Below are positions 1 through 64,000 of a DNA stretch of 64,000 nucleotides, piece by piece. The notes under the pieces are model-generated. The model saw only the letters and a list, made by a program, of their open reading frames with translations, searched no databases and was not told where the DNA came from. Positions within the stretch are counted from its first letter, which is position 1. Each line of letters starts with the position of its first letter. Position numbers and translations under genes: made by a program. The stretch spans positions 62,001-126,000 of the forward strand of contig QCFI01000002.1 in NCBI GenBank assembly GCA_003280295.1, in the 5' to 3' direction. The DNA comes from Prochlorococcus sp. AG-363-C20. Its GTDB lineage: Bacteria > Cyanobacteriota > Cyanobacteriia > PCC-6307 > Cyanobiaceae.

Positions 1-169
1 TACTCGCTTCCCCATCGCTCAAAGAGAGCCATAAATGTCCTTTCTTTAACTGTGACTTTGAGACAGAGGCAGTTAACAAAAAGCGAGGAGCAAAGCCTCT
101 TTCCAAAAGGGTTCCAATAGCTTTATTAAGCTCTCGTACCGAGTAATTTGGTAGGGAGTCAATGTTCAA
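1..169 (-). CDS. xseA: Exodeoxyribonuclease VII large subunit (partial, N-terminus)
   Basis: The first 169 bases, read on the minus strand, encode the start of XseA, and the gene runs off the left edge. The visible 56 residues include PNYSVRELNKAIG, RGFAPRFLLTASVS and KKGHLWLSLSDGEA, which match the N-terminal OB-fold nucleic-acid-binding part of the family. Exonuclease VII degrades single-stranded DNA in the cytoplasm as a complex with XseB. No ATG is available: a TTG at 169 is the likely start and overlaps the stop of the upstream small gene by 11 bases, so the two are probably co-transcribed. Identification rests on recognising the N-terminal sequence only. Confidence 0.8.
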   Translation of the reverse strand, partial: MNIDSLPNYSVRELNKAIGTLLERGFAPRFLLTASVSKSQLKKGHLWLSLSDGEAS

Positions 170-344
170 GGCGGCGATAAGCAAACCCCCAATAAATGCA
201 GATCATTAGGCTTATGGCACTTAATAGTTGACCCCAAAAATGATCTAGTTGAGTTGAAGTAATTACAAAAGTCAAAAGAGCACTACTAATCAAACGAGCC
301 CCATCTCGCCGATTACTCACAAAAAACCTTGTCACAGCCAACAT
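159..344 (-). CDS. Small conserved membrane protein
   Basis: A 61-residue protein with two hydrophobic stretches (about residues 17-31 and 38-54) separated by a short polar turn, so probably a two-helix membrane protein. It overlaps the start of xseA and lies about 120 bases downstream of an hli gene on the same strand, so the three may share a transcript. I recognise no functional motif. The overlap with xseA and lack of in-frame interruption support it being real; the function is unknown. Confidence 0.55.
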   Translation of the reverse strand: MLAVTRFFVSNRRDGARLISSALLTFVITSTQLDHFWGQLLSAISLMICIYWGFAYRRLEH

Positions 345-466
345 AAAGAGTTATATAACTACTCTCGCTGACAATAGAGAAAATGCATATGTCTCCAAAA
401 GCTTCTCAACAAAACTAATTCTGAACAAGTTGTTCAAGATTGTCGCTATACAAGGAACTTTGGCAG

Positions 467-613
467 TTAGCCAAGGCCTATTTGACCAAGAATGCCTTGC
501 CCAGTGAGCAGTTCTGTGCTCAATCCAATCAGAATACCCATCATTGCCAAGCGACCATTCCATTTCTCTGCAAAATTAACGAATCCAAAACGAGGCTGAA
601 TACTCTGAGGCAT
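467..613 (-). CDS. hli: High-light-inducible protein (HLIP), 48 aa
   Basis: A 48-residue ORF begins at ATG 613 and ends at TAA 467. It contains the chlorophyll-binding motif of the one-helix LHC-like family, EKWNGRLAMMGILIGLSTE, followed by LTGQGILGQIGLG. HLIPs are single-helix thylakoid proteins that bind chlorophyll and carotenoid as dimers and protect or help assemble photosystem II under stress. The conserved Glu, Asn, Arg and Gly of the motif are all present. The longer minus-strand ORF at 351-563 is a shadow of this gene in another frame. It lies upstream of a small membrane protein gene and xseA on the same strand. Confidence 0.9.
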   Translation of the reverse strand: MPQSIQPRFGFVNFAEKWNGRLAMMGILIGLSTELLTGQGILGQIGLG

Positions 614-806
614 GAAAGCTTTTTTTGATTATTGATACTAACAAAAACATAAAACAACTTTCTATCAAGAAAACATTGAATACAAAGTTGTGTTTCTCAA
701 TTAAAAACTAGGTTTCACTCCTTAATTTTTGAAAAAAGTCTAAATTTTGATTTAAAGCATAAACAGTCAATAAATCCTAAATAAACATTGCCCTAAACCT
801 AACCTT

Positions 807-1194
807 TCAACGGACATGTCTTGCCCCATCGACTGGGCAATATTCCTCTCCTGTGAGCTCTTCATAAATAATTGCTGGCAAACCTGTCTCAAACATAGTT
901 TGCAAAGCTTCTTTAAGAAGAGGATTCCAGCCACCTGTACTCACCTTTCCATGACGAACTGTCCAATCCCATGTTCCTTGTAAGTCCCTTGGTATGCGAC
1001 CCTCTCTATCCCTCCTGGCCACTAAATCAAGAGACTCGACCAAACCTACTTGAATTGGTTTTTTTCCATATGCAGGGGTGAGACTTAACTCAAGCCTTAC
1101 TGGATCTTCCTTTAATAGCCTCAAGCGAAACCTGGGGGGGCAATTTCACAGTTTTTAGAACTGCAACAACAATGCGGGTTCTTTGTTCCAACAT
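807..1194 (-). CDS. Conserved cyanobacterial protein, apparent frameshift at a 7-base homopolymer
   Basis: Two overlapping frames make one protein only if a single base is dropped from a run of seven G (1134-1140; C on the coding strand). The upstream frame starts at ATG 1194, 5 bases after a good ribosome-binding site (AGGAG), and reads MLEQRTRIVVAVLKTVKLPP. The downstream frame continues from FRLRLLKEDPVRLELSLTP to the stop at 807. Joined with six C the product is 128 residues. The downstream part is intact and could be expressed alone from TTG 1124. I recognise the sequence as a conserved-looking cyanobacterial protein of unknown function; no catalytic motif is evident. The break may be a sequencing error, a real mutation or slippage-dependent expression. 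Confidence 0.65.
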
Positions 1195-1247
1195 TTACTC
1201 CTCTTATGAGTCATATGATGTACCCATGTGGGCACTCTCTACCTAAC

Positions 1248-1523
1248 TTATTCAGCAGAGGTTTCTGCCGACTTAGGCGGATCAATATCTTCAGAAAAGC
1301 GCACCGTCAACAATTCCTCATCTGTAATTCGACCATCTTTATCCAAAAGCTCTGGGTGAATAGTTAAACGTCCAGTCCGATCTTCCTCAGTATTGCTCCT
1401 TTTTTTTGAGCTAGTTGACTGTCCCTGCTCACTCCAAAAAGCTTTACCCATCACACGAAATGCCTGCCATAGCAACAATAAAACGGAAAGAACATATAAA
1501 AAGATGAAAATGAAGTTCAGCAT
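1248..1523 (-). CDS. DUF2973-like membrane protein
   Basis: A 91-residue protein with one N-terminal transmembrane helix (about residues 3-22) followed by a soluble tail: ~20 charged residues, then RTGRLTIHPELLDKDGRITDEELLTVRFS and a low-complexity acidic end. The layout matches the small cyanobacterial DUF2973 family, whose function is not established. The tail is probably cytoplasmic. It precedes the frameshifted gene at 807-1194 on the same strand with only 53 bases between them, so they may form a unit. Confidence 0.7.
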   Translation of the reverse strand: MLNFIFIFLYVLSVLLLLWQAFRVMGKAFWSEQGQSTSSKKRSNTEEDRTGRLTIHPELLDKDGRITDEELLTVRFSEDIDPPKSAETSAE

Positions 1524-1833
1524 GTCGACGTTGTTAACAAAAAAAAGGCATTAGCTCTAATCAAAAATTGTATTCATCATGGCTTGCTCTTGGCATATGC
1601 TGCATACCCCTATCTTAATGCCTCAAACAAACAGACCCCAAAAGTCGAAGAACAAAATACAAGCATCCATCTGTCACATTATTTTATAAAGAGCCATTTG
1701 TAGCTCTTAAAAAAATGCTCCTTGATTAAAATTGTAAATAATGTTGTATATAAAAACCAAACCAATATCAAAAGGTTTAAAAAGTTTAAATGTTTTTACA
1801 AAAAGCTCTGAGAAATAGTTTCTAACAAAGCAC
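1524..1833. other. Divergent intergenic region, no gene seen
   Basis: About 310 AT-rich bases between the divergently transcribed DUF2973 gene and htrA. No ORF with protein-like content, tRNA or strong hairpin is visible. It probably holds both promoters; a candidate htrA promoter is listed separately. Confidence 0.6.
1722..1750 (+). promoter_or_regulatory. Candidate htrA promoter
   Basis: TTGATT (1722-1727) and TGTATA (1745-1750) are separated by 17 bases, a plausible -35/-10 pair for a sigma-70 promoter, leaving an 80-base leader before htrA. Pattern match only, and such pairs arise often in AT-rich DNA. Confidence 0.3.
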
Positions 1834-3027
1834 ATGCTTAATCAATCAAACAAAACACTCAAAGTAGATATAGGAGTAATCGAAAAAAGTAGGCAAATTT
1901 TTAAATTGTCTGTCCTAGTATTATTTGGTGCTATTGGGTTGTGCTATATCCCATCCTCTAATAAAATCATCTCTACCCCAATCAAAGCAGAAACTTTATA
2001 TACATCAAATAAGAAATCATTTGTAACCGAAGCTTTAGGAAGGAGTGGTCCCGCAGTTGTCAAACTAGAAACACAACGAAAAGTGTTTTTTCAAGGCAAT
2101 TCAAATTTACCTTCGGAATTATTAATTGATCCTTACCTACAACGTTTTTTTGGGATTCAAGGTTTAAAACAACCTTATTCCCGTATTGAACGAGGGCAAG
2201 GAAGTGGTGTGATTTTTTCTCCTAATGGTTTAGTACTCACAAATGCGCATGTTGTAGAAAAAACTGATCGCCTAATGATTGTAATGTCAGATGGAAGGAA
2301 AGTGCCTGGGCGTGTTATTGGTCAAGATGCTCTAACAGATCTTGCGGTTATTCAACTAGAAGGATCAGGACCTTGGCCATCTGCACCTTTAGGGAACTCT
2401 GACAAACTTGAGGTAGGAGATTGGGCTATCGCAGTGGGTAATCCATTTGGCCTACAAAACACAGTGACGCTGGGAATAATTAGTAATTTAAACCGTAATG
2501 TTTCCCAACTAGGAATTTCTGGCAAGCGTCTAGAACTAATTCAAACTGATGCAGCTATTAACCCTGGGAATTCTGGTGGTCCGTTACTTAATGCCAAAGG
2601 AGAAGTGGTAGGTATCAATACACTCGTTCGTTCAGGTCCCGGTGCTGGATTAGGTTTTGCTATCCCAATAAATCTTGCCAGGGAAATAGCAAACCAACTT
2701 GTCAACAAAGGTAGCGTTAGTCACCCAATGATTGGTGTCAGCCTCTCATCTATAGAAAATAGCAATCAAGATGGATATACCTACAAAAAACCTGGAGCTA
2801 TTGTTCGCTATGTCATTCCTGGAGCACCAGCAGATATTGCTGGTTTGAAAGTGAATGATGTAATTGTTTCTATAAAAGGAAAGCTAATCAATGCACCTGA
2901 GGATGTAATTGCTGCAATTAACAAAAATGGTACTAAAGCTTCACTTATTTTTAAAGTAAAAAGAGGAGCAAAACTATTTAAAGTTTCAATAACTCCAATT
3001 GAAATGAGTGAAATAAGAAATCTTTAA
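1834..3027 (+). CDS. htrA: HtrA/Deg-family serine protease with PDZ domain
   Basis: A 397-residue trypsin-like protease of the DegP/DegQ/HhoA type, acting on misfolded proteins in the periplasm or thylakoid lumen. A hydrophobic segment at about residues 24-40 is a signal anchor or signal peptide. The catalytic triad is visible: His139 in LTNAHVV, Asp169 in LTDLAVIQL and Ser247 in NPGNSGGPL. A single PDZ domain follows (about residues 290-385, with GAPADIAGLKVNDVIVSIKG). One PDZ is typical of cyanobacterial Deg proteases, unlike E. coli DegP with two. It is transcribed alone from an AT-rich divergent region. The choice among hhoA, hhoB and htrA names cannot be made from sequence alone. Confidence 0.95.
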   Translation: MLNQSNKTLKVDIGVIEKSRQIFKLSVLVLFGAIGLCYIPSSNKIISTPIKAETLYTSNKKSFVTEALGRSGPAVVKLETQRKVFFQGNSNLPSELLIDPYLQRFFGIQGLKQPYSRIERGQGSGVIFSPNGLVLTNAHVVEKTDRLMIVMSDGRKVPGRVIGQDALTDLAVIQLEGSGPWPSAPLGNSDKLEVGDWAIAVGNPFGLQNTVTLGIISNLNRNVSQLGISGKRLELIQTDAAINPGNSGGPLLNAKGEVVGINTLVRSGPGAGLGFAIPINLAREIANQLVNKGSVSHPMIGVSLSSIENSNQDGYTYKKPGAIVRYVIPGAPADIAGLKVNDVIVSIKGKLINAPEDVIAAINKNGTKASLIFKVKRGAKLFKVSITPIEMSEIRNL

Positions 3028-3073
3028 TTAATGAGACCAAGCGGTGATCTCATAAAATAATCTAAATTATTCT

Positions 3074-3235
3074 TCAATCACTTGTTTCACGGAGTTGCTC
3101 AACACAACGAGTAATACACTCGCCATCATCAATAGAGCAAGTAGTAATACATTCAAAATAAGTTTCTACTGCATCCCAAGTCTGCATAAGATCCTGGCCA
3201 GAATCGCCGGAACCATGAGCAGAGGAGGGTTTCAT
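3074..3235 (-). CDS. Small protein with twin CX3C motif
   Basis: A 53-residue ORF begins at ATG 3235 and ends at TGA 3074 in the gap between htrA and the ABC-F gene. Its core is FECITTCSIDDGECITRC: two CX3C motifs separated by six residues, predicted to sit on a helical hairpin. Twin CX3C hairpins are known from mitochondrial small Tim chaperones and related coiled-coil-helix proteins, where the four cysteines form two disulfides or bind zinc. No signal peptide is seen, so a redox or metal role in the cytoplasm is only a possibility. I recognise no named family; the regular cysteine spacing argues that the gene is real. Confidence 0.65.
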   Translation of the reverse strand: MKPSSAHGSGDSGQDLMQTWDAVETYFECITTCSIDDGECITRCVEQLRETSD

Positions 3236-3360
3236 CGACTTTTTTAAAAGGTTCTATAGCATATGCAATCATTTTCAGAAGGTAAAGGGAAATAAGTCTT
3301 ACTGCCTAATGATATGTGAAGTTTTCTTATGATTAGTATATATATCCAAATGTAAAAAGC

Positions 3361-5085
3361 TTAAGTAAGTTTTTTCTTTTTCGCCTGCCGCTTCCTTTGA
3401 CGATCTCTGTTCATTAACCGCTTAGCTTCTTTTTCTGCTAAAAGTAATGCCTTATCAGCAATGGCTTTTTCCTCAGCTTTTTTATTTAAAAAATAAGAAT
3501 AATCGCCACGGTAAAGAATTAGCTCCCCATCACGAATTTCTACAATCCGATTGGCAACATTTGAAAGAAAATATCGATCATGAGATACAATCAAAGCTGC
3601 TCCTTCATACTCTCTTAAAGCCTCTTCCAACATTTCCTTTGATGGAATATCTAAGTGGTTTGTTGGCTCATCAAGAACTAAAAGATTACATGGCTTTACA
3701 AGCATCAAAGCAAGGGCAAGGCGAGCCTTCTCTCCTCCGCTAAGTTCTCGAACTTTTTTAAAAACAGCCTCATTACTAAAGCAAAAACTACCAAGCAATG
3801 AACGCACTTGAGTTTGTGTCCAGGTTGGCACTATTTCATACATGCTATCAATAACAATTTTTTCTAAGTCCAGTGCCTCTGCTTGATTTTGTTCAAAATA
3901 ACCAGCAATAACATTATGGGCGCCTAATTGTGTCGTCCCTTCATCAGGATCTTCCAAGCCCATTATCAATCTAAGTAATGTAGATTTACCTGATCCATTA
4001 GGGCCAACGAAAGCAATCCGATCTCCCCTCTCTACCTCTAAATTGGCATCTAAAAAAAGAATATTATCTCCATAGCTATGAGTCAAATTTTGTATTAAAG
4101 CCACCTGTCTTCCTGCTCGTGGAGAGGGTGGAAAGTGGAAATCAGGTTTACTTAAACTAGCTATTGGTGCATCTATGGTTTCTACTTTTTCCAGCAATTT
4201 CTCCCGGCTTTTCGCTTGAGTACTACGAGTTGCACTTGCTCTAAATCTATCTATATATGCTTGTTGAGAGGCAAACTCTTTCTGTTGACGATCAAAGGCA
4301 GCTTGAGTGGCTTCCTGTTCAATAATCCTTTGCTCTAAATAAGCAGTGTAATTTCCAAGGTAAGTACGTGAAATCCCCCTTTCAGTGCTAACAATTTGCG
4401 TACAAATTTGATCAAGAAAAGTTCTATCATGACTTATGATGACCATTGCTGTGGTCTGTTGAAGAAGATAATTTTCAAGCCACTTAATTGTTTCTAAATC
4501 TAGATGATTAGTAGGTTCATCTAATAAAAGAAGATCTGGATCTTGAAGAAGAATCTTTCCTAAAGCAATTCGCATCTGCCAACCACCTGAATAGTCCCCA
4601 ACCCGTTGATTTGCTTCTTGAGAAGAAAAACCAATTTTAGGCAATAGTTTCTCTACCTTTGACTCAAGTTCATATCCATGAATTGCTTCAAAATGACTTT
4701 GAAGATCACCAAGCTCCTTTATTAAACTTTGCAGGTACTCAGAATCTTTGTTGGCACGTTCAGACTCCATTAATTGCTCAACTAACCGAAGTTTGTTTTG
4801 TACAATTGCCGCATCCTCAAAAGCTTGAAAAAGCTCTTCTCGCACTGTTCGGCTCAGCTCAACATCAAATTCTTGCTGCAAGTAAGCAATACGTGGGTCT
4901 CCCTGACGAACAACATTTCCACTGCTAGCTTCTTCCAAGCCAGCAATAATCTTAATTTGAGTTGATTTACCTGCTCCATTCACTCCAACTAGTCCTATAC
5001 GATCTCCAGGTTTGACTTCCCAAGTGACATCTTTCAGGACCTCACCTGTGGGGTAAGTCTTGGTAACTCGCTCAAATCTCAGCAC
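3361..5085 (-). CDS. ABC-F family ATPase
   Basis: A 574-residue protein with two ABC ATPase domains in one chain and no membrane segments, which defines the ABC-F family (EttA, Uup, YheS, YbiT). These proteins act on ribosomes as translation factors or resistance proteins. Walker A is at residues 34-42 (GVNGAGKST) and again near 360 (GPNGSGKST); both domains have the signature (YSGGWQMR, LSGGEKARL) and Walker B (LLLLDEPTNHLDLE, LLVLDEPTNHLDI). A charged linker of about 80 residues (P-site tRNA interaction motif) lies between them, and the C-terminal tail is very basic (RQRKRQAKKKK). It stands alone. Subfamily assignment is uncertain. Confidence 0.93.
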   Translation of the reverse strand: MLRFERVTKTYPTGEVLKDVTWEVKPGDRIGLVGVNGAGKSTQIKIIAGLEEASSGNVVRQGDPRIAYLQQEFDVELSRTVREELFQAFEDAAIVQNKLRLVEQLMESERANKDSEYLQSLIKELGDLQSHFEAIHGYELESKVEKLLPKIGFSSQEANQRVGDYSGGWQMRIALGKILLQDPDLLLLDEPTNHLDLETIKWLENYLLQQTTAMVIISHDRTFLDQICTQIVSTERGISRTYLGNYTAYLEQRIIEQEATQAAFDRQQKEFASQQAYIDRFRASATRSTQAKSREKLLEKVETIDAPIASLSKPDFHFPPSPRAGRQVALIQNLTHSYGDNILFLDANLEVERGDRIAFVGPNGSGKSTLLRLIMGLEDPDEGTTQLGAHNVIAGYFEQNQAEALDLEKIVIDSMYEIVPTWTQTQVRSLLGSFCFSNEAVFKKVRELSGGEKARLALALMLVKPCNLLVLDEPTNHLDIPSKEMLEEALREYEGAALIVSHDRYFLSNVANRIVEIRDGELILYRGDYSYFLNKKAEEKAIADKALLLAEKEAKRLMNRDRQRKRQAKKKKLT

Positions 5086-5161
5086 TATTAAAAAGAATCG
5101 GAAGGTGCAAGGCGGTTAGATAAATTGAGACTGGTAATTTACTTATTACCCAGACCCACTC

Positions 5162-5353
5162 ATGGCAAGACTGGAACAAATTACTGCTCTAGTTTTAGCT
5201 GCAGGTTTAGCAATCCCTAGCTATTGGTTTTTCTGGACTATGGCAGGGGGCGGTGGCTATGAACGCCGCGGCAATCCAAATATTCCTCTTATTGAGCAAA
5301 AGGACCCAAAAGAGTCCCCCAATAAATCACCTACAACCCCCCACGAGCTTTGA
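5162..5353 (+). CDS. Small single-helix membrane protein
   Basis: A 63-residue protein with one transmembrane helix (about residues 6-29, TALVLAAGLAIPSYWFFW) followed by a glycine-rich turn (AGGGGYERRG) and a polar proline- and lysine-rich tail. It resembles small conserved picocyanobacterial proteins of unknown function. The 3' end overlaps the convergent Nif11-like gene by 23 bases. It starts 76 bases from the divergent ABC-F gene, so the short spacer must hold both promoters. Confidence 0.65.
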   Translation: MARLEQITALVLAAGLAIPSYWFFWTMAGGGGYERRGNPNIPLIEQKDPKESPNKSPTTPHEL

Positions 5354-5561
5354 TAAGCCATTGCTTCGTATCGTCATCATCAATTCCTGCTAAATAGGCC
5401 TTAACCTCTTCTGAAGTAACAGGCAAGCCAAGACTTTTCCCTAGCTGACAAATTTCATCTAAGGCTCCCTGTGGATCTTGTAGAGCCTGTCGAAACAACA
5501 ATTGTGTGTGTTCAGGGTCTGACTTGATGTGTTTGTAAAGTTCAGCGGCGTTGTTACTCAT
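5331..5561 (-). CDS. Nif11-like domain protein
   Basis: A 76-residue protein with the features of the Nif11 leader-like family: an N-terminal helix (AAELYKHIKSDPEHTQLLFRQ), then a second helical part (ALDEICQLGKSLGLPVTSEEVKAYL). Nif11 domains occur in nitrogen-fixation clusters and, in picocyanobacteria, as leaders of ribosomal peptides such as prochlorosins. Here the chain stops at KARGGL: it ends with a double glycine but has no core peptide after it. No lanthipeptide synthetase or C39 peptidase transporter gene is nearby, so a stand-alone role is likelier than a peptide precursor. The gene upstream on the same strand (5593-5952) is 31 bases away, suggesting a two-gene unit. Confidence 0.7.
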   Translation of the reverse strand: MSNNAAELYKHIKSDPEHTQLLFRQALQDPQGALDEICQLGKSLGLPVTSEEVKAYLAGIDDDDTKQWLIKARGGL

Positions 5562-5592
5562 ACAAAATCAACTAATTGCAAACCATATTCAC

Positions 5593-5952
5593 TTAAGCAA
5601 CTTTTGCGCCAATGTTGGAATCATGAAACTTTTCCATGTCACCCTCCTGCAATCCTGTTGCTAAAGCGTCCTTCATACTTCGTGCATCCATGCACAATAC
5701 CTTCCGCAATTGGGCAAAATTAGCCGCTTGAGAAGCTCTTCCTTCCTTAACAGCTCCATATTCAGCCCTTTGTAAAACATGATGAAGATGGGTTAGAAGG
5801 TATGTACTTATGACAGCAGATATCAATACATCACTGTTTTCTTGATTGCGCCTGATTGTCTTACGCAAACCATTAGGTACTTTCCCTGATGAAGAATTAC
5901 TTTTTCTTGACCTCTGAGAGCGAGTTGAGTTGGGAAGAGTGGGTTTAGTCAT
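5593..5952 (-). CDS. Conserved hypothetical protein
   Basis: A 119-residue protein with a very basic serine-rich N-terminus (about 38 residues, TRSQRSRKSNSSSG) and a helical rest containing DVLISAVISTYLLTHLHHVLQRAEYGAVKEG and AQLRKVLCMDARSMKDALATGL. No signal peptide or catalytic motif is evident. The basic N-terminus could bind nucleic acid, which is inference. It is probably co-transcribed with the Nif11-like gene 31 bases downstream and diverges from the RHH gene at 6159. Confidence 0.6.
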   Translation of the reverse strand: MTKPTLPNSTRSQRSRKSNSSSGKVPNGLRKTIRRNQENSDVLISAVISTYLLTHLHHVLQRAEYGAVKEGRASQAANFAQLRKVLCMDARSMKDALATGLQEGDMEKFHDSNIGAKVA

Positions 5953-6083
5953 TGAATACTCCTTTTGACTGACTTGATCTCTAAAAGCGAAATGCTTGCT
6001 ATTAAGCCTGAAAATGCCATCAGCAAAAATGACATGTACAAACTTTCTTGCATTTCTTGATCAAAAAGATCAAATGACATTCA

Positions 6084-6118
6084 TATGCAAGCATAGTAGT
6101 GGATACTATCCTTGCATA
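6084..6118. promoter_or_regulatory. 35-bp near-perfect palindrome, candidate operator of the RHH gene
   Basis: Left arm ATGCAAG-C-ATAGTA (6085-6098) and right arm TACTAT-C-CTTGCAT (6104-6117) are reverse complements except at one pair; the bases flanking them (6084 and 6118) also pair, and the spacer is GTGGA. It lies about 41 bases before the GTG start of a ribbon-helix-helix gene in a divergent region, the usual place for an autoregulatory operator. A second palindrome, TTGATC-N5-GATCAA, is at 6057-6073. A terminator is unlikely because both neighbours are transcribed away. Confidence 0.5.
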
Positions 6119-6158
6119 CCACTGTACACTAATAACTAACTAGCAATCTGTTTGAGTC

Positions 6159-6452
6159 GTGGCAACCCGGCAAAACTCATCTAATGGGAGGCCAAAGTCC
6201 CCAAGAGTTCAAGTAGTTCTGCCCGAAGATTTGTGTAAACGACTTGCAGCTTTAGCTCAACAAGAGTCAAGAACCGTTAGCAATATGGCAAAAGTACTGA
6301 TACAAGAAGGGATTGGATATTACGAGCAAGTGCAAAGATCATCAGCTGAAACCTCCATAACAAGCACAGAAGGCTTTAGATCAGCTCTAGAAGCCCAAGA
6401 ATCTCAAAGGTTAAAAGGTCCTCCTCGTCGAATAAAACTCCAAAAACCATAG
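6159..6452 (+). CDS. Ribbon-helix-helix (CopG/Arc-type) DNA-binding protein
   Basis: A 97-residue protein. Residues 15-55 fit a ribbon-helix-helix fold: a basic beta strand (SPRVQVVLPEDLCKRL), then two helices (AALAQQESRTVSNMAKVLIQEGIGYYE). RHH proteins dimerise and insert the paired strands into the DNA major groove, usually as autorepressors. The C-terminal half is polar and basic (GPPRRIKLQKP). The start is GTG at 6159; no in-frame ATG precedes the strand. The long palindrome at 6084-6118 fits as its operator. No toxin gene follows, so a toxin-antitoxin role is not supported; the downstream neighbour anmK is convergent. Confidence 0.75.
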   Translation: MATRQNSSNGRPKSPRVQVVLPEDLCKRLAALAQQESRTVSNMAKVLIQEGIGYYEQVQRSSAETSITSTEGFRSALEAQESQRLKGPPRRIKLQKP

Positions 6453-6483
6453 TGGAAGACTCTTTTTCAAAGATGGTTGTTAA

Positions 6484-7623
6484 CTAAACAGGATTGACTC
6501 GTATTCCTAGCAAGGCTTGTTTTTTTGCACCAGTAACGGCAGGAGTATTAACTTTATATTGAAGAATATGCCACCAAGCCAATAAAGCAAATACCAAAGC
6601 TTCTCGGGCTTCAATAGGAATACCAATTTCGTCAATAGTTTTCACTCTCATCCCTCTGCATCTAGAGATAATTTCTTTGAGCATCACTGGATTACGACAA
6701 CCACCACCTGCAACCAACAACTCACTTGGACGCACCAAATTCAACTTGTGCAAATTATCTAGATCTTGTGCCACATGTGCCGCACTAAAAGCTGTCAAAG
6801 TTGCAATGAAATTTTCATGCGAGATAGGAGTTGTTTGTCTTAATCGATTTTCTAAATCTAGAAGTCCAAATTGCTCCCTGCCAGTAGATTTTGGAGGTAG
6901 CTTTTGAAAAAAGGGTTCTTGCAACCAACGTTTAATAACTCTTTCATCAGGAGATCCCTTAGCAGCAATTAATCCATCGCGATCAAAAGAAATAACACCA
7001 TTACTAATCTTTTGTACTGCAAGGTCAACAAGAGTATTAGCTGGGCCACAATCCCAACCCAACACAGAAGCCCAGCGTTCTGGTCCACATGAAGGAGGTA
7101 TCAATGTGAGATTTGCAATGCCCCCAAGATTTAGAACAGCTCTCCATCTATGCAATCTTCCTAAAATTGCAGCATCTGCTAATGGAACCAACGGTGCACC
7201 CTGCCCACCTAAAACAAGGTCTGCGGACCTAAAATCATGGACTATGGGGCGATTCAGTAATTGAGCAAGTAATGGAGCCTGGAGCAGCTGCAAACTTGCA
7301 CCACGTTTATCTTTGGTTGGTGGGCGGTGCCAAACAGTTTGACCATGACAACCCACCAATTCAGAAAGACCTTGAGGGTCACATGCCTTAGCAGCTTTTG
7401 AATGAAGCTCAGTAATAGATTCAGTCAGATCCAGCCATTCCTGGCTACTTAACTTCAGACCCTGTCCCGTATCAATAATCCGCTTTCTCAAAGCAGAGGG
7501 ATAAGGAAATGAAATAGATTTGAGCAATTTCCATTTGGGCTTACTTGGCTTTTCAACAAACTCTGCCAAAACTGCCTCAACACCATCTGCACTGGTGCCA
7601 CTCATGAGCCCCAGTACCCTCAT
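6484..7623 (-). CDS. anmK: Anhydro-N-acetylmuramic acid kinase
   Basis: A 379-residue sugar kinase of the ASKHA fold that phosphorylates and opens 1,6-anhydro-MurNAc from cell-wall turnover to MurNAc-6-phosphate. The N-terminal ATP-binding loop (GLMSGTSADGVEAVL, residues 5-19) and later motifs (GCHGQTVWHRPP, LNLGGIANLTL, GWDCGPANTLVDL, LLVAGGGCRNPVML) are those of AnmK. Length is normal. It is the last gene of a minus-strand run after ktrA with 4 bases between them, so probably co-transcribed although functionally unrelated. Confidence 0.95.
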   Translation of the reverse strand: MRVLGLMSGTSADGVEAVLAEFVEKPSKPKWKLLKSISFPYPSALRKRIIDTGQGLKLSSQEWLDLTESITELHSKAAKACDPQGLSELVGCHGQTVWHRPPTKDKRGASLQLLQAPLLAQLLNRPIVHDFRSADLVLGGQGAPLVPLADAAILGRLHRWRAVLNLGGIANLTLIPPSCGPERWASVLGWDCGPANTLVDLAVQKISNGVISFDRDGLIAAKGSPDERVIKRWLQEPFFQKLPPKSTGREQFGLLDLENRLRQTTPISHENFIATLTAFSAAHVAQDLDNLHKLNLVRPSELLVAGGGCRNPVMLKEIISRCRGMRVKTIDEIGIPIEAREALVFALLAWWHILQYKVNTPAVTGAKKQALLGIRVNPV

Positions 7624-7627
7624 AAAT

Positions 7628-8332
7628 TCAGTTCTGAGGAAGTTTTTGCAGATCTTCCATAGACCCCATAACCACTAAAACATGACTTTTTTTAAGAACA
7701 TATGAAGCAGGTGGATTGACGGTTAAACCCTTTGTTGGCCCTGCAGCAAGAACATTAACTAAAAAATTCTTTCTAAGATTAAGATCACGAAGAGAACGGC
7801 CTACAAAAACTGCAGGCACCTTGATCTCATCAATACCAATCTGATCATCCAATTCTAAACGCTCAATAAGATTGGGGCGAACCAGCTCTAGACCCAATCT
7901 TTCCCCTTGCATCTTTGAAGGAAACACAACTCGATCAGCTCCTACTCTTTTCAACATCTTTTCGTGCAAATCACTAGTAGCGCGTGCAATTACCTGCCTA
8001 ACTTTGCTTCCCTCAGTATCTTTTGCAATCAAAGTAGTTGTAATACTGGCTTCAATTGGTTCACTAATTCCAACAACAACTGTACCCATTTCTAATACGC
8101 CAGCTGCTCTCATAGATTCCTCATCAGTGGAATCAACTACCCTCGCCTCAATTGATGGTTCCAACACACGTAATTCATCAATGGCTTTCTCCGAAGAATC
8201 GACAGCTAAAACCTCTGAACCATTTCGAATCAGTTCTCTGCATACAGCACTACCAAAACGACCTATCCCAACAACAGCAAAGCCAAGCTGTTCCGTATCC
8301 TTTTTAGGAGACCACTGCCACCAGTCATTCAT
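7628..8332 (-). CDS. ktrA: K+ uptake regulatory subunit (RCK/TrkA family)
   Basis: A 234-residue cytoplasmic RCK protein. The N-terminal Rossmann domain begins with FAVVGIGRFGSAVCREL (residues 17-33), the nucleotide-binding glycine motif, followed by an acidic end of strand 2 (EVLAVDSSE). A TrkA_C domain occupies about residues 150-230 (LDDQIGIDEIKVPAVFVG). KtrA forms an octameric ring under the KtrB dimer and gates it in response to ATP/ADP. It follows ktrB by 23 bases on the same strand, supporting a shared transcript and complex. Confidence 0.9.
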   Translation of the reverse strand: MNDWWQWSPKKDTEQLGFAVVGIGRFGSAVCRELIRNGSEVLAVDSSEKAIDELRVLEPSIEARVVDSTDEESMRAAGVLEMGTVVVGISEPIEASITTTLIAKDTEGSKVRQVIARATSDLHEKMLKRVGADRVVFPSKMQGERLGLELVRPNLIERLELDDQIGIDEIKVPAVFVGRSLRDLNLRKNFLVNVLAAGPTKGLTVNPPASYVLKKSHVLVVMGSMEDLQKLPQN

Positions 8333-8355
8333 TGCTTGTCCTCAACAAATCAAAT

Positions 8356-9759
8356 TTAGACATAGAGATCCTCACGCGGATAACCAATTCGATTGTGTTG
8401 TTGCAACTTACCTTTATTCAAAGCTTCCCAAATTGCACTTAGCAATAGCAAAATGCCAAGTCTGCCAACAAACATTCCAACAATAAGAACAATTTGACCA
8501 AAATGGCCAAGTTGCTTTGTAACACCAACATCAAAGCCAACTGTGGCAAAAGCCGATATACAAGTAAACAGCATTTCTAAAAATGAAAAAGGGGTTACCT
8601 CACCCAAGTCGCTAGAAATACTAAGCAACATCGCCATCACGAGAACAAAAAGAATCGAGCCAACAGTGATACCAACAGCCTTTAAAACAACCTTGTCAGA
8701 AATTTGACGATTACGTATCACTACATCTTGCTGGCCTCGCAAAGTTGAGCGGGTAGCAGCCATAAGAGCAGCCAAAGTTGTAGTTTTAATTCCTCCCCCA
8801 GTTCCTCCTGGGCTGGCTCCTATGAACATCAATGCCATTATTAATAAAAGACCTGACTCCGAAATACTTTCAACAGACAAAGGCATATTTGTAAAGCCAG
8901 CCGTCCTTGCACTGACTGACTCAAAAAGTGCTGTAACTAAGCGCTCTGGCCAGCTTAGATCAGAAAAAAAATTTCCTTGGCCTAACGACTCAGTAATCAT
9001 CAAGCCAAGAGTTCCAAGACAAAGCAAAAAGAAGGATGTACGAAGAACTAAACGGGTATGAAGACTCAACCTTCGTCGATGAAAACTTTTTCGATTACTC
9101 CAAAGATCACTGGTAACTCTCCAGCCCAAGCCACCAAGAACTATCAAAAAGATAATTACAAGATTTACTACCCAATTAGATCGATATGTCTCCATGCTGT
9201 CCGACCACAAACCAAAGCCTGCGTTGTTGTAAGCAGAAATACTGTGAAAAATAGATGCCCATATCCTGTCTCCTGTATTGGAAATTTCATAAAATCCAAA
9301 ACAATAAAGAACAATTGCCCCTAGCAGAATCAATACTGCAGCCGTAAAAGCAATACCTCTAAAAGTTCTACCTACTCCACCAACACCAAATTCATCAAGG
9401 GTCTTTCCTCGGTCAAGACGACACCTCAGTTCAGTACCACTAACTACAAAACCTTGCAAAAAAGTGGTGATAGCCATCAAGCCAAGGCCACCAATAAGAA
9501 GCATTACTGCAAGAAAAATCTGACCATATATCGTCAAATCTCGGCCTACATCAATGATTGTCAACCCAGTTACTGTTAACGCAGATGTAGCTGTAAAAAG
9601 AGCTTCCCATAAACCAACATCTGAAGTTGAGCAAATTGGGGTCGCAAGTATCAAAGTACTTAGAAAGATTATGATCAAACCTGTAACCACAGTGAACTGA
9701 GGGACCGTCAAGCGCCGGTACCATCCCTGAGTACGAGAAACAGCTTTAGAAAAAGGCAA
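8356..9759 (-). CDS. ktrB: Na+-dependent K+ transporter, membrane subunit
   Basis: A 467-residue polytopic membrane protein of the Trk/Ktr/HKT superfamily. It has repeated pore-loop segments with the selectivity glycines, for example ALFTATSALTVTGLTIIDVG, SISAYNNAGFGLWSD, SVSARTAGFTNMPLSV and CISAFATVGFDVGVT, which correspond to the four P-loops. KtrB dimers conduct K+ with Na+ coupling and are gated by KtrA, encoded next. The DASS-type transporter gene lies upstream on the same strand after 101 bases, a spacer with an imperfect stem-loop (9784-9814). Confidence 0.93.
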   Translation of the reverse strand: MPFSKAVSRTQGWYRRLTVPQFTVVTGLIIIFLSTLILATPICSTSDVGLWEALFTATSALTVTGLTIIDVGRDLTIYGQIFLAVMLLIGGLGLMAITTFLQGFVVSGTELRCRLDRGKTLDEFGVGGVGRTFRGIAFTAAVLILLGAIVLYCFGFYEISNTGDRIWASIFHSISAYNNAGFGLWSDSMETYRSNWVVNLVIIFLIVLGGLGWRVTSDLWSNRKSFHRRRLSLHTRLVLRTSFFLLCLGTLGLMITESLGQGNFFSDLSWPERLVTALFESVSARTAGFTNMPLSVESISESGLLLIMALMFIGASPGGTGGGIKTTTLAALMAATRSTLRGQQDVVIRNRQISDKVVLKAVGITVGSILFVLVMAMLLSISSDLGEVTPFSFLEMLFTCISAFATVGFDVGVTKQLGHFGQIVLIVGMFVGRLGILLLLSAIWEALNKGKLQQHNRIGYPREDLYV

Positions 9760-9860
9760 TGTTTGATTCCTTGTTCAAGAATTCAAAATCACCGATTAAA
9801 ATCAGTGAATTTTGCAGGGCACAATAATTATTCATAAATGTCTGCATAATTTCAATTCAT

Positions 9861-11681
9861 TCAAAATCCTCGGTATTGCCAAAGAATTAATCCCGGAATC
9901 ATCAAAGTCATTAAAACTGTTAATCCAATCCCATACCTAGTCACATCAAAAAAACGATACCTTCCTGGCCCAAAAACCATCAAATTAGTTTGATAACCCA
10001 TTGGTGTCAAAAAAGACTGGCTTGCACCAAACAACACAGTAATCAAAAGAGCTTTTGGCGGTAAATTCAAATTGGAAGCAAGCTGAATGGCAACTGGTGC
10101 AAAAAGAGCAACAGAAGCTGCATTACTAATAAATTGAGTCAATATGGTTGTTGCAAGAAAGATCATCAATAAAGACAAATAAATAGGCAAGCCTTCTAAA
10201 CCAAATTCAAGAATCCGTGCCAAAGAATCTGCAAGGCCAGTATCTTGCATTGCCACACTGAAGCTAGATAGTGAACCCAAAAGAAGAATTACATCAAGCC
10301 GAATAGAGCGTTGCACTTCTGCTGGTCGAATACATCCACCTACCACCATGGCAATGACCGCCAAAAGCACTGCCGCCACAAGAGGTAATGGTGTGATAGT
10401 TGGCACTAAAAGCATAGACAAGGCAATTGCAATAGCTATGGGTTTGCGTCTAGCTGTTGGAAGATCATTTTCTATTTGATCAAGTACAAGCAAATCATTA
10501 TTTGCCTGTAAGCCACGAATAGAATCCAAAGGAGCTTGGAGCAATAAAACATCTCCTTCTCGCAAGACAGCTTGACCAAGTCTTTCTTGAACTGTCTGCT
10601 GACCACGTCTTAACGCTAAAACAGTTGCATTATGCCGTTGACGAAATCGAAGTTCACGCAAACTGGCTCCAGCAAGAGTAGAACCTGACGGAAGAAGAAC
10701 TTCAACAATTTTTTGACCTTCGCCAGAGAAAGATTTGGATGAGTTAAATTTATCTTTCGACTGTTTTTGAGCTAACTGAACTGTATGTTCCTGTTGCAAT
10801 CGAAGTAAATCTGAGCGAGTAACTCGAAGTAACAAGCGATCGCCTGGTTCAATCGTGCGATCCGCTAAAGGTGGAAGAAATTTTTCTATTCCCCTCTGAA
10901 GTTCTAACACATCAACGTCAAAACGACGCTGTAATCGACTGTTATGAAGTGATTGGCCAACTAGATTTGAATTAAAAGGAATAGTAACTTCTGTAAAATA
11001 CCCAATTTGATCAATACTTCCTACAAGTTGATTGTCATTTCTACCTCGATCTGGCAACAAACCTTTGGGGGCTAACAACATATAAAAAGTACCAACAAGC
11101 CAAATTGGAACACCAATTGCTGTAAAACTAAATAACTCTAAAGAACCATATCCTAATTGCTCACTTATATCACTAACAAGGAGATTCACTGAACTTCCCA
11201 ACAAAGTTAAGGTTCCACCTAAAACTGTTGCAAACGAAAGAGGCAGCAAGACTCGCGACGGAGACAATTTTCTTCGAATACACCAGGCTTCTATCACTGG
11301 CAACAATGAAGCAACAACAGGTGTGTTAGGCACAACTCCGGAAATAGGAGCAACAACCAACCCCAACAAAGCAATTAAACGGCGTGGTGTACGAATACGT
11401 TCAGAGGCAATTAATTCTCTAAGACGATCCAATGCTCCACTTCTAAACAAAGCTGCAGAAACTGCAAATAAACCCATCAAAGTGATAAGAGCAGGACTAC
11501 CAAAGCCCGCCAAGGCTTTTTGAGGTGTCAGCACACCAGTAGCCATTAACAAAGCCAAGCTCAATAATCCAGTTAACTCGGTAGCTAATGCATTACTTAT
11601 GAAAAGCACTACAGCCAACAACAACACTCCAAGCGTGATTAGCGCTTGCGGGTTCTCAAGAACAACACTAACTTCATTCAT
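9861..11681 (-). CDS. SLC13/DASS-family transporter with two RCK_C domains
   Basis: A 606-residue protein. About 180 residues of membrane helices come first, followed by a soluble insert with two TrkA_C (RCK_C) domains (about residues 225-295 and 325-395, each with the PGDRLLLR or EGDVLLLQ pattern), then more membrane helices ending with FISNAASVALFAPVAIQLA and FGASQSFLTPMGYQTN. This is the SLC13-like sodium/anion symporter architecture with regulatory inserts; related cyanobacterial and algal proteins transport sulfate. Substrate is not provable from sequence, but cysH lies 1.8 kb away. Its start overlaps the hflX stop (ATGA), so the two are translationally linked. Confidence 0.85.
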   Translation of the reverse strand: MNEVSVVLENPQALITLGVLLLAVVLFISNALATELTGLLSLALLMATGVLTPQKALAGFGSPALITLMGLFAVSAALFRSGALDRLRELIASERIRTPRRLIALLGLVVAPISGVVPNTPVVASLLPVIEAWCIRRKLSPSRVLLPLSFATVLGGTLTLLGSSVNLLVSDISEQLGYGSLELFSFTAIGVPIWLVGTFYMLLAPKGLLPDRGRNDNQLVGSIDQIGYFTEVTIPFNSNLVGQSLHNSRLQRRFDVDVLELQRGIEKFLPPLADRTIEPGDRLLLRVTRSDLLRLQQEHTVQLAQKQSKDKFNSSKSFSGEGQKIVEVLLPSGSTLAGASLRELRFRQRHNATVLALRRGQQTVQERLGQAVLREGDVLLLQAPLDSIRGLQANNDLLVLDQIENDLPTARRKPIAIAIALSMLLVPTITPLPLVAAVLLAVIAMVVGGCIRPAEVQRSIRLDVILLLGSLSSFSVAMQDTGLADSLARILEFGLEGLPIYLSLLMIFLATTILTQFISNAASVALFAPVAIQLASNLNLPPKALLITVLFGASQSFLTPMGYQTNLMVFGPGRYRFFDVTRYGIGLTVLMTLMIPGLILWQYRGF

Positions 11682-13375
11682 ATTGACTTTTCATTGATTG
11701 ATTCAAGGCTAGTTCTAGGTCCTATGTCCCAGAATTGTCCTTGAAGCCAATGACGTAGGCCTTGTAAACCTGCTCCAGAAGTAGCCGAAACATAAATCAC
11801 TTGCTTATAAAGTCTGTTAATTGCGTCAAGTGAACTACTTTCACAACAATCAATCTTATTTGCAACTACTTGGCGATTGGAATTTGCTCCAAGAGAGTCA
11901 AGAAAATCGTTCACAGTGTCCAATTGAAATTGCCAATCAGGGTTCGAAAGGTCCACCAATAGCAGTAATAAATCAGCCTCAAGAGTTTCCTCTAGAGTTG
12001 CTTGAAAAGCCTCTATTAAAGGAGCAGGTAATTCGCGAATAAAACCCACTGTATCTGTAAGCAAAAGTTGATTAGGTGCCGAACCAGTCTGTGGCAAAAT
12101 CAATCGTCTGGTTGTGGGATCTAAAGTCGCAAACAGTTTATTTTCAGCTAAGATTTGACTCTGCACACTCAAACCACACAAAGCATTAAGAAGAGAAGAT
12201 TTACCTGAATTGGTATAGCCCACTAATGCAGCACGAGGTAAAGCCTGTCTCGCATTTCTAAGTTGAAAACGATGTTTTTTGATCTGTTTCAAATTCCTCC
12301 CCAAACGCTCTATACGAGCATCAATTACACGTCGATCTTTTTCTAATTGGGTTTCACCAGGACCTCTAGTACCTATCCCACCACCCTGCCTCGAAAGACT
12401 CTTACCACGACCAATAAGCCTTGACTTTCGATAATGAAGTTGAGCAAGTTCAACTTGAAGACGCCCTGTTGAGCTAGAAGCTCTCTGAGCAAAAATATCA
12501 AGAATTAATTCGCTCCTATCCAAAACAGGGCAAGCTAAAAAACGCTCTATATTTCTAGCCTGAAGTGGTGTAAGTTCTCGATCTGTAATCACTAAAGACG
12601 CTTTTTCTTTCCTAACTTCTAATGCAACTTCTTGTAATTTCCCAACACCCCAAATTGTTTGTGGGTTAAAAGTTCCTTGTTTTTGACGCGCTACAGCTAC
12701 CGTATAAGCCCCCGCACTCCTCACTAAGCCCTCTAACTCAGATAAATGGCGTTCACTTCTAATTACATCTTTACAAGTAAGCATTAAAAGCAAAACTCGT
12801 TCTCTTGAATCAAGTAAAGGAATAATTTTCTTCTGTTCAGGCTTATTAGTCTGATTTTGTCTTGTACAAAGTGTTGCCAAATCATTTCCTTCAAAAAGTC
12901 TCCAGCCTATATTTTCACTGTGATCAAGCATCCATAAAGATGCTGGTCTGATTCCACTAGAATCTCTAAAAGGAGAAAATAATAACCAAAAATCTGGGGC
13001 TAGATCTAGCGCAACAATTGAATCTTTTTTATCTGGATAAAGAGCTTTTCGTTGGTCATGAAAAGGACAACTAATAAGGCGAAGATTTTTCACTTTACGT
13101 CGTCGTCCCTCAGGAATATGAGATAAGAGTTGACCAGACTGATCCAAAGGACCAGCCCAAAGAAGACGACTTAATCCATTGCTATCAATTACTAAATGAA
13201 GAGATTCCTTTAAAGCAATAACTTCTTCTGCAAGGGTCTCAAGAATTAACTGATCAGCAATTTCCGAGACTGGATGTCTTTTATGCAAAAGCGCTTCAAG
13301 ACGACGATGCTGGGAAGGTCTGAGTCCCTTAATCTTGCCTTTGAGATGGGCCTGTTTCAATTGTCTAATAAACAA
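11678..13375 (-). CDS. hflX: GTPase HflX
   Basis: A 565-residue protein of the HflX family, ribosome-binding GTPases that split stalled or heat-damaged 70S ribosomes. The glycine-rich connector GRGKSLSRQGGGIGTRGPGE and the G1 motif GYTNSGKSSL (about residues 385-394) are present, with G3 in LLTDTVGFIREL and G4 as VANKID. The N-terminal domain is longer than in E. coli, as in other cyanobacteria. No ATG is available at the 5' end: TTG at 13375 is the likely start, though a downstream TTG is also possible. The stop overlaps the start of the DASS-type transporter gene. Confidence 0.92.
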   Translation of the reverse strand: MFIRQLKQAHLKGKIKGLRPSQHRRLEALLHKRHPVSEIADQLILETLAEEVIALKESLHLVIDSNGLSRLLWAGPLDQSGQLLSHIPEGRRRKVKNLRLISCPFHDQRKALYPDKKDSIVALDLAPDFWLLFSPFRDSSGIRPASLWMLDHSENIGWRLFEGNDLATLCTRQNQTNKPEQKKIIPLLDSRERVLLLMLTCKDVIRSERHLSELEGLVRSAGAYTVAVARQKQGTFNPQTIWGVGKLQEVALEVRKEKASLVITDRELTPLQARNIERFLACPVLDRSELILDIFAQRASSSTGRLQVELAQLHYRKSRLIGRGKSLSRQGGGIGTRGPGETQLEKDRRVIDARIERLGRNLKQIKKHRFQLRNARQALPRAALVGYTNSGKSSLLNALCGLSVQSQILAENKLFATLDPTTRRLILPQTGSAPNQLLLTDTVGFIRELPAPLIEAFQATLEETLEADLLLLLVDLSNPDWQFQLDTVNDFLDSLGANSNRQVVANKIDCCESSSLDAINRLYKQVIYVSATSGAGLQGLRHWLQGQFWDIGPRTSLESINEKSI

Positions 13376-13483
13376 TTGGACGAATATGGAAATTAAGAAG
13401 TCAAAAAGGCCATAGTTGGAAGGCCTGAGATTATGTTGGGAGCTTAAACAAGCATTTAAAACGCGACATTAGTTGTTGAGGAG

Positions 13484-14269
13484 ATGACTAACAAACCCCA
13501 ATCGCAAACTTCTGAAACTAAGCCTAATGAAGAAGTGGATATATCCACGAAGCTCCCTATCCCTATTCAGGAAGCACGAATTTATTTAAGTAATCTGCGT
13601 GCTGAAGAACGCCTTGCTTGGGCCTATGAACAATTTGATGCAAACTTTGTCCTAACAACAAGCTTCGGAATTCAATCTGCTGTTCTTCTCCACATGATCC
13701 ATATGCTCAAAGGTGGATCAAAAATCCCCGTAATATGGATTGATACAGGTTACTTACCTGCTGAAACGTATTGCTATGCCGAGAAACTCAACAATAAATT
13801 TGATCTCAATCTAAAGGTAACTCAAAGTGCTATTTCACCCGCAAGGATGGAAGCTTTGTATGGCAAACTTTGGGAAACAAACTCAGTTGAAGATATCGAA
13901 AAATACCACTTCCTTCGCAAAGTAGAGCCACTGGAAAAAGCCCTTAATGATCTGACGGTTCAATGTTGGGCCAGTGGCGTTCGAGGTAGTCAAACTGATC
14001 ATCGACGCTCAATGAATTTGATAGATCCAATTAATGGACGTCTTTCATTAAGACCTCTTCTCGAATGGACTCAAAAGGATGTGTTTTATTACATGCAGAA
14101 AAATGGATTACCTCAACACCCACTTTTTAAAAAGGGATACTCAACTGTTGGGGACTGGCACTCCAGTTCACCAGAGGGTAATGCAGCACAAGGAAGAAAT
14201 ACTCGATTCAAAGGACTCAAACAGGAATGTGGCATACATGTCCAGGGCACTTTTGGAGAAGGTATCTAA
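13484..14269 (+). CDS. cysH: Phosphoadenylyl-sulfate reductase
   Basis: A 261-residue reductase that converts PAPS to sulfite with thioredoxin or glutaredoxin in assimilatory sulfate reduction. PP-loop-like motifs (TTSFGIQSAVLLHMI, VIWIDTGYLPAETY) and the C-terminal catalytic motif ECGIHVQG are present. The CC...CXXC cysteines that bind the [4Fe-4S] cluster of APS-type reductases are absent: where those enzymes have a Cys-Cys pair before RKVEPL, this has HFLRKVEPL. It should therefore be the PAPS-specific, cluster-free form. A good ribosome-binding site (GAGGAG) precedes ATG. It overlaps nothing but ends 3 bases before coaX. Confidence 0.93.
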   Translation: MTNKPQSQTSETKPNEEVDISTKLPIPIQEARIYLSNLRAEERLAWAYEQFDANFVLTTSFGIQSAVLLHMIHMLKGGSKIPVIWIDTGYLPAETYCYAEKLNNKFDLNLKVTQSAISPARMEALYGKLWETNSVEDIEKYHFLRKVEPLEKALNDLTVQCWASGVRGSQTDHRRSMNLIDPINGRLSLRPLLEWTQKDVFYYMQKNGLPQHPLFKKGYSTVGDWHSSSPEGNAAQGRNTRFKGLKQECGIHVQGTFGEGI

Positions 14270-14271
14270 CA

Positions 14272-14982
14272 GTGTCAGCATTGAGCTGTTGTTTATTAAT
14301 CGGTAATAGTCGATGGCATTGGGCATTCAAAAAAACTGATAAATGGGAATACCTCCATACAACACCTGATCCCAAAAGAATTGAATCACTTGAAATGCCA
14401 ATCGTGGCATGGGCAGCAGTTGGTCCACTACCAAAGAATATTTATTTGAATCCTGCAAAGCGTCTGACAACAAAAGATATTCCCCTGAAAGAATTGCCTC
14501 CTTGGTTAGGAATTGATAGAGCCCTAGCAGGATGGAAAGCCTTCAAAAAAGCAAAATCCATTGGGACAAATTCCTCTGGATTATTAGTGGCTGATGCTGG
14601 CACTATTTTAAGCCTTACTCGAATATCAGCCAATGGAGAGTTTGCCGGTGGACAGTTGATTGCTGGATTACGCCTGCAGCTATCTGCCATGGCTAATGGA
14701 GCCAAAAACCTTCAAAATCCCGGGACTAGTTCCTTTCCTCCTGATCAATTCCCAATCGCAACTGCTGAAGCCATGCAAAGAGGCAGCCTTCAAGCCTTAA
14801 TAGGAACGCTTATCGAAGCAACACACGAAACAAATATGCCACTTTGGTTATGTGGAGGTGATGCTCCTATTCTGATCGAAGAACTAAAAAAACGTAACGC
14901 ACAAGTTCGCCATTACCCCAATCTTGTCTTAGAAGGAATGGTAGAGATACAACAACAAATCAAACAAGACCAAGATCTTTAA
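14272..14982 (+). CDS. coaX: Type III pantothenate kinase
   Basis: A 236-residue protein read from GTG 14272; the open frame extends up to 14227 but that would overlap cysH, and the family motif LLIGNSRWHWA, the phosphate-binding loop, begins within 10 residues of the GTG. Later motifs match CoaX: GIDRALAGWKAF, VADAGTILSLTRI and FAGGQLIAGLRLQ. Type III kinases phosphorylate pantothenate in the first committed step of CoA synthesis and need a monovalent cation. It follows cysH by 2 bases, so is likely translationally coupled, and its 3' end overlaps the convergent prxQ gene by 23 bases. Confidence 0.88.
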   Translation: MSALSCCLLIGNSRWHWAFKKTDKWEYLHTTPDPKRIESLEMPIVAWAAVGPLPKNIYLNPAKRLTTKDIPLKELPPWLGIDRALAGWKAFKKAKSIGTNSSGLLVADAGTILSLTRISANGEFAGGQLIAGLRLQLSAMANGAKNLQNPGTSSFPPDQFPIATAEAMQRGSLQALIGTLIEATHETNMPLWLCGGDAPILIEELKKRNAQVRHYPNLVLEGMVEIQQQIKQDQDL

Positions 14983-15427
14983 TAATCTCATCAGCCATGC
15001 TATCTGCCTTTACTTTAAGATAAATAGCTTCAATTTTCCCTGTGGAATCAATTACAAAAGTATGTCTCATCATTCCCATATATTCTCTTCCCATAAACTT
15101 CTTCAAGCCATAACTCTCATAAGAAGTGGCAACAGGACAAGGCTCTTTATCAGTTAAAAGAATAAAAGGCAGTTGATACTTATTAATGAATTTCAAATGA
15201 GATGAAGCACCATCCTTACTAATTCCAAGAACCTTAATTTGATTTGCCTCCAAAACTTCCCATCTATCACGAAAGTTACAGGCTTCCTTTGTGCAACCAG
15301 GAGTCTGATCTTTCGGATAAAAGTAGATAACAACTCGCTGACCTCTAAATGATGACAGAGTTATTGAAATGTCATCCTGGTTAGGGAGAGTGAAATCTGG
15401 TGCTGAATCACCAATTTGCAGGGTCAT
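14960..15427 (-). CDS. bcp: Thiol peroxidase, BCP/PrxQ peroxiredoxin
   Basis: A 155-residue peroxiredoxin that reduces peroxides using thioredoxin. The active site KDQTPGCTKEACNFRD contains the peroxidatic Cys and the resolving Cys five residues later, the PrxQ/BCP pattern. ATG 15427 is chosen because the family begins with MTLQIGDSAPDFTLPNQ; the open frame extends 25 codons further but those residues overlap the divergent gene and lack family similarity. Together with the phosphopantetheinyl transferase start at 15433 this leaves only 5 bases between divergent start codons. Confidence 0.92.
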   Translation of the reverse strand: MTLQIGDSAPDFTLPNQDDISITLSSFRGQRVVIYFYPKDQTPGCTKEACNFRDRWEVLEANQIKVLGISKDGASSHLKFINKYQLPFILLTDKEPCPVATSYESYGLKKFMGREYMGMMRHTFVIDSTGKIEAIYLKVKADSMADEIIKDLGLV

Positions 15428-15432
15428 TGCCA

Positions 15433-16101
15433 ATGGTTGATGCAAGGGAAACAAGCCTACTTGCACTTTGGTTCTTTCCAATGCAAGCTCCTCTAAAGCC
15501 AATTACACAAAAAGAAGCCAGATACGCTGAACAATTTTCAACAAAACGCTCAATGCAATTCCATCATTCGAGGGGTTATGTACGTGAAGCATTATCTGAA
15601 CTCTGGAAAGTACCTGCATTAGAAATCCCCTTACAGGCTGCACCAGGCAAAGCTCCCAAGCTTGCAAAAGGCTGGGGGAACGTAAGTTTTAGTCATTGTT
15701 CTGATGGGCTATTTATTGGCTGGTCTCCTAAAAGAATTGGAGTCGATCTAGAAAGAGCCGATAGATGTTTTAAGGCAGAACAAGTAACAAAGCGATATTT
15801 CTCAGAGCAAGAGAAAAAAGATCTCAGCCATCTGAATCAAGAAGAGCTACGTGCGGCAGTTCTTCAAAAATGGGTCATTAAAGAAGCTGCAATCAAATGG
15901 CAAAGGGGAAAGCTTGCTGCAGACTTTTCAAAATGGAGCTTTTGTGAAAAGTCCCATCTAGCGATTCATCAATCATTAGGGCATAAAGTAGGGCTGCATA
16001 GAATTCAATTTAATTCTTGGTATATGGCAGTTGCATTTGATAAGAAAATCCACACAAATCCACCAATTATATGCAAATTTAATATAAAAAATACCTACTA
16101 A
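15433..16101 (+). CDS. 4'-phosphopantetheinyl transferase (Sfp/HetI-like)
   Basis: A 222-residue enzyme from ATG 15433; a GTG at 15400 would add 11 residues but overlap prxQ. It transfers the phosphopantetheine arm of CoA to carrier proteins such as the acyl carrier protein. The Sfp family motifs are visible: FSHCSDG, the Mg-binding GVDLERADR and WVIKEAAIKWQRG (WxxKEA). Picocyanobacteria usually have one Sfp-type enzyme serving fatty-acid synthesis. It converges on rarA. Confidence 0.88.
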   Translation: MVDARETSLLALWFFPMQAPLKPITQKEARYAEQFSTKRSMQFHHSRGYVREALSELWKVPALEIPLQAAPGKAPKLAKGWGNVSFSHCSDGLFIGWSPKRIGVDLERADRCFKAEQVTKRYFSEQEKKDLSHLNQEELRAAVLQKWVIKEAAIKWQRGKLAADFSKWSFCEKSHLAIHQSLGHKVGLHRIQFNSWYMAVAFDKKIHTNPPIICKFNIKNTY

Positions 16102-16119
16102 ATAATTGCATAGATTGAA

Positions 16120-18321
16120 TCAATTTTTAAGCTTACCAAAAATAATTTGATGTCTTATATTTTGATTTATATCTTTATTTAATCCTGTTTTAAGCAGTTT
16201 CTTGATGACTAATAAATGGTCATTTGATAAATTTTTAATCAATAAATTACAATACTTGCTCTTGTCTGAGAGCCAACGATTTTCCAACTCTTCATTTATC
16301 TTTAATTTTACAGATTCTTCCCATTCATCCTTTTCTAACTCCCACCCTAAATTCTTAAGTTTATTTAAAAATAAAGTATCCTGTCTACTAGCCAAAAGAA
16401 AATGTTTTTCCAAATTGATTATATCTTTCAAAAGATCCATTTCTATAGTTTCTAATTCAATGCTAAGAAGTTCATCTAACAGAGATTGTGCTGGTCCTTT
16501 AACTGGATAACTTAATAACAATCTTAAGCCTGCCTCAGGTACACACCTTTTACTAATTACTTCCCAGAGTTCTTCAATTTTTTCACCAGCCAAGTCCTGA
16601 CTATTAATCCTTCCACCAATCCATTCAAACTGATAATCAACTGGTAATTTATTCAGTGATTTAGAACTCTCATGCATCAAGATTGGCCGATGAATTGGAT
16701 CCAAAAGGTTCAATTGTGCAGACAACCTAGACAAATCATTTTGAGAACCTGCCAAAACACTTACTCCACCTTCTGGAGTTGCACGAAGAGGCGTAACAGC
16801 CCAAAGCAATGAGCGTCCAATTACCAACACACGATCATGACGATTCCAAACCACTCCAGACCACAATCTCTCTACGAGTTCCTGAAGCCTATTCCCAGCC
16901 TGATTAAGTTGACGCTGTAGCCATCTGTTTAACTGAGGTATCTCAGGCCCAGTGCTTATTAATAAAGGGTTGTCCTGAGCCATTTCAACTACTGCTGCAA
17001 ACTGAGCTGCTCTTCTATCCAACATCAATAATCGACGTTTCCCTTCCCATCCCTCTTCACTCGGATTCCAAAACATCTCTCCTTGTAATTCTTCCGGTAA
17101 ATACTGCTGTGTTACCCAATGTCCCTTGAAAGAGTGGGGGTAGCGATAACCAACCCCATCTCCATAAATATCTTGATCTCTATGACTGTCACGAAGGTGA
17201 CTGGGGACTTCTTGCCGTTGCGCTGCTCGAACAACGCTTTGCGCTTTGAAGAAACCTAAAACACTATTACTCTTATCAGTTGCAGCTAAATAAAGAGCTG
17301 CCTGTGCTAAAGGGTACAAACCCTCTGGCAAACCTATTCTTTCAAAAGCCGCCGCACAAGCTTCAACAACAACAATCGCTTGCGGATCTGCTAAACCAAT
17401 ATCTTCACTTGCAGCAATCAACATCCGACGGAAGATATATCTAGGGTTTTCACCTGCTTCAACCATACGTGCCAGCCAAAACAAAGCAGCATCAGGGTCT
17501 GAACCACGCAACGATTTAATAAAAGCACTAATAGTGTCAAAATGAGCTTCACCTTGTTTGTCATAAAGAATTGCTCGTTCCTGAATAGATTCCTCTGCAA
17601 TAACAAGGTCAATATTGATACATCCTTGTCCATCAATTGATGTACTCTCTACAGCCAATTCAATAGCATTCAGCAAACTACGAGCATCTCCATTAGCTAC
17701 ATCTACTAAATGACTTGCAGCAGCGGCAGTGATAATGACATTTCTATCCCCATACCCATGCTCACAATCTCTCAAAACACGTTCAATTAGCTTATGTAAA
17801 GCCTTTGGCTCCAAAGGCTGAAGTCGAAACAATCTAGAACGACTCACTAAAGCTTTATTGACTTCAAAATATGGGTTTTCTGTAGTGGCACCTATAAGAG
17901 TAATAATGCCATTTTCAACCCAAGGTAAAAGGGCATCTTGCTGAGCACTATTAAAACGATGGACCTCATCAATAAAAAGAATCGTACGCAAACCATTCCT
18001 TTCTAATCTCTTTTTAGCAGCATCCACTTCATAACGAAGTTCTTTTACTCCCGACAAAACAGCATTTAAGCTAATGAAATAAGAGCGTGTATTTACAGCA
18101 ATAATTCTTGCCAAAGTAGTCTTACCAACCCCCGGAGGTCCATGTAAGAGTAAGTTTCCAACTCGATCAGCAGCTATAGCTCTACGCAAGAGACGTCCCT
18201 CTGCCAAGATTGCACTCTGGCCAACAAAATCATCTAGCGTCTGAGGACGCATACGCTCTGCAAGCGGAGCATTCCGCTTCAACTTTTGTTCTCCTTGATA
18301 GCTGAAAAGATCTTGAGACAA
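16120..18321 (-). CDS. rarA: Replication-associated recombination protein A with C-terminal extension
   Basis: A 733-residue AAA+ clamp-loader-like ATPase. Walker [10 protein letters not shown] is at residues 61-69, Walker B ILFIDEV at about 114-120, sensor 1 in [14 protein letters not shown]. The MgsA/RarA C-terminal tetramerisation region ([27 protein letters not shown]) reaches about residue 430. The remaining 300 residues are an extension absent from E. coli RarA (about 450 aa); part ([28 protein letters not shown]) resembles a degenerate Rossmann methyltransferase core, seen in cyanobacterial fused forms. RarA acts at stalled or gapped replication forks. The tail is AT-rich and poorly conserved in appearance. 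Confidence 0.9.
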
Positions 18322-18462
18322 TATTTGCTAAAGGCGCTTAGTCATTCTCCCTCTAAATAGATTTTCTTTGATGCAAGATTGAATCATCGAAACCAGCCTT
18401 GATCAAAATAAGCAATTAATCACTAGATTCCACTCGGAAAATTAGATTAAAATTTGTAGGGA

Positions 18463-20124
18463 TCAAGTAATCACAGTTGGTTTTTTCATACCTGTCCGAT
18501 GAGTAATCTCTGCCAGAGAATCAATCTGTTTTATTAAATCTGCAAGGGCTTCTTGCGGGTTTTGATTCAGATTGCCATTAGAAGAAACATATCGCTCTAA
18601 ATAAATCCGTAAGGTAGACCCTTTAGTCCCTGTGCCTGAAAGGCGCAAAATCACTCTACTGCCATCCTCTAAAAGGATGCGTAAACCCTGCTTATCAGTC
18701 ACTGAAGCGTTCACTGGATCAATATAACTGAAATTATCTGCACAACTTATAGAACTTCCTCCAAAAGACTTTCCAAGCAAGGTAGGAAGCATTAACTCAA
18801 GTCTTTCATATAACTCAAGTGCAATTTCACTTGATATTGCTTCATAATCATGTCGAGAATAGTAATGACGGCCATAACGTCTCCAATGTTGCGACATTAA
18901 ATCAGTTACTGAACATTTTTTTTCTGATAAAATTTGCAGCCAAAAAAGTACTGCCCAAATCCCATCTTTTTCACGCACATGATTACTACCAGTGCCAAAA
19001 CTTTCCTCCCCACATAATGTAATTTGACCAGCGTCCAAAAGATTTCCAAAAAATTTCCAACCTGTAGGGGTTTCAAAGCAAGCTATATCCAAATCTTTAG
19101 CAACAACATCTACAGCTGCACTAGTAGGCATTGAGCGTGCTACACCAGAGAGACCTTTTTTATAAGCAGGAGCACAATTCGCATTAGCCGTTAATACAGC
19201 GAGACTGTCACTGGGGTTCACAAAACAGCCTCGACCTAAAATCATATTGCGATCACCATCACCATCACAAGCAGCACCAAAGCAATAATCATTTCCTTTA
19301 AGCAACAAATCTGCCAATTCTTTTGCATAAGTCAGATTTGGATCAGGGTGACAACCACCAAAATCTTCTAATGGAATTCCATTTCTCACTGTGCCCAATG
19401 GAGCTTTAAGCAGACCCTCAAACAATCTCCTAGCATAAGGACCAGTAACTGCATTTAATGAATCGAAAGCAATCGGAAAATTATCAGAAATAAATAACCG
19501 AATTTGATCAAAGTCAAAGAGCTTTTGCATTAGAGATATGTAATCTTCAACTCCATCTATAACTTCTACAATCATTGAACGAATCGAGTATTGACCTAGC
19601 GAATCAAGTAAAATAGGAGGGTGATCAATAGTCTTATATTCTTCTAATGTTTGAGTACAAGCATAAATAGCATCAGTTAAAGATTCGGGCGCAGGTCCTC
19701 CATTAGCACCATTAACTTTGACTCCAAAGTCACCATCTGGTCCTCCCGAGTTATGACTGGCAGAAAGAATAATCCCTCCTATCGCATTATGCTTCCGGAT
19801 CAAATGGGATGCGGCTGGCGTAGAAAGAATTCCATTAACAGTTGTGATTATTTTACTCAATCCATGAGCAGCACCCATTCGAAGAATTAAATCAATTGCC
19901 CTGCGATTGCCATAACGACCATCTCCACCTACTACCAAAATTCCACCATTAACGCCAGGCAGAGTTCGAAAAATCGCCTCGATAAAACTTTCAAGGTAAT
20001 TACACTCTTCAAATTGTTTAGAACTCTTTCTTAAACCAGAAGTGCCTGGTTTCTGATCAGTGAATGGTGAATTAAGTGCTACTTTATATCCACTGGTTGG
20101 TGAGGAAAATGCTGAATTTGACAT
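18463..20124 (-). CDS. pgm: Phosphoglucomutase (alpha-D-glucose-specific)
   Basis: A 553-residue alpha-D-phosphohexomutase that interconverts glucose 1-phosphate and glucose 6-phosphate for glycogen metabolism. The phosphoserine loop SASHNSGG (catalytic Ser123), Mg-binding DGDGDRN, sugar-binding CGEESFGTGS and phosphate-binding RLSGTGTKGS are all present. The length and the order match eukaryotic-type PGM1 rather than bacterial phosphomannomutases. Note SASHNSGG where most enzymes have TASHNPGG. It is transcribed alone. Confidence 0.93.
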   Translation of the reverse strand: MSNSAFSSPTSGYKVALNSPFTDQKPGTSGLRKSSKQFEECNYLESFIEAIFRTLPGVNGGILVVGGDGRYGNRRAIDLILRMGAAHGLSKIITTVNGILSTPAASHLIRKHNAIGGIILSASHNSGGPDGDFGVKVNGANGGPAPESLTDAIYACTQTLEEYKTIDHPPILLDSLGQYSIRSMIVEVIDGVEDYISLMQKLFDFDQIRLFISDNFPIAFDSLNAVTGPYARRLFEGLLKAPLGTVRNGIPLEDFGGCHPDPNLTYAKELADLLLKGNDYCFGAACDGDGDRNMILGRGCFVNPSDSLAVLTANANCAPAYKKGLSGVARSMPTSAAVDVVAKDLDIACFETPTGWKFFGNLLDAGQITLCGEESFGTGSNHVREKDGIWAVLFWLQILSEKKCSVTDLMSQHWRRYGRHYYSRHDYEAISSEIALELYERLELMLPTLLGKSFGGSSISCADNFSYIDPVNASVTDKQGLRILLEDGSRVILRLSGTGTKGSTLRIYLERYVSSNGNLNQNPQEALADLIKQIDSLAEITHRTGMKKPTVIT

Positions 20125-20186
20125 TAGTTAGAAAAAATCTTGAGAAATAACCAATGAAATAAAAAGCTTCAAAGCTTTCATTACTT

Positions 20187-20411
20187 TTAATGAGGCATTT
20201 CTGATGTAAGGAGCATGGCAACAAACCAAAACAGAGAAAGTAGCAAAGCAGTTAAAACTCCTGGAGCAATACCAAACCAAGCCATAATAAATGAGACTAC
20301 TAGTGGAAAAGTAATCGCCCCTGCAAGAGGGGTTATTGCAACGAATCGACGCAACATTTTATTAATTGGTTGTGAAATTGGCTTAGAACCATTCGTCTTG
20401 TTTAGCTTCAT
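20187..20411 (-). CDS. Small two-helix membrane protein
   Basis: A 74-residue protein with two predicted transmembrane helices (about residues 27-45 and 48-68). ATG 20411 is preferred; an earlier in-frame start at 20447 would lie deep within the upstream gene. Even from 20411 it overlaps the 3' end of the DUF4912 gene by 29 bases, suggesting coupled translation. A basic N-terminal stretch of about 20 residues precedes the first helix. No recognised function. Confidence 0.6.
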   Translation of the reverse strand: MKLNKTNGSKPISQPINKMLRRFVAITPLAGAITFPLVVSFIMAWFGIAPGVLTALLLSLFWFVAMLLTSEMPH

Positions 20412-21495
20412 TGGGGTTCGTATTGTCTTGTGGAGTCTTACGTTCAAACTTCATTGTGATATTTCTCATTTGCTTTCCTTCAAAATCTTTAGCTTCGATC
20501 AAATATTCTTGACTTCCGTCACGAAAAGGGACTTGTAATCTAAAAGTACCAGTCTTAGAAAGAGGAACAATCTCACCACCAATCTTTAAAGTTGCCGTTG
20601 GGTCAGTAGATCCATAAACAATAAGTTCTGAGTCTGCAACAAGCCAAAAAGGTCTGCTTCGAGGCGAAACACCTCCTACACCTGATTCATTTCGTCCACT
20701 AGCCCATAAGCCCAAGCCTGATCCTGAATCAGTATGTCCATCCTGTTGGTCACCAAAAGAGCCTTGGAATTGTTCAGATCCTGTCCGGCTTGTTTGAAAA
20801 TGTTTTGTAGCAGTTTGATAAAGACGCTCATGCAAACCGCTATCCACTTGATTATTTGAACCTGAAGAAACATTTGTTTCTTCAGGAACGCTGCTTATAG
20901 GAGTCTCCAAACTAAAGGGAACAAATTGGTCAAGAATTTGATCGCTAGGATAAAGAGAAGGAACTCGTGCCTTGGAAGAAAATCCAAGTGAAATCCATTG
21001 TGAACTAGAGCGATATCCAAGTTCAACTCGATAATCCCTATCACTCATAGGAATAGGTAAATACCATTCAGTACTGTGACTATCTACTGGAACCTCTTGC
21101 AAGATTTGACGATGTGCTGTGCCATCATCAATCCCAGTCAGATCAGACAAACGCAAACATAATCTGCTGGCCCCCTGAGATTGGGCCAACTTGCGATCAG
21201 ATTCTGAAATCTCCCAAAAAACATAGGCCCATTTAGGATCTCTAGGCAGAAACACAACCTTTGTATTAGTCCCCGATTGCTCAAAATTTTGCACTTTCTC
21301 AGACTTTTTCGGCGCACGCCAAAATTGATTAGCCGCCTTCTGAGCTTGTTCTTTTAACTTCTTCTTATATATAGCGATCTGTTTAATAAGTACTGCCTTA
21401 CTTTTACGGCTATATAGAGGCACTCCCAAATCACTTGCCTCATGGCGCAACTGACGTAGCGTTAAACCTGCTAAAGATTCTTGCTCTTGGGTCAC
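20383..21495 (-). CDS. DUF4912 protein with SAP/Rho-N-like N-terminus
   Basis: A 370-residue protein starting from GTG at 21495. Residues 8-45 (LAGLTLRQLRHEASDLGVPLYSR then KAVLIKQI) look like a SAP or Rho N-terminal helix-extended-helix, a nucleic-acid-binding module. Residues 75-185 (VFLPRDPKWAYVFWEI through RDYRVELGY) are the DUF4912 domain, and the C-terminal part (FWLVADSELIVYGSTDPTATLKIGG) resembles a second Ig-like portion of the same family. The middle is low-complexity with Ser, Gly and Gln. Function is unknown; the domain pair is common in cyanobacteria. Confidence 0.8.
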   Translation of the reverse strand: MTQEQESLAGLTLRQLRHEASDLGVPLYSRKSKAVLIKQIAIYKKKLKEQAQKAANQFWRAPKKSEKVQNFEQSGTNTKVVFLPRDPKWAYVFWEISESDRKLAQSQGASRLCLRLSDLTGIDDGTAHRQILQEVPVDSHSTEWYLPIPMSDRDYRVELGYRSSSQWISLGFSSKARVPSLYPSDQILDQFVPFSLETPISSVPEETNVSSGSNNQVDSGLHERLYQTATKHFQTSRTGSEQFQGSFGDQQDGHTDSGSGLGLWASGRNESGVGGVSPRSRPFWLVADSELIVYGSTDPTATLKIGGEIVPLSKTGTFRLQVPFRDGSQEYLIEAKDFEGKQMRNITMKFERKTPQDNTNPNEAKQDEWF

Positions 21496-21804
21496 GGCTT
21501 CAAAAATTCCGTTTTTATTCGGGATCAGTATGTTATGAAATTAGTAATTCCGTTAGTTCTCAGGACCTGTGGTCAGCATCTACTGACTCCACGAAAAAAA
21601 TGAAGGACTCTTGAAAATGACTATGATCAATTGCAATTAAAGGCTTTTGAGGTCTTAATCAGAAGCCTTTATGGACCAGTGAATGGAAACTGATTTGTCT
21701 CAAGATGGTCTTCAACGCCGAATTCAAAGACTCATGCAGTGTGTTTTTTAAAGCTTTTAGATCAGACTTGAAGAAATCTCATCATTTTTCAAGGCGTCAA
21801 ACAA
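21496..21804. other. Intergenic region with an inverted repeat
   Basis: About 309 bases between the DUF4912 gene and the gene at 21805, both minus strand. AAAGGCTT (21639-21646) and AAGCCTTT (21663-21670) form an 8-bp inverted repeat with a 16-base loop; no clear T-run follows on either strand, so terminator function is uncertain. The rest shows nothing I can name. It probably carries the DUF4912 gene promoter. Confidence 0.45.
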
Positions 21805-22155
21805 TCACGATTGGTTTGTTCTCAAACTTGCAGCAATCAATTCATCAAGTGTTAACTCAAGCGGAGAAATTTGATATTCATCCGCTAGTTTCTCCAATTG
21901 AAGACCTGCACTTGCAAGCTGATCGAGAAATAAAAAGGCAAACTCTCTGTCATTAATTAAAGAAGGTTGAGAAAAAATCCATTTCAATCGGTCTTGCTCT
22001 TTAGGTAAAGTTCCTATAGTCGAACCTCTAGATATTGATTTAAAACATGAAAGACAATGAGCAAGCAAACGTAAATGATGTCTATCAATACTTGGAAGAC
22101 CCGTTGCATCAATCCTCTTAATTTCATCAATACTCAATGGACTTGGAGCAAACAT
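21805..22155 (-). CDS. Conserved cyanobacterial hypothetical protein
   Basis: A 116-residue helical protein without signal peptide or membrane segment. Visible segments are LPSIDRHHLRLLAHCLSCFKSI, LPKEQDRLKWIFSQPSL and ADEYQISPLELTLDEL. It lies 2 bases after sufR on the same strand, so it almost certainly shares the sufR transcript. The tight linkage suggests, as inference, some connection with Fe-S cluster regulation or assembly. Two cysteines (CLSC) are present but do not form a known cluster motif. Confidence 0.7.
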   Translation of the reverse strand: MFAPSPLSIDEIKRIDATGLPSIDRHHLRLLAHCLSCFKSISRGSTIGTLPKEQDRLKWIFSQPSLINDREFAFLFLDQLASAGLQLEKLADEYQISPLELTLDELIAASLRTNQS

Positions 22156-22157
22156 GT

Positions 22158-22814
22158 TTATAAAGTATTAGCCTTCATTTGATTCACTTGAAATCCACAT
22201 GAATGTCCACTTTCTAAACGCCATTGCACACGTTGGACATCACAGTCAGGAAATATGTTACGGAGCAAATCTAATTCTTGATCACAAACCATCGGATGCT
22301 TCTCGGCAATACTCTTTATTGAACAATGAAATGCATTGAGATACCAACTTGAACCATCACTAGATAATTTTAATTCAGCTAAATAACCTTCTTTTTTACG
22401 TAATTCAATTAATTTCTCAAGACGAACATTTAATGTTCCTGAACCAATCTTACGCCGATAATTTATTGCCTTTTCAAGCATTTGCAAGTTCAACATCTCT
22501 GCTATTCTTGCTTGAGAAAGAGTACCTTCAATTGAAGCTAATAAATCAAGCGCAAATTTTTCACTTCCATTATAATTATTAAATAAATCATAGCCTTTTG
22601 GTGATAATTGCCAAAGATTAGAAGGACGTCCAGGCCCTTCCGAAAGATGACTAGATTCCACTAAACCATCCTTTTCAAGGCTACGAAGATGACGACGCAT
22701 AGCCTGGACAGAAATTTCCGTCAATGCAGAAAGTTTTGTGGCATTAGCTGGCCCCTCTCTTAAAAGAAAGGTAAGAATTGCCTCCCTAGTGGTCGCTTGA
22801 AGCACAGGGATCAC
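22158..22814 (-). CDS. sufR: SufR, Fe-S cluster-sensing repressor of suf
   Basis: A 218-residue DeoR/ArsR-type winged-helix regulator. Residues 8-65 form the helix-turn-helix (REAILTFLLREGPANATKLS, VQAMRRHLRSLEKDGLV). The C-terminal half holds the cysteines that bind [4Fe-4S] in characterised SufR: one in NAFHCSIKSI, one in MVCDQ, one in PDCDV and one in GHSCGF. SufR of Synechocystis represses sufBCDS and itself while its cluster is intact. Here it diverges from sufB with a 448-base spacer containing a palindromic operator candidate. The following gene is 2 bases away. Confidence 0.92.
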   Translation of the reverse strand: MIPVLQATTREAILTFLLREGPANATKLSALTEISVQAMRRHLRSLEKDGLVESSHLSEGPGRPSNLWQLSPKGYDLFNNYNGSEKFALDLLASIEGTLSQARIAEMLNLQMLEKAINYRRKIGSGTLNVRLEKLIELRKKEGYLAELKLSSDGSSWYLNAFHCSIKSIAEKHPMVCDQELDLLRNIFPDCDVQRVQWRLESGHSCGFQVNQMKANTL

Positions 22815-23262
22815 AAGGAGTAATGAATGTTCAAAAGCATCAATGCTAAAAACGAAAATGGATGAGAAGCTTCATTTTGGCTTGCTTTGACACTTAGGCT
22901 CAAGCAAACGGCATCAATTAGTCATAGCTTAGACAAGCAAAATTAAAAGCTTGCGAGTTTTCATGGACTGTTGTGCCCTAGGCTATGAGGATACGAAACC
23001 AGTTAGTTTCGTATTGTATGGCTGTAGTCAAAAAGTTATGGGTTTTTCATTAAATTACAAGGCTTTACTGCTCTCACGATTTCTATTCAAAGTCAATGAG
23101 CATAATCTTGAAATCCTTATGACTCCAACATTAAAAAACTAAAGACCTAGCAAAAGCTTACTTCCAATCATTACCATCAATTAAAACCATCAGTCATGTC
23201 TTTTCTAACGACAGCTCCAAAAACTCAAAACTCACTCAATTAAAATTACACTGGCTAAGATT
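22815..23262. other. sufR-sufB divergent regulatory region
   Basis: A 448-base spacer between divergent sufR and sufB. The only conspicuous element is the palindrome at 22991-23014. A 63-codon plus-strand ORF (22951-23142) spans the palindrome and is not protein-like, so I do not call it. The rest may be the 5' leader of sufB and the sufR promoter; no tRNA or riboswitch is recognised. Confidence 0.6.
22991..23014. promoter_or_regulatory. Candidate SufR operator
   Basis: ATACGAAAC-N6-GTTTCGTAT is a perfect 9+9 bp palindrome with a 6-base spacer (CAGTTA). The known SufR site in Synechocystis is CAAC-N6-GTTG; this site keeps AAC-N6-GTT with the same spacing. It lies in the sufR-sufB divergent spacer. 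A TACAAT hexamer on the minus strand (23018 down to 23013) overlaps its edge and could be the sufR -10, which would explain autorepression. Strong by position and symmetry, but unproven. Confidence 0.65.
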
Positions 23263-24705
23263 ATGGCAAGCCAAAATCAAGTTGGAAATATCATTTCACA
23301 GCCCTACAAATATGGGTTCATTACTGACATAGAAACAGAAAAAATCAGCAAAGGGATCAATGAAGATATTATTAAATTAATTTCCAATAAAAAGAAAGAG
23401 CCTGAATTCCTTTTGAATTTTCGCCTCAAAGCTTACAAACAATGGTTGAAGTTGGAAGAACCTGATTGGGCCAATTTAGGCTATAGCCCTATTGATTATC
23501 AAGAATTAATTTATTATGCTGCACCTAAAGATAATCATAAAAAGGCAAGTTTAGACGAAGTTGATCCAAAACTTCTAGAAACTTTCAACAAGCTTGGTAT
23601 ACCCTTAAATGAACAAAAGCGGCTATCTAATGTTGCTGTAGATGCTGTCTTCGATAGTGTTTCTATAGCTACAACCTACAAAGAAAAGCTCGCTGAGCAT
23701 GGTGTAATTTTTTGCTCAATGAGTGAAGCAGTTAATGAATTTCCAGACTTGATCAAGCTCTATCTAGGTAGTGTAGTCCCTAGTAGTGACAATTATTTTG
23801 CTGCTCTGAACTCGGCTGTTTTCAGTGATGGTTCTTTCGTTTTTGTTCCAAAGGGTGTTAATTGCCCAATGGAATTATCTTCATATTTCAGGATAAACTC
23901 TGGCGATACTGGTCAATTTGAACGTACATTAATTGTCGCAGAGGAGGGGTCTTCAGTTAGTTATCTTGAGGGATGCACAGCTCCTATGTTTGATACAAAC
24001 ACCCTTCATGCTGCAGTAGTTGAGTTAATAGCATTAGATGATTCATCCATAAAGTATTCTACTGTTCAAAATTGGTATGCAGGAAACGAAAAAGGAGTTG
24101 GTGGTATCTATAATTTTGTAACCAAACGTGGACAATGCAAAGGCAAAAGAAGCAAAATTAGCTGGTCTCAGGTAGAAACAGGCTCGGCAATTACATGGAA
24201 GTATCCAAGCTGTATTCTTCTAGGTGAAAGATCAGTTGGAGAGTTTTATTCAGTAGCCTTAACTAATAATTATCAAAAAGCAGATACAGGTACAAAAATG
24301 ATTCATGTTGGTGCCAATACTAGTTCCACAATTGTAAGCAAAGGTATAAGTGCTGGACACTCCAGTAACAGCTATCGAGGTCTCGTACAAATGGGACCAA
24401 ATGCTTCGGGAGCAAGAAATTACAGCCAATGTGATTCCATGTTGATTGGAGACAAAGCCGCAGCAAATACATATCCCTATATACGATCGCAACAGCCTGT
24501 ATCCAATATTGAACATGAAGCAAGTACATGTCGCATCTCAGAAGATCAATTGTTTTATCTCCAAAGTCGTGGAATTGGTTTTGAAGAAGCTGTATCAATG
24601 ATGGTGAGTGGATTTTGTAGAGATGTCTTCAACCAATTGCCAATGGAATTTGCAGCTGAAGCTGACAAACTTCTAGCTTTAAAGCTGGAGGGATCTGTGG
24701 GCTGA
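23263..24705 (+). CDS. sufB: Fe-S cluster assembly protein SufB
   Basis: A 480-residue scaffold subunit of the SufBCD complex, which builds Fe-S clusters using sulfur from SufS. The central beta-helix repeats are recognisable ([58 protein letters not shown]) and the C-terminal part ends with [14 protein letters not shown] and [12 protein letters not shown], typical of SufB/SufD. It is first in the sufBCDS operon, expressed divergently from sufR. Confidence 0.97.
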
Positions 24706-24781
24706 TCTTTAAAGTCCATCATATTTATTATTTTTTTCCTAAAACTTTTCTTTGTCTGAAGTGAACCGAAAAGAAACCACA

Positions 24782-25552
24782 ATGATCCTTGACATTTCGA
24801 ACCTTCATGTAAATGTGGAAGATCAGCCCATTCTTAAAGGAGTTAATCTAAAGATTAATGCTGGCGAAATTCACGCCATCATGGGTAGGAATGGAAGTGG
24901 TAAAAGTACTCTCTCAAAAGTCATTGCTGGACATCCTGCTTACTTAGTAACCTCTGGATCAATCAAATTTAATAATCAAGATCTCCTCTCTATTGAACCT
25001 GAACAAAGAGCTCGTTCAGGAGTATTTCTGGGTTTTCAATATCCAATAGAAATTCCAGGAGTCAGTAATTTGGAATTTCTACGAGTAGCAACTAACAGTC
25101 GTCGTCAAGAACGCGGAGAAGAAGAACTTGACACTTTTGAATTCGAAGATCTTGTCAATGAGCGCCTAAAAATAGTGCAGATGAATCCCACTTTTTTAGA
25201 GCGTAGTGTTAATGAAGGTTTTTCTGGGGGAGAAAAAAAGCGTAATGAAATTCTGCAAATGGCCCTGTTGGAACCAACATTGGCAATACTGGACGAAACT
25301 GATTCAGGTCTTGATATCGACGCTCTACGTATTGTTGCTTCTGGGGTTAAAAAACTTGCGAAGCCAAACACTGCAACACTTCTAATTACTCATTACCAAC
25401 GACTCCTAAATGAAATTACGCCAGATTTTGTACATGTTATGTCAGGAGGAAGAATTCTTCGTACTGGAGGAGGAGAACTAGCCACTAAGTTAGAAGAGTC
25501 TGGATATGACTGGTTGGACAACGAACAAAATATCAAGGAGGAAGAAAACTAA
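24782..25552 (+). CDS. sufC: Fe-S assembly ATPase SufC
   Basis: A 256-residue ABC-type ATPase that binds SufB and SufD and drives conformational change in the scaffold. Walker [10 protein letters not shown] is at residues 35-43, the signature is [11 protein letters not shown] and Walker [15 protein letters not shown], the characteristic SufC variant. ATG 24782 is chosen; a TTG 30 bases upstream would add 10 residues lacking family similarity. The stop overlaps the sufD start by one base (TAATG). Confidence 0.97.
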
Positions 25553-26790
25553 TGGCGCTATGTCGCCAATGGTTAGAAGCATTACCTAGGCCTGAAGGCG
25601 TCTTGGAAAAAATACAAAGGCAAGGACGTAAATCATTGTTCTACTCAGGGCTACCGTCCAGCAAGATTGAGTCATGGCGCCTAACTGATCTAAAACGATT
25701 AGAAAATCTTCTCAAGCTTTCATTATCACAAGAGACACAAAATATCTCACAAAGCAATTTTTTCAATTTAGATAAGGCAGCGAATCAGGGATGTCGATTA
25801 ATTCTAGATCCACAACTAAATCTAAATGAATCAATTAATCTTCCGTCTGGTTTTCAAAAACTAAACACAACTGAAATCCAACAATATCTAGGAAGAGCAC
25901 TTAATCATTTTTCCAGTCCAAATGACTGGGCCTTAGCAGTTAATCAAGCCAGTACAAATCAAATACTTGCATTCAGAGTACAAGGTCAAGATCTTCCACC
26001 ATTAGAATTAATAATTCCCTCCCAAAAAGATACATTAACGCCCACAAGAGTAATCATCATTCTAGAGGAAAAAGTAAAGCTAAAATTACTCCAGGTTGCT
26101 CTTGGTGCAGAGAACTCAGCCCAAAGTCACGTTCTAGAAATCCATCTAAATAAAGAAGCCGAACTGGATCATGGGTTTGTTGCTCTTGGAGGTGGTCAAG
26201 CAAGCTGTCTTGCCCATCTAGCAGTAGCACAGGAAATTTCCAGCAAATATTCATTAACTGCAGTCCAACATGGTTGGATGTTTAGTCGTTTAGAACCAAG
26301 AATCATTCAACTAAATGGTCAAGGAAGTACAAATTTAAAAGGGTTGCAAATTTCCACAGGAAAGCAACAATTAGCAACGCATTCTTTAGTTCGTTTTGAA
26401 GGCCCTGATGGATGCCTAAATCAATTGCAAAAAGCAATAGCTAACAAAAGCTCTCATTCTATTTTTAACGGTTTAATTGAAGTCCCAAAAATTGCACAAA
26501 ATACAAATGCCTCACAATTAAGCAGAAACCTTTTACTCTCTAGGCATGCCCGAATAGATACAAAACCTGAGTTAGAAATTGTTGCTGATGATGTTCGTTG
26601 TAGTCATGGTGCAACAGTTAGCAAACTACAAGAAGATGAGCTTTTTTATCTTCGTAGCAGAGGGATCGCTTCGAGTCAGGCCACCTCTCTGCTTTTGCAG
26701 GGATATTGCCAAGAAATTATTAAAGATCTTCCCATAGAAGCTCAAAAATGGGACATTTTAAATACTCTGATAGAGAATATAAACGAATGA
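25552..26790 (+). CDS. sufD: Fe-S cluster assembly protein SufD
   Basis: A 412-residue partner of SufB in the SufBC2D scaffold. The N-terminal part (LFYSGLPSSKIESWRLTDL) and the C-terminal core (EIVADDVRCSHGATVSKLQ, DELFYLRSRGIASSQA) match SufD; the latter contains the conserved His of HGA needed for cluster formation. It overlaps sufC by one base at the start and sufS by four bases at the end, so all are one transcript. Confidence 0.95.
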   Translation: MALCRQWLEALPRPEGVLEKIQRQGRKSLFYSGLPSSKIESWRLTDLKRLENLLKLSLSQETQNISQSNFFNLDKAANQGCRLILDPQLNLNESINLPSGFQKLNTTEIQQYLGRALNHFSSPNDWALAVNQASTNQILAFRVQGQDLPPLELIIPSQKDTLTPTRVIIILEEKVKLKLLQVALGAENSAQSHVLEIHLNKEAELDHGFVALGGGQASCLAHLAVAQEISSKYSLTAVQHGWMFSRLEPRIIQLNGQGSTNLKGLQISTGKQQLATHSLVRFEGPDGCLNQLQKAIANKSSHSIFNGLIEVPKIAQNTNASQLSRNLLLSRHARIDTKPELEIVADDVRCSHGATVSKLQEDELFYLRSRGIASSQATSLLLQGYCQEIIKDLPIEAQKWDILNTLIENINE

Positions 26791-28043
26791 AAAATAATAA
26801 TTTAAATCTTGCAGATTTAACCCGTAAGGATTTTCCACTTTTTCAAAATGAATCAACTATTCAACAAAAGCTTATTTATTTAGATCATGCTGCAACCAGT
26901 CAAAAGCCTATTCAAGTTATAAAAGCATTGGAAAATTATTATAGTTTTAATAATGCAAATGTGCATAGAGGCGCACATCAATTAAGTCAGAAAGCTACAG
27001 AAGAATTTGAAGCCGCTCGTGAAATCACAGCGAGCTTTATAGGTGCTTCATCCACAAAAGAGATAATATTTACTCGAAATGCTACCGAAGCAATCAATAT
27101 TGTTGCCCGTACATGGGGAGATAATGAGTTAAAAGAAGGAGATGAAATATTACTTACTCTGATGGAACATCACAGCAACCTGGTTCCATGGCAACAGTTA
27201 TCTAAACGAACAGGTTGTGTACTAAGACATATCGGCATTACTCAATCTGGAGAATTAGATTTAGAAGACCTTCACGCAAAACTGAATAAAAAGACACGCT
27301 TACTTAGTCTTGTTCATATAAGTAACACTCTTGGTTGCTGTAATCCTATAGCGAAAATAACAGATATGGTTCGATCTTTTGGATGTCTGATTTTATTAGA
27401 TGCCTGCCAAAGTCTAGCCCACCAAACCGTCGATGTTAATTCACTTAATATTGATTTTTTAGCTGGCTCTTCTCATAAATTATGTGGGCCAACTGGTGTT
27501 GGTTTTCTTTGGGGTAGACAAAGATTATTAGAAAAAATGCCACCATTTTTAGGTGGTGGTGAAATGATTCAGGAAGTATTTCTTGAGAAAAGTAATTGGG
27601 CTGATTTACCACATAAATTCGAAGCTGGTACTCCAGCTATTGGAGAGGCAATTGGGATGGGTGAAGCTCTCCAGTATCTCAAGAGTATAGGTTTAGATAA
27701 TATTCATTCTTGGGAACAAAAACTCACCCAATATCTCTTTGAAAAGCTAAATAGTATCGATGGAGTTAAAATATTTGGCCCTGATCCAGAAAAAGATTTA
27801 CATCGTGGTTCATTAGCTACTTTCAATATAGAAGGGGTCCATGCCAATGACATAGCTGAATTACTAGATTCGAAAGGAATCTGTATACGTAGTGGGCATC
27901 ATTGTTGTCAACCTCTGCATAGGCATTACGGTTTAAATGCCTCAGCAAGAGCAAGTCTTAGTTTCACATCTACACACAAAGAAATTGATTACTTTATAGA
28001 GGAACTTTCTTCCAGTATTGCTTTTCTTAGAAAAAACTCTTAA
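26787..28043 (+). CDS. sufS: Cysteine desulfurase SufS
   Basis: A 418-residue PLP enzyme (group II desulfurase) that strips sulfur from cysteine to feed SufBCD. The PLP lysine is Lys231 in SSHKLCGPTGVGFLWG, and the persulfide cysteine is Cys373 in RSGHHCCQP. ATG 26787 overlaps the sufD stop (ATGA). The open frame extends 13 codons upstream but these fall inside sufD. The 3' end overlaps the stop of the convergent peptidase gene by 4 bases. No SufE gene follows here. Confidence 0.96.
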   Translation: MKNNNLNLADLTRKDFPLFQNESTIQQKLIYLDHAATSQKPIQVIKALENYYSFNNANVHRGAHQLSQKATEEFEAAREITASFIGASSTKEIIFTRNATEAINIVARTWGDNELKEGDEILLTLMEHHSNLVPWQQLSKRTGCVLRHIGITQSGELDLEDLHAKLNKKTRLLSLVHISNTLGCCNPIAKITDMVRSFGCLILLDACQSLAHQTVDVNSLNIDFLAGSSHKLCGPTGVGFLWGRQRLLEKMPPFLGGGEMIQEVFLEKSNWADLPHKFEAGTPAIGEAIGMGEALQYLKSIGLDNIHSWEQKLTQYLFEKLNSIDGVKIFGPDPEKDLHRGSLATFNIEGVHANDIAELLDSKGICIRSGHHCCQPLHRHYGLNASARASLSFTSTHKEIDYFIEELSSSIAFLRKNS

Positions 28044-29992
28044 AGACCTAAATGCTTTCTAAAAAATCGTTCGGTATATTCAAGAACCTTTATTTTTACC
28101 CTACTATCCCGAAAACCATGACCTTCATCAGGAAAAGTATGGACTTCAACTGGCACATTATTCAACTTTAATGCTGCAGCCATCTTTTCAGTCTGCGCCG
28201 GAAGCACCACTTTATCCTTCATACCTTGAAAAAAAACAACCGGACAATTAATTTTCTCTGCAGATATTAACGGTGATCGATCTAAATATCTTTGCCGATT
28301 TTCAGGCCAAGGCCCTACTAAATAATCAAGATAACCTGCCTCAAAGCGATGGGTTTCTTGAGTCATAGCTATCAAGTTGCTTACTGCATAGCGACAAGCA
28401 CCAACTCTAAAAACATCTGTGAAACATAAGCAAGCCAGTGTCGTAAAACCACCAGCACTCCCTCCTTCAATTGCAAGAAATTGACTATCTGCCTTTCCTG
28501 CAGCTACTAAAGACTTTGCTGCCGCTGAACAATCAAATACATCTACTTCTCCCCAACCACTCTTCAAACGTTCCCGATATTCTCGTCCAAATCCAGTGGA
28601 GCCTCCGTAATTGACATCTACAACCCCCCAACCTCGTGAAGTCCAATACTGAATCTCAAGATTTAATCCTCGTCCAGCCATGCCAGTTGGCCCACTATGA
28701 CTTTTAACTAAAAGTGGCGCTGCTAAACCAGTCCAATTAGCTGGTGGATAATACCAAGCATGGGTTGATTGACCATTAAAACCCTCAAACCAAAAAGACT
28801 CTGGAACGCTAATTTGGGCTTCTTCAAGAACTGGTCTCCTTGAAGTTGTTTGTAGCCAAATTCCAGAACTTAAATCAACTTCAAGCAAACCAGATTCAGT
28901 TAAAGGGTTGCTAGCAATGGCTACTAATCGCTCTTTATTTGCATTTAAATCAGCCAACTCATCAAAGGGCTGTCGAAGATCACTAATCAAACCTTCACGA
29001 GAAAGAAGATTGATTCTCCAGCTCCCTTTTTTACAGCTAAATGTGACAATTCTCTCACCAGTTGAAGCAGCAGTAGACATCCCATAAACCCATTGAGGGA
29101 ATGCAGTGTCAGCTTTCATATTCCAAAGACGATTCCATGACATGGCCAAATGTTGATCAATCTTTCTCCCAAGCAACATCAAATTCCACCACCCACTACT
29201 GTCTTCTGCAACTAAAAGCTCGCCACTGGCCAACCAAATCGGTTGAAAAACTGATATTTGCCTTGAATCATCTGGACAACTGCCTGCTAACAATTTTTGA
29301 TCTTCAATCTCACCATCAGAATTGAAGCGACCCCACCAAAGCTGACTAGCATCCCACGGCATTGATGGTTGTTGCCATTCAACCCAAGCCAACTCATTTC
29401 CATCTGGACTCAACGCTGCATAACCAGCAAAATCTTTTGGTCGATGAATAATTTTTGGATATTGATGCTTTTGATGCAAGAAAAAGCTAACTAAGAAGTC
29501 TTTACCATCTCGTTCCATAACACCTATCCATCTTTTTCGAAACGGATCAATAAGACCATCAGCCAATGCATAATCAGATTTACTCGACAGGCAAATGGGC
29601 AAGTTAATTGGGGTTAACCAGCTTTCACTATCTCTATTTGGATTAGACAAACCCTGCCAAGACTGTTCCCATAGAGAGCCATCACAATCATCTATCCAAG
29701 CAACCAATAACTCATCACCATCACAAAAAGAGGCTAGAACGCCTCCACCATAACCATGCACTTTGCTCCGCAAATTAATTGGCCTGGGTGTCAATTCCTG
29801 CGGAGGGCACTCAGGACAAAACCATGGGCGAATTAAAGCTGTGGTACGTCCCTCTTCATTCGGGCGTTGTTCCAACCAAAGTACCCAGTCATCCAATAAC
29901 CGTGGTTCCTTAAGAATAGATTTAGCTCCAAGCACTAATTCTGCAGAGATCGGTTTCAGAGGCTTTAAAGGTTTCTGGGACTTATTAACCAT
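28040..29992 (-). CDS. S9 family prolyl oligopeptidase-like peptidase
   Basis: A 650-residue serine peptidase. An N-terminal beta-propeller of about 390 residues (AGYAALSPDGNELAWVEW, QPIWLASGELLVAED) precedes an alpha/beta hydrolase domain with the nucleophile elbow GGSAGGF (Ser near 510), catalytic Asp in GMKDKVVLPAQ and His in DEGHGFRD. The layout is that of dipeptidyl/acylaminoacyl peptidases. No signal peptide, so cytoplasmic. It converges on sufS and diverges from def. Confidence 0.92.
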   Translation of the reverse strand: MVNKSQKPLKPLKPISAELVLGAKSILKEPRLLDDWVLWLEQRPNEEGRTTALIRPWFCPECPPQELTPRPINLRSKVHGYGGGVLASFCDGDELLVAWIDDCDGSLWEQSWQGLSNPNRDSESWLTPINLPICLSSKSDYALADGLIDPFRKRWIGVMERDGKDFLVSFFLHQKHQYPKIIHRPKDFAGYAALSPDGNELAWVEWQQPSMPWDASQLWWGRFNSDGEIEDQKLLAGSCPDDSRQISVFQPIWLASGELLVAEDSSGWWNLMLLGRKIDQHLAMSWNRLWNMKADTAFPQWVYGMSTAASTGERIVTFSCKKGSWRINLLSREGLISDLRQPFDELADLNANKERLVAIASNPLTESGLLEVDLSSGIWLQTTSRRPVLEEAQISVPESFWFEGFNGQSTHAWYYPPANWTGLAAPLLVKSHSGPTGMAGRGLNLEIQYWTSRGWGVVDVNYGGSTGFGREYRERLKSGWGEVDVFDCSAAAKSLVAAGKADSQFLAIEGGSAGGFTTLACLCFTDVFRVGACRYAVSNLIAMTQETHRFEAGYLDYLVGPWPENRQRYLDRSPLISAEKINCPVVFFQGMKDKVVLPAQTEKMAAALKLNNVPVEVHTFPDEGHGFRDSRVKIKVLEYTERFFRKHLGL

Positions 29993-30067
29993 TCTCTTTC
30001 ATCGATTAATACGGTCAATGATAGAAAAAATGCTTAAAATCATAGTCTTAATAGATGAGACGAATCC

Positions 30068-30670
30068 TTGGCACGAAGCTTTGCTGGGTTGGCACGTAAT
30101 GCCGAAAGGGACAAGACTTCCATTGCCGTATCAAAAGACCCCCTTGAAACACCACCTCTAAAAATCCATACTCTTGGAAACAGGGTTTTGCGTAAGCCCG
30201 CTCGTCGTATTAGTAAAGTCGATGAATCAATAAGGCAGGTAATTAAAAACATGCTAAGAAGCATGTACTCTGCCAAAGGAATTGGACTGGCCGCACCACA
30301 AGTAGGCATTGACAAACAAATCTTGGTTATTGACCTTGATTTAGAAGATCCTACAAATCCTCCGCTTGTACTTATTAATCCAAAATTAGTGACATCAAGT
30401 GCAACTCTGGAGACCTACGAAGAAGGTTGCCTAAGTATCCCAGAGGTCTATATGGATGTGATTAGACCCTCTTCAATTAAAGTGAGTTTCCGAGATGAAA
30501 TGGGAAGGCCTAAAAAATTGAATGCTGATGGATTAATGGGACGTTGTATACAACATGAAATTGATCACCTAAATGGTGTTTTATTCGTTGACAGAGTTTC
30601 AAATCAAGCAGATCTTGAACTTGCATTAAAGGAGCATGGCTTTCGAAAAGAAGATGTTCACTCACTTTAG
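30068..30670 (+). CDS. def: Peptide deformylase
   Basis: A 200-residue metalloenzyme that removes the formyl group from nascent proteins. All three motifs are present: GIGLAAPQVG, EGCLSIPEVY (metal Cys) and QHEIDHLNGVLF (HEXXH). The start is TTG 30068, as no suitable ATG lies upstream in frame. An N-terminal extension of about 25 residues precedes the family core (KIHTLGNRVLRKPARRI), as is common in cyanobacterial Def. It diverges from the S9 peptidase. Confidence 0.96.
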   Translation: MARSFAGLARNAERDKTSIAVSKDPLETPPLKIHTLGNRVLRKPARRISKVDESIRQVIKNMLRSMYSAKGIGLAAPQVGIDKQILVIDLDLEDPTNPPLVLINPKLVTSSATLETYEEGCLSIPEVYMDVIRPSSIKVSFRDEMGRPKKLNADGLMGRCIQHEIDHLNGVLFVDRVSNQADLELALKEHGFRKEDVHSL

Positions 30671-30958
30671 GAAAGATGAAAGTTTCCAAGTCAAGTGATA
30701 AGCCTTTTTTAATTTGCATAAAAAATCTGTAAAATTAATTTTTATTAGAAAAACTCTCGATAAAGTAATATGGGATGAAATAAACTACCCTCATTCCATC
30801 TATTGAGATCAATCGTGGGTTTACTTGCAAGCATGAAAATGCCTATCAAGTAAATTTGAAAAGATTCTAGAAACAAGTTTTTTTAAAGGATAAATAAATT
30901 AACCTCAATAAGACAAAGGATCAGGCAAACTGCACTTATATTGTCTAACAAGTATTTA

Positions 30959-31300
30959 ATGACTAAAGAAACTATTTTTTCTAAAATCCTAAACGGAGAA
31001 ATTCCATATGATGAGGTTTATAGTGACGAGAATTGTCTTGCTTTTCGAGATATCCAGCCTAAAGCACCTGTTCACATTCTGATCATTCCAAGAAAAATTA
31101 TTCCTAGTTTACGTGAAGCTGAATCAATCGATGCAGAACTTTTAGGTCATTTACTTCTAGTAGCAGCAAAGGTTGCGACAAAAGAAGGTCTAAAAAACTG
31201 GCGTACAGTTATCAACACCGGTGCTGATGCTGGTCAGACTGTGTTTCATCTGCACCTACATGTGATAGGCGGACGGGCAATGTCCTGGCCTCCAGGCTAA
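30959..31300 (+). CDS. HIT family protein (HinT-like)
   Basis: A 113-residue nucleotide hydrolase or transferase of the histidine-triad superfamily. The triad HLHLHVIGG is near the C-terminus, with N-terminal IFSKILNGEIP. The branch is HINT (adenosine 5'-phosphoramidase). ATG 30959 is preferred to the TTG six codons earlier because the family begins KETIFSKI. Confidence 0.93.
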   Translation: MTKETIFSKILNGEIPYDEVYSDENCLAFRDIQPKAPVHILIIPRKIIPSLREAESIDAELLGHLLLVAAKVATKEGLKNWRTVINTGADAGQTVFHLHLHVIGGRAMSWPPG

Positions 31301-31445
31301 AGACAAGGTTATCTAAACTCTATCTACCTCAATGAATTTCATAAAAGCAAAAAGTGGACTTCATTCAATAACATTAATTTTAGATTAAGCCCTTGAATAT
31401 TCAATTCAAAGCGGGATCCTTTAGTACAAGTCAGGTAATAAATCA

Positions 31446-31736
31446 ATGCAAGTTAAAAGGCAGTTAAGAAAAAAAAGTTCAATAGCATCAAGACAAGCTC
31501 CATGGTTCTCAACTAACGAGTTACTTGAATATTTAGGAATTTCCGAATCCGAACTTGAAAAGAGCTCAAAACTTTTTTCTGAAGGGGTCCACTACAGAAA
31601 AGAAAAACCAAGTCAGGCAGACAGTCAAACTCTTTGGCGAATTGACCTAATAGACGAGTTATTGTGCCTGCCAGTTCCACCATTAGAAAAAGAAGCTATG
31701 CTTAAAGCAATGAATAATGACATAACATGCAACTAA
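31446..31736 (+). CDS. Small putative HTH protein
   Basis: A 96-residue basic protein. The middle (WFSTNELLEYLGISESEL, about residues 20-37, followed by EGVHYRKEKP and LWRIDLIDELL) looks like an excisionase/MerR-type winged-helix recognition module, with Trp and Arg where those families bind DNA. Inference only; no named family is assigned. It is isolated between two AT-rich spacers and lies upstream of a small ORF and an ABC transporter. Confidence 0.55.
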   Translation: MQVKRQLRKKSSIASRQAPWFSTNELLEYLGISESELEKSSKLFSEGVHYRKEKPSQADSQTLWRIDLIDELLCLPVPPLEKEAMLKAMNNDITCN

Positions 31737-31883
31737 TTAAATAATAATATGCTACAAAAACAACTTTAATAACTTGCACATAGCTTTTCTAATCAGTTTT
31801 CGATTAAAGTCACACTAAAATTAGCAACCCATCGTAAGTAATTTAGTAAACTCATTCTAAAATTACAGAGCGAGTATTAAAGA

Positions 31884-32105
31884 ATGATGACAGGATCTGA
31901 GAAAGTCAATTTCTTTAATCTAAACAAAGACATGATTGATCAACAAATCAAAACAAAACATGAAACCAAAGCATTTTGGAGAAAACTATTTTGGACAACA
32001 GCAAGAGACTCAGATAAATATCAAGCAGGTTATATCAAAAATGCTCAAATATACTTTCCAAACATATTTTCTAACTTAATTAATAAAAATAAAATGGAAA
32101 GCTGA
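31884..32105 (+). CDS. Hypothetical small protein
   Basis: A 73-residue ORF (start ATG 31884 or 31887) with basic content and a segment FWRKLFWTTARDSDKYQAGY. No motif is recognised. It ends 33 bases before the SbmA-like ABC transporter gene and could share its transcript. Support is only its intact frame and position. Confidence 0.45.
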   Translation: MMTGSEKVNFFNLNKDMIDQQIKTKHETKAFWRKLFWTTARDSDKYQAGYIKNAQIYFPNIFSNLINKNKMES

Positions 32106-32138
32106 ATACCTCTTCCCCTCAATATATATAAGGTTACT

Positions 32139-34127
32139 ATGACAAACACGATTGCTAAGCCAAACAATGGATTCAAAATTCAAATAGGGAAGATTAGACG
32201 TTTAGCTCAACCATTCTTTTTACCTCTTGATAAAGGAAATGGATGGCAATTTATATGGTTACTCATCTCATTGATTTTCTGTGTAGGTGGTCTTGTTCTA
32301 ATCTCAATAACAGGGATTCTAGAAATTCTAGGAAAAATACAGCCAATTTTAACTGAAAAGTATTTAGGTGGTGTAGTACAAATAATTCAAACAATCTGGA
32401 GTACTTGGTGGGGTTGGTTTTTTTCCGGATTATTTATTATTGGTTCAGCGAGTTTCTTCAGTCTTCGTCACCAACTTAGAAATCGTAGATGGATTCCTTG
32501 GTTATTACTAGGAATAATAGTTCTAATGTTGTTGGCAGTGAACGGAATAAATGCAGGTATTGGATTTATTGCGAGAGATCTTACTAATGCTCTTGTCGCA
32601 AAGGAAGAAAGTAACTTCTATAAAATTCTTATAATTTATGCATGTTGCTTTGTTATTGCTCTACCTATTCGTGTTTCTCAAATATTTTGCACATTAAAAT
32701 TAGGTATAATCTGGAGGGAATGGCTTTCTCAAAGCCTTATTGCTGATTATATGAAAAATCGGGCATACTATGTTCTTAATCCAAATGATGAACAGTCAAC
32801 AGATGTAGATAATCCAGACCAACGAATTACAGATGATACAAAAGCATTTACATTTCAGAGCTTGAATTTCACTGTTGGTATTTTTGATGCACTTTTAACC
32901 TTCTCTCTAAATATATTAATCCTTTGGAGTATTAGTAGCAAACTTACTTTTTCTCTTTTTGGTTATGCAGCATTTGCAACATCAATCTTACTTATAGCTT
33001 TAAAAAGGCTTATTAAAATTAACTTCGATCAATTACGTTTTGAGGCTGACTTTCGATACGGGTTAGTGCATATTCGTGATAATGCAGAATCAATTGCTTT
33101 CTATTCTGGAGAAAAACCCGAAAGGGCAGAAAGCCAAAGGAGATTGAAAGAAGTAGTTACGAACTTTAATTTATTGATAGTTTGGCAAGTAATTATTGAT
33201 GTTATGAGGCGCTCAATTGGATATGCAGGTAACTTCTTCCCTTATTTGGTATTAGCCACACCATACTTCCTTGGAGAAATGGATTATGGAAGATTTGTCC
33301 AAGCATCTTTTGCATTTAATATGGTTGAAAGCTCATTATTTTTTGTTGTTAATCAAATCGAAGAGTTAGCAAAATTCACAGCAGGGATTAATCGTCTTGA
33401 AGGGTTTCAATCTAAAGTAGAAAATGTGAGTAAAAGTTTCCCTATTAACAAGGTTAATGACCTTTCTTCTAACAATTCTATTCTGATACGAAATGCTGAT
33501 CTATACCCCCCAGGATCTGAAAAGCCAATCATAAGTAATCTAAGTTTAAGTGTTAATGAAAGAGATAAGCTTCTGGTTGTTGGTCCATCTGGCTGTGGAA
33601 AAACATCACTTTTAAGGATGATTAGTGGTCTATGGGAAGCAGAGAATGGATTAATTAAAAGACCAAATAAAGGCGATTTACTATTTATACCTCAAAAGCC
33701 ATATATGTTGTTAGGATCACTAAGAGAGCAACTTTGCTATCCAACTGAAGAAGATAAATTTCGCGATGATCAATTAAGATCTGTTCTTAATGAAGTGAAG
33801 CTCCAATCGCTAATTGAACGTTATCCTAATCTTGATGTTAAGCAAGATTGGCCAAGGATTCTATCTCTTGGAGAGCAACAACGACTTGCATTTGGTCGTC
33901 TATTATTAAACGCACCAAGATTCGCTGTACTTGATGAAGCTACTAGTGCTTTAGATGTAAAAACCGAAGAGCACTTATACAATCTTCTCAATAAACGTGA
34001 TCTAGCAATCATTAGTATTGGTCATCGACCAACCCTTATAGAATTCCATGAAACTGTATTGGAGCTAATGGGAAATGGGAGCTGGCGATTGCTACCTACC
34101 ACTACCTATGACTTTGATAAATCCTGA
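32139..34127 (+). CDS. SbmA/BacA-like ABC transporter (fused permease-ATPase)
   Basis: A 662-residue half-transporter: about 400 residues with six or so membrane helices of the ABC_membrane_2 type, then an ATPase domain. Walker A GPSGCGKTSL, Q-loop FIPQKPYML, signature LSLGEQQRLAFGRLL and Walker B FAVLDEATSALD are all visible. The family includes ABCD peroxisomal fatty-acyl transporters, BacA/SbmA-related peptide exporters and the mycobacterial B12 importer; substrate cannot be told from sequence. It ends 9 bases before an hli gene, so the two may be co-expressed. Confidence 0.9.
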   Translation: MTNTIAKPNNGFKIQIGKIRRLAQPFFLPLDKGNGWQFIWLLISLIFCVGGLVLISITGILEILGKIQPILTEKYLGGVVQIIQTIWSTWWGWFFSGLFIIGSASFFSLRHQLRNRRWIPWLLLGIIVLMLLAVNGINAGIGFIARDLTNALVAKEESNFYKILIIYACCFVIALPIRVSQIFCTLKLGIIWREWLSQSLIADYMKNRAYYVLNPNDEQSTDVDNPDQRITDDTKAFTFQSLNFTVGIFDALLTFSLNILILWSISSKLTFSLFGYAAFATSILLIALKRLIKINFDQLRFEADFRYGLVHIRDNAESIAFYSGEKPERAESQRRLKEVVTNFNLLIVWQVIIDVMRRSIGYAGNFFPYLVLATPYFLGEMDYGRFVQASFAFNMVESSLFFVVNQIEELAKFTAGINRLEGFQSKVENVSKSFPINKVNDLSSNNSILIRNADLYPPGSEKPIISNLSLSVNERDKLLVVGPSGCGKTSLLRMISGLWEAENGLIKRPNKGDLLFIPQKPYMLLGSLREQLCYPTEEDKFRDDQLRSVLNEVKLQSLIERYPNLDVKQDWPRILSLGEQQRLAFGRLLLNAPRFAVLDEATSALDVKTEEHLYNLLNKRDLAIISIGHRPTLIEFHETVLELMGNGSWRLLPTTTYDFDKS

Positions 34128-34136
34128 GTTGGTTCA

Positions 34137-34385
34137 ATGAATTCAAACAATCCGGAACCTTCAGAAGACAAGGTTGTTCTTAACACAACAGATCAATCCT
34201 CAGAGGCACCTGCAAGTCAGATATCCAATACCAGTGCCACCACTAAGGATGAACCATCCTTTGGTTGGAGTTATTACGCAGAAAGAGTCAATGGCCGCTT
34301 TGCAATGATTGGCTTCATAGGAATCCTTCTTATAGAAGCCCTCAGTCAAAATAGTTTCTTGCACTGGATAGGACTATTACCTTGA
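34137..34385 (+). CDS. hli: High-light-inducible protein, 82 aa
   Basis: An HLIP of 82 residues. A polar, acidic N-terminal extension of about 45 residues precedes the motif SYYAERVNGRFAMIGFIGIL with the chlorophyll-binding Glu, Asn and Arg, and the chain ends IGLLP. Longer than the 48-residue HLIP at 467-613. Its position directly behind the ABC transporter suggests a shared transcript, although HLIPs usually have their own light-responsive promoter. Confidence 0.92.
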   Translation: MNSNNPEPSEDKVVLNTTDQSSEAPASQISNTSATTKDEPSFGWSYYAERVNGRFAMIGFIGILLIEALSQNSFLHWIGLLP

Positions 34386-34402
34386 TTTTCCTTATTTAAT
34401 TT

Positions 34403-34906
34403 TTAACCTTGCAAACGAATTATCTCTACATCCCATCTTCCTTGTCTACTAACTTGAACAGCTAATACTTTTCCAGAACTATCTAGCGTAACTCTACGAG
34501 GAATACCTTTTTGTGTTAGATCAATACGTTGCAATGTACCCAACTTTCTACGATAAATAAATAATTCAGTTCTATCAGATCTTTGTTGTACAAATGCTAA
34601 TCGGGCTCCATCAGCACTGACACTTACACTAATAGGTTGAGAATCTGCTCTATTTATTCCTGGCAAAGGAACTCTTTTCCTAGTGCGAACATCAAACATT
34701 TCAATCTGATCTTTACCTTGGTAACTAGCTAAAGCAACTAACCATTTATTCCCAACAGAAGGTTCTCTATAAGTTTTAGATGTTTGAACAAGAGCATCAT
34801 TGAAACCATGCATCGGTCTCATTGGATTACTCATACATCCCCCTAAAACTATCAAAAGAAAAATGCAATACCAATAAGATTGATCTACATAAAAATTTGA
34901 TTTCAT
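34403..34906 (-). CDS. Lipoprotein with TolB-like propeller repeats (copy 2)
   Basis: A 167-residue protein with a lipoprotein signal: hydrophobic residues 12-22 ending LGGC (Cys24). The rest consists of TolB/PD40-like beta-propeller repeats (SVSADGARLAFVQQRSDRTELFIY; TLDSSGKVLAVQVSRQGRWDVEII). About three repeats are too few for a closed six-blade propeller, so it may pair with copy 1. Its start overlaps the stop of the neighbouring gene (TTATGA). Parts of both copies are similar to each other, indicating tandem duplication. Confidence 0.75.
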   Translation of the reverse strand: MKSNFYVDQSYWYCIFLLIVLGGCMSNPMRPMHGFNDALVQTSKTYREPSVGNKWLVALASYQGKDQIEMFDVRTRKRVPLPGINRADSQPISVSVSADGARLAFVQQRSDRTELFIYRRKLGTLQRIDLTQKGIPRRVTLDSSGKVLAVQVSRQGRWDVEIIRLQG

Positions 34907-35445
34907 AAACCTCCCAAAACTGATTGAGTTGATTTACTTCTCAGCTTTGGTTGGTCAAGTTCGATTTTCTTTCTTAGGTCAAAGAGCTCGATACGCCATT
35001 GACCTTTTTCAATAACTTGCAGAGCTAGCTGACTGCCATCTGGGGCCAAACTAAGCCGCACTGGAATTCGATCGCGAGGCATTACAAGCTGATGACTTCT
35101 TCCAGTCACGCGATCTTCAATAATGGCTAAGCGTCTATTCCCACGTTGACCTATTACTGCAACATACCTTGCATTCCAACTTAAAGAAGGTGAGCTATGA
35201 GGTTGGTTCCGAGAAAGGTGCCGCAAAGGGAGAATCTTTCCATTCCGAAGATCCCTCAGCTGAACAGATGGTCGTCCATTGTAATCAACTATCAAAGCTA
35301 GGTTGTCTCCGTTTGCACTTAATGCAGGGTCTTGCTGATTTCTAGTTCCAAATGATGCTTGTATTCTTTCCACTCTGCCCATGCAACTACAAAGGCCAAT
35401 ACAGAACATCAGGCCTGCAAGTTTCTTCAAATTACTTATAACCAA
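34903..35445 (-). CDS. Lipoprotein with TolB-like propeller repeats (copy 1)
   Basis: A 180-residue lipoprotein with signal LAGLMFCIGLCSC (Cys21) followed by TolB-like repeats (NGDNLALIVDYNGRPSVQLRDL; LSWNARYVAVIGQRGNRRLAII; LAPDGSQLALQVIEKGQWRIEL). It is the upstream member of a tandem pair and starts 3 bases after ycf66. Anchored to the periplasmic face of a membrane. The genetic context with Ycf66 and PsbX hints at thylakoid or envelope function, as inference. Confidence 0.75.
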   Translation of the reverse strand: MVISNLKKLAGLMFCIGLCSCMGRVERIQASFGTRNQQDPALSANGDNLALIVDYNGRPSVQLRDLRNGKILPLRHLSRNQPHSSPSLSWNARYVAVIGQRGNRRLAIIEDRVTGRSHQLVMPRDRIPVRLSLAPDGSQLALQVIEKGQWRIELFDLRKKIELDQPKLRSKSTQSVLGGL

Positions 35446-35448
35446 AAT

Positions 35449-36417
35449 TTAATCATCAAAGCGAGAGCTATTGTCACGACGTCTGGGCTTGGAAGAGCCA
35501 GTTCGTCTGGATTGTGCATTAGAGGAATACCTAGAAGATGATCCGTCAGTTGATGATCTATTACTCCTCACACCTTTTGAACGTGAAGAGCTTGATCTAG
35601 ATGGCGAAAAGGCAGCATCTTCAGCCTTGTCCCTAATAGGAGAAGGAGTTCTAGGAGGGACACCAGTAGCATCTGACGCGGAATACTCACCTTTATTTAA
35701 TGATTTGCTTGATTGATCTTCCACACTTCTTCTTCTATTTGCAGTTTGTCGATTAACAGAAGGACGACTTCCACGTCTTTGTTCCTGTCCTAAGTTTCTC
35801 CTGTTCCCAAAAGTTGTATTACGATCAACTTCTTCATTTCTGCTTCCAAACCTAGACATTCTCCTATCCTCTGCTGATTCATCTCTCCAAGAACCCTCTT
35901 CAGAGCCTCTATTGCGAATAGTTCTACTGGCCGCTTGCTCTGGGATCGCTGCTCTTGAAATACGTCTTGGACGATAAAAATCTTCCTGAGATGGTTCGCT
36001 ACCCTGTTCATCTCTGCCAGAAAACCTCCTAGTCAAAGGCCGAGATTCTTCAAATTGATCATAAGAGTCATCCCAACCGCCACTTACTCCGCCACTAGGC
36101 ATCCTCGCTGAAGGCTCATCATCAAAATAAGAAGAACGTCGAGCCTGATCTGTAGCAATCCCACGCAATCTGACACTTTCATATGCAAAAAAAACAGTTG
36201 TCCCAGCAAGAAGGAACTGTCCAAACTGAAGAATAGGATCCAGACGCCAACCCTGAAAAAACAGGATGCCACCACAAAGCAAGCCGATTGCTGCAAAAAA
36301 AACGTCGTAGTCCCGTGCTAGGGCAGGTTTAAAAGACCGTAAGAAATAAAGTCCTGCGCCACATACGGCCAGAACAATTCCCACAATGCTGGCCCAATTA
36401 AGACTGGCATTGACCAA
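35449..36417 (-). CDS. ycf66: Ycf66 family membrane protein
   Basis: A 322-residue protein. The N-terminal 85 residues are the Ycf66 domain with three membrane helices (SLNWASIVGIVLAVCGAGLY; RDYDVFFAAIGLLCGGILFF; QFGQFLLAGTTVFFAYESVRLRG). The remaining 235 residues are disordered, rich in Arg, Ser, Asp and Glu. Ycf66 is conserved in cyanobacteria and some plastids; its function is unknown. It is the middle gene of a minus-strand group between psbX and the lipoprotein genes. Confidence 0.9.
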   Translation of the reverse strand: MVNASLNWASIVGIVLAVCGAGLYFLRSFKPALARDYDVFFAAIGLLCGGILFFQGWRLDPILQFGQFLLAGTTVFFAYESVRLRGIATDQARRSSYFDDEPSARMPSGGVSGGWDDSYDQFEESRPLTRRFSGRDEQGSEPSQEDFYRPRRISRAAIPEQAASRTIRNRGSEEGSWRDESAEDRRMSRFGSRNEEVDRNTTFGNRRNLGQEQRRGSRPSVNRQTANRRRSVEDQSSKSLNKGEYSASDATGVPPRTPSPIRDKAEDAAFSPSRSSSSRSKGVRSNRSSTDGSSSRYSSNAQSRRTGSSKPRRRDNSSRFDD

Positions 36418-36498
36418 GGTTGCGCCCCCAAAAATTACCTATCCCAAGATTAAAAATTAATCTCAGTGATACCAGTCTACGGAGTACGCTTCTGTTGA

Positions 36499-36621
36499 CT
36501 AGCGACTACGATTCAAAGAATCTTTTTGGCTAACCCAAAGCAAAAAGGATGCTGCTGGAATCACAATGAGAAGTGCAGCACCAACAATGCTGTATAAAAG
36601 ATTTGCGGCAGAAGGTGTCAT
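36499..36621 (-). CDS. psbX: Photosystem II protein PsbX
   Basis: A 40-residue protein, too short for most ORF calls, starting at ATG 36621 and ending at TAG 36499. It begins MTPSAANLLYSIVG, has one transmembrane helix (residues 9-30) and ends WVSQKDSLNRSR; the C-terminal SQKD is a hallmark of cyanobacterial PsbX. PsbX is a single-helix subunit near cytochrome b559 in photosystem II and affects the plastoquinone-binding side. It lies 82 bases upstream of ycf66. Confidence 0.9.
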   Translation of the reverse strand: MTPSAANLLYSIVGAALLIVIPAASFLLWVSQKDSLNRSR

Positions 36622-36699
36622 AGCTGCGACTTATTAAGGCTAAAACCTTAGCAATCTTACGGATTAACAGCAGCTTTATACGATGTCTTTATAGATGCT

Positions 36700-37029
36700 T
36701 TGAAGTTTGTGACGTCCGAACTGATTCAAATCCTTCCAACTTTTCATCTATTACTAGGTTTTTTGCTATCTATCTTGACTTTGGCCTTTTTGATACGAAT
36801 AGTGCTCAGCTGGTATCCAAAGGTAAATCTAAAGAAAGGTTTGTGGCTTGTGGTGACCTTACCAACAGAACCAGTCTTAGCAATGACTAGGAAATTCATT
36901 ACTCCTATTGGAGGTGTTGATGTAACCCCTGTGATTTGGGTCGGGTTTATAAGCCTTGTGCGTGAGCTTCTTGTCGGGCAACAAGGTGTCATTTCTCAAA
37001 TTTTGGTAAATAGCCAAGCATTAAGTTGA
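36700..37029 (+). CDS. YggT family membrane protein (Ycf19-like)
   Basis: A 109-residue protein with two membrane-associated hydrophobic segments (about residues 12-33 and 80-105) and the YggT core (RIVLSWYPKVN, TEPVLAMTRKFITPIGGVDVTPVIWV). Ycf19/CCB3-like proteins in cyanobacteria and plastids are linked to membrane morphology or cytochrome assembly. No ATG lies near the start: TTG 36700 or GTG 36709 are both possible. It diverges from psbX. Confidence 0.85.
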   Translation: MKFVTSELIQILPTFHLLLGFLLSILTLAFLIRIVLSWYPKVNLKKGLWLVVTLPTEPVLAMTRKFITPIGGVDVTPVIWVGFISLVRELLVGQQGVISQILVNSQALS

Positions 37030-37059
37030 ATTCCAATTTTTTAGCTTCTAGCTCACAAC

Positions 37060-38406
37060 TCAACCAAGCATTTCTTGCTCTACAAATTTCGTATGAACAT
37101 CACCTCTTAAAAACTCATCACGATTTAGCAAGTGAAGGTGAAAATCAATAGTCGTTGGTATTCCAGTTACTGCGCATTCATTAAGTGCTCGTTCCATTCT
37201 TTTTAAAGCAGCATTCCTATCATGTCCCCAAACAATCAACTTCCCAATTAATGAATCATAAAAAGGAGGTATATCATAGCCGGTATAAACATGGCTATCG
37301 ACACGAACACCAGGTCCTCCAGGTGGCAACCAGCCTGTGATTCTTCCTGGCGCGGGACGAAAATTATGAGTGGAATCTTCAGCATTAATGCGACACTCAA
37401 TTGCGTGACCTTGCAATGAAATATCTTCCTGCTTAAGACTAATTTGTGCTCCTCCCGCAATGCGTAATTGTTCAGCAATTAAATCAATTCCAGTAACCAT
37501 CTCTGTTACTGGATGCTCAACCTGAATACGAGTATTCATTTCCATAAAATAAAAATTCCCCTCACGATCAAGCAAAAATTCGACAGTTCCAGCACCTTCA
37601 TAATTAATACTCCTTGCAGCTGCTATGGCAGCGTCCCCCATACGAATTCTTAAAGAAGTATCTAAAGCTGGACTAGGTGATTCTTCTAAAAGCTTTTGAT
37701 GACGCCTTTGAATTGAACAATCTCTTTCTCCAAGATGCACAACATTTCCATGCCTATCAGCTAGTACTTGCACCTCTACATGTCGAGGGCGATCAATAAA
37801 TTTTTCCATATAAAGACCAGGATTACCAAAGGCTGCTTCTGCTTCCCCTTGTGCTGCCTTAAAAAGATTCTCAAGTTGATCTGCACTATTAACCAACCTC
37901 ATACCTCTACCACCACCGCCAGCAGTAGCCTTAATCATGACTGGATATCCCATACCTCTAGCTAAATCAGCCGCTTCTTCAGGACTACTAAGCAAGCCCT
38001 CGCTTCCTGGAACCGTAGGTACACCTACCTTTTGCATTGTTGATTTGGCTGTTGATTTGTCCCCCATTGAACGAATGGCATTAGGAGAAGGTCCAATAAA
38101 AACAATGCCATGGTCTCGACAAATTTCAGCAAATCGATCATTTTCCGCCAAAAATCCATATCCAGGATGAATTGCATCAACACCCCTTGATGTCGCAGCA
38201 GCAAGAATATTCGGAACATTCAAATAGCTCTTGCTACTTGGCGCATCTCCAACACAAACTGCTTCATCAGCAAGCTGAACATGCAATGCATTGCGATCCA
38301 CAGTGCTATATACAGCAACTGTGGCAATACCCAATTCTCTACAACTGCGGAGAATTCGGAGAGCAATCTCACCACGATTAGCAATGAGAACTTTGCCTAT
38401 AGGCAT
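37060..38406 (-). CDS. accC: Acetyl-CoA carboxylase biotin carboxylase subunit
   Basis: A 448-residue ATP-grasp enzyme that carboxylates biotin on AccB in the first step of fatty-acid synthesis. Key motifs: [20 protein letters not shown] at the N-terminus, ATP-binding [10 protein letters not shown], catalytic [14 protein letters not shown] and [10 protein letters not shown]. The length is normal for a stand-alone bacterial subunit. It converges on the YggT gene with 30 bases between stop codons. Confidence 0.97.
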
Positions 38407-38528
38407 CCAAAATGAAGAAGATCTTGTGCCGGATCGTATCAGCGCTTATACCCTTAATTGTTTTGTAGACACGGAAGGTTGACCGTTATGATCGTTTTCG
38501 ATGCAGTCTCAAGGGACTGTATTTATAA

Positions 38529-38610
38529 GCGGATGTGGTGGAATTGGTAGACACGCACGTTTGAGGGGCGTGTGGCTTCGGCCTTGCGAGTTCAAGTCTC
38601 GCCATCCGCA
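38529..38610 (+). tRNA. tRNA-Leu (anticodon GAG)
   Basis: An 82-base class II tRNA. The acceptor stem GCGGATG (38529-38535) pairs with CATCCGC (38603-38609) with discriminator A 38610. The anticodon loop TTTGAGG contains GAG, and the variable arm is long (GTGGCTTCGGCC). The T-loop TTCAAGT is canonical. CCA is not encoded. It lies between accC (divergent) and the LpxB-like gene. Confidence 0.95.
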
Positions 38611-38651
38611 TTCATTATTTAAAATTCAAGTTCTCTACCACCAACTGTGGA

Positions 38652-39926
38652 ATGCAGGAAGCTTCTTTAATGGTGGTTTTCATGTCAAATGGACCAGGAG
38701 AACTGGCTACATGGGTAAGACCGCTGGCAGAAAAACTGCATACAAAAGTTTTGATGCGACCAAGAGACAGCTCTTCTCCCATAAGCCTCAGGCTGGTCTT
38801 AGTTCCTTGCCCAAATGCCACAGGACATGAAATAAATGCTGCAACAAAATGGAATCAATTTGAAAAAATCACACCTGCCCATCAATTCTGGAATCTATTA
38901 CTGCGCCCTAAGAAATATGGGTTTTGGCCCCCAAAAGGTTTGGTGGTGTTTCTAGGAGGGGATCAATTTTGGAGTGTTCTTCTTTCAGCAAGACTTGGCT
39001 ATAGCCATCTGACATATGCAGAGTGGGTGGCCAGATGGCCCCAGTGGAATGACAAGATTGCAGCAATGTCAAATAATGTGCGTGACCGTCTGCCCAAACG
39101 TTTTAAAAAACGTTGCACTGTTGTTGGCGATCTCATGGCAGATCTGAATAATCTTGCGAAAGAAGAAGAACCCCTCCCCGAAGGAAGATGGATAGCTCTA
39201 ATGCCTGGATCAAAAAGTTCCAAACTCTGCATTGGAGTTCCTTTTTTACTAGAAGTATCAGATAATCTCGTTAAACTGTTACCGGGATGTAAATTTCTAT
39301 TGCCAATTGCCCCAACAACAAATATTCATGAAATTAAAAAGTTTATTAGTTCAAAGAATCCAATTGCCTCACAATATAATACAGGTCTTAAAAAGATTAT
39401 CTCATCAGAAAAAGATCAATATTGGCATAAGTTAATTACAAATGCTGGCACTATAATCCACTTGAATGAAAATTCACCTATACATAATCAACTTAGCCAA
39501 TGTAGTCTAGCCATAACAACCGTAGGTGCGAATACAGCCGAACTAGGATCCCTTGGTATACCAATGCTTGTCCTTGTTCCTACACAACATTTAAATGTAA
39601 TGGAAGCCTGGGATGGAATAATAGGTTTATTAGGAAGATTACCACTATTAAGAAGATGCATAGGTCTCTTAATTAGCCTATGGAGAATAAAAAATAGAGG
39701 CTATCTGGCATGGCCAAATATATCCGCAGGAAGAATGATTGTACCTGAGAAGGTTGGCATTTTACATCCTAAAGAGATTGCTATAGAAGCCTCAGAATGG
39801 CTTCTATCTCCTAAGAGGTTACAAGGGATGAAAAATGACTTACAAAGTCTTAGAGGTAAACCTGGAGCAGTTGAAGCGATGTCTCAAGAGGTGATGAACT
39901 TGCTTCCAAAAAACTTTCTTAGATGA
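38652..39926 (+). CDS. LpxB-like glycosyltransferase-related protein
   Basis: A 424-residue protein resembling the cyanobacterial lipid-A-disaccharide-synthase-like family. Visible are FMSNGPGELATWVRPLAEKL at the N-terminus, GDQFWSVLLSARLGY, VGDLMADL, IALMPGSKSSKL and ITTVGANTAELGSLGIPMLVLVP, which is the pattern of a GT-B fold with a nucleotide-sugar-binding C-terminal domain. Marine picocyanobacterial lipid A is unusual, so the natural substrate is unsure. ATG 38652 or the following ATG at 38670 may be the start. Confidence 0.75.
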   Translation: MQEASLMVVFMSNGPGELATWVRPLAEKLHTKVLMRPRDSSSPISLRLVLVPCPNATGHEINAATKWNQFEKITPAHQFWNLLLRPKKYGFWPPKGLVVFLGGDQFWSVLLSARLGYSHLTYAEWVARWPQWNDKIAAMSNNVRDRLPKRFKKRCTVVGDLMADLNNLAKEEEPLPEGRWIALMPGSKSSKLCIGVPFLLEVSDNLVKLLPGCKFLLPIAPTTNIHEIKKFISSKNPIASQYNTGLKKIISSEKDQYWHKLITNAGTIIHLNENSPIHNQLSQCSLAITTVGANTAELGSLGIPMLVLVPTQHLNVMEAWDGIIGLLGRLPLLRRCIGLLISLWRIKNRGYLAWPNISAGRMIVPEKVGILHPKEIAIEASEWLLSPKRLQGMKNDLQSLRGKPGAVEAMSQEVMNLLPKNFLR

Positions 39927-40084
39927 ATAGTTTTCCACTATTTATAAATTTAATCGTAAACTTCACATAAGTAGATTAAGCTTTGGCTTGCAATAATCAC
40001 AATATAATCTTGCTAGAAGTATTGTTAAATAAAGAGAGGATTGCTAACACCTATTGTTTCAACTAGGAGCTATAAAATTGATCA

Positions 40085-41143
40085 TCACCAAGGATCTTCA
40101 AGCTCATTCCCATCAAGTTGAATAAATGCATCATCAAAAGTTGTCTTCTTGTTAGGATTTTTATCTAATGGCTCAACATCCAAAGGGTCTTCAAGTTTCT
40201 GTATAGGCCTCCTAGGAATAGGCCTGGCTCCTAAGGGCGCATTATCCTTCTCTAATTTATATCTATCTTCATATATATTCTTAGATTCAGACGGTATCTT
40301 CTCCTCATTATAATCATCTAGACTAGGATATCTTTCTCTTATAGGTTCATCTAAATAACGCTGCTTTTGCATGACTTCTTCTCTGCGATCCTCTAATTCA
40401 ACATACTCTAATTCTTGTTCAAATTTGATATTTTCATCACTTGATGCTTGCAAGGTATTTTGAGTATTTTCAATAGAATCGCCCGAAATCAGTTGATTTT
40501 CTACTGGAACAAGATTGACTCTGTAACGATCTCTCTCCTCATCTTCCCAACTTGATCCACCTACGCCAAGCTTTTCAAGAAATCCACTATTTAACTGTCT
40601 TAGTTTTTCTTCAGCACCTTCATAAACAATAATTCGATCTGCTCCACTACTAACCATTTCTTCAACAGGTATCTCCCAAGTGCTAAGTACTCCTTCACCT
40701 AGAAGGGGAACGCCCAGTGCACCCATAACTAAAGTCATCAGTTCTCCAGTTTCAATATCAAACGAAAAGCCCAGAACCCTTCCTAATTGTTGCCCTGATT
40801 CAGTAATCACTTGACAATTTATGACTCTGCTATATCTCTCTGGTGTAAATCCTTCACTTAAAGAATCAACTGAATCAACCAGGATTACATCACCTACCTG
40901 ACGTATACGGTCAAGTGGCATCCAACGGGGTAATCCTGGTAAAAAACGAGTCAAGGGATTATCCCTTAATCCAAGCGCTACCACTTCACGACGATCTATA
41001 TCTACAACAACTTCCCCAACCACACCAAGCCTTCGACCAGTATCACGGGTGATGACCTGGGTACCCATTAACTCAGATCGCAACCAGAGGCGATCGCTGG
41101 GTACTGCATCTAGAGGATCGTTTTGGGATTGACTATTGATCAA
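40085..41143 (-). CDS. PRC-barrel domain protein
   Basis: A 352-residue protein with two PRC-barrel domains: residues about 24-100 (LMGTQVITRDTGRRLGVVGE, VVDIDRREVVALGLRDN) and about 106-185 (VINCQVITESGQQLGRVLGF, SFDIETGELMTLVMG). The last 150 residues are disordered and acidic with many EE and DD pairs. PRC barrels occur in the reaction centre H subunit and in RimM; cyanobacterial proteins of this type are unassigned. It lies upstream of nothing recognised and downstream of smc on the same strand. Confidence 0.85.
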   Translation of the reverse strand: MINSQSQNDPLDAVPSDRLWLRSELMGTQVITRDTGRRLGVVGEVVVDIDRREVVALGLRDNPLTRFLPGLPRWMPLDRIRQVGDVILVDSVDSLSEGFTPERYSRVINCQVITESGQQLGRVLGFSFDIETGELMTLVMGALGVPLLGEGVLSTWEIPVEEMVSSGADRIIVYEGAEEKLRQLNSGFLEKLGVGGSSWEDEERDRYRVNLVPVENQLISGDSIENTQNTLQASSDENIKFEQELEYVELEDRREEVMQKQRYLDEPIRERYPSLDDYNEEKIPSESKNIYEDRYKLEKDNAPLGARPIPRRPIQKLEDPLDVEPLDKNPNKKTTFDDAFIQLDGNELEDPW

Positions 41144-41205
41144 ACGAAAACCTTAGTAAATGAACTAATCAATTCATTGTGACGCAACATGAGATGAGGA
41201 ACATC

Positions 41206-44200
41206 TCAAGCGGCATCTGGCAAACCAACAACTTGAGTATGGGCACCTCGTGCTTGAGTTACCCCTATTGTGCGTTTAGACGCAGCTATCATTGGTCGTC
41301 GATGACTTACAACCAAAAACTGTGCCTGTTGAGCTTGACGAGCAATTAATGCAGATAATCTTTCCACATTGACACCATCCAAAAAACTATCCACTTCATC
41401 TAAGGCATAAAAAGGTGAAGGACGGAAACGTTGCAAAGCGAATAAAAAGCTCAATGCAGTTAAAGATTTTTCCCCTCCAGACATAGCAGCTAACCTTCGA
41501 ACAGTTTTACCCTTGGGATGAGCGACTAAGGTTAAGCCACCTTCTAAAGGGTCATCTTTATTATCCAACTGAAGGTGCCCATCACCCTCAGAAAGACTTG
41601 CAAAGATTTCTCTAAAATGACTATCTACAGATTCAAAAGCCTCCATAAACGCTTCTTGCCGCAAAGTCGCTACTGTCTCAATACGAAGTAATAGTTCTGA
41701 TCGCTCTTCACTGAGAGTATCAAGTTTTTCTCCCAGAGCACCAAGTCGCTTGTTTAATTCTTCCAATTCCTCTAGTGCCAACATATTGACTGGTTCCAAA
41801 GCTTCCATACGATTTTGTATTACCTGTAATTCAGATTGAAGTGCCTCCAACCCATTACTCCTCATCTCATCCGAAATCTTTGGTAATGGATCTGGCAGAG
41901 AATTTTCCAACTCCTGAAGGCGAATAGTTCCACTACGAAGTTCTTCTTCTAAAGCATTTAAATCTTCGCGGAGACGTTCAATCTTCCACTGAGCCTCTTG
42001 AAACAATTGCCGCTGACTTGCTAAATCCGATTCGGCCGAGTCTCTGGCAAGTCTCTCCTCACCAAAACGGTTTTGTAATTCTTTTTGCTTATCCTCAAGT
42101 AATAGGCGACGTTCTTGTAAGTCTTTTTGTTTATCTCTCCATTCTTTGTGTGCAATTGATAAGGCTTGGACAGCTTCCTGTAATCGCTTTTCTTCAGAAC
42201 AAAGAGCCTTCTGCTGATCTTCAAGTCTATCTATAAAAAGTTGTCGTTCACGTTGCTTATTTAACAAAGAATCTCGTTCTTTTCTCGCAACAATAAGCGC
42301 TGAATCAGCAGATTCCAAATCAGCTTCTAATTGCTTCCAATTAGCTGTTTCTGATTGATCCTGAGTTTCACTTACATTCACTTCTAATTCATTAAGTTCT
42401 AGAAGTAAAGGTTTAAGTTCCTCAATAACTGCATTCAAGCGATCTTGATATTGTTGTTTAGTTTCTTTTAATTCTTGTAGTCGATCCATTCTTTCCTTGT
42501 GTCTCTCCAAAAGAGGTTTATTAGCAATCTCAGCAGCTGATCGCTCTGCTTCTAAAGAGGCTTGACGTTGTTCAAGTTTTCTCAAGGCAGGATTGGCTTC
42601 ATCTAAAGTTTGAATGTGCTGAGCTTCTTCATGACGACATTTCACCAAAGTCACTCCAAGCTCTAACAACCTTGTACGTATTGGCTCTAACTCATCATTT
42701 TCATTAGTCCTACCAAAAGAAAGTCCAACTCCTCTACTAGAAAAACTTCCCCCGGTCATTGCGCCACTTTTTTCAAGCAACTCACCATCAAGAGTGACAA
42801 CTCTATTACGACATAATTGACTGCGCGCAGAGCTAAGATCACTAAACACTAATGTTTCCCCAAAAACATATGTAAAAACATTTATATAAATAGGATCAAA
42901 ATTAATTAAATCAACTGCTTTACCAATAAATCCATCACTTTTTTTGACTGCAAAAGGCTTACTTCTCTGAAGAACATGATTAGCTGAAATGCCTTGGATT
43001 TGAAGTCGGTTCAGAGGAAGAAATGTCAAGCGACCTGCTTTTCGCCTTTTTAATAGATCAATAGCTTTAGCTGCAATCTGCTCATCATCCACGACTACTT
43101 GACCAAGTCTTGCTGCAGCTGCAACTTCTAGTGCAAGACGATAACAATCTTCTACTTCTCCTAACTGAGCAACAGAGCCATGAATACCTTCTAAACCAGA
43201 TGTAAGAAGGAGCTTTAATGCTCCTGTGCCCCTGCTTTCCTGTAAAGCTTCTTTGCGACTTTCCAATCGAGCAATTTCCTTTTCTAATTTGGCTTGCTCT
43301 TGTTCAAGACGATGACGAGTACGTTGTTGAATAGCTAAGGCTTCAACTTTTTCCTTGATATCATTTTTTTGTTCAAAAATAGTTTGCTTTAAAAGACTCC
43401 ATTCTTTATCAAGCTGCTTAATTTGATTTAAAACTTTTTGATTTTGGGCTGAATCTTTCTCTTCATCAGAATCAAATTCATTCTTTCTTGAGTCAATCTG
43501 AAACAAGCGTTCTTCCAAAGTTTGTTGCTCATTTTGAAGGGGTTGAATTTTAAGTTGGAGTGTTTTACGACGCGAGCTTTTCTCTCTCTGATCTTCAATC
43601 CAAGCACCTGAAAGTCCTGCGACTTCGCCAAGCCTTCTTCGAGATAACTCAACAGCAGCTTCTGCACCATTACATTTTTGTTCAGCAGCCTTCAAAAGAT
43701 TGCCATTTAAATCTTCAACATTTTTCTCAGTTTCACCTTTAACTTGTTGACGTTGATGTATCAACGCTTGTCTTTGTCCCTGTAACTTTTCTCCTTCATC
43801 CTTGTGTTGAGATGCTTGCCGCTCTAATTCACGTGACTGAGTATCTAAACCAGCAATTTCTGCTTGAACAGCTATTAATTTATCTTCACCCAAAGCCTTC
43901 ACGTTTTCTTGAAGAACTTTTAACTTCTCAACTGATTTCATAATATTTTTTTCTGCCTCTATAAGAGCAGCTGCATCATGCAATTCTTTTTCTCCTAACT
44001 TCTGCTTTCGAATTTTTACATCACTTAAATTGCATTTAGCCTTTTCATAGCTCAAAACCAATTCCTGTTTGCGTCCTAATTGAAATTGTTCTTTCAATTC
44101 TTTATAAGTACGTGCTTTTGAACAATCTCGTTCTAAACGCTGCCTCCCAGCAAGCAACTCCTGCTCAACTATCCGACAACGCTCCTGACGTTCTTGCACA

Positions 44201-44811
44201 TCATCAAGCTTTTTACGTGTCTGTTGAATTCGATGATCAAAAAGTGCGACTCCTGCTAATTCATCTATTAATCCACGACGGTCTCGATTACTCATAGAAA
44301 CAATACGAGTAACGTCTCCTTGCATCACTACATTGCTTCCTTCGGGATCAATCCTTAATCGCCTTAATTGTGTTTGAAGCTGCTGAAGATTGCATGGTTC
44401 TCCATCTGAGGCATAACTCGAGCTATATGAACCACCAGGCATGATCCTTAAGCGCCGAGTAACTTTCCACTCCTTTTGATCAGATGTAATCCAAGGGCCT
44501 TCAGAAGGAGGCTCTAAGCCTTCCTCAGCAATATCTGGTTGCCAATCACTAAGATCAAATCTCACAGTTATCACAGTTTCAGCTGATTTTCCTGCTCTTA
44601 AAACTCCACTATTTACAAGGTCTGGCAATCGATCTGCTCGCATGCCCTTGCTATTAGCAAGCCCAAGACAAAACAACACTCCGTCCAATATGTTGCTTTT
44701 CCCTGAACCATTAGGACCAGTTATGACAGTAAACCCCTCATCAAGAGGGATAGTCATAGATCCACCAAAGGATTTGAAGTTCGCTAGCTCGACCTGATTG
44801 ATATAAACCAA
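41206..44811 (-). CDS. smc: Chromosome segregation protein SMC
   Basis: A 1201-residue SMC ATPase that organises the chromosome. The N-terminal Walker A GPNGSGKSNILDG is at about residues 33-45; long coiled coils (about 170-510 and 670-1040) flank a hinge at about 520-650 (GIHGSVAQLGEVEDCYRLALE, MTGGSFSSRGVG); the C-terminal signature is MSGGEKSLTALS with Walker B FYALDEVDSFLDG. Length is normal. The PRC-barrel gene follows 62 bases downstream; no ScpA or ScpB gene is next to it. Confidence 0.97.
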   Translation of the reverse strand: MVYINQVELANFKSFGGSMTIPLDEGFTVITGPNGSGKSNILDGVLFCLGLANSKGMRADRLPDLVNSGVLRAGKSAETVITVRFDLSDWQPDIAEEGLEPPSEGPWITSDQKEWKVTRRLRIMPGGSYSSSYASDGEPCNLQQLQTQLRRLRIDPEGSNVVMQGDVTRIVSMSNRDRRGLIDELAGVALFDHRIQQTRKKLDDVQERQERCRIVEQELLAGRQRLERDCSKARTYKELKEQFQLGRKQELVLSYEKAKCNLSDVKIRKQKLGEKELHDAAALIEAEKNIMKSVEKLKVLQENVKALGEDKLIAVQAEIAGLDTQSRELERQASQHKDEGEKLQGQRQALIHQRQQVKGETEKNVEDLNGNLLKAAEQKCNGAEAAVELSRRRLGEVAGLSGAWIEDQREKSSRRKTLQLKIQPLQNEQQTLEERLFQIDSRKNEFDSDEEKDSAQNQKVLNQIKQLDKEWSLLKQTIFEQKNDIKEKVEALAIQQRTRHRLEQEQAKLEKEIARLESRKEALQESRGTGALKLLLTSGLEGIHGSVAQLGEVEDCYRLALEVAAAARLGQVVVDDEQIAAKAIDLLKRRKAGRLTFLPLNRLQIQGISANHVLQRSKPFAVKKSDGFIGKAVDLINFDPIYINVFTYVFGETLVFSDLSSARSQLCRNRVVTLDGELLEKSGAMTGGSFSSRGVGLSFGRTNENDELEPIRTRLLELGVTLVKCRHEEAQHIQTLDEANPALRKLEQRQASLEAERSAAEIANKPLLERHKERMDRLQELKETKQQYQDRLNAVIEELKPLLLELNELEVNVSETQDQSETANWKQLEADLESADSALIVARKERDSLLNKQRERQLFIDRLEDQQKALCSEEKRLQEAVQALSIAHKEWRDKQKDLQERRLLLEDKQKELQNRFGEERLARDSAESDLASQRQLFQEAQWKIERLREDLNALEEELRSGTIRLQELENSLPDPLPKISDEMRSNGLEALQSELQVIQNRMEALEPVNMLALEELEELNKRLGALGEKLDTLSEERSELLLRIETVATLRQEAFMEAFESVDSHFREIFASLSEGDGHLQLDNKDDPLEGGLTLVAHPKGKTVRRLAAMSGGEKSLTALSFLFALQRFRPSPFYALDEVDSFLDGVNVERLSALIARQAQQAQFLVVSHRRPMIAASKRTIGVTQARGAHTQVVGLPDAA

Positions 44812-44875
44812 CAGGAGTCAAGTCGAAACGAACTGACATTAGCGAAACCTGCGAGAAGCTCAAGTAGGTCTTTAC

Positions 44876-45262
44876 TTAATACAAGCCAGAGTCTGAAGTA
44901 GAACAAATCCTACATAAACAGTTTTTGATTTCCAAATAACCCTTTATCCCACTGCTATTGAGTCGTATATGAACTAAATCTGCCTCACTCTTTGGCAAAT
45001 CACCCCAAAAAACACCTGAAAAAACAAGTCGAGCCCAACCTCTCCCTCCAGATACTTCAATCTCTCCAATTTCAAGCCACTCAAGTCTATGAGCAGGAAG
45101 AGAAACAACTTTCTGAAAAGGGGCATCTAAAATAGGTATTTGGCTTAATCGCCAAGCCCTACAAACATGTTTATCTTCTAAAAGCAAGTCATAATGAATT
45201 CCTACTGGGTCGTCTGGAGCGCCAATGTGCTCCAGTAAAGCCCATCTATATTGACTTTCCAT
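44876..45262 (-). CDS. Conserved protein, possibly LigD phosphoesterase-like
   Basis: A 128-residue protein. Its pattern HYDLLLEDKHVCRAWRL followed by HRLEWLEIGEIEVSGGRGWARLVFSG recalls the 3'-phosphoesterase domain of LigD (HYDLRLE, a Trp/Pro-rich segment and a compact barrel), but it lacks the full catalytic set seen in active enzymes. The resemblance is weak and is offered as inference. Three cysteines near the C-terminus (NCLCRICST) are notable. It lies 64 bases upstream of smc on the same strand. Confidence 0.6.
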   Translation of the reverse strand: MESQYRWALLEHIGAPDDPVGIHYDLLLEDKHVCRAWRLSQIPILDAPFQKVVSLPAHRLEWLEIGEIEVSGGRGWARLVFSGVFWGDLPKSEADLVHIRLNSSGIKGYLEIKNCLCRICSTSDSGLY

Positions 45263-45385
45263 TCGAACTAAAATTACCTAAAGAACTTCCTGAAAGCTGC
45301 CCTATCTAAAGGACAGCTTTCTTAAAAATTCCAATCAATGAGCTCAATAATCTGGGACCTTAACCCTGACTATTGAGATGGAGCT

Positions 45386-45517
45386 TTAGTCCTGAGGTAC
45401 AAATCTCAAGGCAATCAAAAGAAGGCTACCTGCACCGCATATGGCACCTACAAGCTGTAAGCCAGTGGTAGGAAGAGTACTTGAAGCAAAAAGCATTCCG
45501 GACAGACCCACGTACAT
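45386..45517 (-). CDS. Small hydrophobic protein, 43 aa
   Basis: A 43-residue ORF from ATG 45517 to TAA 45386, mainly hydrophobic (about residues 3-37), with GLSGMLFASSTLPTTG and LLLIALRFVP. It could be a two-helix hairpin membrane protein. No clear ribosome-binding site. The larger ORF at 45426-45614 on the same strand is in another frame and is not protein-like. Moderate support only. Confidence 0.45.
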   Translation of the reverse strand: MYVGLSGMLFASSTLPTTGLQLVGAICGAGSLLLIALRFVPQD

Positions 45518-45738
45518 TGCCAATATTAAATGTTAGTAGACCTTTAGCACTAGAAGCATTTATTAGGCAATAAATGTAAGCAAAGACGACGCGCCTATTT
45601 TTCTTAAAACTCAACTTTTTTGATAAGGCAAGATGATGAGATCGATACTCCTGCCTTACTTAAAATGGAAAAGTGGTTAAATTAACGGTTTCCTTAAAGC
45701 AAAAGCCTCTCTAGGCTTTGCGCAACTAACAGGGTTTT

Positions 45739-46200
45739 ATGGAATCAACCAATTCCGCATCCTGCGAGCCGCAAGACGTAGTTGCGACAGCACCCAATAA
45801 TGATCAAAATCTCTCAGAGCAGTGGTTTAGTGATCGTTTTGAAAGCTTATTGCCTAGGATTCAAGAGCATTGGCCAGATTTAGCCAAACAAACCCTAGAA
45901 GCGACCCGTGGGAGTCTTGATGAAGTGGTTCGAGTCATTTCTCAGCATTCAGGTAAAACCACTCAAGGAGTACAAGAACAATTAGAAGATTTATTCCATT
46001 CTGCAAGTGATCGAACAAAAGATCTGGCAGACAGCTTGGAGCCTTTAGAAAAACAATTAGAAGAACTTCTTGATGAGTTAAATACCACTCTTAGGCCACG
46101 AATTGAAACACCTATACGCAAGAGACCCTTACTTTCTATTGGCCTAGCAGCTGGAATAGGTTTAGTACTTGGAGTTCTACTGTCTGGAGGTAGAAGATAA
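45739..46200 (+). CDS. DUF883/ElaB-like membrane-anchored protein
   Basis: A 153-residue protein with a long central amphipathic helix (about residues 30-120) and one C-terminal transmembrane helix with glycine spacing (SIGLAAGIGLVLGVLLSGG). This is the layout of YqjD/ElaB (DUF883) proteins, inner-membrane C-tail-anchored proteins that can bind ribosomes in E. coli. The next gene, 3 bases downstream, encodes a YqjE-type holin-X-like protein, matching the enterobacterial yqjD-yqjE order, which strengthens the call. Confidence 0.75.
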   Translation: MESTNSASCEPQDVVATAPNNDQNLSEQWFSDRFESLLPRIQEHWPDLAKQTLEATRGSLDEVVRVISQHSGKTTQGVQEQLEDLFHSASDRTKDLADSLEPLEKQLEELLDELNTTLRPRIETPIRKRPLLSIGLAAGIGLVLGVLLSGGRR

Positions 46201-46202
46201 TA

Positions 46203-46589
46203 ATGAGCGAATCGCAACGCCAACGAGGACTTGGAGCAGCAGCACGTGTAACTGCTTTGGCCAGTTCAGTAATGGACCTTCATGTGCGAATTGCTTTGCA
46301 AGAAGTAGATAGAGAAAAACGTCGTTTAATTAGTGGAGGTGTTTTCTTATTAATGGGGGGAGTTTTTATGATTTTTTCCTTGTTAGCCGTCGAGATAATT
46401 CTAGTGATATGGATGAAAGATACATTTAATTGGAAGCTACCTTGGATTTTGATAATTTTGTCAGCTTTTGACTTAGCACTAGCTGGCCTGAGTGTAAGGA
46501 TTGGTGGAAATCTCGCGAAAGGTCCCTATTTACCTGAAACCCTTGAAGGTCTTTCTAAAACAACTAAAGCTGTATTAGGTAAGCCCTAA
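46203..46589 (+). CDS. Phage holin superfamily III (YqjE-like, DUF1469) protein
   Basis: A 128-residue protein with two membrane helices (about residues 45-67 and 75-97) and a preceding amphipathic segment containing LHVRIALQEVDREKRRLISGG, the DUF1469 pattern. Family members are not phage genes in most bacteria. Starts 3 bases after the DUF883-like gene and pairs with it as yqjD-yqjE do. Its stop abuts the convergent methyltransferase gene. Confidence 0.75.
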   Translation: MSESQRQRGLGAAARVTALASSVMDLHVRIALQEVDREKRRLISGGVFLLMGGVFMIFSLLAVEIILVIWMKDTFNWKLPWILIILSAFDLALAGLSVRIGGNLAKGPYLPETLEGLSKTTKAVLGKP

Positions 46590-47714
46590 TCAATGAACTA
46601 AATATTGAAGCCATCGACAATCAATACCTCCATTACTCACAGGAAAACGACGACTGGCCTTCATTTTAATTGAATTACTCAATTCTCGATTCCCATTCAA
46701 CAACCAAAATTGCCAACCAGATGCATTTTTTTTTAAGAAACTTCCTAAGTCTGCATAAAGTAATTTTAATTCTTCCTCAAGACCAATTCTGTTTCCATAA
46801 GGCGGATTACAGACAATTAACCCTTGCTGAATAGGTAAAGAAAGCCTGGTAAAGCAACTGTTTTGAATCTTAATTACTTTCTGAAGACCAGCAGCGGCAA
46901 TATTGGTCTTTGCCTGAATAGCTATCTCAGGATCTTTTTCACAACCAATAATTAATGGCAGCCTTTTTTCACTACATTCCATACTCTTTGCTCGATTCTT
47001 CTCCTCTTGCCATAAATTCCTATCAAAATCAGCCCAACCTTCAAAAAGAAAAGAATGCTTTAATCCAGGAGCCAATTTCAGTGCATTACTTACAGCCTCT
47101 ATAAGCAAAGTTCCAGAACCACAAAGTGGGTCAACTAAGGGCAAACTTCCATCCCAACCGGTAATTCGCATCAATCCAGCTGCAATATTCTCCTTTAAAG
47201 GAGCTACGCCCATGGCAGGTCTATAACCACGTTTATGCAAGCTCCTTACTGAACTCGCCAAGCTCAAAACAGCACCCGAATTATTTAAATGCAAATGCAA
47301 ACACAAATCAGGCTCTTCTAGATCAATATCAGAACGTTTTGACCAAATTGATCTTTGAAGGTCAACCAAAGCATTTTTTACTTGCAATGCAGTGAAATGG
47401 CTATGAGTTAATCCATTACATCTCCCCGACACATCAACTCTAAAAGACATAGAAGGGTGCAACCAGTGTTCCCAATCCAAAGCACTTTGGACAGCAAAAT
47501 AAAGTGATTCTGGGTTATTACATTGGAAACGAACTAACTCCCTCAACAGACGAAAAGGTAGGCGGGCTTGCAAATGAAACCTGTAAAAACACGCCATATC
47601 TGCTTCAAAAGCAACACTTCTCCTAAGAGTTTTTACAGATTTTGCTCCTAGAGCAATCAGCTCTTTGGCTCCTTCTTTTTCTAAACCCTGTGGAAGTACT
47701 GCAATTCCTTGCAT
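46590..47714 (-). CDS. RlmL-like 23S rRNA methyltransferase (THUMP)
   Basis: A 374-residue SAM-dependent methyltransferase. The N-terminal THUMP domain occupies about residues 50-155, and the catalytic part has LVDPLCGSGTLLIEA (SAM motif I), GCEKDPEIAIQAKTN and IVCNPPYGNRIG (NPPY motif IV), as in RlmL N-terminal half, which methylates G2445 N2. No RlmK half is fused. Diverges from the tmRNA gene. Confidence 0.88.
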   Translation of the reverse strand: MQGIAVLPQGLEKEGAKELIALGAKSVKTLRRSVAFEADMACFYRFHLQARLPFRLLRELVRFQCNNPESLYFAVQSALDWEHWLHPSMSFRVDVSGRCNGLTHSHFTALQVKNALVDLQRSIWSKRSDIDLEEPDLCLHLHLNNSGAVLSLASSVRSLHKRGYRPAMGVAPLKENIAAGLMRITGWDGSLPLVDPLCGSGTLLIEAVSNALKLAPGLKHSFLFEGWADFDRNLWQEEKNRAKSMECSEKRLPLIIGCEKDPEIAIQAKTNIAAAGLQKVIKIQNSCFTRLSLPIQQGLIVCNPPYGNRIGLEEELKLLYADLGSFLKKNASGWQFWLLNGNRELSNSIKMKASRRFPVSNGGIDCRWLQYLVH

Positions 47715-47799
47715 TGATCAGTCAAACTAAATAGCAAAGCCTTGTTTGATTTAAATATTGAAAACAAATCAAAAAGGCTGCAAGAATAATTCTGTCCAT

Positions 47800-48042
47800 T
47801 CTCTTATGGACTAGGTGATCCACACCAATTTCTCGGACAGCGGTTCGATTCCGCTCAGCTCCATTCCTTTTGGGGCTGCAATGGTTTCGACGGGGTATGA
47901 GGAGGGTGACTGAAGCCTGCTCGGTAAGAGCAAACACATAAACGCTAACAACATCGTTAGTTTCTCCCGTCAAACAGCCCCTGTTGCTGCTTGACCCATA
48001 AGGGAGATGGGGTGAGATCAGCCTTATTACCCAAATGATCCA
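47800..48042 (+). ncRNA. ssrA: tmRNA, permuted (two-piece) gene
   Basis: The acceptor piece comes first: T-arm AGCGG-TTCGATT-CCGCT (47839-47855) and 3' strand CAGCTCC-A (47856-47863). Eight bases later the coding piece begins with GGGGCTGCAATGGTTTCGAC (from 47872), and GGGGCTG pairs with CAGCTCC to close the tRNA-like acceptor stem. This order is reversed relative to ordinary ssrA and matches the two-piece tmRNA known in marine picocyanobacteria. The tag frame is 47944-47994: ANNIVSFSRQTAPVAA, then TGA. tmRNA rescues stalled ribosomes with SmpB. The exact 5' and 3' ends are estimates; the terminator at 48044 bounds the end. Confidence 0.93.
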
Positions 48043-48043
48043 T

Positions 48044-48067
48044 GGGGTCTGAAAGGACCCCTCTTTT
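48044..48067 (+). terminator. Rho-independent terminator of the tmRNA gene
   Basis: GGGGTC (48044-48049) and GACCCC (48056-48061) form a perfect 6-bp stem with a 6-base loop (TGAAAG), followed by TCTTTT. The position directly after the coding RNA piece fits a terminator. Confidence 0.8.
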
Positions 48068-48373
48068 GTTGTAAAAACAAAAATATTAAGAAAAGCTATT
48101 CAAGTTCATCGCAAATGCGAACTCATTAGCCAACAAGTTAATCCGCGAAGATATATCGCCAACAGAATGATTCCTTTCTTAGATCAAATCTGTGTTAAAT
48201 CGGCTCGCAAAGCCTTTAATAGACTCATACCTAGTTAGCTAAGGCATACAAAAGAAAACATACAGCTAAAAAATTGCATGTTTATGTCCACATAAAAAGC
48301 ATTTACGCCAATTACAACTTTAAAGTTTTCGGCTATGCCTTTAACAGGAAAATGCTTACGCGAGACTGAGAGA

Positions 48374-48556
48374 ATGGATGCCGATTCGCAGCTCAAAGAT
48401 ACTTTACATATAACAATCTCTCATGCTGTTTCACGCATGGAAAGACTTAGTAATGCAGCGGATCGTCGTTGCCTCTTCCATGAATATAAAGAGTGGTTAG
48501 GTGAAGCTATTAATGATGAGGTATGGGCAATGCCAATAGATCTGGAGGAGTACTGA
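48374..48556 (+). CDS. Conserved hypothetical protein, 60 aa
   Basis: A 60-residue helical protein starting at ATG 48374, which has a GAGAG ribosome-binding site 5 bases upstream; ATG 48335 in frame would add 13 residues but has no such site. The content (DTLHITISHAVSRMERLSNA, LFHEYKEWLGEAINDEVWAMP) looks like a compact alpha-helical protein. No recognised family; function unknown. Confidence 0.55.
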   Translation: MDADSQLKDTLHITISHAVSRMERLSNAADRRCLFHEYKEWLGEAINDEVWAMPIDLEEY

Positions 48557-49139
48557 ATGCATCTTTTAAAGAAAATGCAATAGTCATTGCCACAGACCTT
48601 TTAATAGGCGATAGTCCTTGATTCCATTAATAGAAAGAGCGGCTCTAAAGACGATCCATCCCCAACCTCTAGGAAGAAATGAAACTCTGTAAAGAGACTT
48701 ATTTTCGCCGATCCAAATCAGATTAGGTAAGGCTTGTCTTTTTGATGCGTCAAATCAATAATTCTAGTCATATTAATTTTCAGTACGTTTTCGTTTAAAA
48801 TAATTTTTCATTCACCCAATCTTGACTTGCTTTACAAGGCTCTCTAGCAATAATTATAAAACCTAAAATAGCCGCATTAGCTATGTTAAATGCGGTTTAT
48901 TACTACAAGATTCACGTTAATTTGAGTCATTGAAATATATTTTGCAACAAATAAAACAAAAGACTTTACCAAAAGGTAGCATTTAAAAAACTTGGTTTTC
49001 TTGGCTTTGTTCTGCCTTCTCTTATCAACAATTCTGTAGATTCACCAAAAATCACTTTTTAAAAACTTCATCCTACTTAGCAAAGACGTCTGACTCTTCA
49101 AATCAAAGCTTAGAATCATAGGCCGGATCTATATAGGCA
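48557..49139. other. Intergenic region upstream of acsF, with a gene remnant
   Basis: A 583-base spacer. Its first third holds the broken gene at 48584-48771 (listed separately). The rest, about 370 AT-rich bases, shows no tRNA or obvious ncRNA and probably carries the acsF promoter and leader. Confidence 0.5.
48584..48771 (-). pseudogene. Small conserved-looking gene with a single-base frameshift
   Basis: On the minus strand, ATG 48771 opens MTRIIDLTHQK but reads into a stop after 17 residues. In the next frame an open stretch of 57 codons to TGA 48584 contains LIWIGENKSLYRVSFLPRGW and GWIVFRAALSINGIKDYRLL, which is strongly protein-like, and this frame has no start codon of its own. Adding one A to the A5 run near 48744 joins them into a protein of about 62 residues. 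I do not recognise the family. Explanation may be a sequencing error, a recent mutation or an unusual start. Confidence 0.45.
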
Positions 49140-50192
49140 ATGACAGCAACTGCTTCTACTGCCCCTACTATTAAAAATACAGCTGGCAAAAATGAACTCC
49201 CTCCTCACCTCAATGAAAATCTTCTAACACCACGTTTCTACACAACAGAATTTGAAAAGGCCGCTAAAACAGACCTGAATATAGCTCCAGAGGATTTTGA
49301 AGCAATATTCAAAGAGATGGAAGCTGACTACAACCTCAAGCATTTCGATCGAAAGGCTTCTCTCGATCGCCTTAATGAGCTTTCACCATCAGATAAAGCC
49401 GTTTATGAAAGCTATCTAGTCCGTTCTGTAATTTCTGAATTCTCTGGGTTTTTACTATTTAAAGAAATCTCAAATCGATTTAAAAAGGCAGGGCGACAAG
49501 AACTAGGACAATTCTTTCAATTTTTATCTAGAGATGAAGCTCGTCATGCTGGCTTTCTCGCAAGAGCATTGAAATCAGAAGGAATCAATGTCGATCTCCC
49601 CAACTTAGGCAAAAAGAGAGCAGCACAATTTTTTCCCCTAAGTTGGGTTCTTTACTCTTTATATCTCTCAGAAAAGATTGGATATTGGCGTTATATCTTG
49701 ATTAATCGACACCTAAAAGCTAATCCCGATAAAGCATGCGCCCCTCTATTTGACTTCTTTGAACCATGGTGTCAAGACGAAAATCGCCACGGTGACTGTA
49801 TAAACATGCTGATGCGTTGTTGGCCAGGAATGACAAAAGGTTTTAGAGGAAAAATGCTCAGCCGATTTTTCTTATGGACTGTTTTTCTTACTCATACACT
49901 GACTGTTTGCGAGCGCGGTGATTTCTATAAACTTTTAGGCATTGACCCTGTTCTCTTTGACGAAGAGGTAATAATTCAAACCAATCACACAAGTCGCAAT
50001 GCATTCCCTTGGGTATATAAGTTTGAAGACGGCAAATTCTTAAAGATGCGTATGGAGATTTTAGATGCATTCCGCAAATGGAGAGAAAGCTCAGGCCTGA
50101 AAAAACCAGTTGCTTTAACTAAGTTTATCTCATTACTTTTGAAACAATTTTCTCTGCCAATGGAAAAAACAAGTGCTATGAGGTATGGATAG
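49140..50192 (+). CDS. acsF: Mg-protoporphyrin IX monomethyl ester oxidative cyclase
   Basis: A 350-residue diiron membrane-associated enzyme that forms the isocyclic ring of chlorophyll under aerobic conditions (AcsF/ChlE/CHL27). Diiron ligand motifs are seen in EMEADYN (near 60), SRDEARHAGFL (EARH) and CQDENRHGDC (ENRH). Length and internal motifs are those of the family. It is preceded by a long intergenic region and followed by a 2Fe-2S ferredoxin gene on the opposite strand; the cyclase uses reduced ferredoxin, though the proximity may be coincidence. Confidence 0.96.
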   Translation: MTATASTAPTIKNTAGKNELPPHLNENLLTPRFYTTEFEKAAKTDLNIAPEDFEAIFKEMEADYNLKHFDRKASLDRLNELSPSDKAVYESYLVRSVISEFSGFLLFKEISNRFKKAGRQELGQFFQFLSRDEARHAGFLARALKSEGINVDLPNLGKKRAAQFFPLSWVLYSLYLSEKIGYWRYILINRHLKANPDKACAPLFDFFEPWCQDENRHGDCINMLMRCWPGMTKGFRGKMLSRFFLWTVFLTHTLTVCERGDFYKLLGIDPVLFDEEVIIQTNHTSRNAFPWVYKFEDGKFLKMRMEILDAFRKWRESSGLKKPVALTKFISLLLKQFSLPMEKTSAMRYG

Positions 50193-50293
50193 AAAAAACG
50201 AAAAAAAATATTTAATTAAACCAATAACTGTATTCATAGTGAAGTAATTATCATAAAAGGATTAATTTATGAAGCCTTTCTTTAATAGATCAC

Positions 50294-50665
50294 TTATATG
50301 TCAAAAGGACTAGCAGGACTTCCCTTGATTTGGCCCAACTGCTTTCCAAACTGCATTTCATAAACTTCATCCTCATCTTGAGTCTCAACCTCTAACGAAG
50401 AAATAGCTTTCCCAATACATAAAAGTGCATATCCCTTGTCTCTCATTTCTTGTGAAAGACCAATACCATCAGTTTGATCGATTTCACCAGACAAAACTCT
50501 TACTGCACATGCTGTACAGCAACCATTTCTACATGAAAATGGAAGTTCTTCTCCATGTGACTCAAAATTTCGAAGAATATATTCTCCTTCTGGAACTTCC
50601 AGAATCATTGTTCTTCCTGTTTGCCGGTGATGGATAGTGACTTTATGAAGACGGTTCATATTCAT
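50294..50665 (-). CDS. 2Fe-2S ferredoxin
   Basis: A 123-residue plant-type ferredoxin. The cluster motif is CRNGCCTACAV (CX4CX2C) with the fourth Cys in ALLCIGKA, about 29 residues later. The N-terminus (HKVTIHHRQTGRTMILEVPEGEYIL) forms the first strands. It is longer than photosynthetic PetF (about 97) with an acidic C-terminal tail, so it is one of the extra cyanobacterial [2Fe-2S] ferredoxins rather than the main electron acceptor of photosystem I. Confidence 0.92.
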   Translation of the reverse strand: MNMNRLHKVTIHHRQTGRTMILEVPEGEYILRNFESHGEELPFSCRNGCCTACAVRVLSGEIDQTDGIGLSQEMRDKGYALLCIGKAISSLEVETQDEDEVYEMQFGKQLGQIKGSPASPFDI

Positions 50666-50776
50666 ACAGTAAAAGTAAAAGTAAAAGGTTTGGTATCAAA
50701 CTTCAGATAAGGATAAAAATTGATCCGATCTATAGAAATTGATAATTTTCTAATATGAATAGAATCAGTTTTAGAT

Positions 50777-51103
50777 TTATTCACTGAGATCTCGAACTGT
50801 TGGTTTTGGAGGAAGATCAATGGCTTCTTTCCGTAATTGATCTATATCAATTTGAGCAGTGCAACTATTTCCACCAAATCGTAACTTCAACCAATTGATA
50901 GCACTGAGGTCTTCTGCAACGACTGCTTCAAGCTCTGAACCAGCCAAATCCAACTTCCGAACTAACTCCGGAGAAAGGTACCAAAATGGTACATCTTTAC
51001 CTTTTCTATTGCGACGTTCTTGAATAGTCTCACGAAGTTGACCATTACCCGTGAGCTGTCCAACGGGTGCTAGCAATACATATAGAGCTTTTGGCTCTGA
51101 CAT
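50777..51103 (-). CDS. Conserved cyanobacterial hypothetical protein
   Basis: A 108-residue soluble protein with LYVLLAPVGQLTGNGQLRETIQERR, KDVPFWYLSPELVRKLDL and AINWLKLRFGG. No signal or membrane segment. It resembles proteins conserved across marine picocyanobacteria whose role is unknown. It is separated from the ferredoxin gene by 111 bases on the same strand. Confidence 0.6.
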   Translation of the reverse strand: MSEPKALYVLLAPVGQLTGNGQLRETIQERRNRKGKDVPFWYLSPELVRKLDLAGSELEAVVAEDLSAINWLKLRFGGNSCTAQIDIDQLRKEAIDLPPKPTVRDLSE

Positions 51104-51347
51104 AGAGATAAATACAGAAAATTCCTTCTGAAATAATCTTAACGGCTTAGGGTGTTCTGCGATTAAAAAAGGACTGAGTCAGTGTAAGGCGATCTAAGGA
51201 AGCAGTTTCATGGACTCATTCAAAGTCACTTGGGGTCTAACAGTGTATTAGGAGTTCTAAAACTTTTTGTTCAAAAATTAGACCTGATCTTGCCTGGTCT
51301 AGGTTCGTTATGACCTATCATCAATTATTGAACGCTGTGGTTAGAAA

Positions 51348-51602
51348 ATGATTAATTTTCTTCTTGGAACTCATGAATTTCTCGGTAATCATAGCTTCGC
51401 GGAATTTCTCATTGGCTACCTTTTTGGTGGTGCACTAATCATTGGAGCACCAACAGTTTTTTTAATAATGGTATTTACTAGTGCTCTCATGAAGACTAAT
51501 GGCAAGATGGGTGGTTACCGAGAATATGAAGTTTATGGAAAATCTTCTCTCAATGATTGTCCTCCATTTATCCTCCCAGATCCAACCAATGCTAAAAGTT
51601 AG
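51348..51602 (+). CDS. Small membrane protein
   Basis: An 84-residue protein with an N-terminal amphipathic or buried segment, one strong transmembrane helix (about residues 22-47, LIGYLFGGALIIGAPTVFL) and a soluble tail of about 35 residues (GGYREYEVYGKSSLNDCPPF). Proline-rich end. No recognised family. Marks the start of a low-density accessory region. Confidence 0.55.
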   Translation: MINFLLGTHEFLGNHSFAEFLIGYLFGGALIIGAPTVFLIMVFTSALMKTNGKMGGYREYEVYGKSSLNDCPPFILPDPTNAKS

Positions 51603-51731
51603 ATTTAAACAGATATTTGATCAATTTAATTAATAATCATTTTTTTGCTATTTTACATAAGTAGGGCATGTAATCATTATCTAAAAGATCTTCCTAATTC
51701 TTGAATTGTATCAACTCTAAATTTATTCTTT

Positions 51732-52238
51732 ATGCAAATTTGGTTTTTAAGTCCAAAAAAGAGAACTTACTCTATTAAAAAAATCAGTTCGTTTAACAGC
51801 AAAGGTATTCAAATTCAAAAACTCAATGAAGAGATATACAGGATTGATCAACAATTATCAAAAGAAACTAAAGAGCTGCTAAAAGCGCAGACCATAGTAT
51901 TCAAAGCAGCTTTCTCTAATAAAAGTTATTGGCATAATAGGTTTTTAACAAAAGTCTATTGGTCAAAAGCAAAAGAAACTGCAGAATGGTATCGAAATCA
52001 AATTTTTCTTCTTTTTAAAGAAAAGAGGAAATTAGAAATTCAATTGGATCTTTTAACTGGAAAATACTGGATTAAGCAATTACGAAAGTGGTTATTAATT
52101 ATTCTTTCAGGTACAATAACTATTTTTATTGTTTGGATAATACTTTTGGGTATACTTACAAGTCTATATCTAATGCCAATATGGGGATCTATACTTCTTT
52201 TATACTTCTTCTTTCAAAAAAGATCTTATAAATTATAG
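51732..52238 (+). CDS. Hypothetical coiled-coil membrane protein
   Basis: A 168-residue protein. A basic N-terminus is followed by a predicted coiled coil (QIQKLNEEIYRIDQQLSKETKELLKAQ), then a charged segment rich in Lys and Trp, and near the C-terminus two hydrophobic segments (LLIILSGTITIFIVWIILL and SLYLMPIWGSILLLYF). AT-rich like the surrounding region. Likely a membrane-anchored coiled-coil protein of unknown function. Confidence 0.55.
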   Translation: MQIWFLSPKKRTYSIKKISSFNSKGIQIQKLNEEIYRIDQQLSKETKELLKAQTIVFKAAFSNKSYWHNRFLTKVYWSKAKETAEWYRNQIFLLFKEKRKLEIQLDLLTGKYWIKQLRKWLLIILSGTITIFIVWIILLGILTSLYLMPIWGSILLLYFFFQKRSYKL

Positions 52239-52247
52239 TAGATTTTA

Positions 52248-52481
52248 TTATATTTTGTCATTAATCTCTATTTCATCTTTAGCTTTTTGATCGTCCATTC
52301 TTTTGCCTATAATCTTTTCTAAGATGCCTAATTGTTTATTAAACTCTTTTAATTCATGTGGAAAGGTCAAGTCTATAGAAGGCATCGGCATATGTTCCTG
52401 ATAGCTCTTGACTTCGGCAAACACTTTGGTTGGTACAAAAGCAATAATAGAAAATGAAAGAAATAGTAGAGAAGGTTGCAT
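52248..52481 (-). CDS. Hypothetical secreted protein
   Basis: A 77-residue protein from ATG 52481, with a signal peptide (MQPSLLFLSFSIIAFVPTKVFAEV, cleavage after VFA) and a polar helical remainder (KELFNKQL-type helix EFNKQLGILEKIIGKRMDDQ). An earlier in-frame ATG (52523) would add 14 residues before the signal. Function unknown; probably exported to the periplasm. It converges on the coiled-coil gene with 9 bases between stop codons. Confidence 0.45.
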   Translation of the reverse strand: MQPSLLFLSFSIIAFVPTKVFAEVKSYQEHMPMPSIDLTFPHELKEFNKQLGILEKIIGKRMDDQKAKDEIEINDKI

Positions 52482-52756
52482 GCTCAATTTCAATAAATTC
52501 AACTGGTCATTCAATGAAGGCATTTCGAAATCAACCTCGTATAGATATTGGATGAGTAATGGGTCTTATGCTCAAATCAAACTATGCCTTCCAATATTTA
52601 CGCACTTTTTAAAGAAATCAATAGCCTCCTAAAGCTAATATTAGGTTTTCATCAAAAATTGATAAGCAAGTTGCTTTTCAAGTAATAATAAAAACAAATT
52701 ACCGAGGCTTAAAGGTCAAAATATTAAGAGGTTTTCAATTCATTTCATAAAGATTA

Positions 52757-52924
52757 CTATTGCTTTGATTTCTCTCTTAAGTCAAAAGTTTGTTTCTCCC
52801 GAGGTTGTTGACCTTCAATCATATACGAAAATAAATAGAGTACCCTTCCAAAAATAGGCACCCAGAAACCTTCATATATTCTTTTTATTGGATTTTTAAG
52901 GGAATCTTTTAAGGGGTTATTCAT
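52757..52924 (-). CDS. Small protein, 55 aa
   Basis: A 55-residue ORF from ATG 52924 to TAG 52757. It reads as a compact protein with one short hydrophobic stretch (EGFWVPIFGRVLYLFSYM) and a polar C-terminus. It resembles other short picocyanobacterial proteins in composition, and is preceded by AT-rich DNA with no clear ribosome-binding site. No function recognised. Confidence 0.5.
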   Translation of the reverse strand: MNNPLKDSLKNPIKRIYEGFWVPIFGRVLYLFSYMIEGQQPREKQTFDLREKSKQ

Positions 52925-53290
52925 CAAAGCATTTTGGTTGGAAATTTTTTTGATTATATTGCATGATTATTAATAATAGCAGCTTACTTTAAGTAAAAGC
53001 TATTAAGTGAAGTCAAGTTGATTCTTAATGTAAGCTCATTCAAAACATGAACTACATTAATATATTAATATTAAACTAAAAATAGTAGGTATAAAATTAG
53101 TTTTATTGCCAAAAGAATTAAAGCATTTCTTGTATTTAAAATTATCTATAATATCTAAATTATGTTTTCTTTGTTGTCTCGATATCCATAGCTTATACTA
53201 CTTCTCAAAAAAAGTATTGTTCTTTTCTTATTAGAATCAATCTAAAGAAAAAACAAACTAGATTATACGATATCAATATTCAGCTTAAGA
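52925..53290. other. AT-rich intergenic region
   Basis: About 366 very AT-rich bases with no ORF of protein-like content, no tRNA and no strong hairpin. May hold regulatory sequence or small RNA; I see nothing specific. Confidence 0.5.
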
Positions 53291-53497
53291 TTAAAAAGTA
53301 GAAGAGGCTTCATAAAAGCCAAAATATAATCCCTTAAAATATTTCTGAGAGATCATACTTTTCAAGGAGTAGGGTATTGATTCACATTCAATACTATAGT
53401 AAGTCAAAGAGGTTCCATATTGGACCTCTTCCAGAAAACCAGAGCAATGTCGATGAATAATCGCCTTACATTCAAACAAAGCCATTAAAAAATTCAA
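53291..53497 (-). CDS. Hypothetical small protein
   Basis: A 68-residue ORF with several Cys, Tyr and Phe (FECKAIIHRHCSGFLEEV, YSIECESIPYSLKSM). No transmembrane helix or known motif. Only the intact frame and sensible amino-acid mix support it, and it lies 49 bases upstream of the divergent dioxygenase-like gene. It could be non-coding. Confidence 0.35.
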   Translation of the reverse strand: MNFLMALFECKAIIHRHCSGFLEEVQYGTSLTYYSIECESIPYSLKSMISQKYFKGLYFGFYEASSTF

Positions 53498-53546
53498 TAA
53501 GAGTTTTCCTATTGTCTTTTAAATCCACCTTCAATACCAAACATTA

Positions 53547-54293
53547 ATGACTAAATTGCAGATTATTAACAAGGGATGTGGGTTTATTAAGTTGCCCAAT
53601 ATTGGGGAGGAGTTCTATAATTTGATAATTTCCTCTATCGAAATTCATTTGCAAAAACAGCTAAAAACTCTGAATCCAAATGATAATTTAATTAAATTAA
53701 AAAAATCAATTTTAGAAAACTACTCATTAATAAACGAATCTGTCTGGTCTGATCTATTTTCTAAAAGTTATAGATCACTAGGACAGGCAGAAGCCAATAA
53801 ACTCTCCCCATACTTTATCAAATACTTATCTCAACAATTAAATACTAGTATAGAATTAAGTGACGATCTTAATTTAGGTTATCCATGTTTTTCAATTAGA
53901 CTTGTAAGGCCACAAAATTACTCAGATATAGGGCCAATCCATGCTGATCAATGGTTTATTGATATAGGTGCAACACGTGAAAGGTTTGGCAAACAAAAAA
54001 GTGAACTGCTCAAATTCTGGTTGCCATTAGTATCGTCAAAATCCAAATCTAATCTATTAGTCTTACCATACTCACAACGAAATCCTGATAAATATAAATA
54101 TGATTCAGTAGAAACAGAATATGGAAAGAAGCCTAAGCTAATTACAAATATTACACCTAATGAAATGACTATGATCGACAATAAACCTGGCGAACCAGTT
54201 ATCTTTCATATGTTATTAATGCATGGTGGTGCACTTAACACTTCTAGAACTTATAGGCTGAGTTTAGAATTTGAATTTTTCGCAACTATTTAA
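53547..54293 (+). CDS. PhyH-like 2-oxoglutarate/Fe(II) dioxygenase
   Basis: A 248-residue protein. The metal triad of non-haem Fe(II) oxygenases is visible: His132 and Asp134 in PIHADQWF (HXD) and His226 in MLLMHGGALN, followed by Arg234 in NTSRTYRLSLEF as the likely 2-oxoglutarate ligand. This is the layout of the PhyH family (phytanoyl-CoA hydroxylase, ectoine and SyrB2-like halogenase relatives). The Asp excludes a halogenase, which has Ala or Gly there. Substrate unknown. It converges on a radical SAM gene 76 bases away, suggesting the two act on the same molecule. Confidence 0.7.
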   Translation: MTKLQIINKGCGFIKLPNIGEEFYNLIISSIEIHLQKQLKTLNPNDNLIKLKKSILENYSLINESVWSDLFSKSYRSLGQAEANKLSPYFIKYLSQQLNTSIELSDDLNLGYPCFSIRLVRPQNYSDIGPIHADQWFIDIGATRERFGKQKSELLKFWLPLVSSKSKSNLLVLPYSQRNPDKYKYDSVETEYGKKPKLITNITPNEMTMIDNKPGEPVIFHMLLMHGGALNTSRTYRLSLEFEFFATI

Positions 54294-54369
54294 TATTTAT
54301 TATCCAATATAAATACTAATTAATGAAAAGAAGAAATATCTCTTTAATAAAGATAATAACAAGCAACTC

Positions 54370-55548
54370 CTATAGAAAGTTTACATGCAAAGGTGGTTCA
54401 CCTTCGGACTTATCTTGTATATTTTCAGTATTATTTTTATGTCTCCATAAGGCAGTGTTTACATAATGCTGTATAGGTAAACTGCCCATCATATATCGAG
54501 CATCAAATTTAGGCCCTACTAAATAATCCATAACTTGGTCATATCTTGCAGAGTTAAAAATATCTTTAAATCGCTTTTCAGTATAGTTTCCTATATGTAA
54601 CTTCGAATGCTTTGCATTAAAAAACATTCCTGATGGAGCAACTAAACCACTCCCACTAATCTGTAGCAAAAACCTTGGTCCCCACATTTGAGTATATTCA
54701 GGTGTCCCTCCATCAAATATTTTTGACCACTTAACTATTACTTTTGTCTGATCTGTACTTAATGCCTCAGCTTGTTGAAGCAAAGGATATTTATCAAAGT
54801 ATTGATTATAATCAACCCCTAAAGAACCTTCTTCATCATCAGAACAATGTTTAATTACAGCATAATCTACTCCAAGATCTACTCCTAACTTTGCGAATGG
54901 AATAATTTCATCACTAAAGTCAGGCATCAAAACCATTTGAATGCCAAGAGTAACAGGTAAATTTAATCTTTTTTTCAATTCAACAGCATATTTTATATTT
55001 TTCATTGCATTGTCAAAAACCTTGGTATAACTAGCATCTTTATACATTATCTCTGCATATCGAGAAGGTGTTCCTGCAGCCACTGTAAATCTCACCCAAG
55101 ACATATTGGGTAAAACCCTATCCACTTTCTCTGGACCCCAATCCCATGCATTAGTTGCATTCCCTACATCAATCCCGATTTCTCCAGCGTGCTCTATAAA
55201 TGGAACATAAGCTGGAGACAAAGTACTTTCACCATCAGATATCAAAGACACCCCTCTAACTCCAATTTCTTTAAAATCATCTAATAAGTTCAGTGAGTCA
55301 TTAATAGTTATAGCCCTTCGCTCTTGCGGCTCTTGCACCATTGCATAGCAAAATTGGCACATCGCTCCACAACTACGAGTAAGCGCCATATCAACACTGA
55401 CAGGAGCAATTTTAACTCCAGCTTCCCAGTCTTTTATTCGATCATAGTGAAAAGAAAGCTTATGGCTATCGAGTACAAGAGTGCCATCTTTTGTACTGAT
55501 ACCTTGTTGAAGCTCCCTTTTTGATTCAACCAGCGACATTTTGCTCAT
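54370..55548 (-). CDS. Radical SAM protein
   Basis: A 392-residue enzyme with the radical SAM motif CX3CX2C at Cys60, Cys64 and Cys67 (CGAMCQFCYAM), which binds the [4Fe-4S] cluster that splits SAM. A TIM-barrel follows (GVRGVSLISDGESTLSPAY is the second conserved strand). The C-terminal part (SGLVAPSGMFFNAKHSKL, HIGNYTEKRFKDIF) resembles a SPASM/twitch fold but without its extra cysteines. Such enzymes modify peptides, tRNA, sugars or lipids; nothing here tells which. It converges on the dioxygenase-like gene. Confidence 0.8.
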   Translation of the reverse strand: MSKMSLVESKRELQQGISTKDGTLVLDSHKLSFHYDRIKDWEAGVKIAPVSVDMALTRSCGAMCQFCYAMVQEPQERRAITINDSLNLLDDFKEIGVRGVSLISDGESTLSPAYVPFIEHAGEIGIDVGNATNAWDWGPEKVDRVLPNMSWVRFTVAAGTPSRYAEIMYKDASYTKVFDNAMKNIKYAVELKKRLNLPVTLGIQMVLMPDFSDEIIPFAKLGVDLGVDYAVIKHCSDDEEGSLGVDYNQYFDKYPLLQQAEALSTDQTKVIVKWSKIFDGGTPEYTQMWGPRFLLQISGSGLVAPSGMFFNAKHSKLHIGNYTEKRFKDIFNSARYDQVMDYLVGPKFDARYMMGSLPIQHYVNTALWRHKNNTENIQDKSEGEPPLHVNFL

Positions 55549-56340
55549 CTAAAATAACTCCAGTATTTTCTGAGTGAATTTTGTCTCCAAAGGCCTTATG
55601 CCAGAGTCTTATAATAATCTTACTTTATTGCATAATTGATTTCCTATCTCCAGAAGAAATTTTCTTGTCGCTAAAATAAATAAAATTTGTCAGAAGCAAC
55701 ATTTGATTATCAATAGATGCCTTTATCATAAAATTTGTTAATTTTAGATATTTTAACAACTGTCATAAGAATCTTATACTCATGAACTTAGCAATTTAAT
55801 ACTAATAACTGTATATTTTCTTAATGCGCATAGAATAGTCCAACTGTAACGCGTAAAAGGCTGACTGGCAAGAAAGAGATATTAATCTGACTAAATTGTT
55901 TATGTATAGATTAAGCATACATGAATAATACGTAATTTGAAAATAAATTTATTTAAGCCTCTAATTAACTAATTTATATAAGAGACAAAAACCAACTAAT
56001 AAAATAGAATTTTGAATTAATATTTATACTTTTTTGTCTAAAATTTGAATATTTCTAGTAATAAAGAGGGAAGCTTATACGTACTTTATGCAAATTTATT
56101 GAATAATCAATAAGGCTATACTAGCTGAAATGACGTAACAGATAACCTTAAAATATTCAAGCTGATAAATCAATTCAAAATTATCAAATATGCGATAAAG
56201 AACCTATAAGAAGATGCATAGAAAAAATATTGACAAGTCCTAGAAAAGCTATATTTAAAAAAAATTTATAGAAATACCTCATTAAAGACTAATTGCATCT
56301 TGTCTAGCCATTCACTAATGGGTCTTATATCAAGAGCGGC
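55549..56340. other. Long AT-rich intergenic region
   Basis: About 792 bases without a supported gene, the longest gap in the window. Very AT-rich with many short direct repeats of A/T. No tRNA, no obvious ncRNA. It lies between the start of the radical SAM gene and the 3' end of a small membrane protein gene, so it likely contains the radical SAM promoter. Confidence 0.55.
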
Positions 56341-56583
56341 TCATAAAGAGGTCCCCCCATTGCAGAAGCTCACTGCTGCAGAAACGCTTTTGCCACTATT
56401 TCGGACTTCCTCAACGCATTGGTTAAAAACCTTTGATTCCTTTTTGACAGTGCACAGCATCATAGCTATTGCTACAAGCGCCAGTGCTGTTAAGGCTTTT
56501 GCTCCCAAACCTGCGGCACCAAATGCATACCAAAGGATTCGCCTACCTTTACTAGTTGTACATTTCTTGGATTTCTTTCCCAT
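56341..56583 (-). CDS. Small cysteine-containing membrane protein
   Basis: An 80-residue protein: basic N-terminus (GKKSKKCTTSKGRRI), one transmembrane helix (about residues 19-43, FGAAGLGAKALTALALVAIA), then a soluble domain with two cysteines (VFNQCVEEVRNSGKSVSAAV and SFCNGG). The basic N-terminus before the helix suggests cytoplasmic N and periplasmic or lumenal C, where the two Cys could form a disulfide. The opposite-strand ORF (56300-56641) is its shadow and less protein-like. Confidence 0.6.
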   Translation of the reverse strand: MGKKSKKCTTSKGRRILWYAFGAAGLGAKALTALALVAIAMMLCTVKKESKVFNQCVEEVRNSGKSVSAAVSFCNGGTSL

Positions 56584-56987
56584 TGATTACATAGCAGGTA
56601 AGAAAAGATTAGGCAGGAATGGGAAAAGACGCTCATATTGATCAGGGTCTGTCTTCCCGAGCTTCTATAGCTGATTTAATATGTATACCTAAAAATCAAA
56701 GATCATAATCTTAACCAAGTCAAACTTTTTTGTGAACACAATAATTTGTACCGAAAACATGATCGATACTGGAACAGTTCTAATTCCAGCATGGCATTCT
56801 CAAAAGCCTTTTATAATAAGATTAAATTGTTCCAAAATTAGTTTTTTTTAAGAATAAAAGAACAGTTGATAGGGTCTTATTTTTGGAAAATTGGATAGAC
56901 AGATCCGCCAAGTAAAGGCCACAATGAATAAGTAATTGAATGCTTTGACCTTCAAGAACATATAGTTAAATAAGTTCAAGGATATAA
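56584..56987. other. Intergenic region
   Basis: About 404 bases with no supported gene. A 6-bp inverted repeat CTGGAA/TTCCAG (56769-56789) has no following T-run, so it is not a convincing terminator. Nothing else is seen. Confidence 0.45.
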
Positions 56988-57104
56988 ATGATTGACACAA
57001 GCATGGACTCAATCCGCACATTTTTGGTTTTGATCATGGGTTTGATCTGGATCTATCTTTTCTTACACCCAGGAAATGATTCTACAAAGAAGAATAGCGC
57101 CTGA
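56988..57104 (+). CDS. Small single-helix membrane protein, 38 aa
   Basis: A 38-residue ORF from ATG 56988 to TGA 57102-57104 with an AAGGAT ribosome-binding site 5 bases upstream. It has one transmembrane helix (residues 11-27, FLVLIMGLIWIYLFLHP) and a short polar lysine-rich tail. Too short for a standard ORF list. Its organisation (short polar N-terminus, one helix) is like small thylakoid proteins, but no family is recognised. Confidence 0.55.
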   Translation: MIDTSMDSIRTFLVLIMGLIWIYLFLHPGNDSTKKNSA

Positions 57105-57560
57105 ATTTCCTTGCTCAAAAGAAACCAATTCTATTATTTAAAACCTGTAATTTATGGAAGTATTTGTACATAAAAGACTATAAAGAATATCCTTTTTTAA
57201 AAAATTACTACAAAAAATGTTATTGATCTTGTAAGTTTAAATTCCTAGTGAAATGGAAGACATAGTCTGCATAGACTTTGGAAGAAGCTTCGACAAAATC
57301 CCCAAAATTGCAAGATTGTTTTTCAAAAATGATGATGCCAAATCTAAAATGAAGCAGTGTAAAGGCGCAATTATTGATTACACAAAAATTTAAGGAATAC
57401 AATTTCAATCAGTCAACATTTTCTATAGAGATAAGGATATATTCTCCCCTGTAAAAATTCCAATCAAAATTAGAGAGAGATAATAATAAGATAGGCGTAC
57501 CCAAAAAGTGTATATTTATTATCCTCAAAAGCACTGCCAGTAAAAGATATTTAATAATCA

Positions 57561-57590
57561 AACTTTAGGTTGTATAGTCGGCATTTATTC
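57561..57590 (-). repeat. Relic copy of argJ 3' end (putative att site)
   Basis: This 30-base block matches 59075-59104 at 25 of 30 positions. In the argJ frame it reads stop, INADYTT, stop, the same last seven residues as ArgJ. The three codon differences within those residues (ATA for ATT, TAT for TAC, ACA for ACC) are all synonymous, so it is a displaced gene end rather than a chance match. The shared core is TAGTCGGCATT at 57575-57585. Confidence 0.7.
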
Positions 57591-57597
57591 ACTACAT
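57584..57597 (+). repeat. Left inverted repeat, TTTATTCACTACAT
   Basis: A 14-base sequence whose exact reverse complement is at 59017-59030. A direct 11-base copy (ATTCACTACAT) recurs at 57609-57619. They sit just inside the argJ copies, as recombinase arm sites or terminal repeats would. Confidence 0.6.
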
Positions 57598-57649
57598 CTT
57601 TTGTTTTGATTCACTACATATTGATATCACTGCCTTTAGAGATAAAAAG

Positions 57650-57691
57650 ATAATCACACAATAATCACACTCAATCAAAAAATAATCACAC
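57650..57691 (+). repeat. Three direct repeats of ATAATCACAC
   Basis: Perfect 10-base units at 57650-57659, 57661-57670 and 57682-57691, and a near copy (ATAATCACAG) at 58990-58999 close to the right end. They resemble iterons or recombinase/regulator binding sites; function unknown. Confidence 0.55.
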
Positions 57692-57724
57692 TCCTTTCAT
57701 TGGATGTAGCACAAGGCATACTTA

Positions 57725-57750
57725 CGGTCATGCCGCTTCCTTCATGACCG
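57725..57750. promoter_or_regulatory. Palindrome upstream of the cassette
   Basis: CGGTCATG (57725-57732) and CATGACCG (57743-57750) form a perfect 8-bp inverted repeat with a 10-base spacer, 114 bases before the first cassette gene. A candidate operator or hairpin in an otherwise AT-rich tract. Confidence 0.45.
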
Positions 57751-57864
57751 AGGCAATTTAATTTCTTAATGCAAGTTCAGACCTTCTATCAATAGATGGA
57801 TAATATGGGTGTAACAGTCGATTTAAAAAAAACAAGTAGAATGATATTAGTTGAATAGCTCAAA

Positions 57865-58077
57865 ATGGGTCTTAACTCTAAAGAAACAGCTTGGGCAATG
57901 GGGTTCCTAGAATCAGTAGAAGATGGTAACAGTTTTCTGCAAGCATCTGCTATTGATGCAGTTATGTCTGAAGGGATAAATAGTGGCAAAATAGTTGATC
58001 CTCCAGATTATGAAGATACAGAGTCAGATGATATGGACGACATAGATGATATGGACGACATAGAGATGTTCCTCTAA
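57865..58077 (+). CDS. Acidic small protein (cassette gene 1)
   Basis: A 70-residue acidic protein. The N-terminal 45 residues look helical (NSKETAWAMGFLESVEDG, FLQASAIDAVMSEGINSG); the last 25 are almost all Asp, Glu and Met (DTESDDMDDIDDMDDIEMF). The tail is encoded by a perfect tandem duplication of 18 bases (GATGATATGGACGACATA at 58027-58044 and 58045-58062). The next gene begins 11 bases later. A short acidic protein in front of a basic partner recalls antitoxin/toxin or chaperone/effector pairs, but no family supports that here. Confidence 0.6.
   Translation: MGLNSKETAWAMGFLESVEDGNSFLQASAIDAVMSEGINSGKIVDPPDYEDTESDDMDDIDDMDDIEMFL
58027..58062 (+). repeat. Perfect 18-bp tandem duplication
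   Basis: GATGATATGGACGACATA occurs twice in a row and adds DDMDDI twice in the acidic tail of the first cassette protein. It is in frame and could vary by slippage. Confidence 0.85.
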
Positions 58078-58088
58078 GTCAAGCTGAT

Positions 58089-58949
58089 ATGTCAGATTCA
58101 ACTACACCTACACAAAGTAATCTAGATTTAGATGCCAACGAATTTTTTTGGAATTGTAGTACTCAAGATTTAATTAATAATCAAATAGAAATGCTTTGCA
58201 ATACAGGATCAATGCAAAGTATTGAAACCACAAAAAACGTAATTAAATCTCTTGCCCCTCTAACTCTAGGTCCTGTGGGCGCTGTGGGTGCTTTTTTTTT
58301 AAAAGATAAATTAAATTTAGAAGTATGGAAGGATCCGGACACATTTACGTCCAATATTTTAGACGGTATTCCAAATACTGATCTTGCAAAGTCACTAATA
58401 AATAGTATAAATCCAAATGAAAAGTTTATTGATAAAGGACTCTTTTTTAGAGATGTTGCAAAAGAGGAAATAAATAATCCCCTATCATCAGTACCTTGGA
58501 TTGGTAAAGCAGCTCAAAGAGTAGGGCAAAAGGTAAATAATGCTGAAGATAGAGAGTTAAGAAAAATTGAATATCAACATGGAAAAATAAATCATAGAAT
58601 TTATGAAATCTCTAAGAAAAAAATTGCAGAAATATCATATTTTCTTACAGACCAAGGAATCTGCATACCAGCTAGAAGAATGTTAATTGAAGATGCAGAT
58701 TTTCTAGAAAAAAGTCGATTATTAAAAATTACCAAAGCAAAAGAATGGATCAAGGATAACATATTCTCCAAAGTAATATTCTCTAAGAGCAAAGATTTTC
58801 TATATGAAATTAAAAAAATAGATCAACTAATACAACATCGGAAAATTACAAAGATGGTTTCCAAAACAGATAGTCAAGAGTATGAGGTTATGAATTCAAA
58901 CAACAAGAAATTTATTATTCTCGAAAAACCTTTGGGATCTGAAGCGTAA
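58089..58949 (+). CDS. Unknown protein (cassette gene 2), 286 aa
   Basis: A 286-residue protein I do not recognise. N-terminal acidic part, then a glycine-rich hydrophobic stretch (LAPLTLGPVGAVGAFFL, about residues 55-71), a middle segment (IPNTDLAKSLINSINPNEKF, VPWIGKAAQRVGQKVNNAED), and a long basic helical C-terminal third (YQHGKINHRIYEISKKKIAEI, RLLKITKAKEWIKDNIF). The hydrophobic stretch may cross or insert into a membrane. It is AT-rich, like the surrounding segment. Eleven bases separate it from the acidic gene, so they form an operon. No enzyme, recombinase or replication motif is visible. Confidence 0.65.
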   Translation: MSDSTTPTQSNLDLDANEFFWNCSTQDLINNQIEMLCNTGSMQSIETTKNVIKSLAPLTLGPVGAVGAFFLKDKLNLEVWKDPDTFTSNILDGIPNTDLAKSLINSINPNEKFIDKGLFFRDVAKEEINNPLSSVPWIGKAAQRVGQKVNNAEDRELRKIEYQHGKINHRIYEISKKKIAEISYFLTDQGICIPARRMLIEDADFLEKSRLLKITKAKEWIKDNIFSKVIFSKSKDFLYEIKKIDQLIQHRKITKMVSKTDSQEYEVMNSNNKKFIILEKPLGSEA

Positions 58950-59016
58950 ATCAAGCATCCTTTTTATCCAATTTTAAAATATAAAAATTATAATCACAGA
59001 ACTGTCACACTCTCAC

Positions 59017-59030
59017 ATGTAGTGAATAAA
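59017..59030 (-). repeat. Right inverted repeat, ATGTAGTGAATAAA
   Basis: Perfect reverse complement of 57584-57597, about 45 bases inside the right argJ end. Confidence 0.6.
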
Positions 59031-59074
59031 AGATCTCCCTAACTCCTTTCCAGTAGATAGATTGGAGTAATCAC

Positions 59075-59104
59075 AATTTTAGGTGGTGTAGTCGGCATTA
59101 ATCC
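59075..59104 (-). repeat. Functional argJ 3' end copy (putative att site)
   Basis: Partner of the block at 57561-57590. It lies inside and just past argJ and encodes its last residues INADYTT plus the stop (59079-59081). The shared core TAGTCGGCATT is at 59089-59099. Confidence 0.7.
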
Positions 59105-60335
59105 GAACATATTGATCAGACAAATCACAACCCCACGCCACTGCTGAACCAATATCATGTCCTACTACTAATCGAATAGATACACAATCGTCTACTAGAT
59201 AGGCCCCATTCATTCTCTGAAAAATATATCTAGATGCAGCTTGTTGATCAAATTCCATCGGATGCCCTTCTTTCATTACTTGATAAGGACCAATCCAGAG
59301 AGAAAATTCATCTAATAAAAAATTAACCCCTGCTCTCCCTGCCGCAGCAATTATCCGTCCCCAATTAGGGTCGCAACCATGTATAGCAGTCTTAACCAAA
59401 GAAGAACTGCAAATCGTACGAGCAATTTCCTTGGCAGATTCATCTCTATCAGTGCCCGTTACTTGTACTTCTAATAAACAGTTAGACCCTTCACCATCTC
59501 TTGCAATCGATTTAGCCAAATACTGAGATGTCAATGTCATACCAACTTCTAAAGCATCCAAATGCTTATGAGGTAATGGTTCCCCAGCAGCAAAAGCCAA
59601 AAAGGAATCATTGGTACTTGTATCTCCATCAACTGTTATTGAATTAAAAGAACGTTCTGCTACTCGCTTTATCATTCCTGACCATAAATCAACGGGTATG
59701 TATGCATCACAAGTTATAAATGCAAGCATTGTCGCCATATTGGGATGAATCATTCCAGATCCTTTTGCCATACCTCCAATACGTACCCTTCGTCCATCTA
59801 AATAGGCTTCATATGCAATTTGTTTCTCAACAAGATCAGTGGTCAATATTGCATGTGCAGCAGCATCACCCCCTTTATCACTCAATCTCTTACTAAGAAG
59901 ATCAAGATGGGAAATTAAGTTGTCAATAGGTATTGGCTCACCTATTACACCTGTAGAGCAAATCAAGATCTGGTCTGCAAACAAACCTAATCGCTCTGCA
60001 AGAGCTTTAGTTGCAAGTAAGCTATCACTCATGCCCCGCTGACCAGTACATGCATTTGCTTGTCCTGAATTAACAAGGACAGCTCTTATCCTTTGTGGAT
60101 CTGAATTCAAACGGGAAATACAAAGATCAACACAAGACGCTCGAAGCAAAGATTGGGTAAATGTTCCCGCACAAACAGCACCATCAGGGGCAAGCAACAA
60201 AGCCAGGTCTGATTTGCCTGACACTTTCAGCCCAGCTTTAACACCTGATGCCTTAAAACCAGTGGGCATAGTTATCCCACCAGTTATAGGAGACCATAGA
60301 GAAGTAGCCGAGAGGCTCAAAACTTCCAAAAGCAA
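59079..60335 (-). CDS. argJ: Bifunctional ornithine acetyltransferase/N-acetylglutamate synthase
   Basis: A 418-residue enzyme of the cyclic arginine pathway that moves the acetyl group from N-acetylornithine to glutamate. It cleaves itself at the Met-Ala/Thr bond in IHPNMATMLAF, where the Thr becomes the nucleophile. Other motifs: GQANACTGQRG, DGDTSTNDSFL and GCDPNWGRIIAAAGRAG. Its 3' end is the target of the duplication at 57561-57590; the functional stop is at 59079. It diverges from coaE with 24 bases between starts. Confidence 0.96.
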   Translation of the reverse strand: MLLEVLSLSATSLWSPITGGITMPTGFKASGVKAGLKVSGKSDLALLLAPDGAVCAGTFTQSLLRASCVDLCISRLNSDPQRIRAVLVNSGQANACTGQRGMSDSLLATKALAERLGLFADQILICSTGVIGEPIPIDNLISHLDLLSKRLSDKGGDAAAHAILTTDLVEKQIAYEAYLDGRRVRIGGMAKGSGMIHPNMATMLAFITCDAYIPVDLWSGMIKRVAERSFNSITVDGDTSTNDSFLAFAAGEPLPHKHLDALEVGMTLTSQYLAKSIARDGEGSNCLLEVQVTGTDRDESAKEIARTICSSSLVKTAIHGCDPNWGRIIAAAGRAGVNFLLDEFSLWIGPYQVMKEGHPMEFDQQAASRYIFQRMNGAYLVDDCVSIRLVVGHDIGSAVAWGCDLSDQYVRINADYTT

Positions 60336-60359
60336 CTGAACTCTTCCTTATCCTGCGCC

Positions 60360-60998
60360 ATGAACGGCGAAATTCACAATCCAAAGTCCTTACTCCGCTG
60401 GCAAGGGGAACAAAGACGCATTGGAATTACAGGGGGAATTGCAAGTGGAAAAAGCAGTGTTGGGGAATTTCTTCAAGAAGTCAAGAAAATACCCATCCTT
60501 GATGCGGATGTATTTGCACGAGAGGCCCTAGCGCCAGGACAGCCATCTACTATTTCTATCCTTGATAGATATGGCGACTTAGTAAAAGCTCAAACAACAA
60601 CCAATAAACCATCGATCAATAGGGCAGCATTAAGTGAAATTATTTTTACCGATCCAGATGAACGTTTTTGGATTGAACAACTTGTACACCCAATCGTTCA
60701 AAAACGACTAAATCAAGCACTCGATTCAAAAAAACAATTTCCTATAATTGCCCTCATAATCCCTCTATTATTTGAAGCAGATTTCACCTCACTTTGCAGT
60801 GAGATTTGGGTAGTTTGTTGCACCAAAATGCAACAATACAAAAGACTTATTAAAAGAGATAAGGTTTCTGCTTACGCAGCAAAGCAAAGAATTGAATCTC
60901 AATGGTCTCTAACCAAAAAATCACATCTTGCTGATGTAGTAATTGATAATAGTGGAGTGTCTAAAGCATGGCTCAAGCAAGTAGACAAACTTTGTTAG
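60360..60998 (+). CDS. coaE: Dephospho-CoA kinase
   Basis: A 212-residue P-loop kinase, last step of CoA synthesis. Walker A GGIASGKSSV (residues 25-34), substrate motif DADVFAREAL and QLVHPIVQKRL and the lid region IKRDKVSAYAAKQRIESQW are present. An N-terminal extension of about 20 residues precedes the core. Complements coaX, which encodes the first step, elsewhere in the window. Confidence 0.95.
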   Translation: MNGEIHNPKSLLRWQGEQRRIGITGGIASGKSSVGEFLQEVKKIPILDADVFAREALAPGQPSTISILDRYGDLVKAQTTTNKPSINRAALSEIIFTDPDERFWIEQLVHPIVQKRLNQALDSKKQFPIIALIIPLLFEADFTSLCSEIWVVCCTKMQQYKRLIKRDKVSAYAAKQRIESQWSLTKKSHLADVVIDNSGVSKAWLKQVDKLC

Positions 60999-61004
60999 CT
61001 ATAT

Positions 61005-62480
61005 TTATTTCTGAAGTTTTTTATTTAAAATTTGATTGACGAGTTTGGGATCAGCCTTTCCACCTGTTTGTTTCATCAGTTGACCCACAAAAAAACCTTG
61101 GAGTTTTTTCTTGCCACCACGAAAAGCTTCCACCTCATTTGGGTGAGCCTCCAACAACTTATCCACAATCAAATTAATAGCTTCAGGGTCACTAATCATC
61201 CCCAACCCACGCTCCTTCACGATCACTTTTGGTGACCCCCCCTTTGTAAGCAACTCTGGCAAAATCTCCTTTGCGATCTTTCCACTTATGGCACCAGCAT
61301 TAATCATCTGAAGCATCTCAGCTAATTCTGTTGGGCGAAACGGTAATTGTGTATAACTCAATCTATTTGAATTGACATAAGCTGCGATATCACCTGTGAT
61401 CCAATTAGAGGCTGCTTTAGCATCTACTCCTACTGCCACAACCTGTTCAAAATATTGAGCCATTGATAATTCATCAGTCAAAACTCGAGCGTCATATGCA
61501 GAAAGCCCCAAATCATTTGAATAACGATGTCTTTTAGCAGCTGGCAACTCAGGTAATTCTGCAAACCAACTATCTCGTTGTTCCTTACTTATTTCAATTG
61601 GACCTAAATCAGGATCAGGAAAATAACGATAATCGCTACTTCCTTCTTTTGAACGCATACTTTTCGTAAGTTGGTTCCCTTCATCCCAAAGACGAGTCTC
61701 CTGCAAAACAGTTTTACCACCTTCATAAGCTTTAATTTGGCGCTGAATTTCATACTCACAAGCCTTCTGAATTGCAGAAAATGAATTCATATTCTTAATC
61801 TCAACCTTTGTTCCAAATGGAGCATTTGGACCTCGCCTAACAGAAATATTGACATCACAACGCAAAGAGCCCTCTTGCATGTTGCCATCAGAAACTTCTA
61901 GATAACGCATAATGCGACGAATCTCTGAAGCATATTCCGCGGCTTCTCTTCCCGTTCGCAAGTCAGGCTTGCTGACAATCTCTGCTAATGCAACACCAGC
62001 ACGATTGTAATCAACTAACGAATGTGTTGAACCAGCAAGTCGGTCACTTCCTGCATGCACCAACTTGCCTGCATCCTCTTCCATATGAAGACGTTCTATG
62101 CCAATTTTTTTTAAATAAGTCTCCTTCCCTTTCTCTGCAACCTCTACCTCAATCCATCCATCTTCAGCGATTGGTTCATCAAATTGAGAAATCTGATAAT
62201 TCTTCGGCAGATCAGGGTAAAAATACTGCTTCCTATCAAATTTACTATGCTCAGCAATAGTCAAATTCAAGGCCATAGCAGCCTTAACGGCGTATTCAAG
62301 TACTTTTTGATTCAAAACCGGAAGAGTGCCTGGCAATCCACACACAACGGGATCAATATGTGTATTGGGTTCATCACCAAAGGCAGTAGAAGCCGAAGTA
62401 AAAATTTTGCTATCAGTGCCAAGCTGAACATGGGTTTCCAAACCGATTACAGCTTCCCAAGCAGCATCAGATCCTGACAT
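61005..62480 (-). CDS. gatB: Aspartyl/glutamyl-tRNA amidotransferase subunit B
   Basis: A 491-residue subunit of GatCAB, which converts Glu-tRNA(Gln) (and Asp-tRNA(Asn)) to the amide. ATG 62480 fits the family start (WEAVIGLETHVQL), though the frame is open for 16 more codons upstream. Motifs: DRKQYFYPDLPKNYQISQ, HMEEDAGKL, VDYNRAGVALAEIVS, GSLRCDVNIS and SDYRYFPDPDLGP. The C-terminal YqeY-like domain (KEILPELLTKGGSP, GQLMKQTGGKADP) is complete. Confidence 0.96.
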   Translation of the reverse strand: MSGSDAAWEAVIGLETHVQLGTDSKIFTSASTAFGDEPNTHIDPVVCGLPGTLPVLNQKVLEYAVKAAMALNLTIAEHSKFDRKQYFYPDLPKNYQISQFDEPIAEDGWIEVEVAEKGKETYLKKIGIERLHMEEDAGKLVHAGSDRLAGSTHSLVDYNRAGVALAEIVSKPDLRTGREAAEYASEIRRIMRYLEVSDGNMQEGSLRCDVNISVRRGPNAPFGTKVEIKNMNSFSAIQKACEYEIQRQIKAYEGGKTVLQETRLWDEGNQLTKSMRSKEGSSDYRYFPDPDLGPIEISKEQRDSWFAELPELPAAKRHRYSNDLGLSAYDARVLTDELSMAQYFEQVVAVGVDAKAASNWITGDIAAYVNSNRLSYTQLPFRPTELAEMLQMINAGAISGKIAKEILPELLTKGGSPKVIVKERGLGMISDPEAINLIVDKLLEAHPNEVEAFRGGKKKLQGFFVGQLMKQTGGKADPKLVNQILNKKLQK

Positions 62481-62578
62481 CGCCATCCAAATAGATTTAC
62501 AAAGCCTATGGAAGAGCCTATCGACCACAATCCACCAACTGCACTAAAACACTAAAAGAAAGCACAAAAACCAAAACG

Positions 62579-63691
62579 ATGGCTTCTTCAACCACAGAGC
62601 CATTGCTAATTATTGGTGGGGGTCTAATGGGACTGGCCGTCGCTTATGAATTGGCAAAAAAAGGACGAAAAGTTGAAATTCTCAGTCGTCAAAGAAGGGA
62701 AGCTGCTGGATTCGTTGCAGCAGGAATGCTCGCTCCTCATGCCGAAGGCCTACAAGGAAACCTTCTTAAGCTAGGGCAATTAAGTCTAAAACGAATACCT
62801 AAATGGGTTGAAACAATCGAAAAGGATAGTGGAATTAATTGTGGGCTAAAAATATGCGGAATAATAGTGCCATTTACCTCTTCAACTCAAAAAAATAACC
62901 ATCCCACTGCCTCTTTTGGTCAAACACTAAATCGTAAAGAATTAGAGATTGAGATCCCTGGCATCGCTCCCCATTGGCAAACTGCACTACTTTTCAAACA
63001 AGACGGCCAAATTGACAACCGTCGTCGACTAATGCGAGCCCTAGAAAAGGCTTGTGTGGGATTAGGAGTGCACTTTCAAGAAGGAGTAGAGGTTCTTGAT
63101 GTAATACACGACCACAAAATTTTTAAAGGCGTACAAATCCGTAATGCCAAAGGGAAAATCACAATACTTTCAAATAAAGAAGCAGTTCTCTGTAGCGGTG
63201 CTTGGAGCAAACAAATCTTTAAGGCAATACCTGTCTTTCCTATCAAAGGACAAATGTTGTCACTTCAAGCCCCTAAAGCAGCTTTAACAAGAATCCTTTA
63301 CGGTCCAGGCACTTACTTAGTACCAAGAGAAGATGGTTTAATCGTAATTGGAGCTACTAGTGAAAAGAATGCAGGTTTTCAGACAGGACTAACTCCAGAC
63401 GGTCAGCAACAACTTCATGAAGGGATTGAGGATCTCCTCCCCTCTGCAAACCAATGGCCTCAAATGGAGCGATGGTGGGGTTTCAGGCCATGCACACCTG
63501 ATGAAAGCCCCTTTTTGGGAGCTTCAGCATTACAAGGCCTCTGGCTGGCCACAGGCCATTACCGTAATGGTGTTTTACTTGCTGCCATCACTGCCGAATT
63601 ACTTGCTAAATGTATCTGCAGCAAAAAACTAAACATTGAAGAGTATGAATTGCTTCAAAAATTCCATTGGAATCGCTTAACTGAAAAATAA
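62579..63691 (+). CDS. thiO: Glycine oxidase ThiO
   Basis: A 370-residue FAD-dependent oxidase that makes iminoglycine for the thiazole part of thiamine. The FAD-binding IIGGGLMGLAVAYELAKKG (residues 11-29) and EAAGFVAAGMLAPHAEG are present, as are the C-terminal WWGFRPCTPDESPFLGA and TGHYRNGVLLA. Diverges from gatB. A glycine/D-amino acid oxidase of another type cannot be excluded, but ThiO is the usual cyanobacterial member. Confidence 0.9.
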   Translation: MASSTTEPLLIIGGGLMGLAVAYELAKKGRKVEILSRQRREAAGFVAAGMLAPHAEGLQGNLLKLGQLSLKRIPKWVETIEKDSGINCGLKICGIIVPFTSSTQKNNHPTASFGQTLNRKELEIEIPGIAPHWQTALLFKQDGQIDNRRRLMRALEKACVGLGVHFQEGVEVLDVIHDHKIFKGVQIRNAKGKITILSNKEAVLCSGAWSKQIFKAIPVFPIKGQMLSLQAPKAALTRILYGPGTYLVPREDGLIVIGATSEKNAGFQTGLTPDGQQQLHEGIEDLLPSANQWPQMERWWGFRPCTPDESPFLGASALQGLWLATGHYRNGVLLAAITAELLAKCICSKKLNIEEYELLQKFHWNRLTEK

Positions 63692-63768
63692 AATTTTCAC
63701 TTTGACTTAACAGAGCATTAGGCCATCCACATAATTGAGAAGGACGGTTCCTTTTTTCCACAAATGAC

Positions 63769-64000
63769 TCATTCACTCTCAACACGCCAAATTTGATCTG
63801 AAGGAGACCAATTATTGATTTCTGAAGGTTGAAACCATAGGCCTATCTCAAAAGCTGAAGTGTCAGGTCCATCTGATCCATGGATCACATTGCGTCCAAT
63901 ATTTACAGCCAAGTCGCCCCTAATAGTACCTGGATTTGCTTCTAAGGGCTTTGTGGCACCAATTAGAGTTCGTGCACTAGTAATCACACCATCACCTTCT
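63769..64000 (-). CDS. ndk: Nucleoside diphosphate kinase (partial, C-terminus)
   Basis: The last 76 codons of ndk run off the right edge. Visible are [40 protein letters not shown] with the catalytic His of NVIHGSD, and [13 protein letters not shown]. Ndk transfers phosphate from ATP to other nucleoside diphosphates. It converges on thiO. Confidence 0.95.

Follow-up and report, generated by a model that had tools for sequence, protein, structure and literature searches.

Why does the end of argJ occur twice in this stretch of Prochlorococcus DNA? In the window (the whole 64-kb stretch analysed, taken from a 1.75-Mb draft genome that is 86% complete), the 3' end of argJ reads ATT AAT GCC GAC TAC ACC ACC TAA. 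An outer copy, ATA AAT GCC GAC TAT ACA ACC TAA, is located on the same minus strand at 57565-57588, and the three codons in which it differs are each changed synonymously. The earlier note had described this doubling, and re-reading both copies bears it out: the spacing is 1514 bp, and the repeat spans 28 nt at 86% identity. The locus comprises the following features.

59079-60335, minus strand: argJ, the target gene, with its frame intact (Pfam ArgJ, 3e-129).
59079-59099, minus strand: inner core AATGCCGACTACACCACCTAA, the present argJ end, probably cassette-derived from the overlap onward (repeat comparison and crossover mapping).
59092-59099, minus strand: inner 8-bp overlap AATGCCGA, where strand exchange is placed by linked base changes.
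57565-57585, minus strand: outer core AATGCCGACTATACAACCTAA, the putative displaced argJ end (repeat comparison and pattern search).
57578-57585, minus strand: outer copy of the overlap AATGCCGA (linked base changes).
57586-59099, no strand: the window cassette, 1514 bp including one core copy (repeat spacing; missing from relatives).
58089-58949, plus strand: 286-aa ORF, cargo, with no relatives found.
57865-58077, plus strand: 70-aa ORF, possible cargo, with an acidic C-terminus.

The 1.5-kb segment is very probably a non-autonomous integrative cassette, site-specifically integrated at the 3' end of argJ by an integrase supplied in trans. In the mechanism we propose, a tyrosine integrase would recombine a circular cassette with the argJ 3' end within the overlap AATGCCGA. 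The core of the cassette (AATGCCGA plus the last 13 bases) would replace the argJ end and leave argJ intact, and the old end would be pushed 1514 bp away. Every integration would remake the target, which would allow cassettes to pile up in tandem behind argJ, and the integrase would be provided in trans by larger elements with the same site and the same end repeats.

As the earlier note stated, the window cassette encodes no recombinase; its only ORFs are those of 70 and 286 aa. Neither has a Pfam, PHROG or NCBIfam assignment, and no phage-type packaging or capsid-diverting genes, as a phage satellite would carry, were found in the cassette. A scan of IMG/VR with the 286-aa cargo protein gave no match, and its single-sequence structure model (pLDDT 38) was unusable. 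Among 300 family genomes this protein occurs in one, the window's own, which disposes of the possibility, raised in the earlier note, that all relatives have the same 1.5 kb in place.

Apart from the shortness of the outer repeat, nothing speaks for its being a coincidental match or a relic of gene duplication. The argJ-end core pattern (21 bases, at most two mismatches) occurs twice in the 64-kb window, at these two places alone, against a mean of 0.03 in the shuffled window, which in the same search never had two. A profile and a loose pattern found no third, degenerate core past 57561 within the window. In a pattern search of 400 family genomes, extra argJ-end copies were found just downstream of argJ in many, giving a total of five copies in the complete genome G005 (spacings 1268, 1079, 684 and 841 bp), three in G004 and up to six in another genus. 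The 0.59 Mb downstream of 80 argJ loci contains 29 extra cores, all in argJ orientation, and the controls at these loci (antisense, reversed pattern, and 631 kb upstream) gave 0 matches each. Together with the cores of the sister genus described below, the total is 50 in about 0.73 Mb, with none in the controls, and unrelated DNA lies between the copies in each genome. A coincidental origin of the repeat, which we regard as practically impossible, is also refuted by the empty-site and cassette-exchange tests described below.

A single-consensus search without codon degeneracy had the same outcome, and its mismatches are concentrated at the six third-codon positions, which hold 145 of them, whereas the twelve positions that come first or second in a codon hold 41. 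We read each core copy as probably having once been a working argJ end, a pattern to which tolerance of the integrase at third positions would add. At least two same-strand cores are present on one contig in 19 of 41 genomes in the genus of G062 and in 4 of the 8 genomes of the window's genus. The cassettes between cores measure about 0.5 to 11.6 kb, and their contents differ from genome to genome. The repeats thus bound other cargo in relatives, where the earlier note had proposed to look for it, and its reservation that the outer match might be coincidental falls away. In Prochlorococcus and its relatives the argJ end is a docking site at which small cassettes with their own last codons of argJ insert one behind another, and the window cassette is a member of such tandem arrays, which are found across picocyanobacteria.

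Some cores are located away from argJ (L060 in G162:C1, L066, L075 and L076) and mark possible secondary sites. The core in G162 is 350 kb from argJ, with an integrase match about 5 kb off. At L058 (G114), a core array 5-9 kb downstream of argJ runs opposite to argJ orientation, which suggests an inversion. Three core matches in IMG/VR were rejected as chance matches, as they look like unrelated phage contigs.

Empty sites are available in the genus of G024 (genomes of 1.6-1.8 Mb; L241-L257), a sister genus of the window's. There, ArgJ ends in INSEYTT, and the DNA has AATAGCGA in place of AATGCCGA. The 21 argJ-end cores behind argJ in this genus are in the AATAGCGA form (control matches 0), and the repeat core thus follows the sequence of the host's own argJ. 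In three genomes argJ is followed directly by a conserved tail, GTTTTAGTAAATCT..., and these are empty alleles; in others this tail, or one much like it, comes after the outermost core. For eight arrays we removed in silico everything between the first and the last core at the overlap and compared the product with the three empty alleles. The excision restored the empty allele in 24 of 24 comparisons, with about 2 kb aligned across the junction at 82-98% identity (best match 98.05%, no gaps). The comparison of argJ 3' regions suggested in the earlier note thus yields empty sites, in this sister genus. The pairs of empty and occupied alleles all come from the sister genus and not from near relatives of the window, in whose own genus the stretch that separates argJ from the conserved downstream genes is variable even apart from the cassettes. 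In the window itself, a 2OG-Fe(II) oxygenase-like gene and a radical SAM gene (53547-55548) are situated past the outer core and before the conserved downstream genes; this stretch has no counterpart in same-genus relatives and is perhaps an older insertion.

Near-identical cassettes recur in different arrays, where they join unlike neighbours at the repeat. A 1.3-kb cyanase cassette, 93-97% identical from core to core, is fourth in L067, first in L165 and third in L064, with different neighbours. Similarly, a 1.7-kb HupE/UreJ cassette (90-99% identical) is second in L063 and first in L152, L177 and L059, and in L064 it is placed after the last core. To map the crossover, we compared every pair of cores that resemble each other on just one side. 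The bases at core positions 8, 11, 14, 17, 19 and 20 vary along with the downstream flank, and the base at position -1 varies along with the upstream one; strand exchange is therefore placed within the eight bases AATGCCGA, between -1 and 8. Eight bp is an ordinary overlap length for tyrosine recombinases. On this mapping, the final 13 bases of argJ would come from the incoming cassette.

Cassettes could in principle spread at argJ ends by homologous recombination or tandem duplication, with no site-specific recombinase, since the cores could act as short homology and strains often exchange flanks. However, the joins are confined to an 8-bp interval, and cores of about 21 bp between unrelated flanks are short for such exchange. 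Integrases at a fixed distance from the cores and matching motifs at both cassette ends, both described below, also argue against this route, and we consider it very improbable.

Two classes of tyrosine integrase adjoin the argJ-end repeats. In all 8 distinct cases, class 1 (open frames of 447-475 aa) begins 104-135 bp past a core and on its strand; for class 2 (about 470-555 aa), the start is at most 184 bp from a core of the opposite strand in all 10 full-length cases. Class 2 matches lambda Int (1.5e-4), and in G173 PF00589 scores above the cut-off; class 2 integrases adjoining cores are also present in larger genomes of the family. Class 1 is remote by sequence (PF00589 about 1e-4, below the cut-off; XerD 3.5e-8; no PDB match by sequence). 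Its structure model (mean pLDDT 71.7) matches the Tn1549 integrase, XerA, Cre and lambda Int (best E 2.6e-8, probability 1.00), with modest TM-scores of about 0.3-0.5, and the alignment retains the R, K, R-H and Y positions that a family member should have. A class 1 integrase, 47% identical, is also located behind argJ in the AATAGCGA genus (L245). An IMG/VR scan with the integrase gave no match, and a tblastn search against annotated phages retrieved only remote Streptococcus phage integrases (about 28% identity). The empty sites, the joins at the repeat, the crossover in AATGCCGA and these adjoining integrases together strongly support the earlier note's proposal of site-specific integration into the 3' end of argJ with the gene restored.

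The class 1 integrases of L043, L154 and L215 are carried by a common parent element of 6.0-6.7 kb, which encodes the integrase, a protein of about 150 aa, a ParB_N/DNA methylase fusion and a second, small tyrosine recombinase (about 200 aa). No conjugation gene was recognised in these 6-kb parents in a non-exhaustive look.

The ends of the window cassette carry several repeats, as follows.

57650-57691, minus strand: three GTGTGATTAT repeats (57650, 57661, 57682) at the right end, proposed integrase arm sites, common to the integrase-bearing L043 and L154.
58990-59012, minus strand: GAGTGTGACAGTTCTGTGATTAT, related repeats at the left end.
57584-57619, minus strand: ATGTAGTGAAT, two direct copies 22 bp apart, adjoining the outer core.
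59017-59030, plus strand: ATGTAGTGAATAAA, an inverted copy near the left end.

GTGTGATTAT is the argJ-strand reading of ATAATCACAC, the form in which the earlier note had reported the three repeats; all three were located, versus 0.14 expected. The 14-bp inverted repeats that the same note had placed near the termini are present as a perfect pair (57584-57597 and 59017-59030), but they lie just inside the core and are not the termini of the element. The right end has two direct copies, and a third, inverted, is found close to the left end; the direct ATGTAGTGAAT pair is arranged in the same way in L058 and L150.

Across the arrays, 28 of 81 cassettes have one of seven motifs at each end, compared with 0.12% of stretches paired at random from these loci; the end and arm motifs had been chosen by eye before counting. 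The end motif tracks the integrase clade: GTGTGATTAT accompanies the L043 and L154 integrases, G[TC]GACTAA those of L183 and L219, and GTGATAA those of L215 and L216. GTGTGATTAT is also present in integrase-less cassettes, namely that of the window, the second in L040 and the first in L065. Aligned to other right ends, the right end of the window cassette scores 130 with L058, 79 with L043, 71 with L040 and 62 with L154 (shuffled maximum 28). No integrase was seen for the TATACC-ended cassettes, which include the cyanase cassette. Within the 70 bp around cores of all fetched loci, a further motif, TTGNTATNACT, is phased at -36 and -57 and also occurs near +32/+42 downstream; 48 of 84 outer cores have it at most 70 bp upstream, versus 8 of 84 in a control stretch, and it is possibly the site of an accessory factor.

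Since the window cassette has no integrase of its own but has the GTGTGATTAT ends of the 6-kb class 1 elements, we infer that it is mobilised in trans, probably by a class 1 integrase of the L043/L154 type encoded elsewhere. A circular intermediate, use of the end repeats as arm sites and transfer between cells would be part of this process. The earlier note's idea of a mini-element mobilised in trans is thus well supported by end motifs in common with integrase-bearing elements, short of proof. The recombinase that it suggested might be found elsewhere in the genome did not appear: neither class 1 nor class 2 was found in the 86% complete draft, nor in the complete genome G005, so a helper would be transient or missed. 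A conserved tyrosine recombinase of about 390 aa beside a corrinoid adenosyltransferase-like gene was considered as helper and rejected, as it has no link to the cores.

Alternatively, the cassette could be the decayed remnant of a larger element that lost its own integrase by deletion and is now immobile. An 88-aa truncated class 1 integrase in one array (L045/G020) illustrates such decay, and both the missing integrase in the window genome and a cargo without relatives would fit it. However, different arrays contain the same integrase-less cassettes whole, both ends included, at 93-99% identity, which points to movement after integrase loss, and the window cassette keeps both ends and its three arm repeats. 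We therefore consider decay unlikely and favour mobilisation in trans.

The cargo of the arrays includes cyanase, HupE/UreJ, sulfate permease, restriction-modification enzymes, a CHAT domain protein, FkbM methyltransferases and apparently secreted proteins. One cargo protein (alignment A3) matches PHROG phrog_6020 'major head protein' (2.9e-29), although the member was not traced in two attempts; this phrog_6020-like cargo could bear on how the elements travel. Elsewhere in the window's genome (L211; G000:C38:9000-14241), a HupE/UreJ gene with 83% identity over 0.68 kb to the argJ-cassette gene adjoins a tyrosine recombinase, with no core nearby.

The argJ arrays have features of several known systems; in operation they resemble a CIME or an additive genomic island, with tandem, att-flanked and mostly integrase-less units next to a single gene. 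CIMEs (cis-mobilisable elements) are att-flanked, have no integrase and accrete in tandem with integrase-bearing relatives that share their ends. The window cassette is likewise att-flanked and integrase-less, with ends in common with an integrase-bearing element; its putative parents are the 6-kb elements, among which no conjugative parent was recognised in the look described above. In integrons, a tyrosine recombinase adds small cassettes to an array at a fixed anchor, with IntI/attI at the anchor and attC between the cassettes. The argJ arrays also consist of small cassettes at a fixed anchor, but there is no IntI/attI at that anchor, the core is the end of a coding gene, and the integrase rides in some of the elements. 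Judged by anchor and core they are not integrons, as the arrays start at argJ without an integrase gene unless an element brings one.

Genomic islands with tyrosine integrases are known in protein-coding genes, such as SGI1 at the trmE 3' end (PMC8409611) and the dusA islands (PMC4482086). As in these, the integrase gene lies beside att, the direct repeat is the gene end and the target is restored. Unlike them, the argJ elements use argJ as target, most units are 0.5-3 kb without an integrase, they form long tandem arrays, and several integrase clades with different end motifs act on one overlap. The window cassette has the gene-end direct repeats and the restored gene of an island, whereas an integrase inside the element is found only in related elements at the same site; it is thus a non-autonomous derivative and not a full island. 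In the additive flexible genomic islands of Alteromonas (PMC4119200), and with the tRNA-Lys end repeats of Methylophilaceae (PMC10872708), cassettes are also stacked next to a single gene, with copies of its end between them. Those islands target tRNA genes, whereas the argJ arrays use a protein-coding gene and their repeats vary at synonymous sites.

Tycheposons, as far as the accessible part of their description goes, are Prochlorococcus elements of 4-200 kb with a recombinase, located at seven tRNA genes (PMC10872708). On that description, the argJ cassettes resemble them in their host, the tyrosine recombinase and ecologically useful cargo, and differ from them in being mostly far smaller and in their site, which is argJ; no tRNA is present in L043, L154 or L219. 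The window cassette, at 1.5 kb with no recombinase inside, falls outside the size and recombinase content so described, and the 6-kb parents fall within the size range. We found no paper in the literature on argJ as an integration site, although overlap with the original tycheposon description is possible. The argJ system combines known chemistry with an apparently undescribed target, arrays of minimal cassettes, several integrase clades that use one core, and a core sequence that changes with the host gene.

How streamlined Prochlorococcus genomes with few classical mobile elements gain and lose genes is an open question, and the argJ end offers, in several genera of the family, a fixed and predictable point of entry and exit for individual, ecologically important genes (cyanase, a HupE/UreJ transporter, restriction-modification). 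How a mobile element can be tied to a coding sequence is illustrated by a core that varies only synonymously and that, in another genus, matches the argJ end of its own host. With the target, the overlap, the end motifs and two candidate integrase classes named, the system is directly testable, and a small natural integration system that uses a conserved site and spares its target gene could serve cyanobacterial genetics. More broadly, we give an even chance to the view that a protein-coding gene here anchors an integron-like system of cassette exchange across the whole lineage, in which many integrase clades with different end motifs would act on one 8-bp overlap, mostly integrase-less cassettes would be moved in trans and the core would follow host codons (AATGCCGA to AATAGCGA), and which would have been kept through Prochlorococcus diversification as a standing gene-exchange route. 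Abundant photosynthesisers of the ocean appear to gain genes through the argJ system as a common route that has not been described before.
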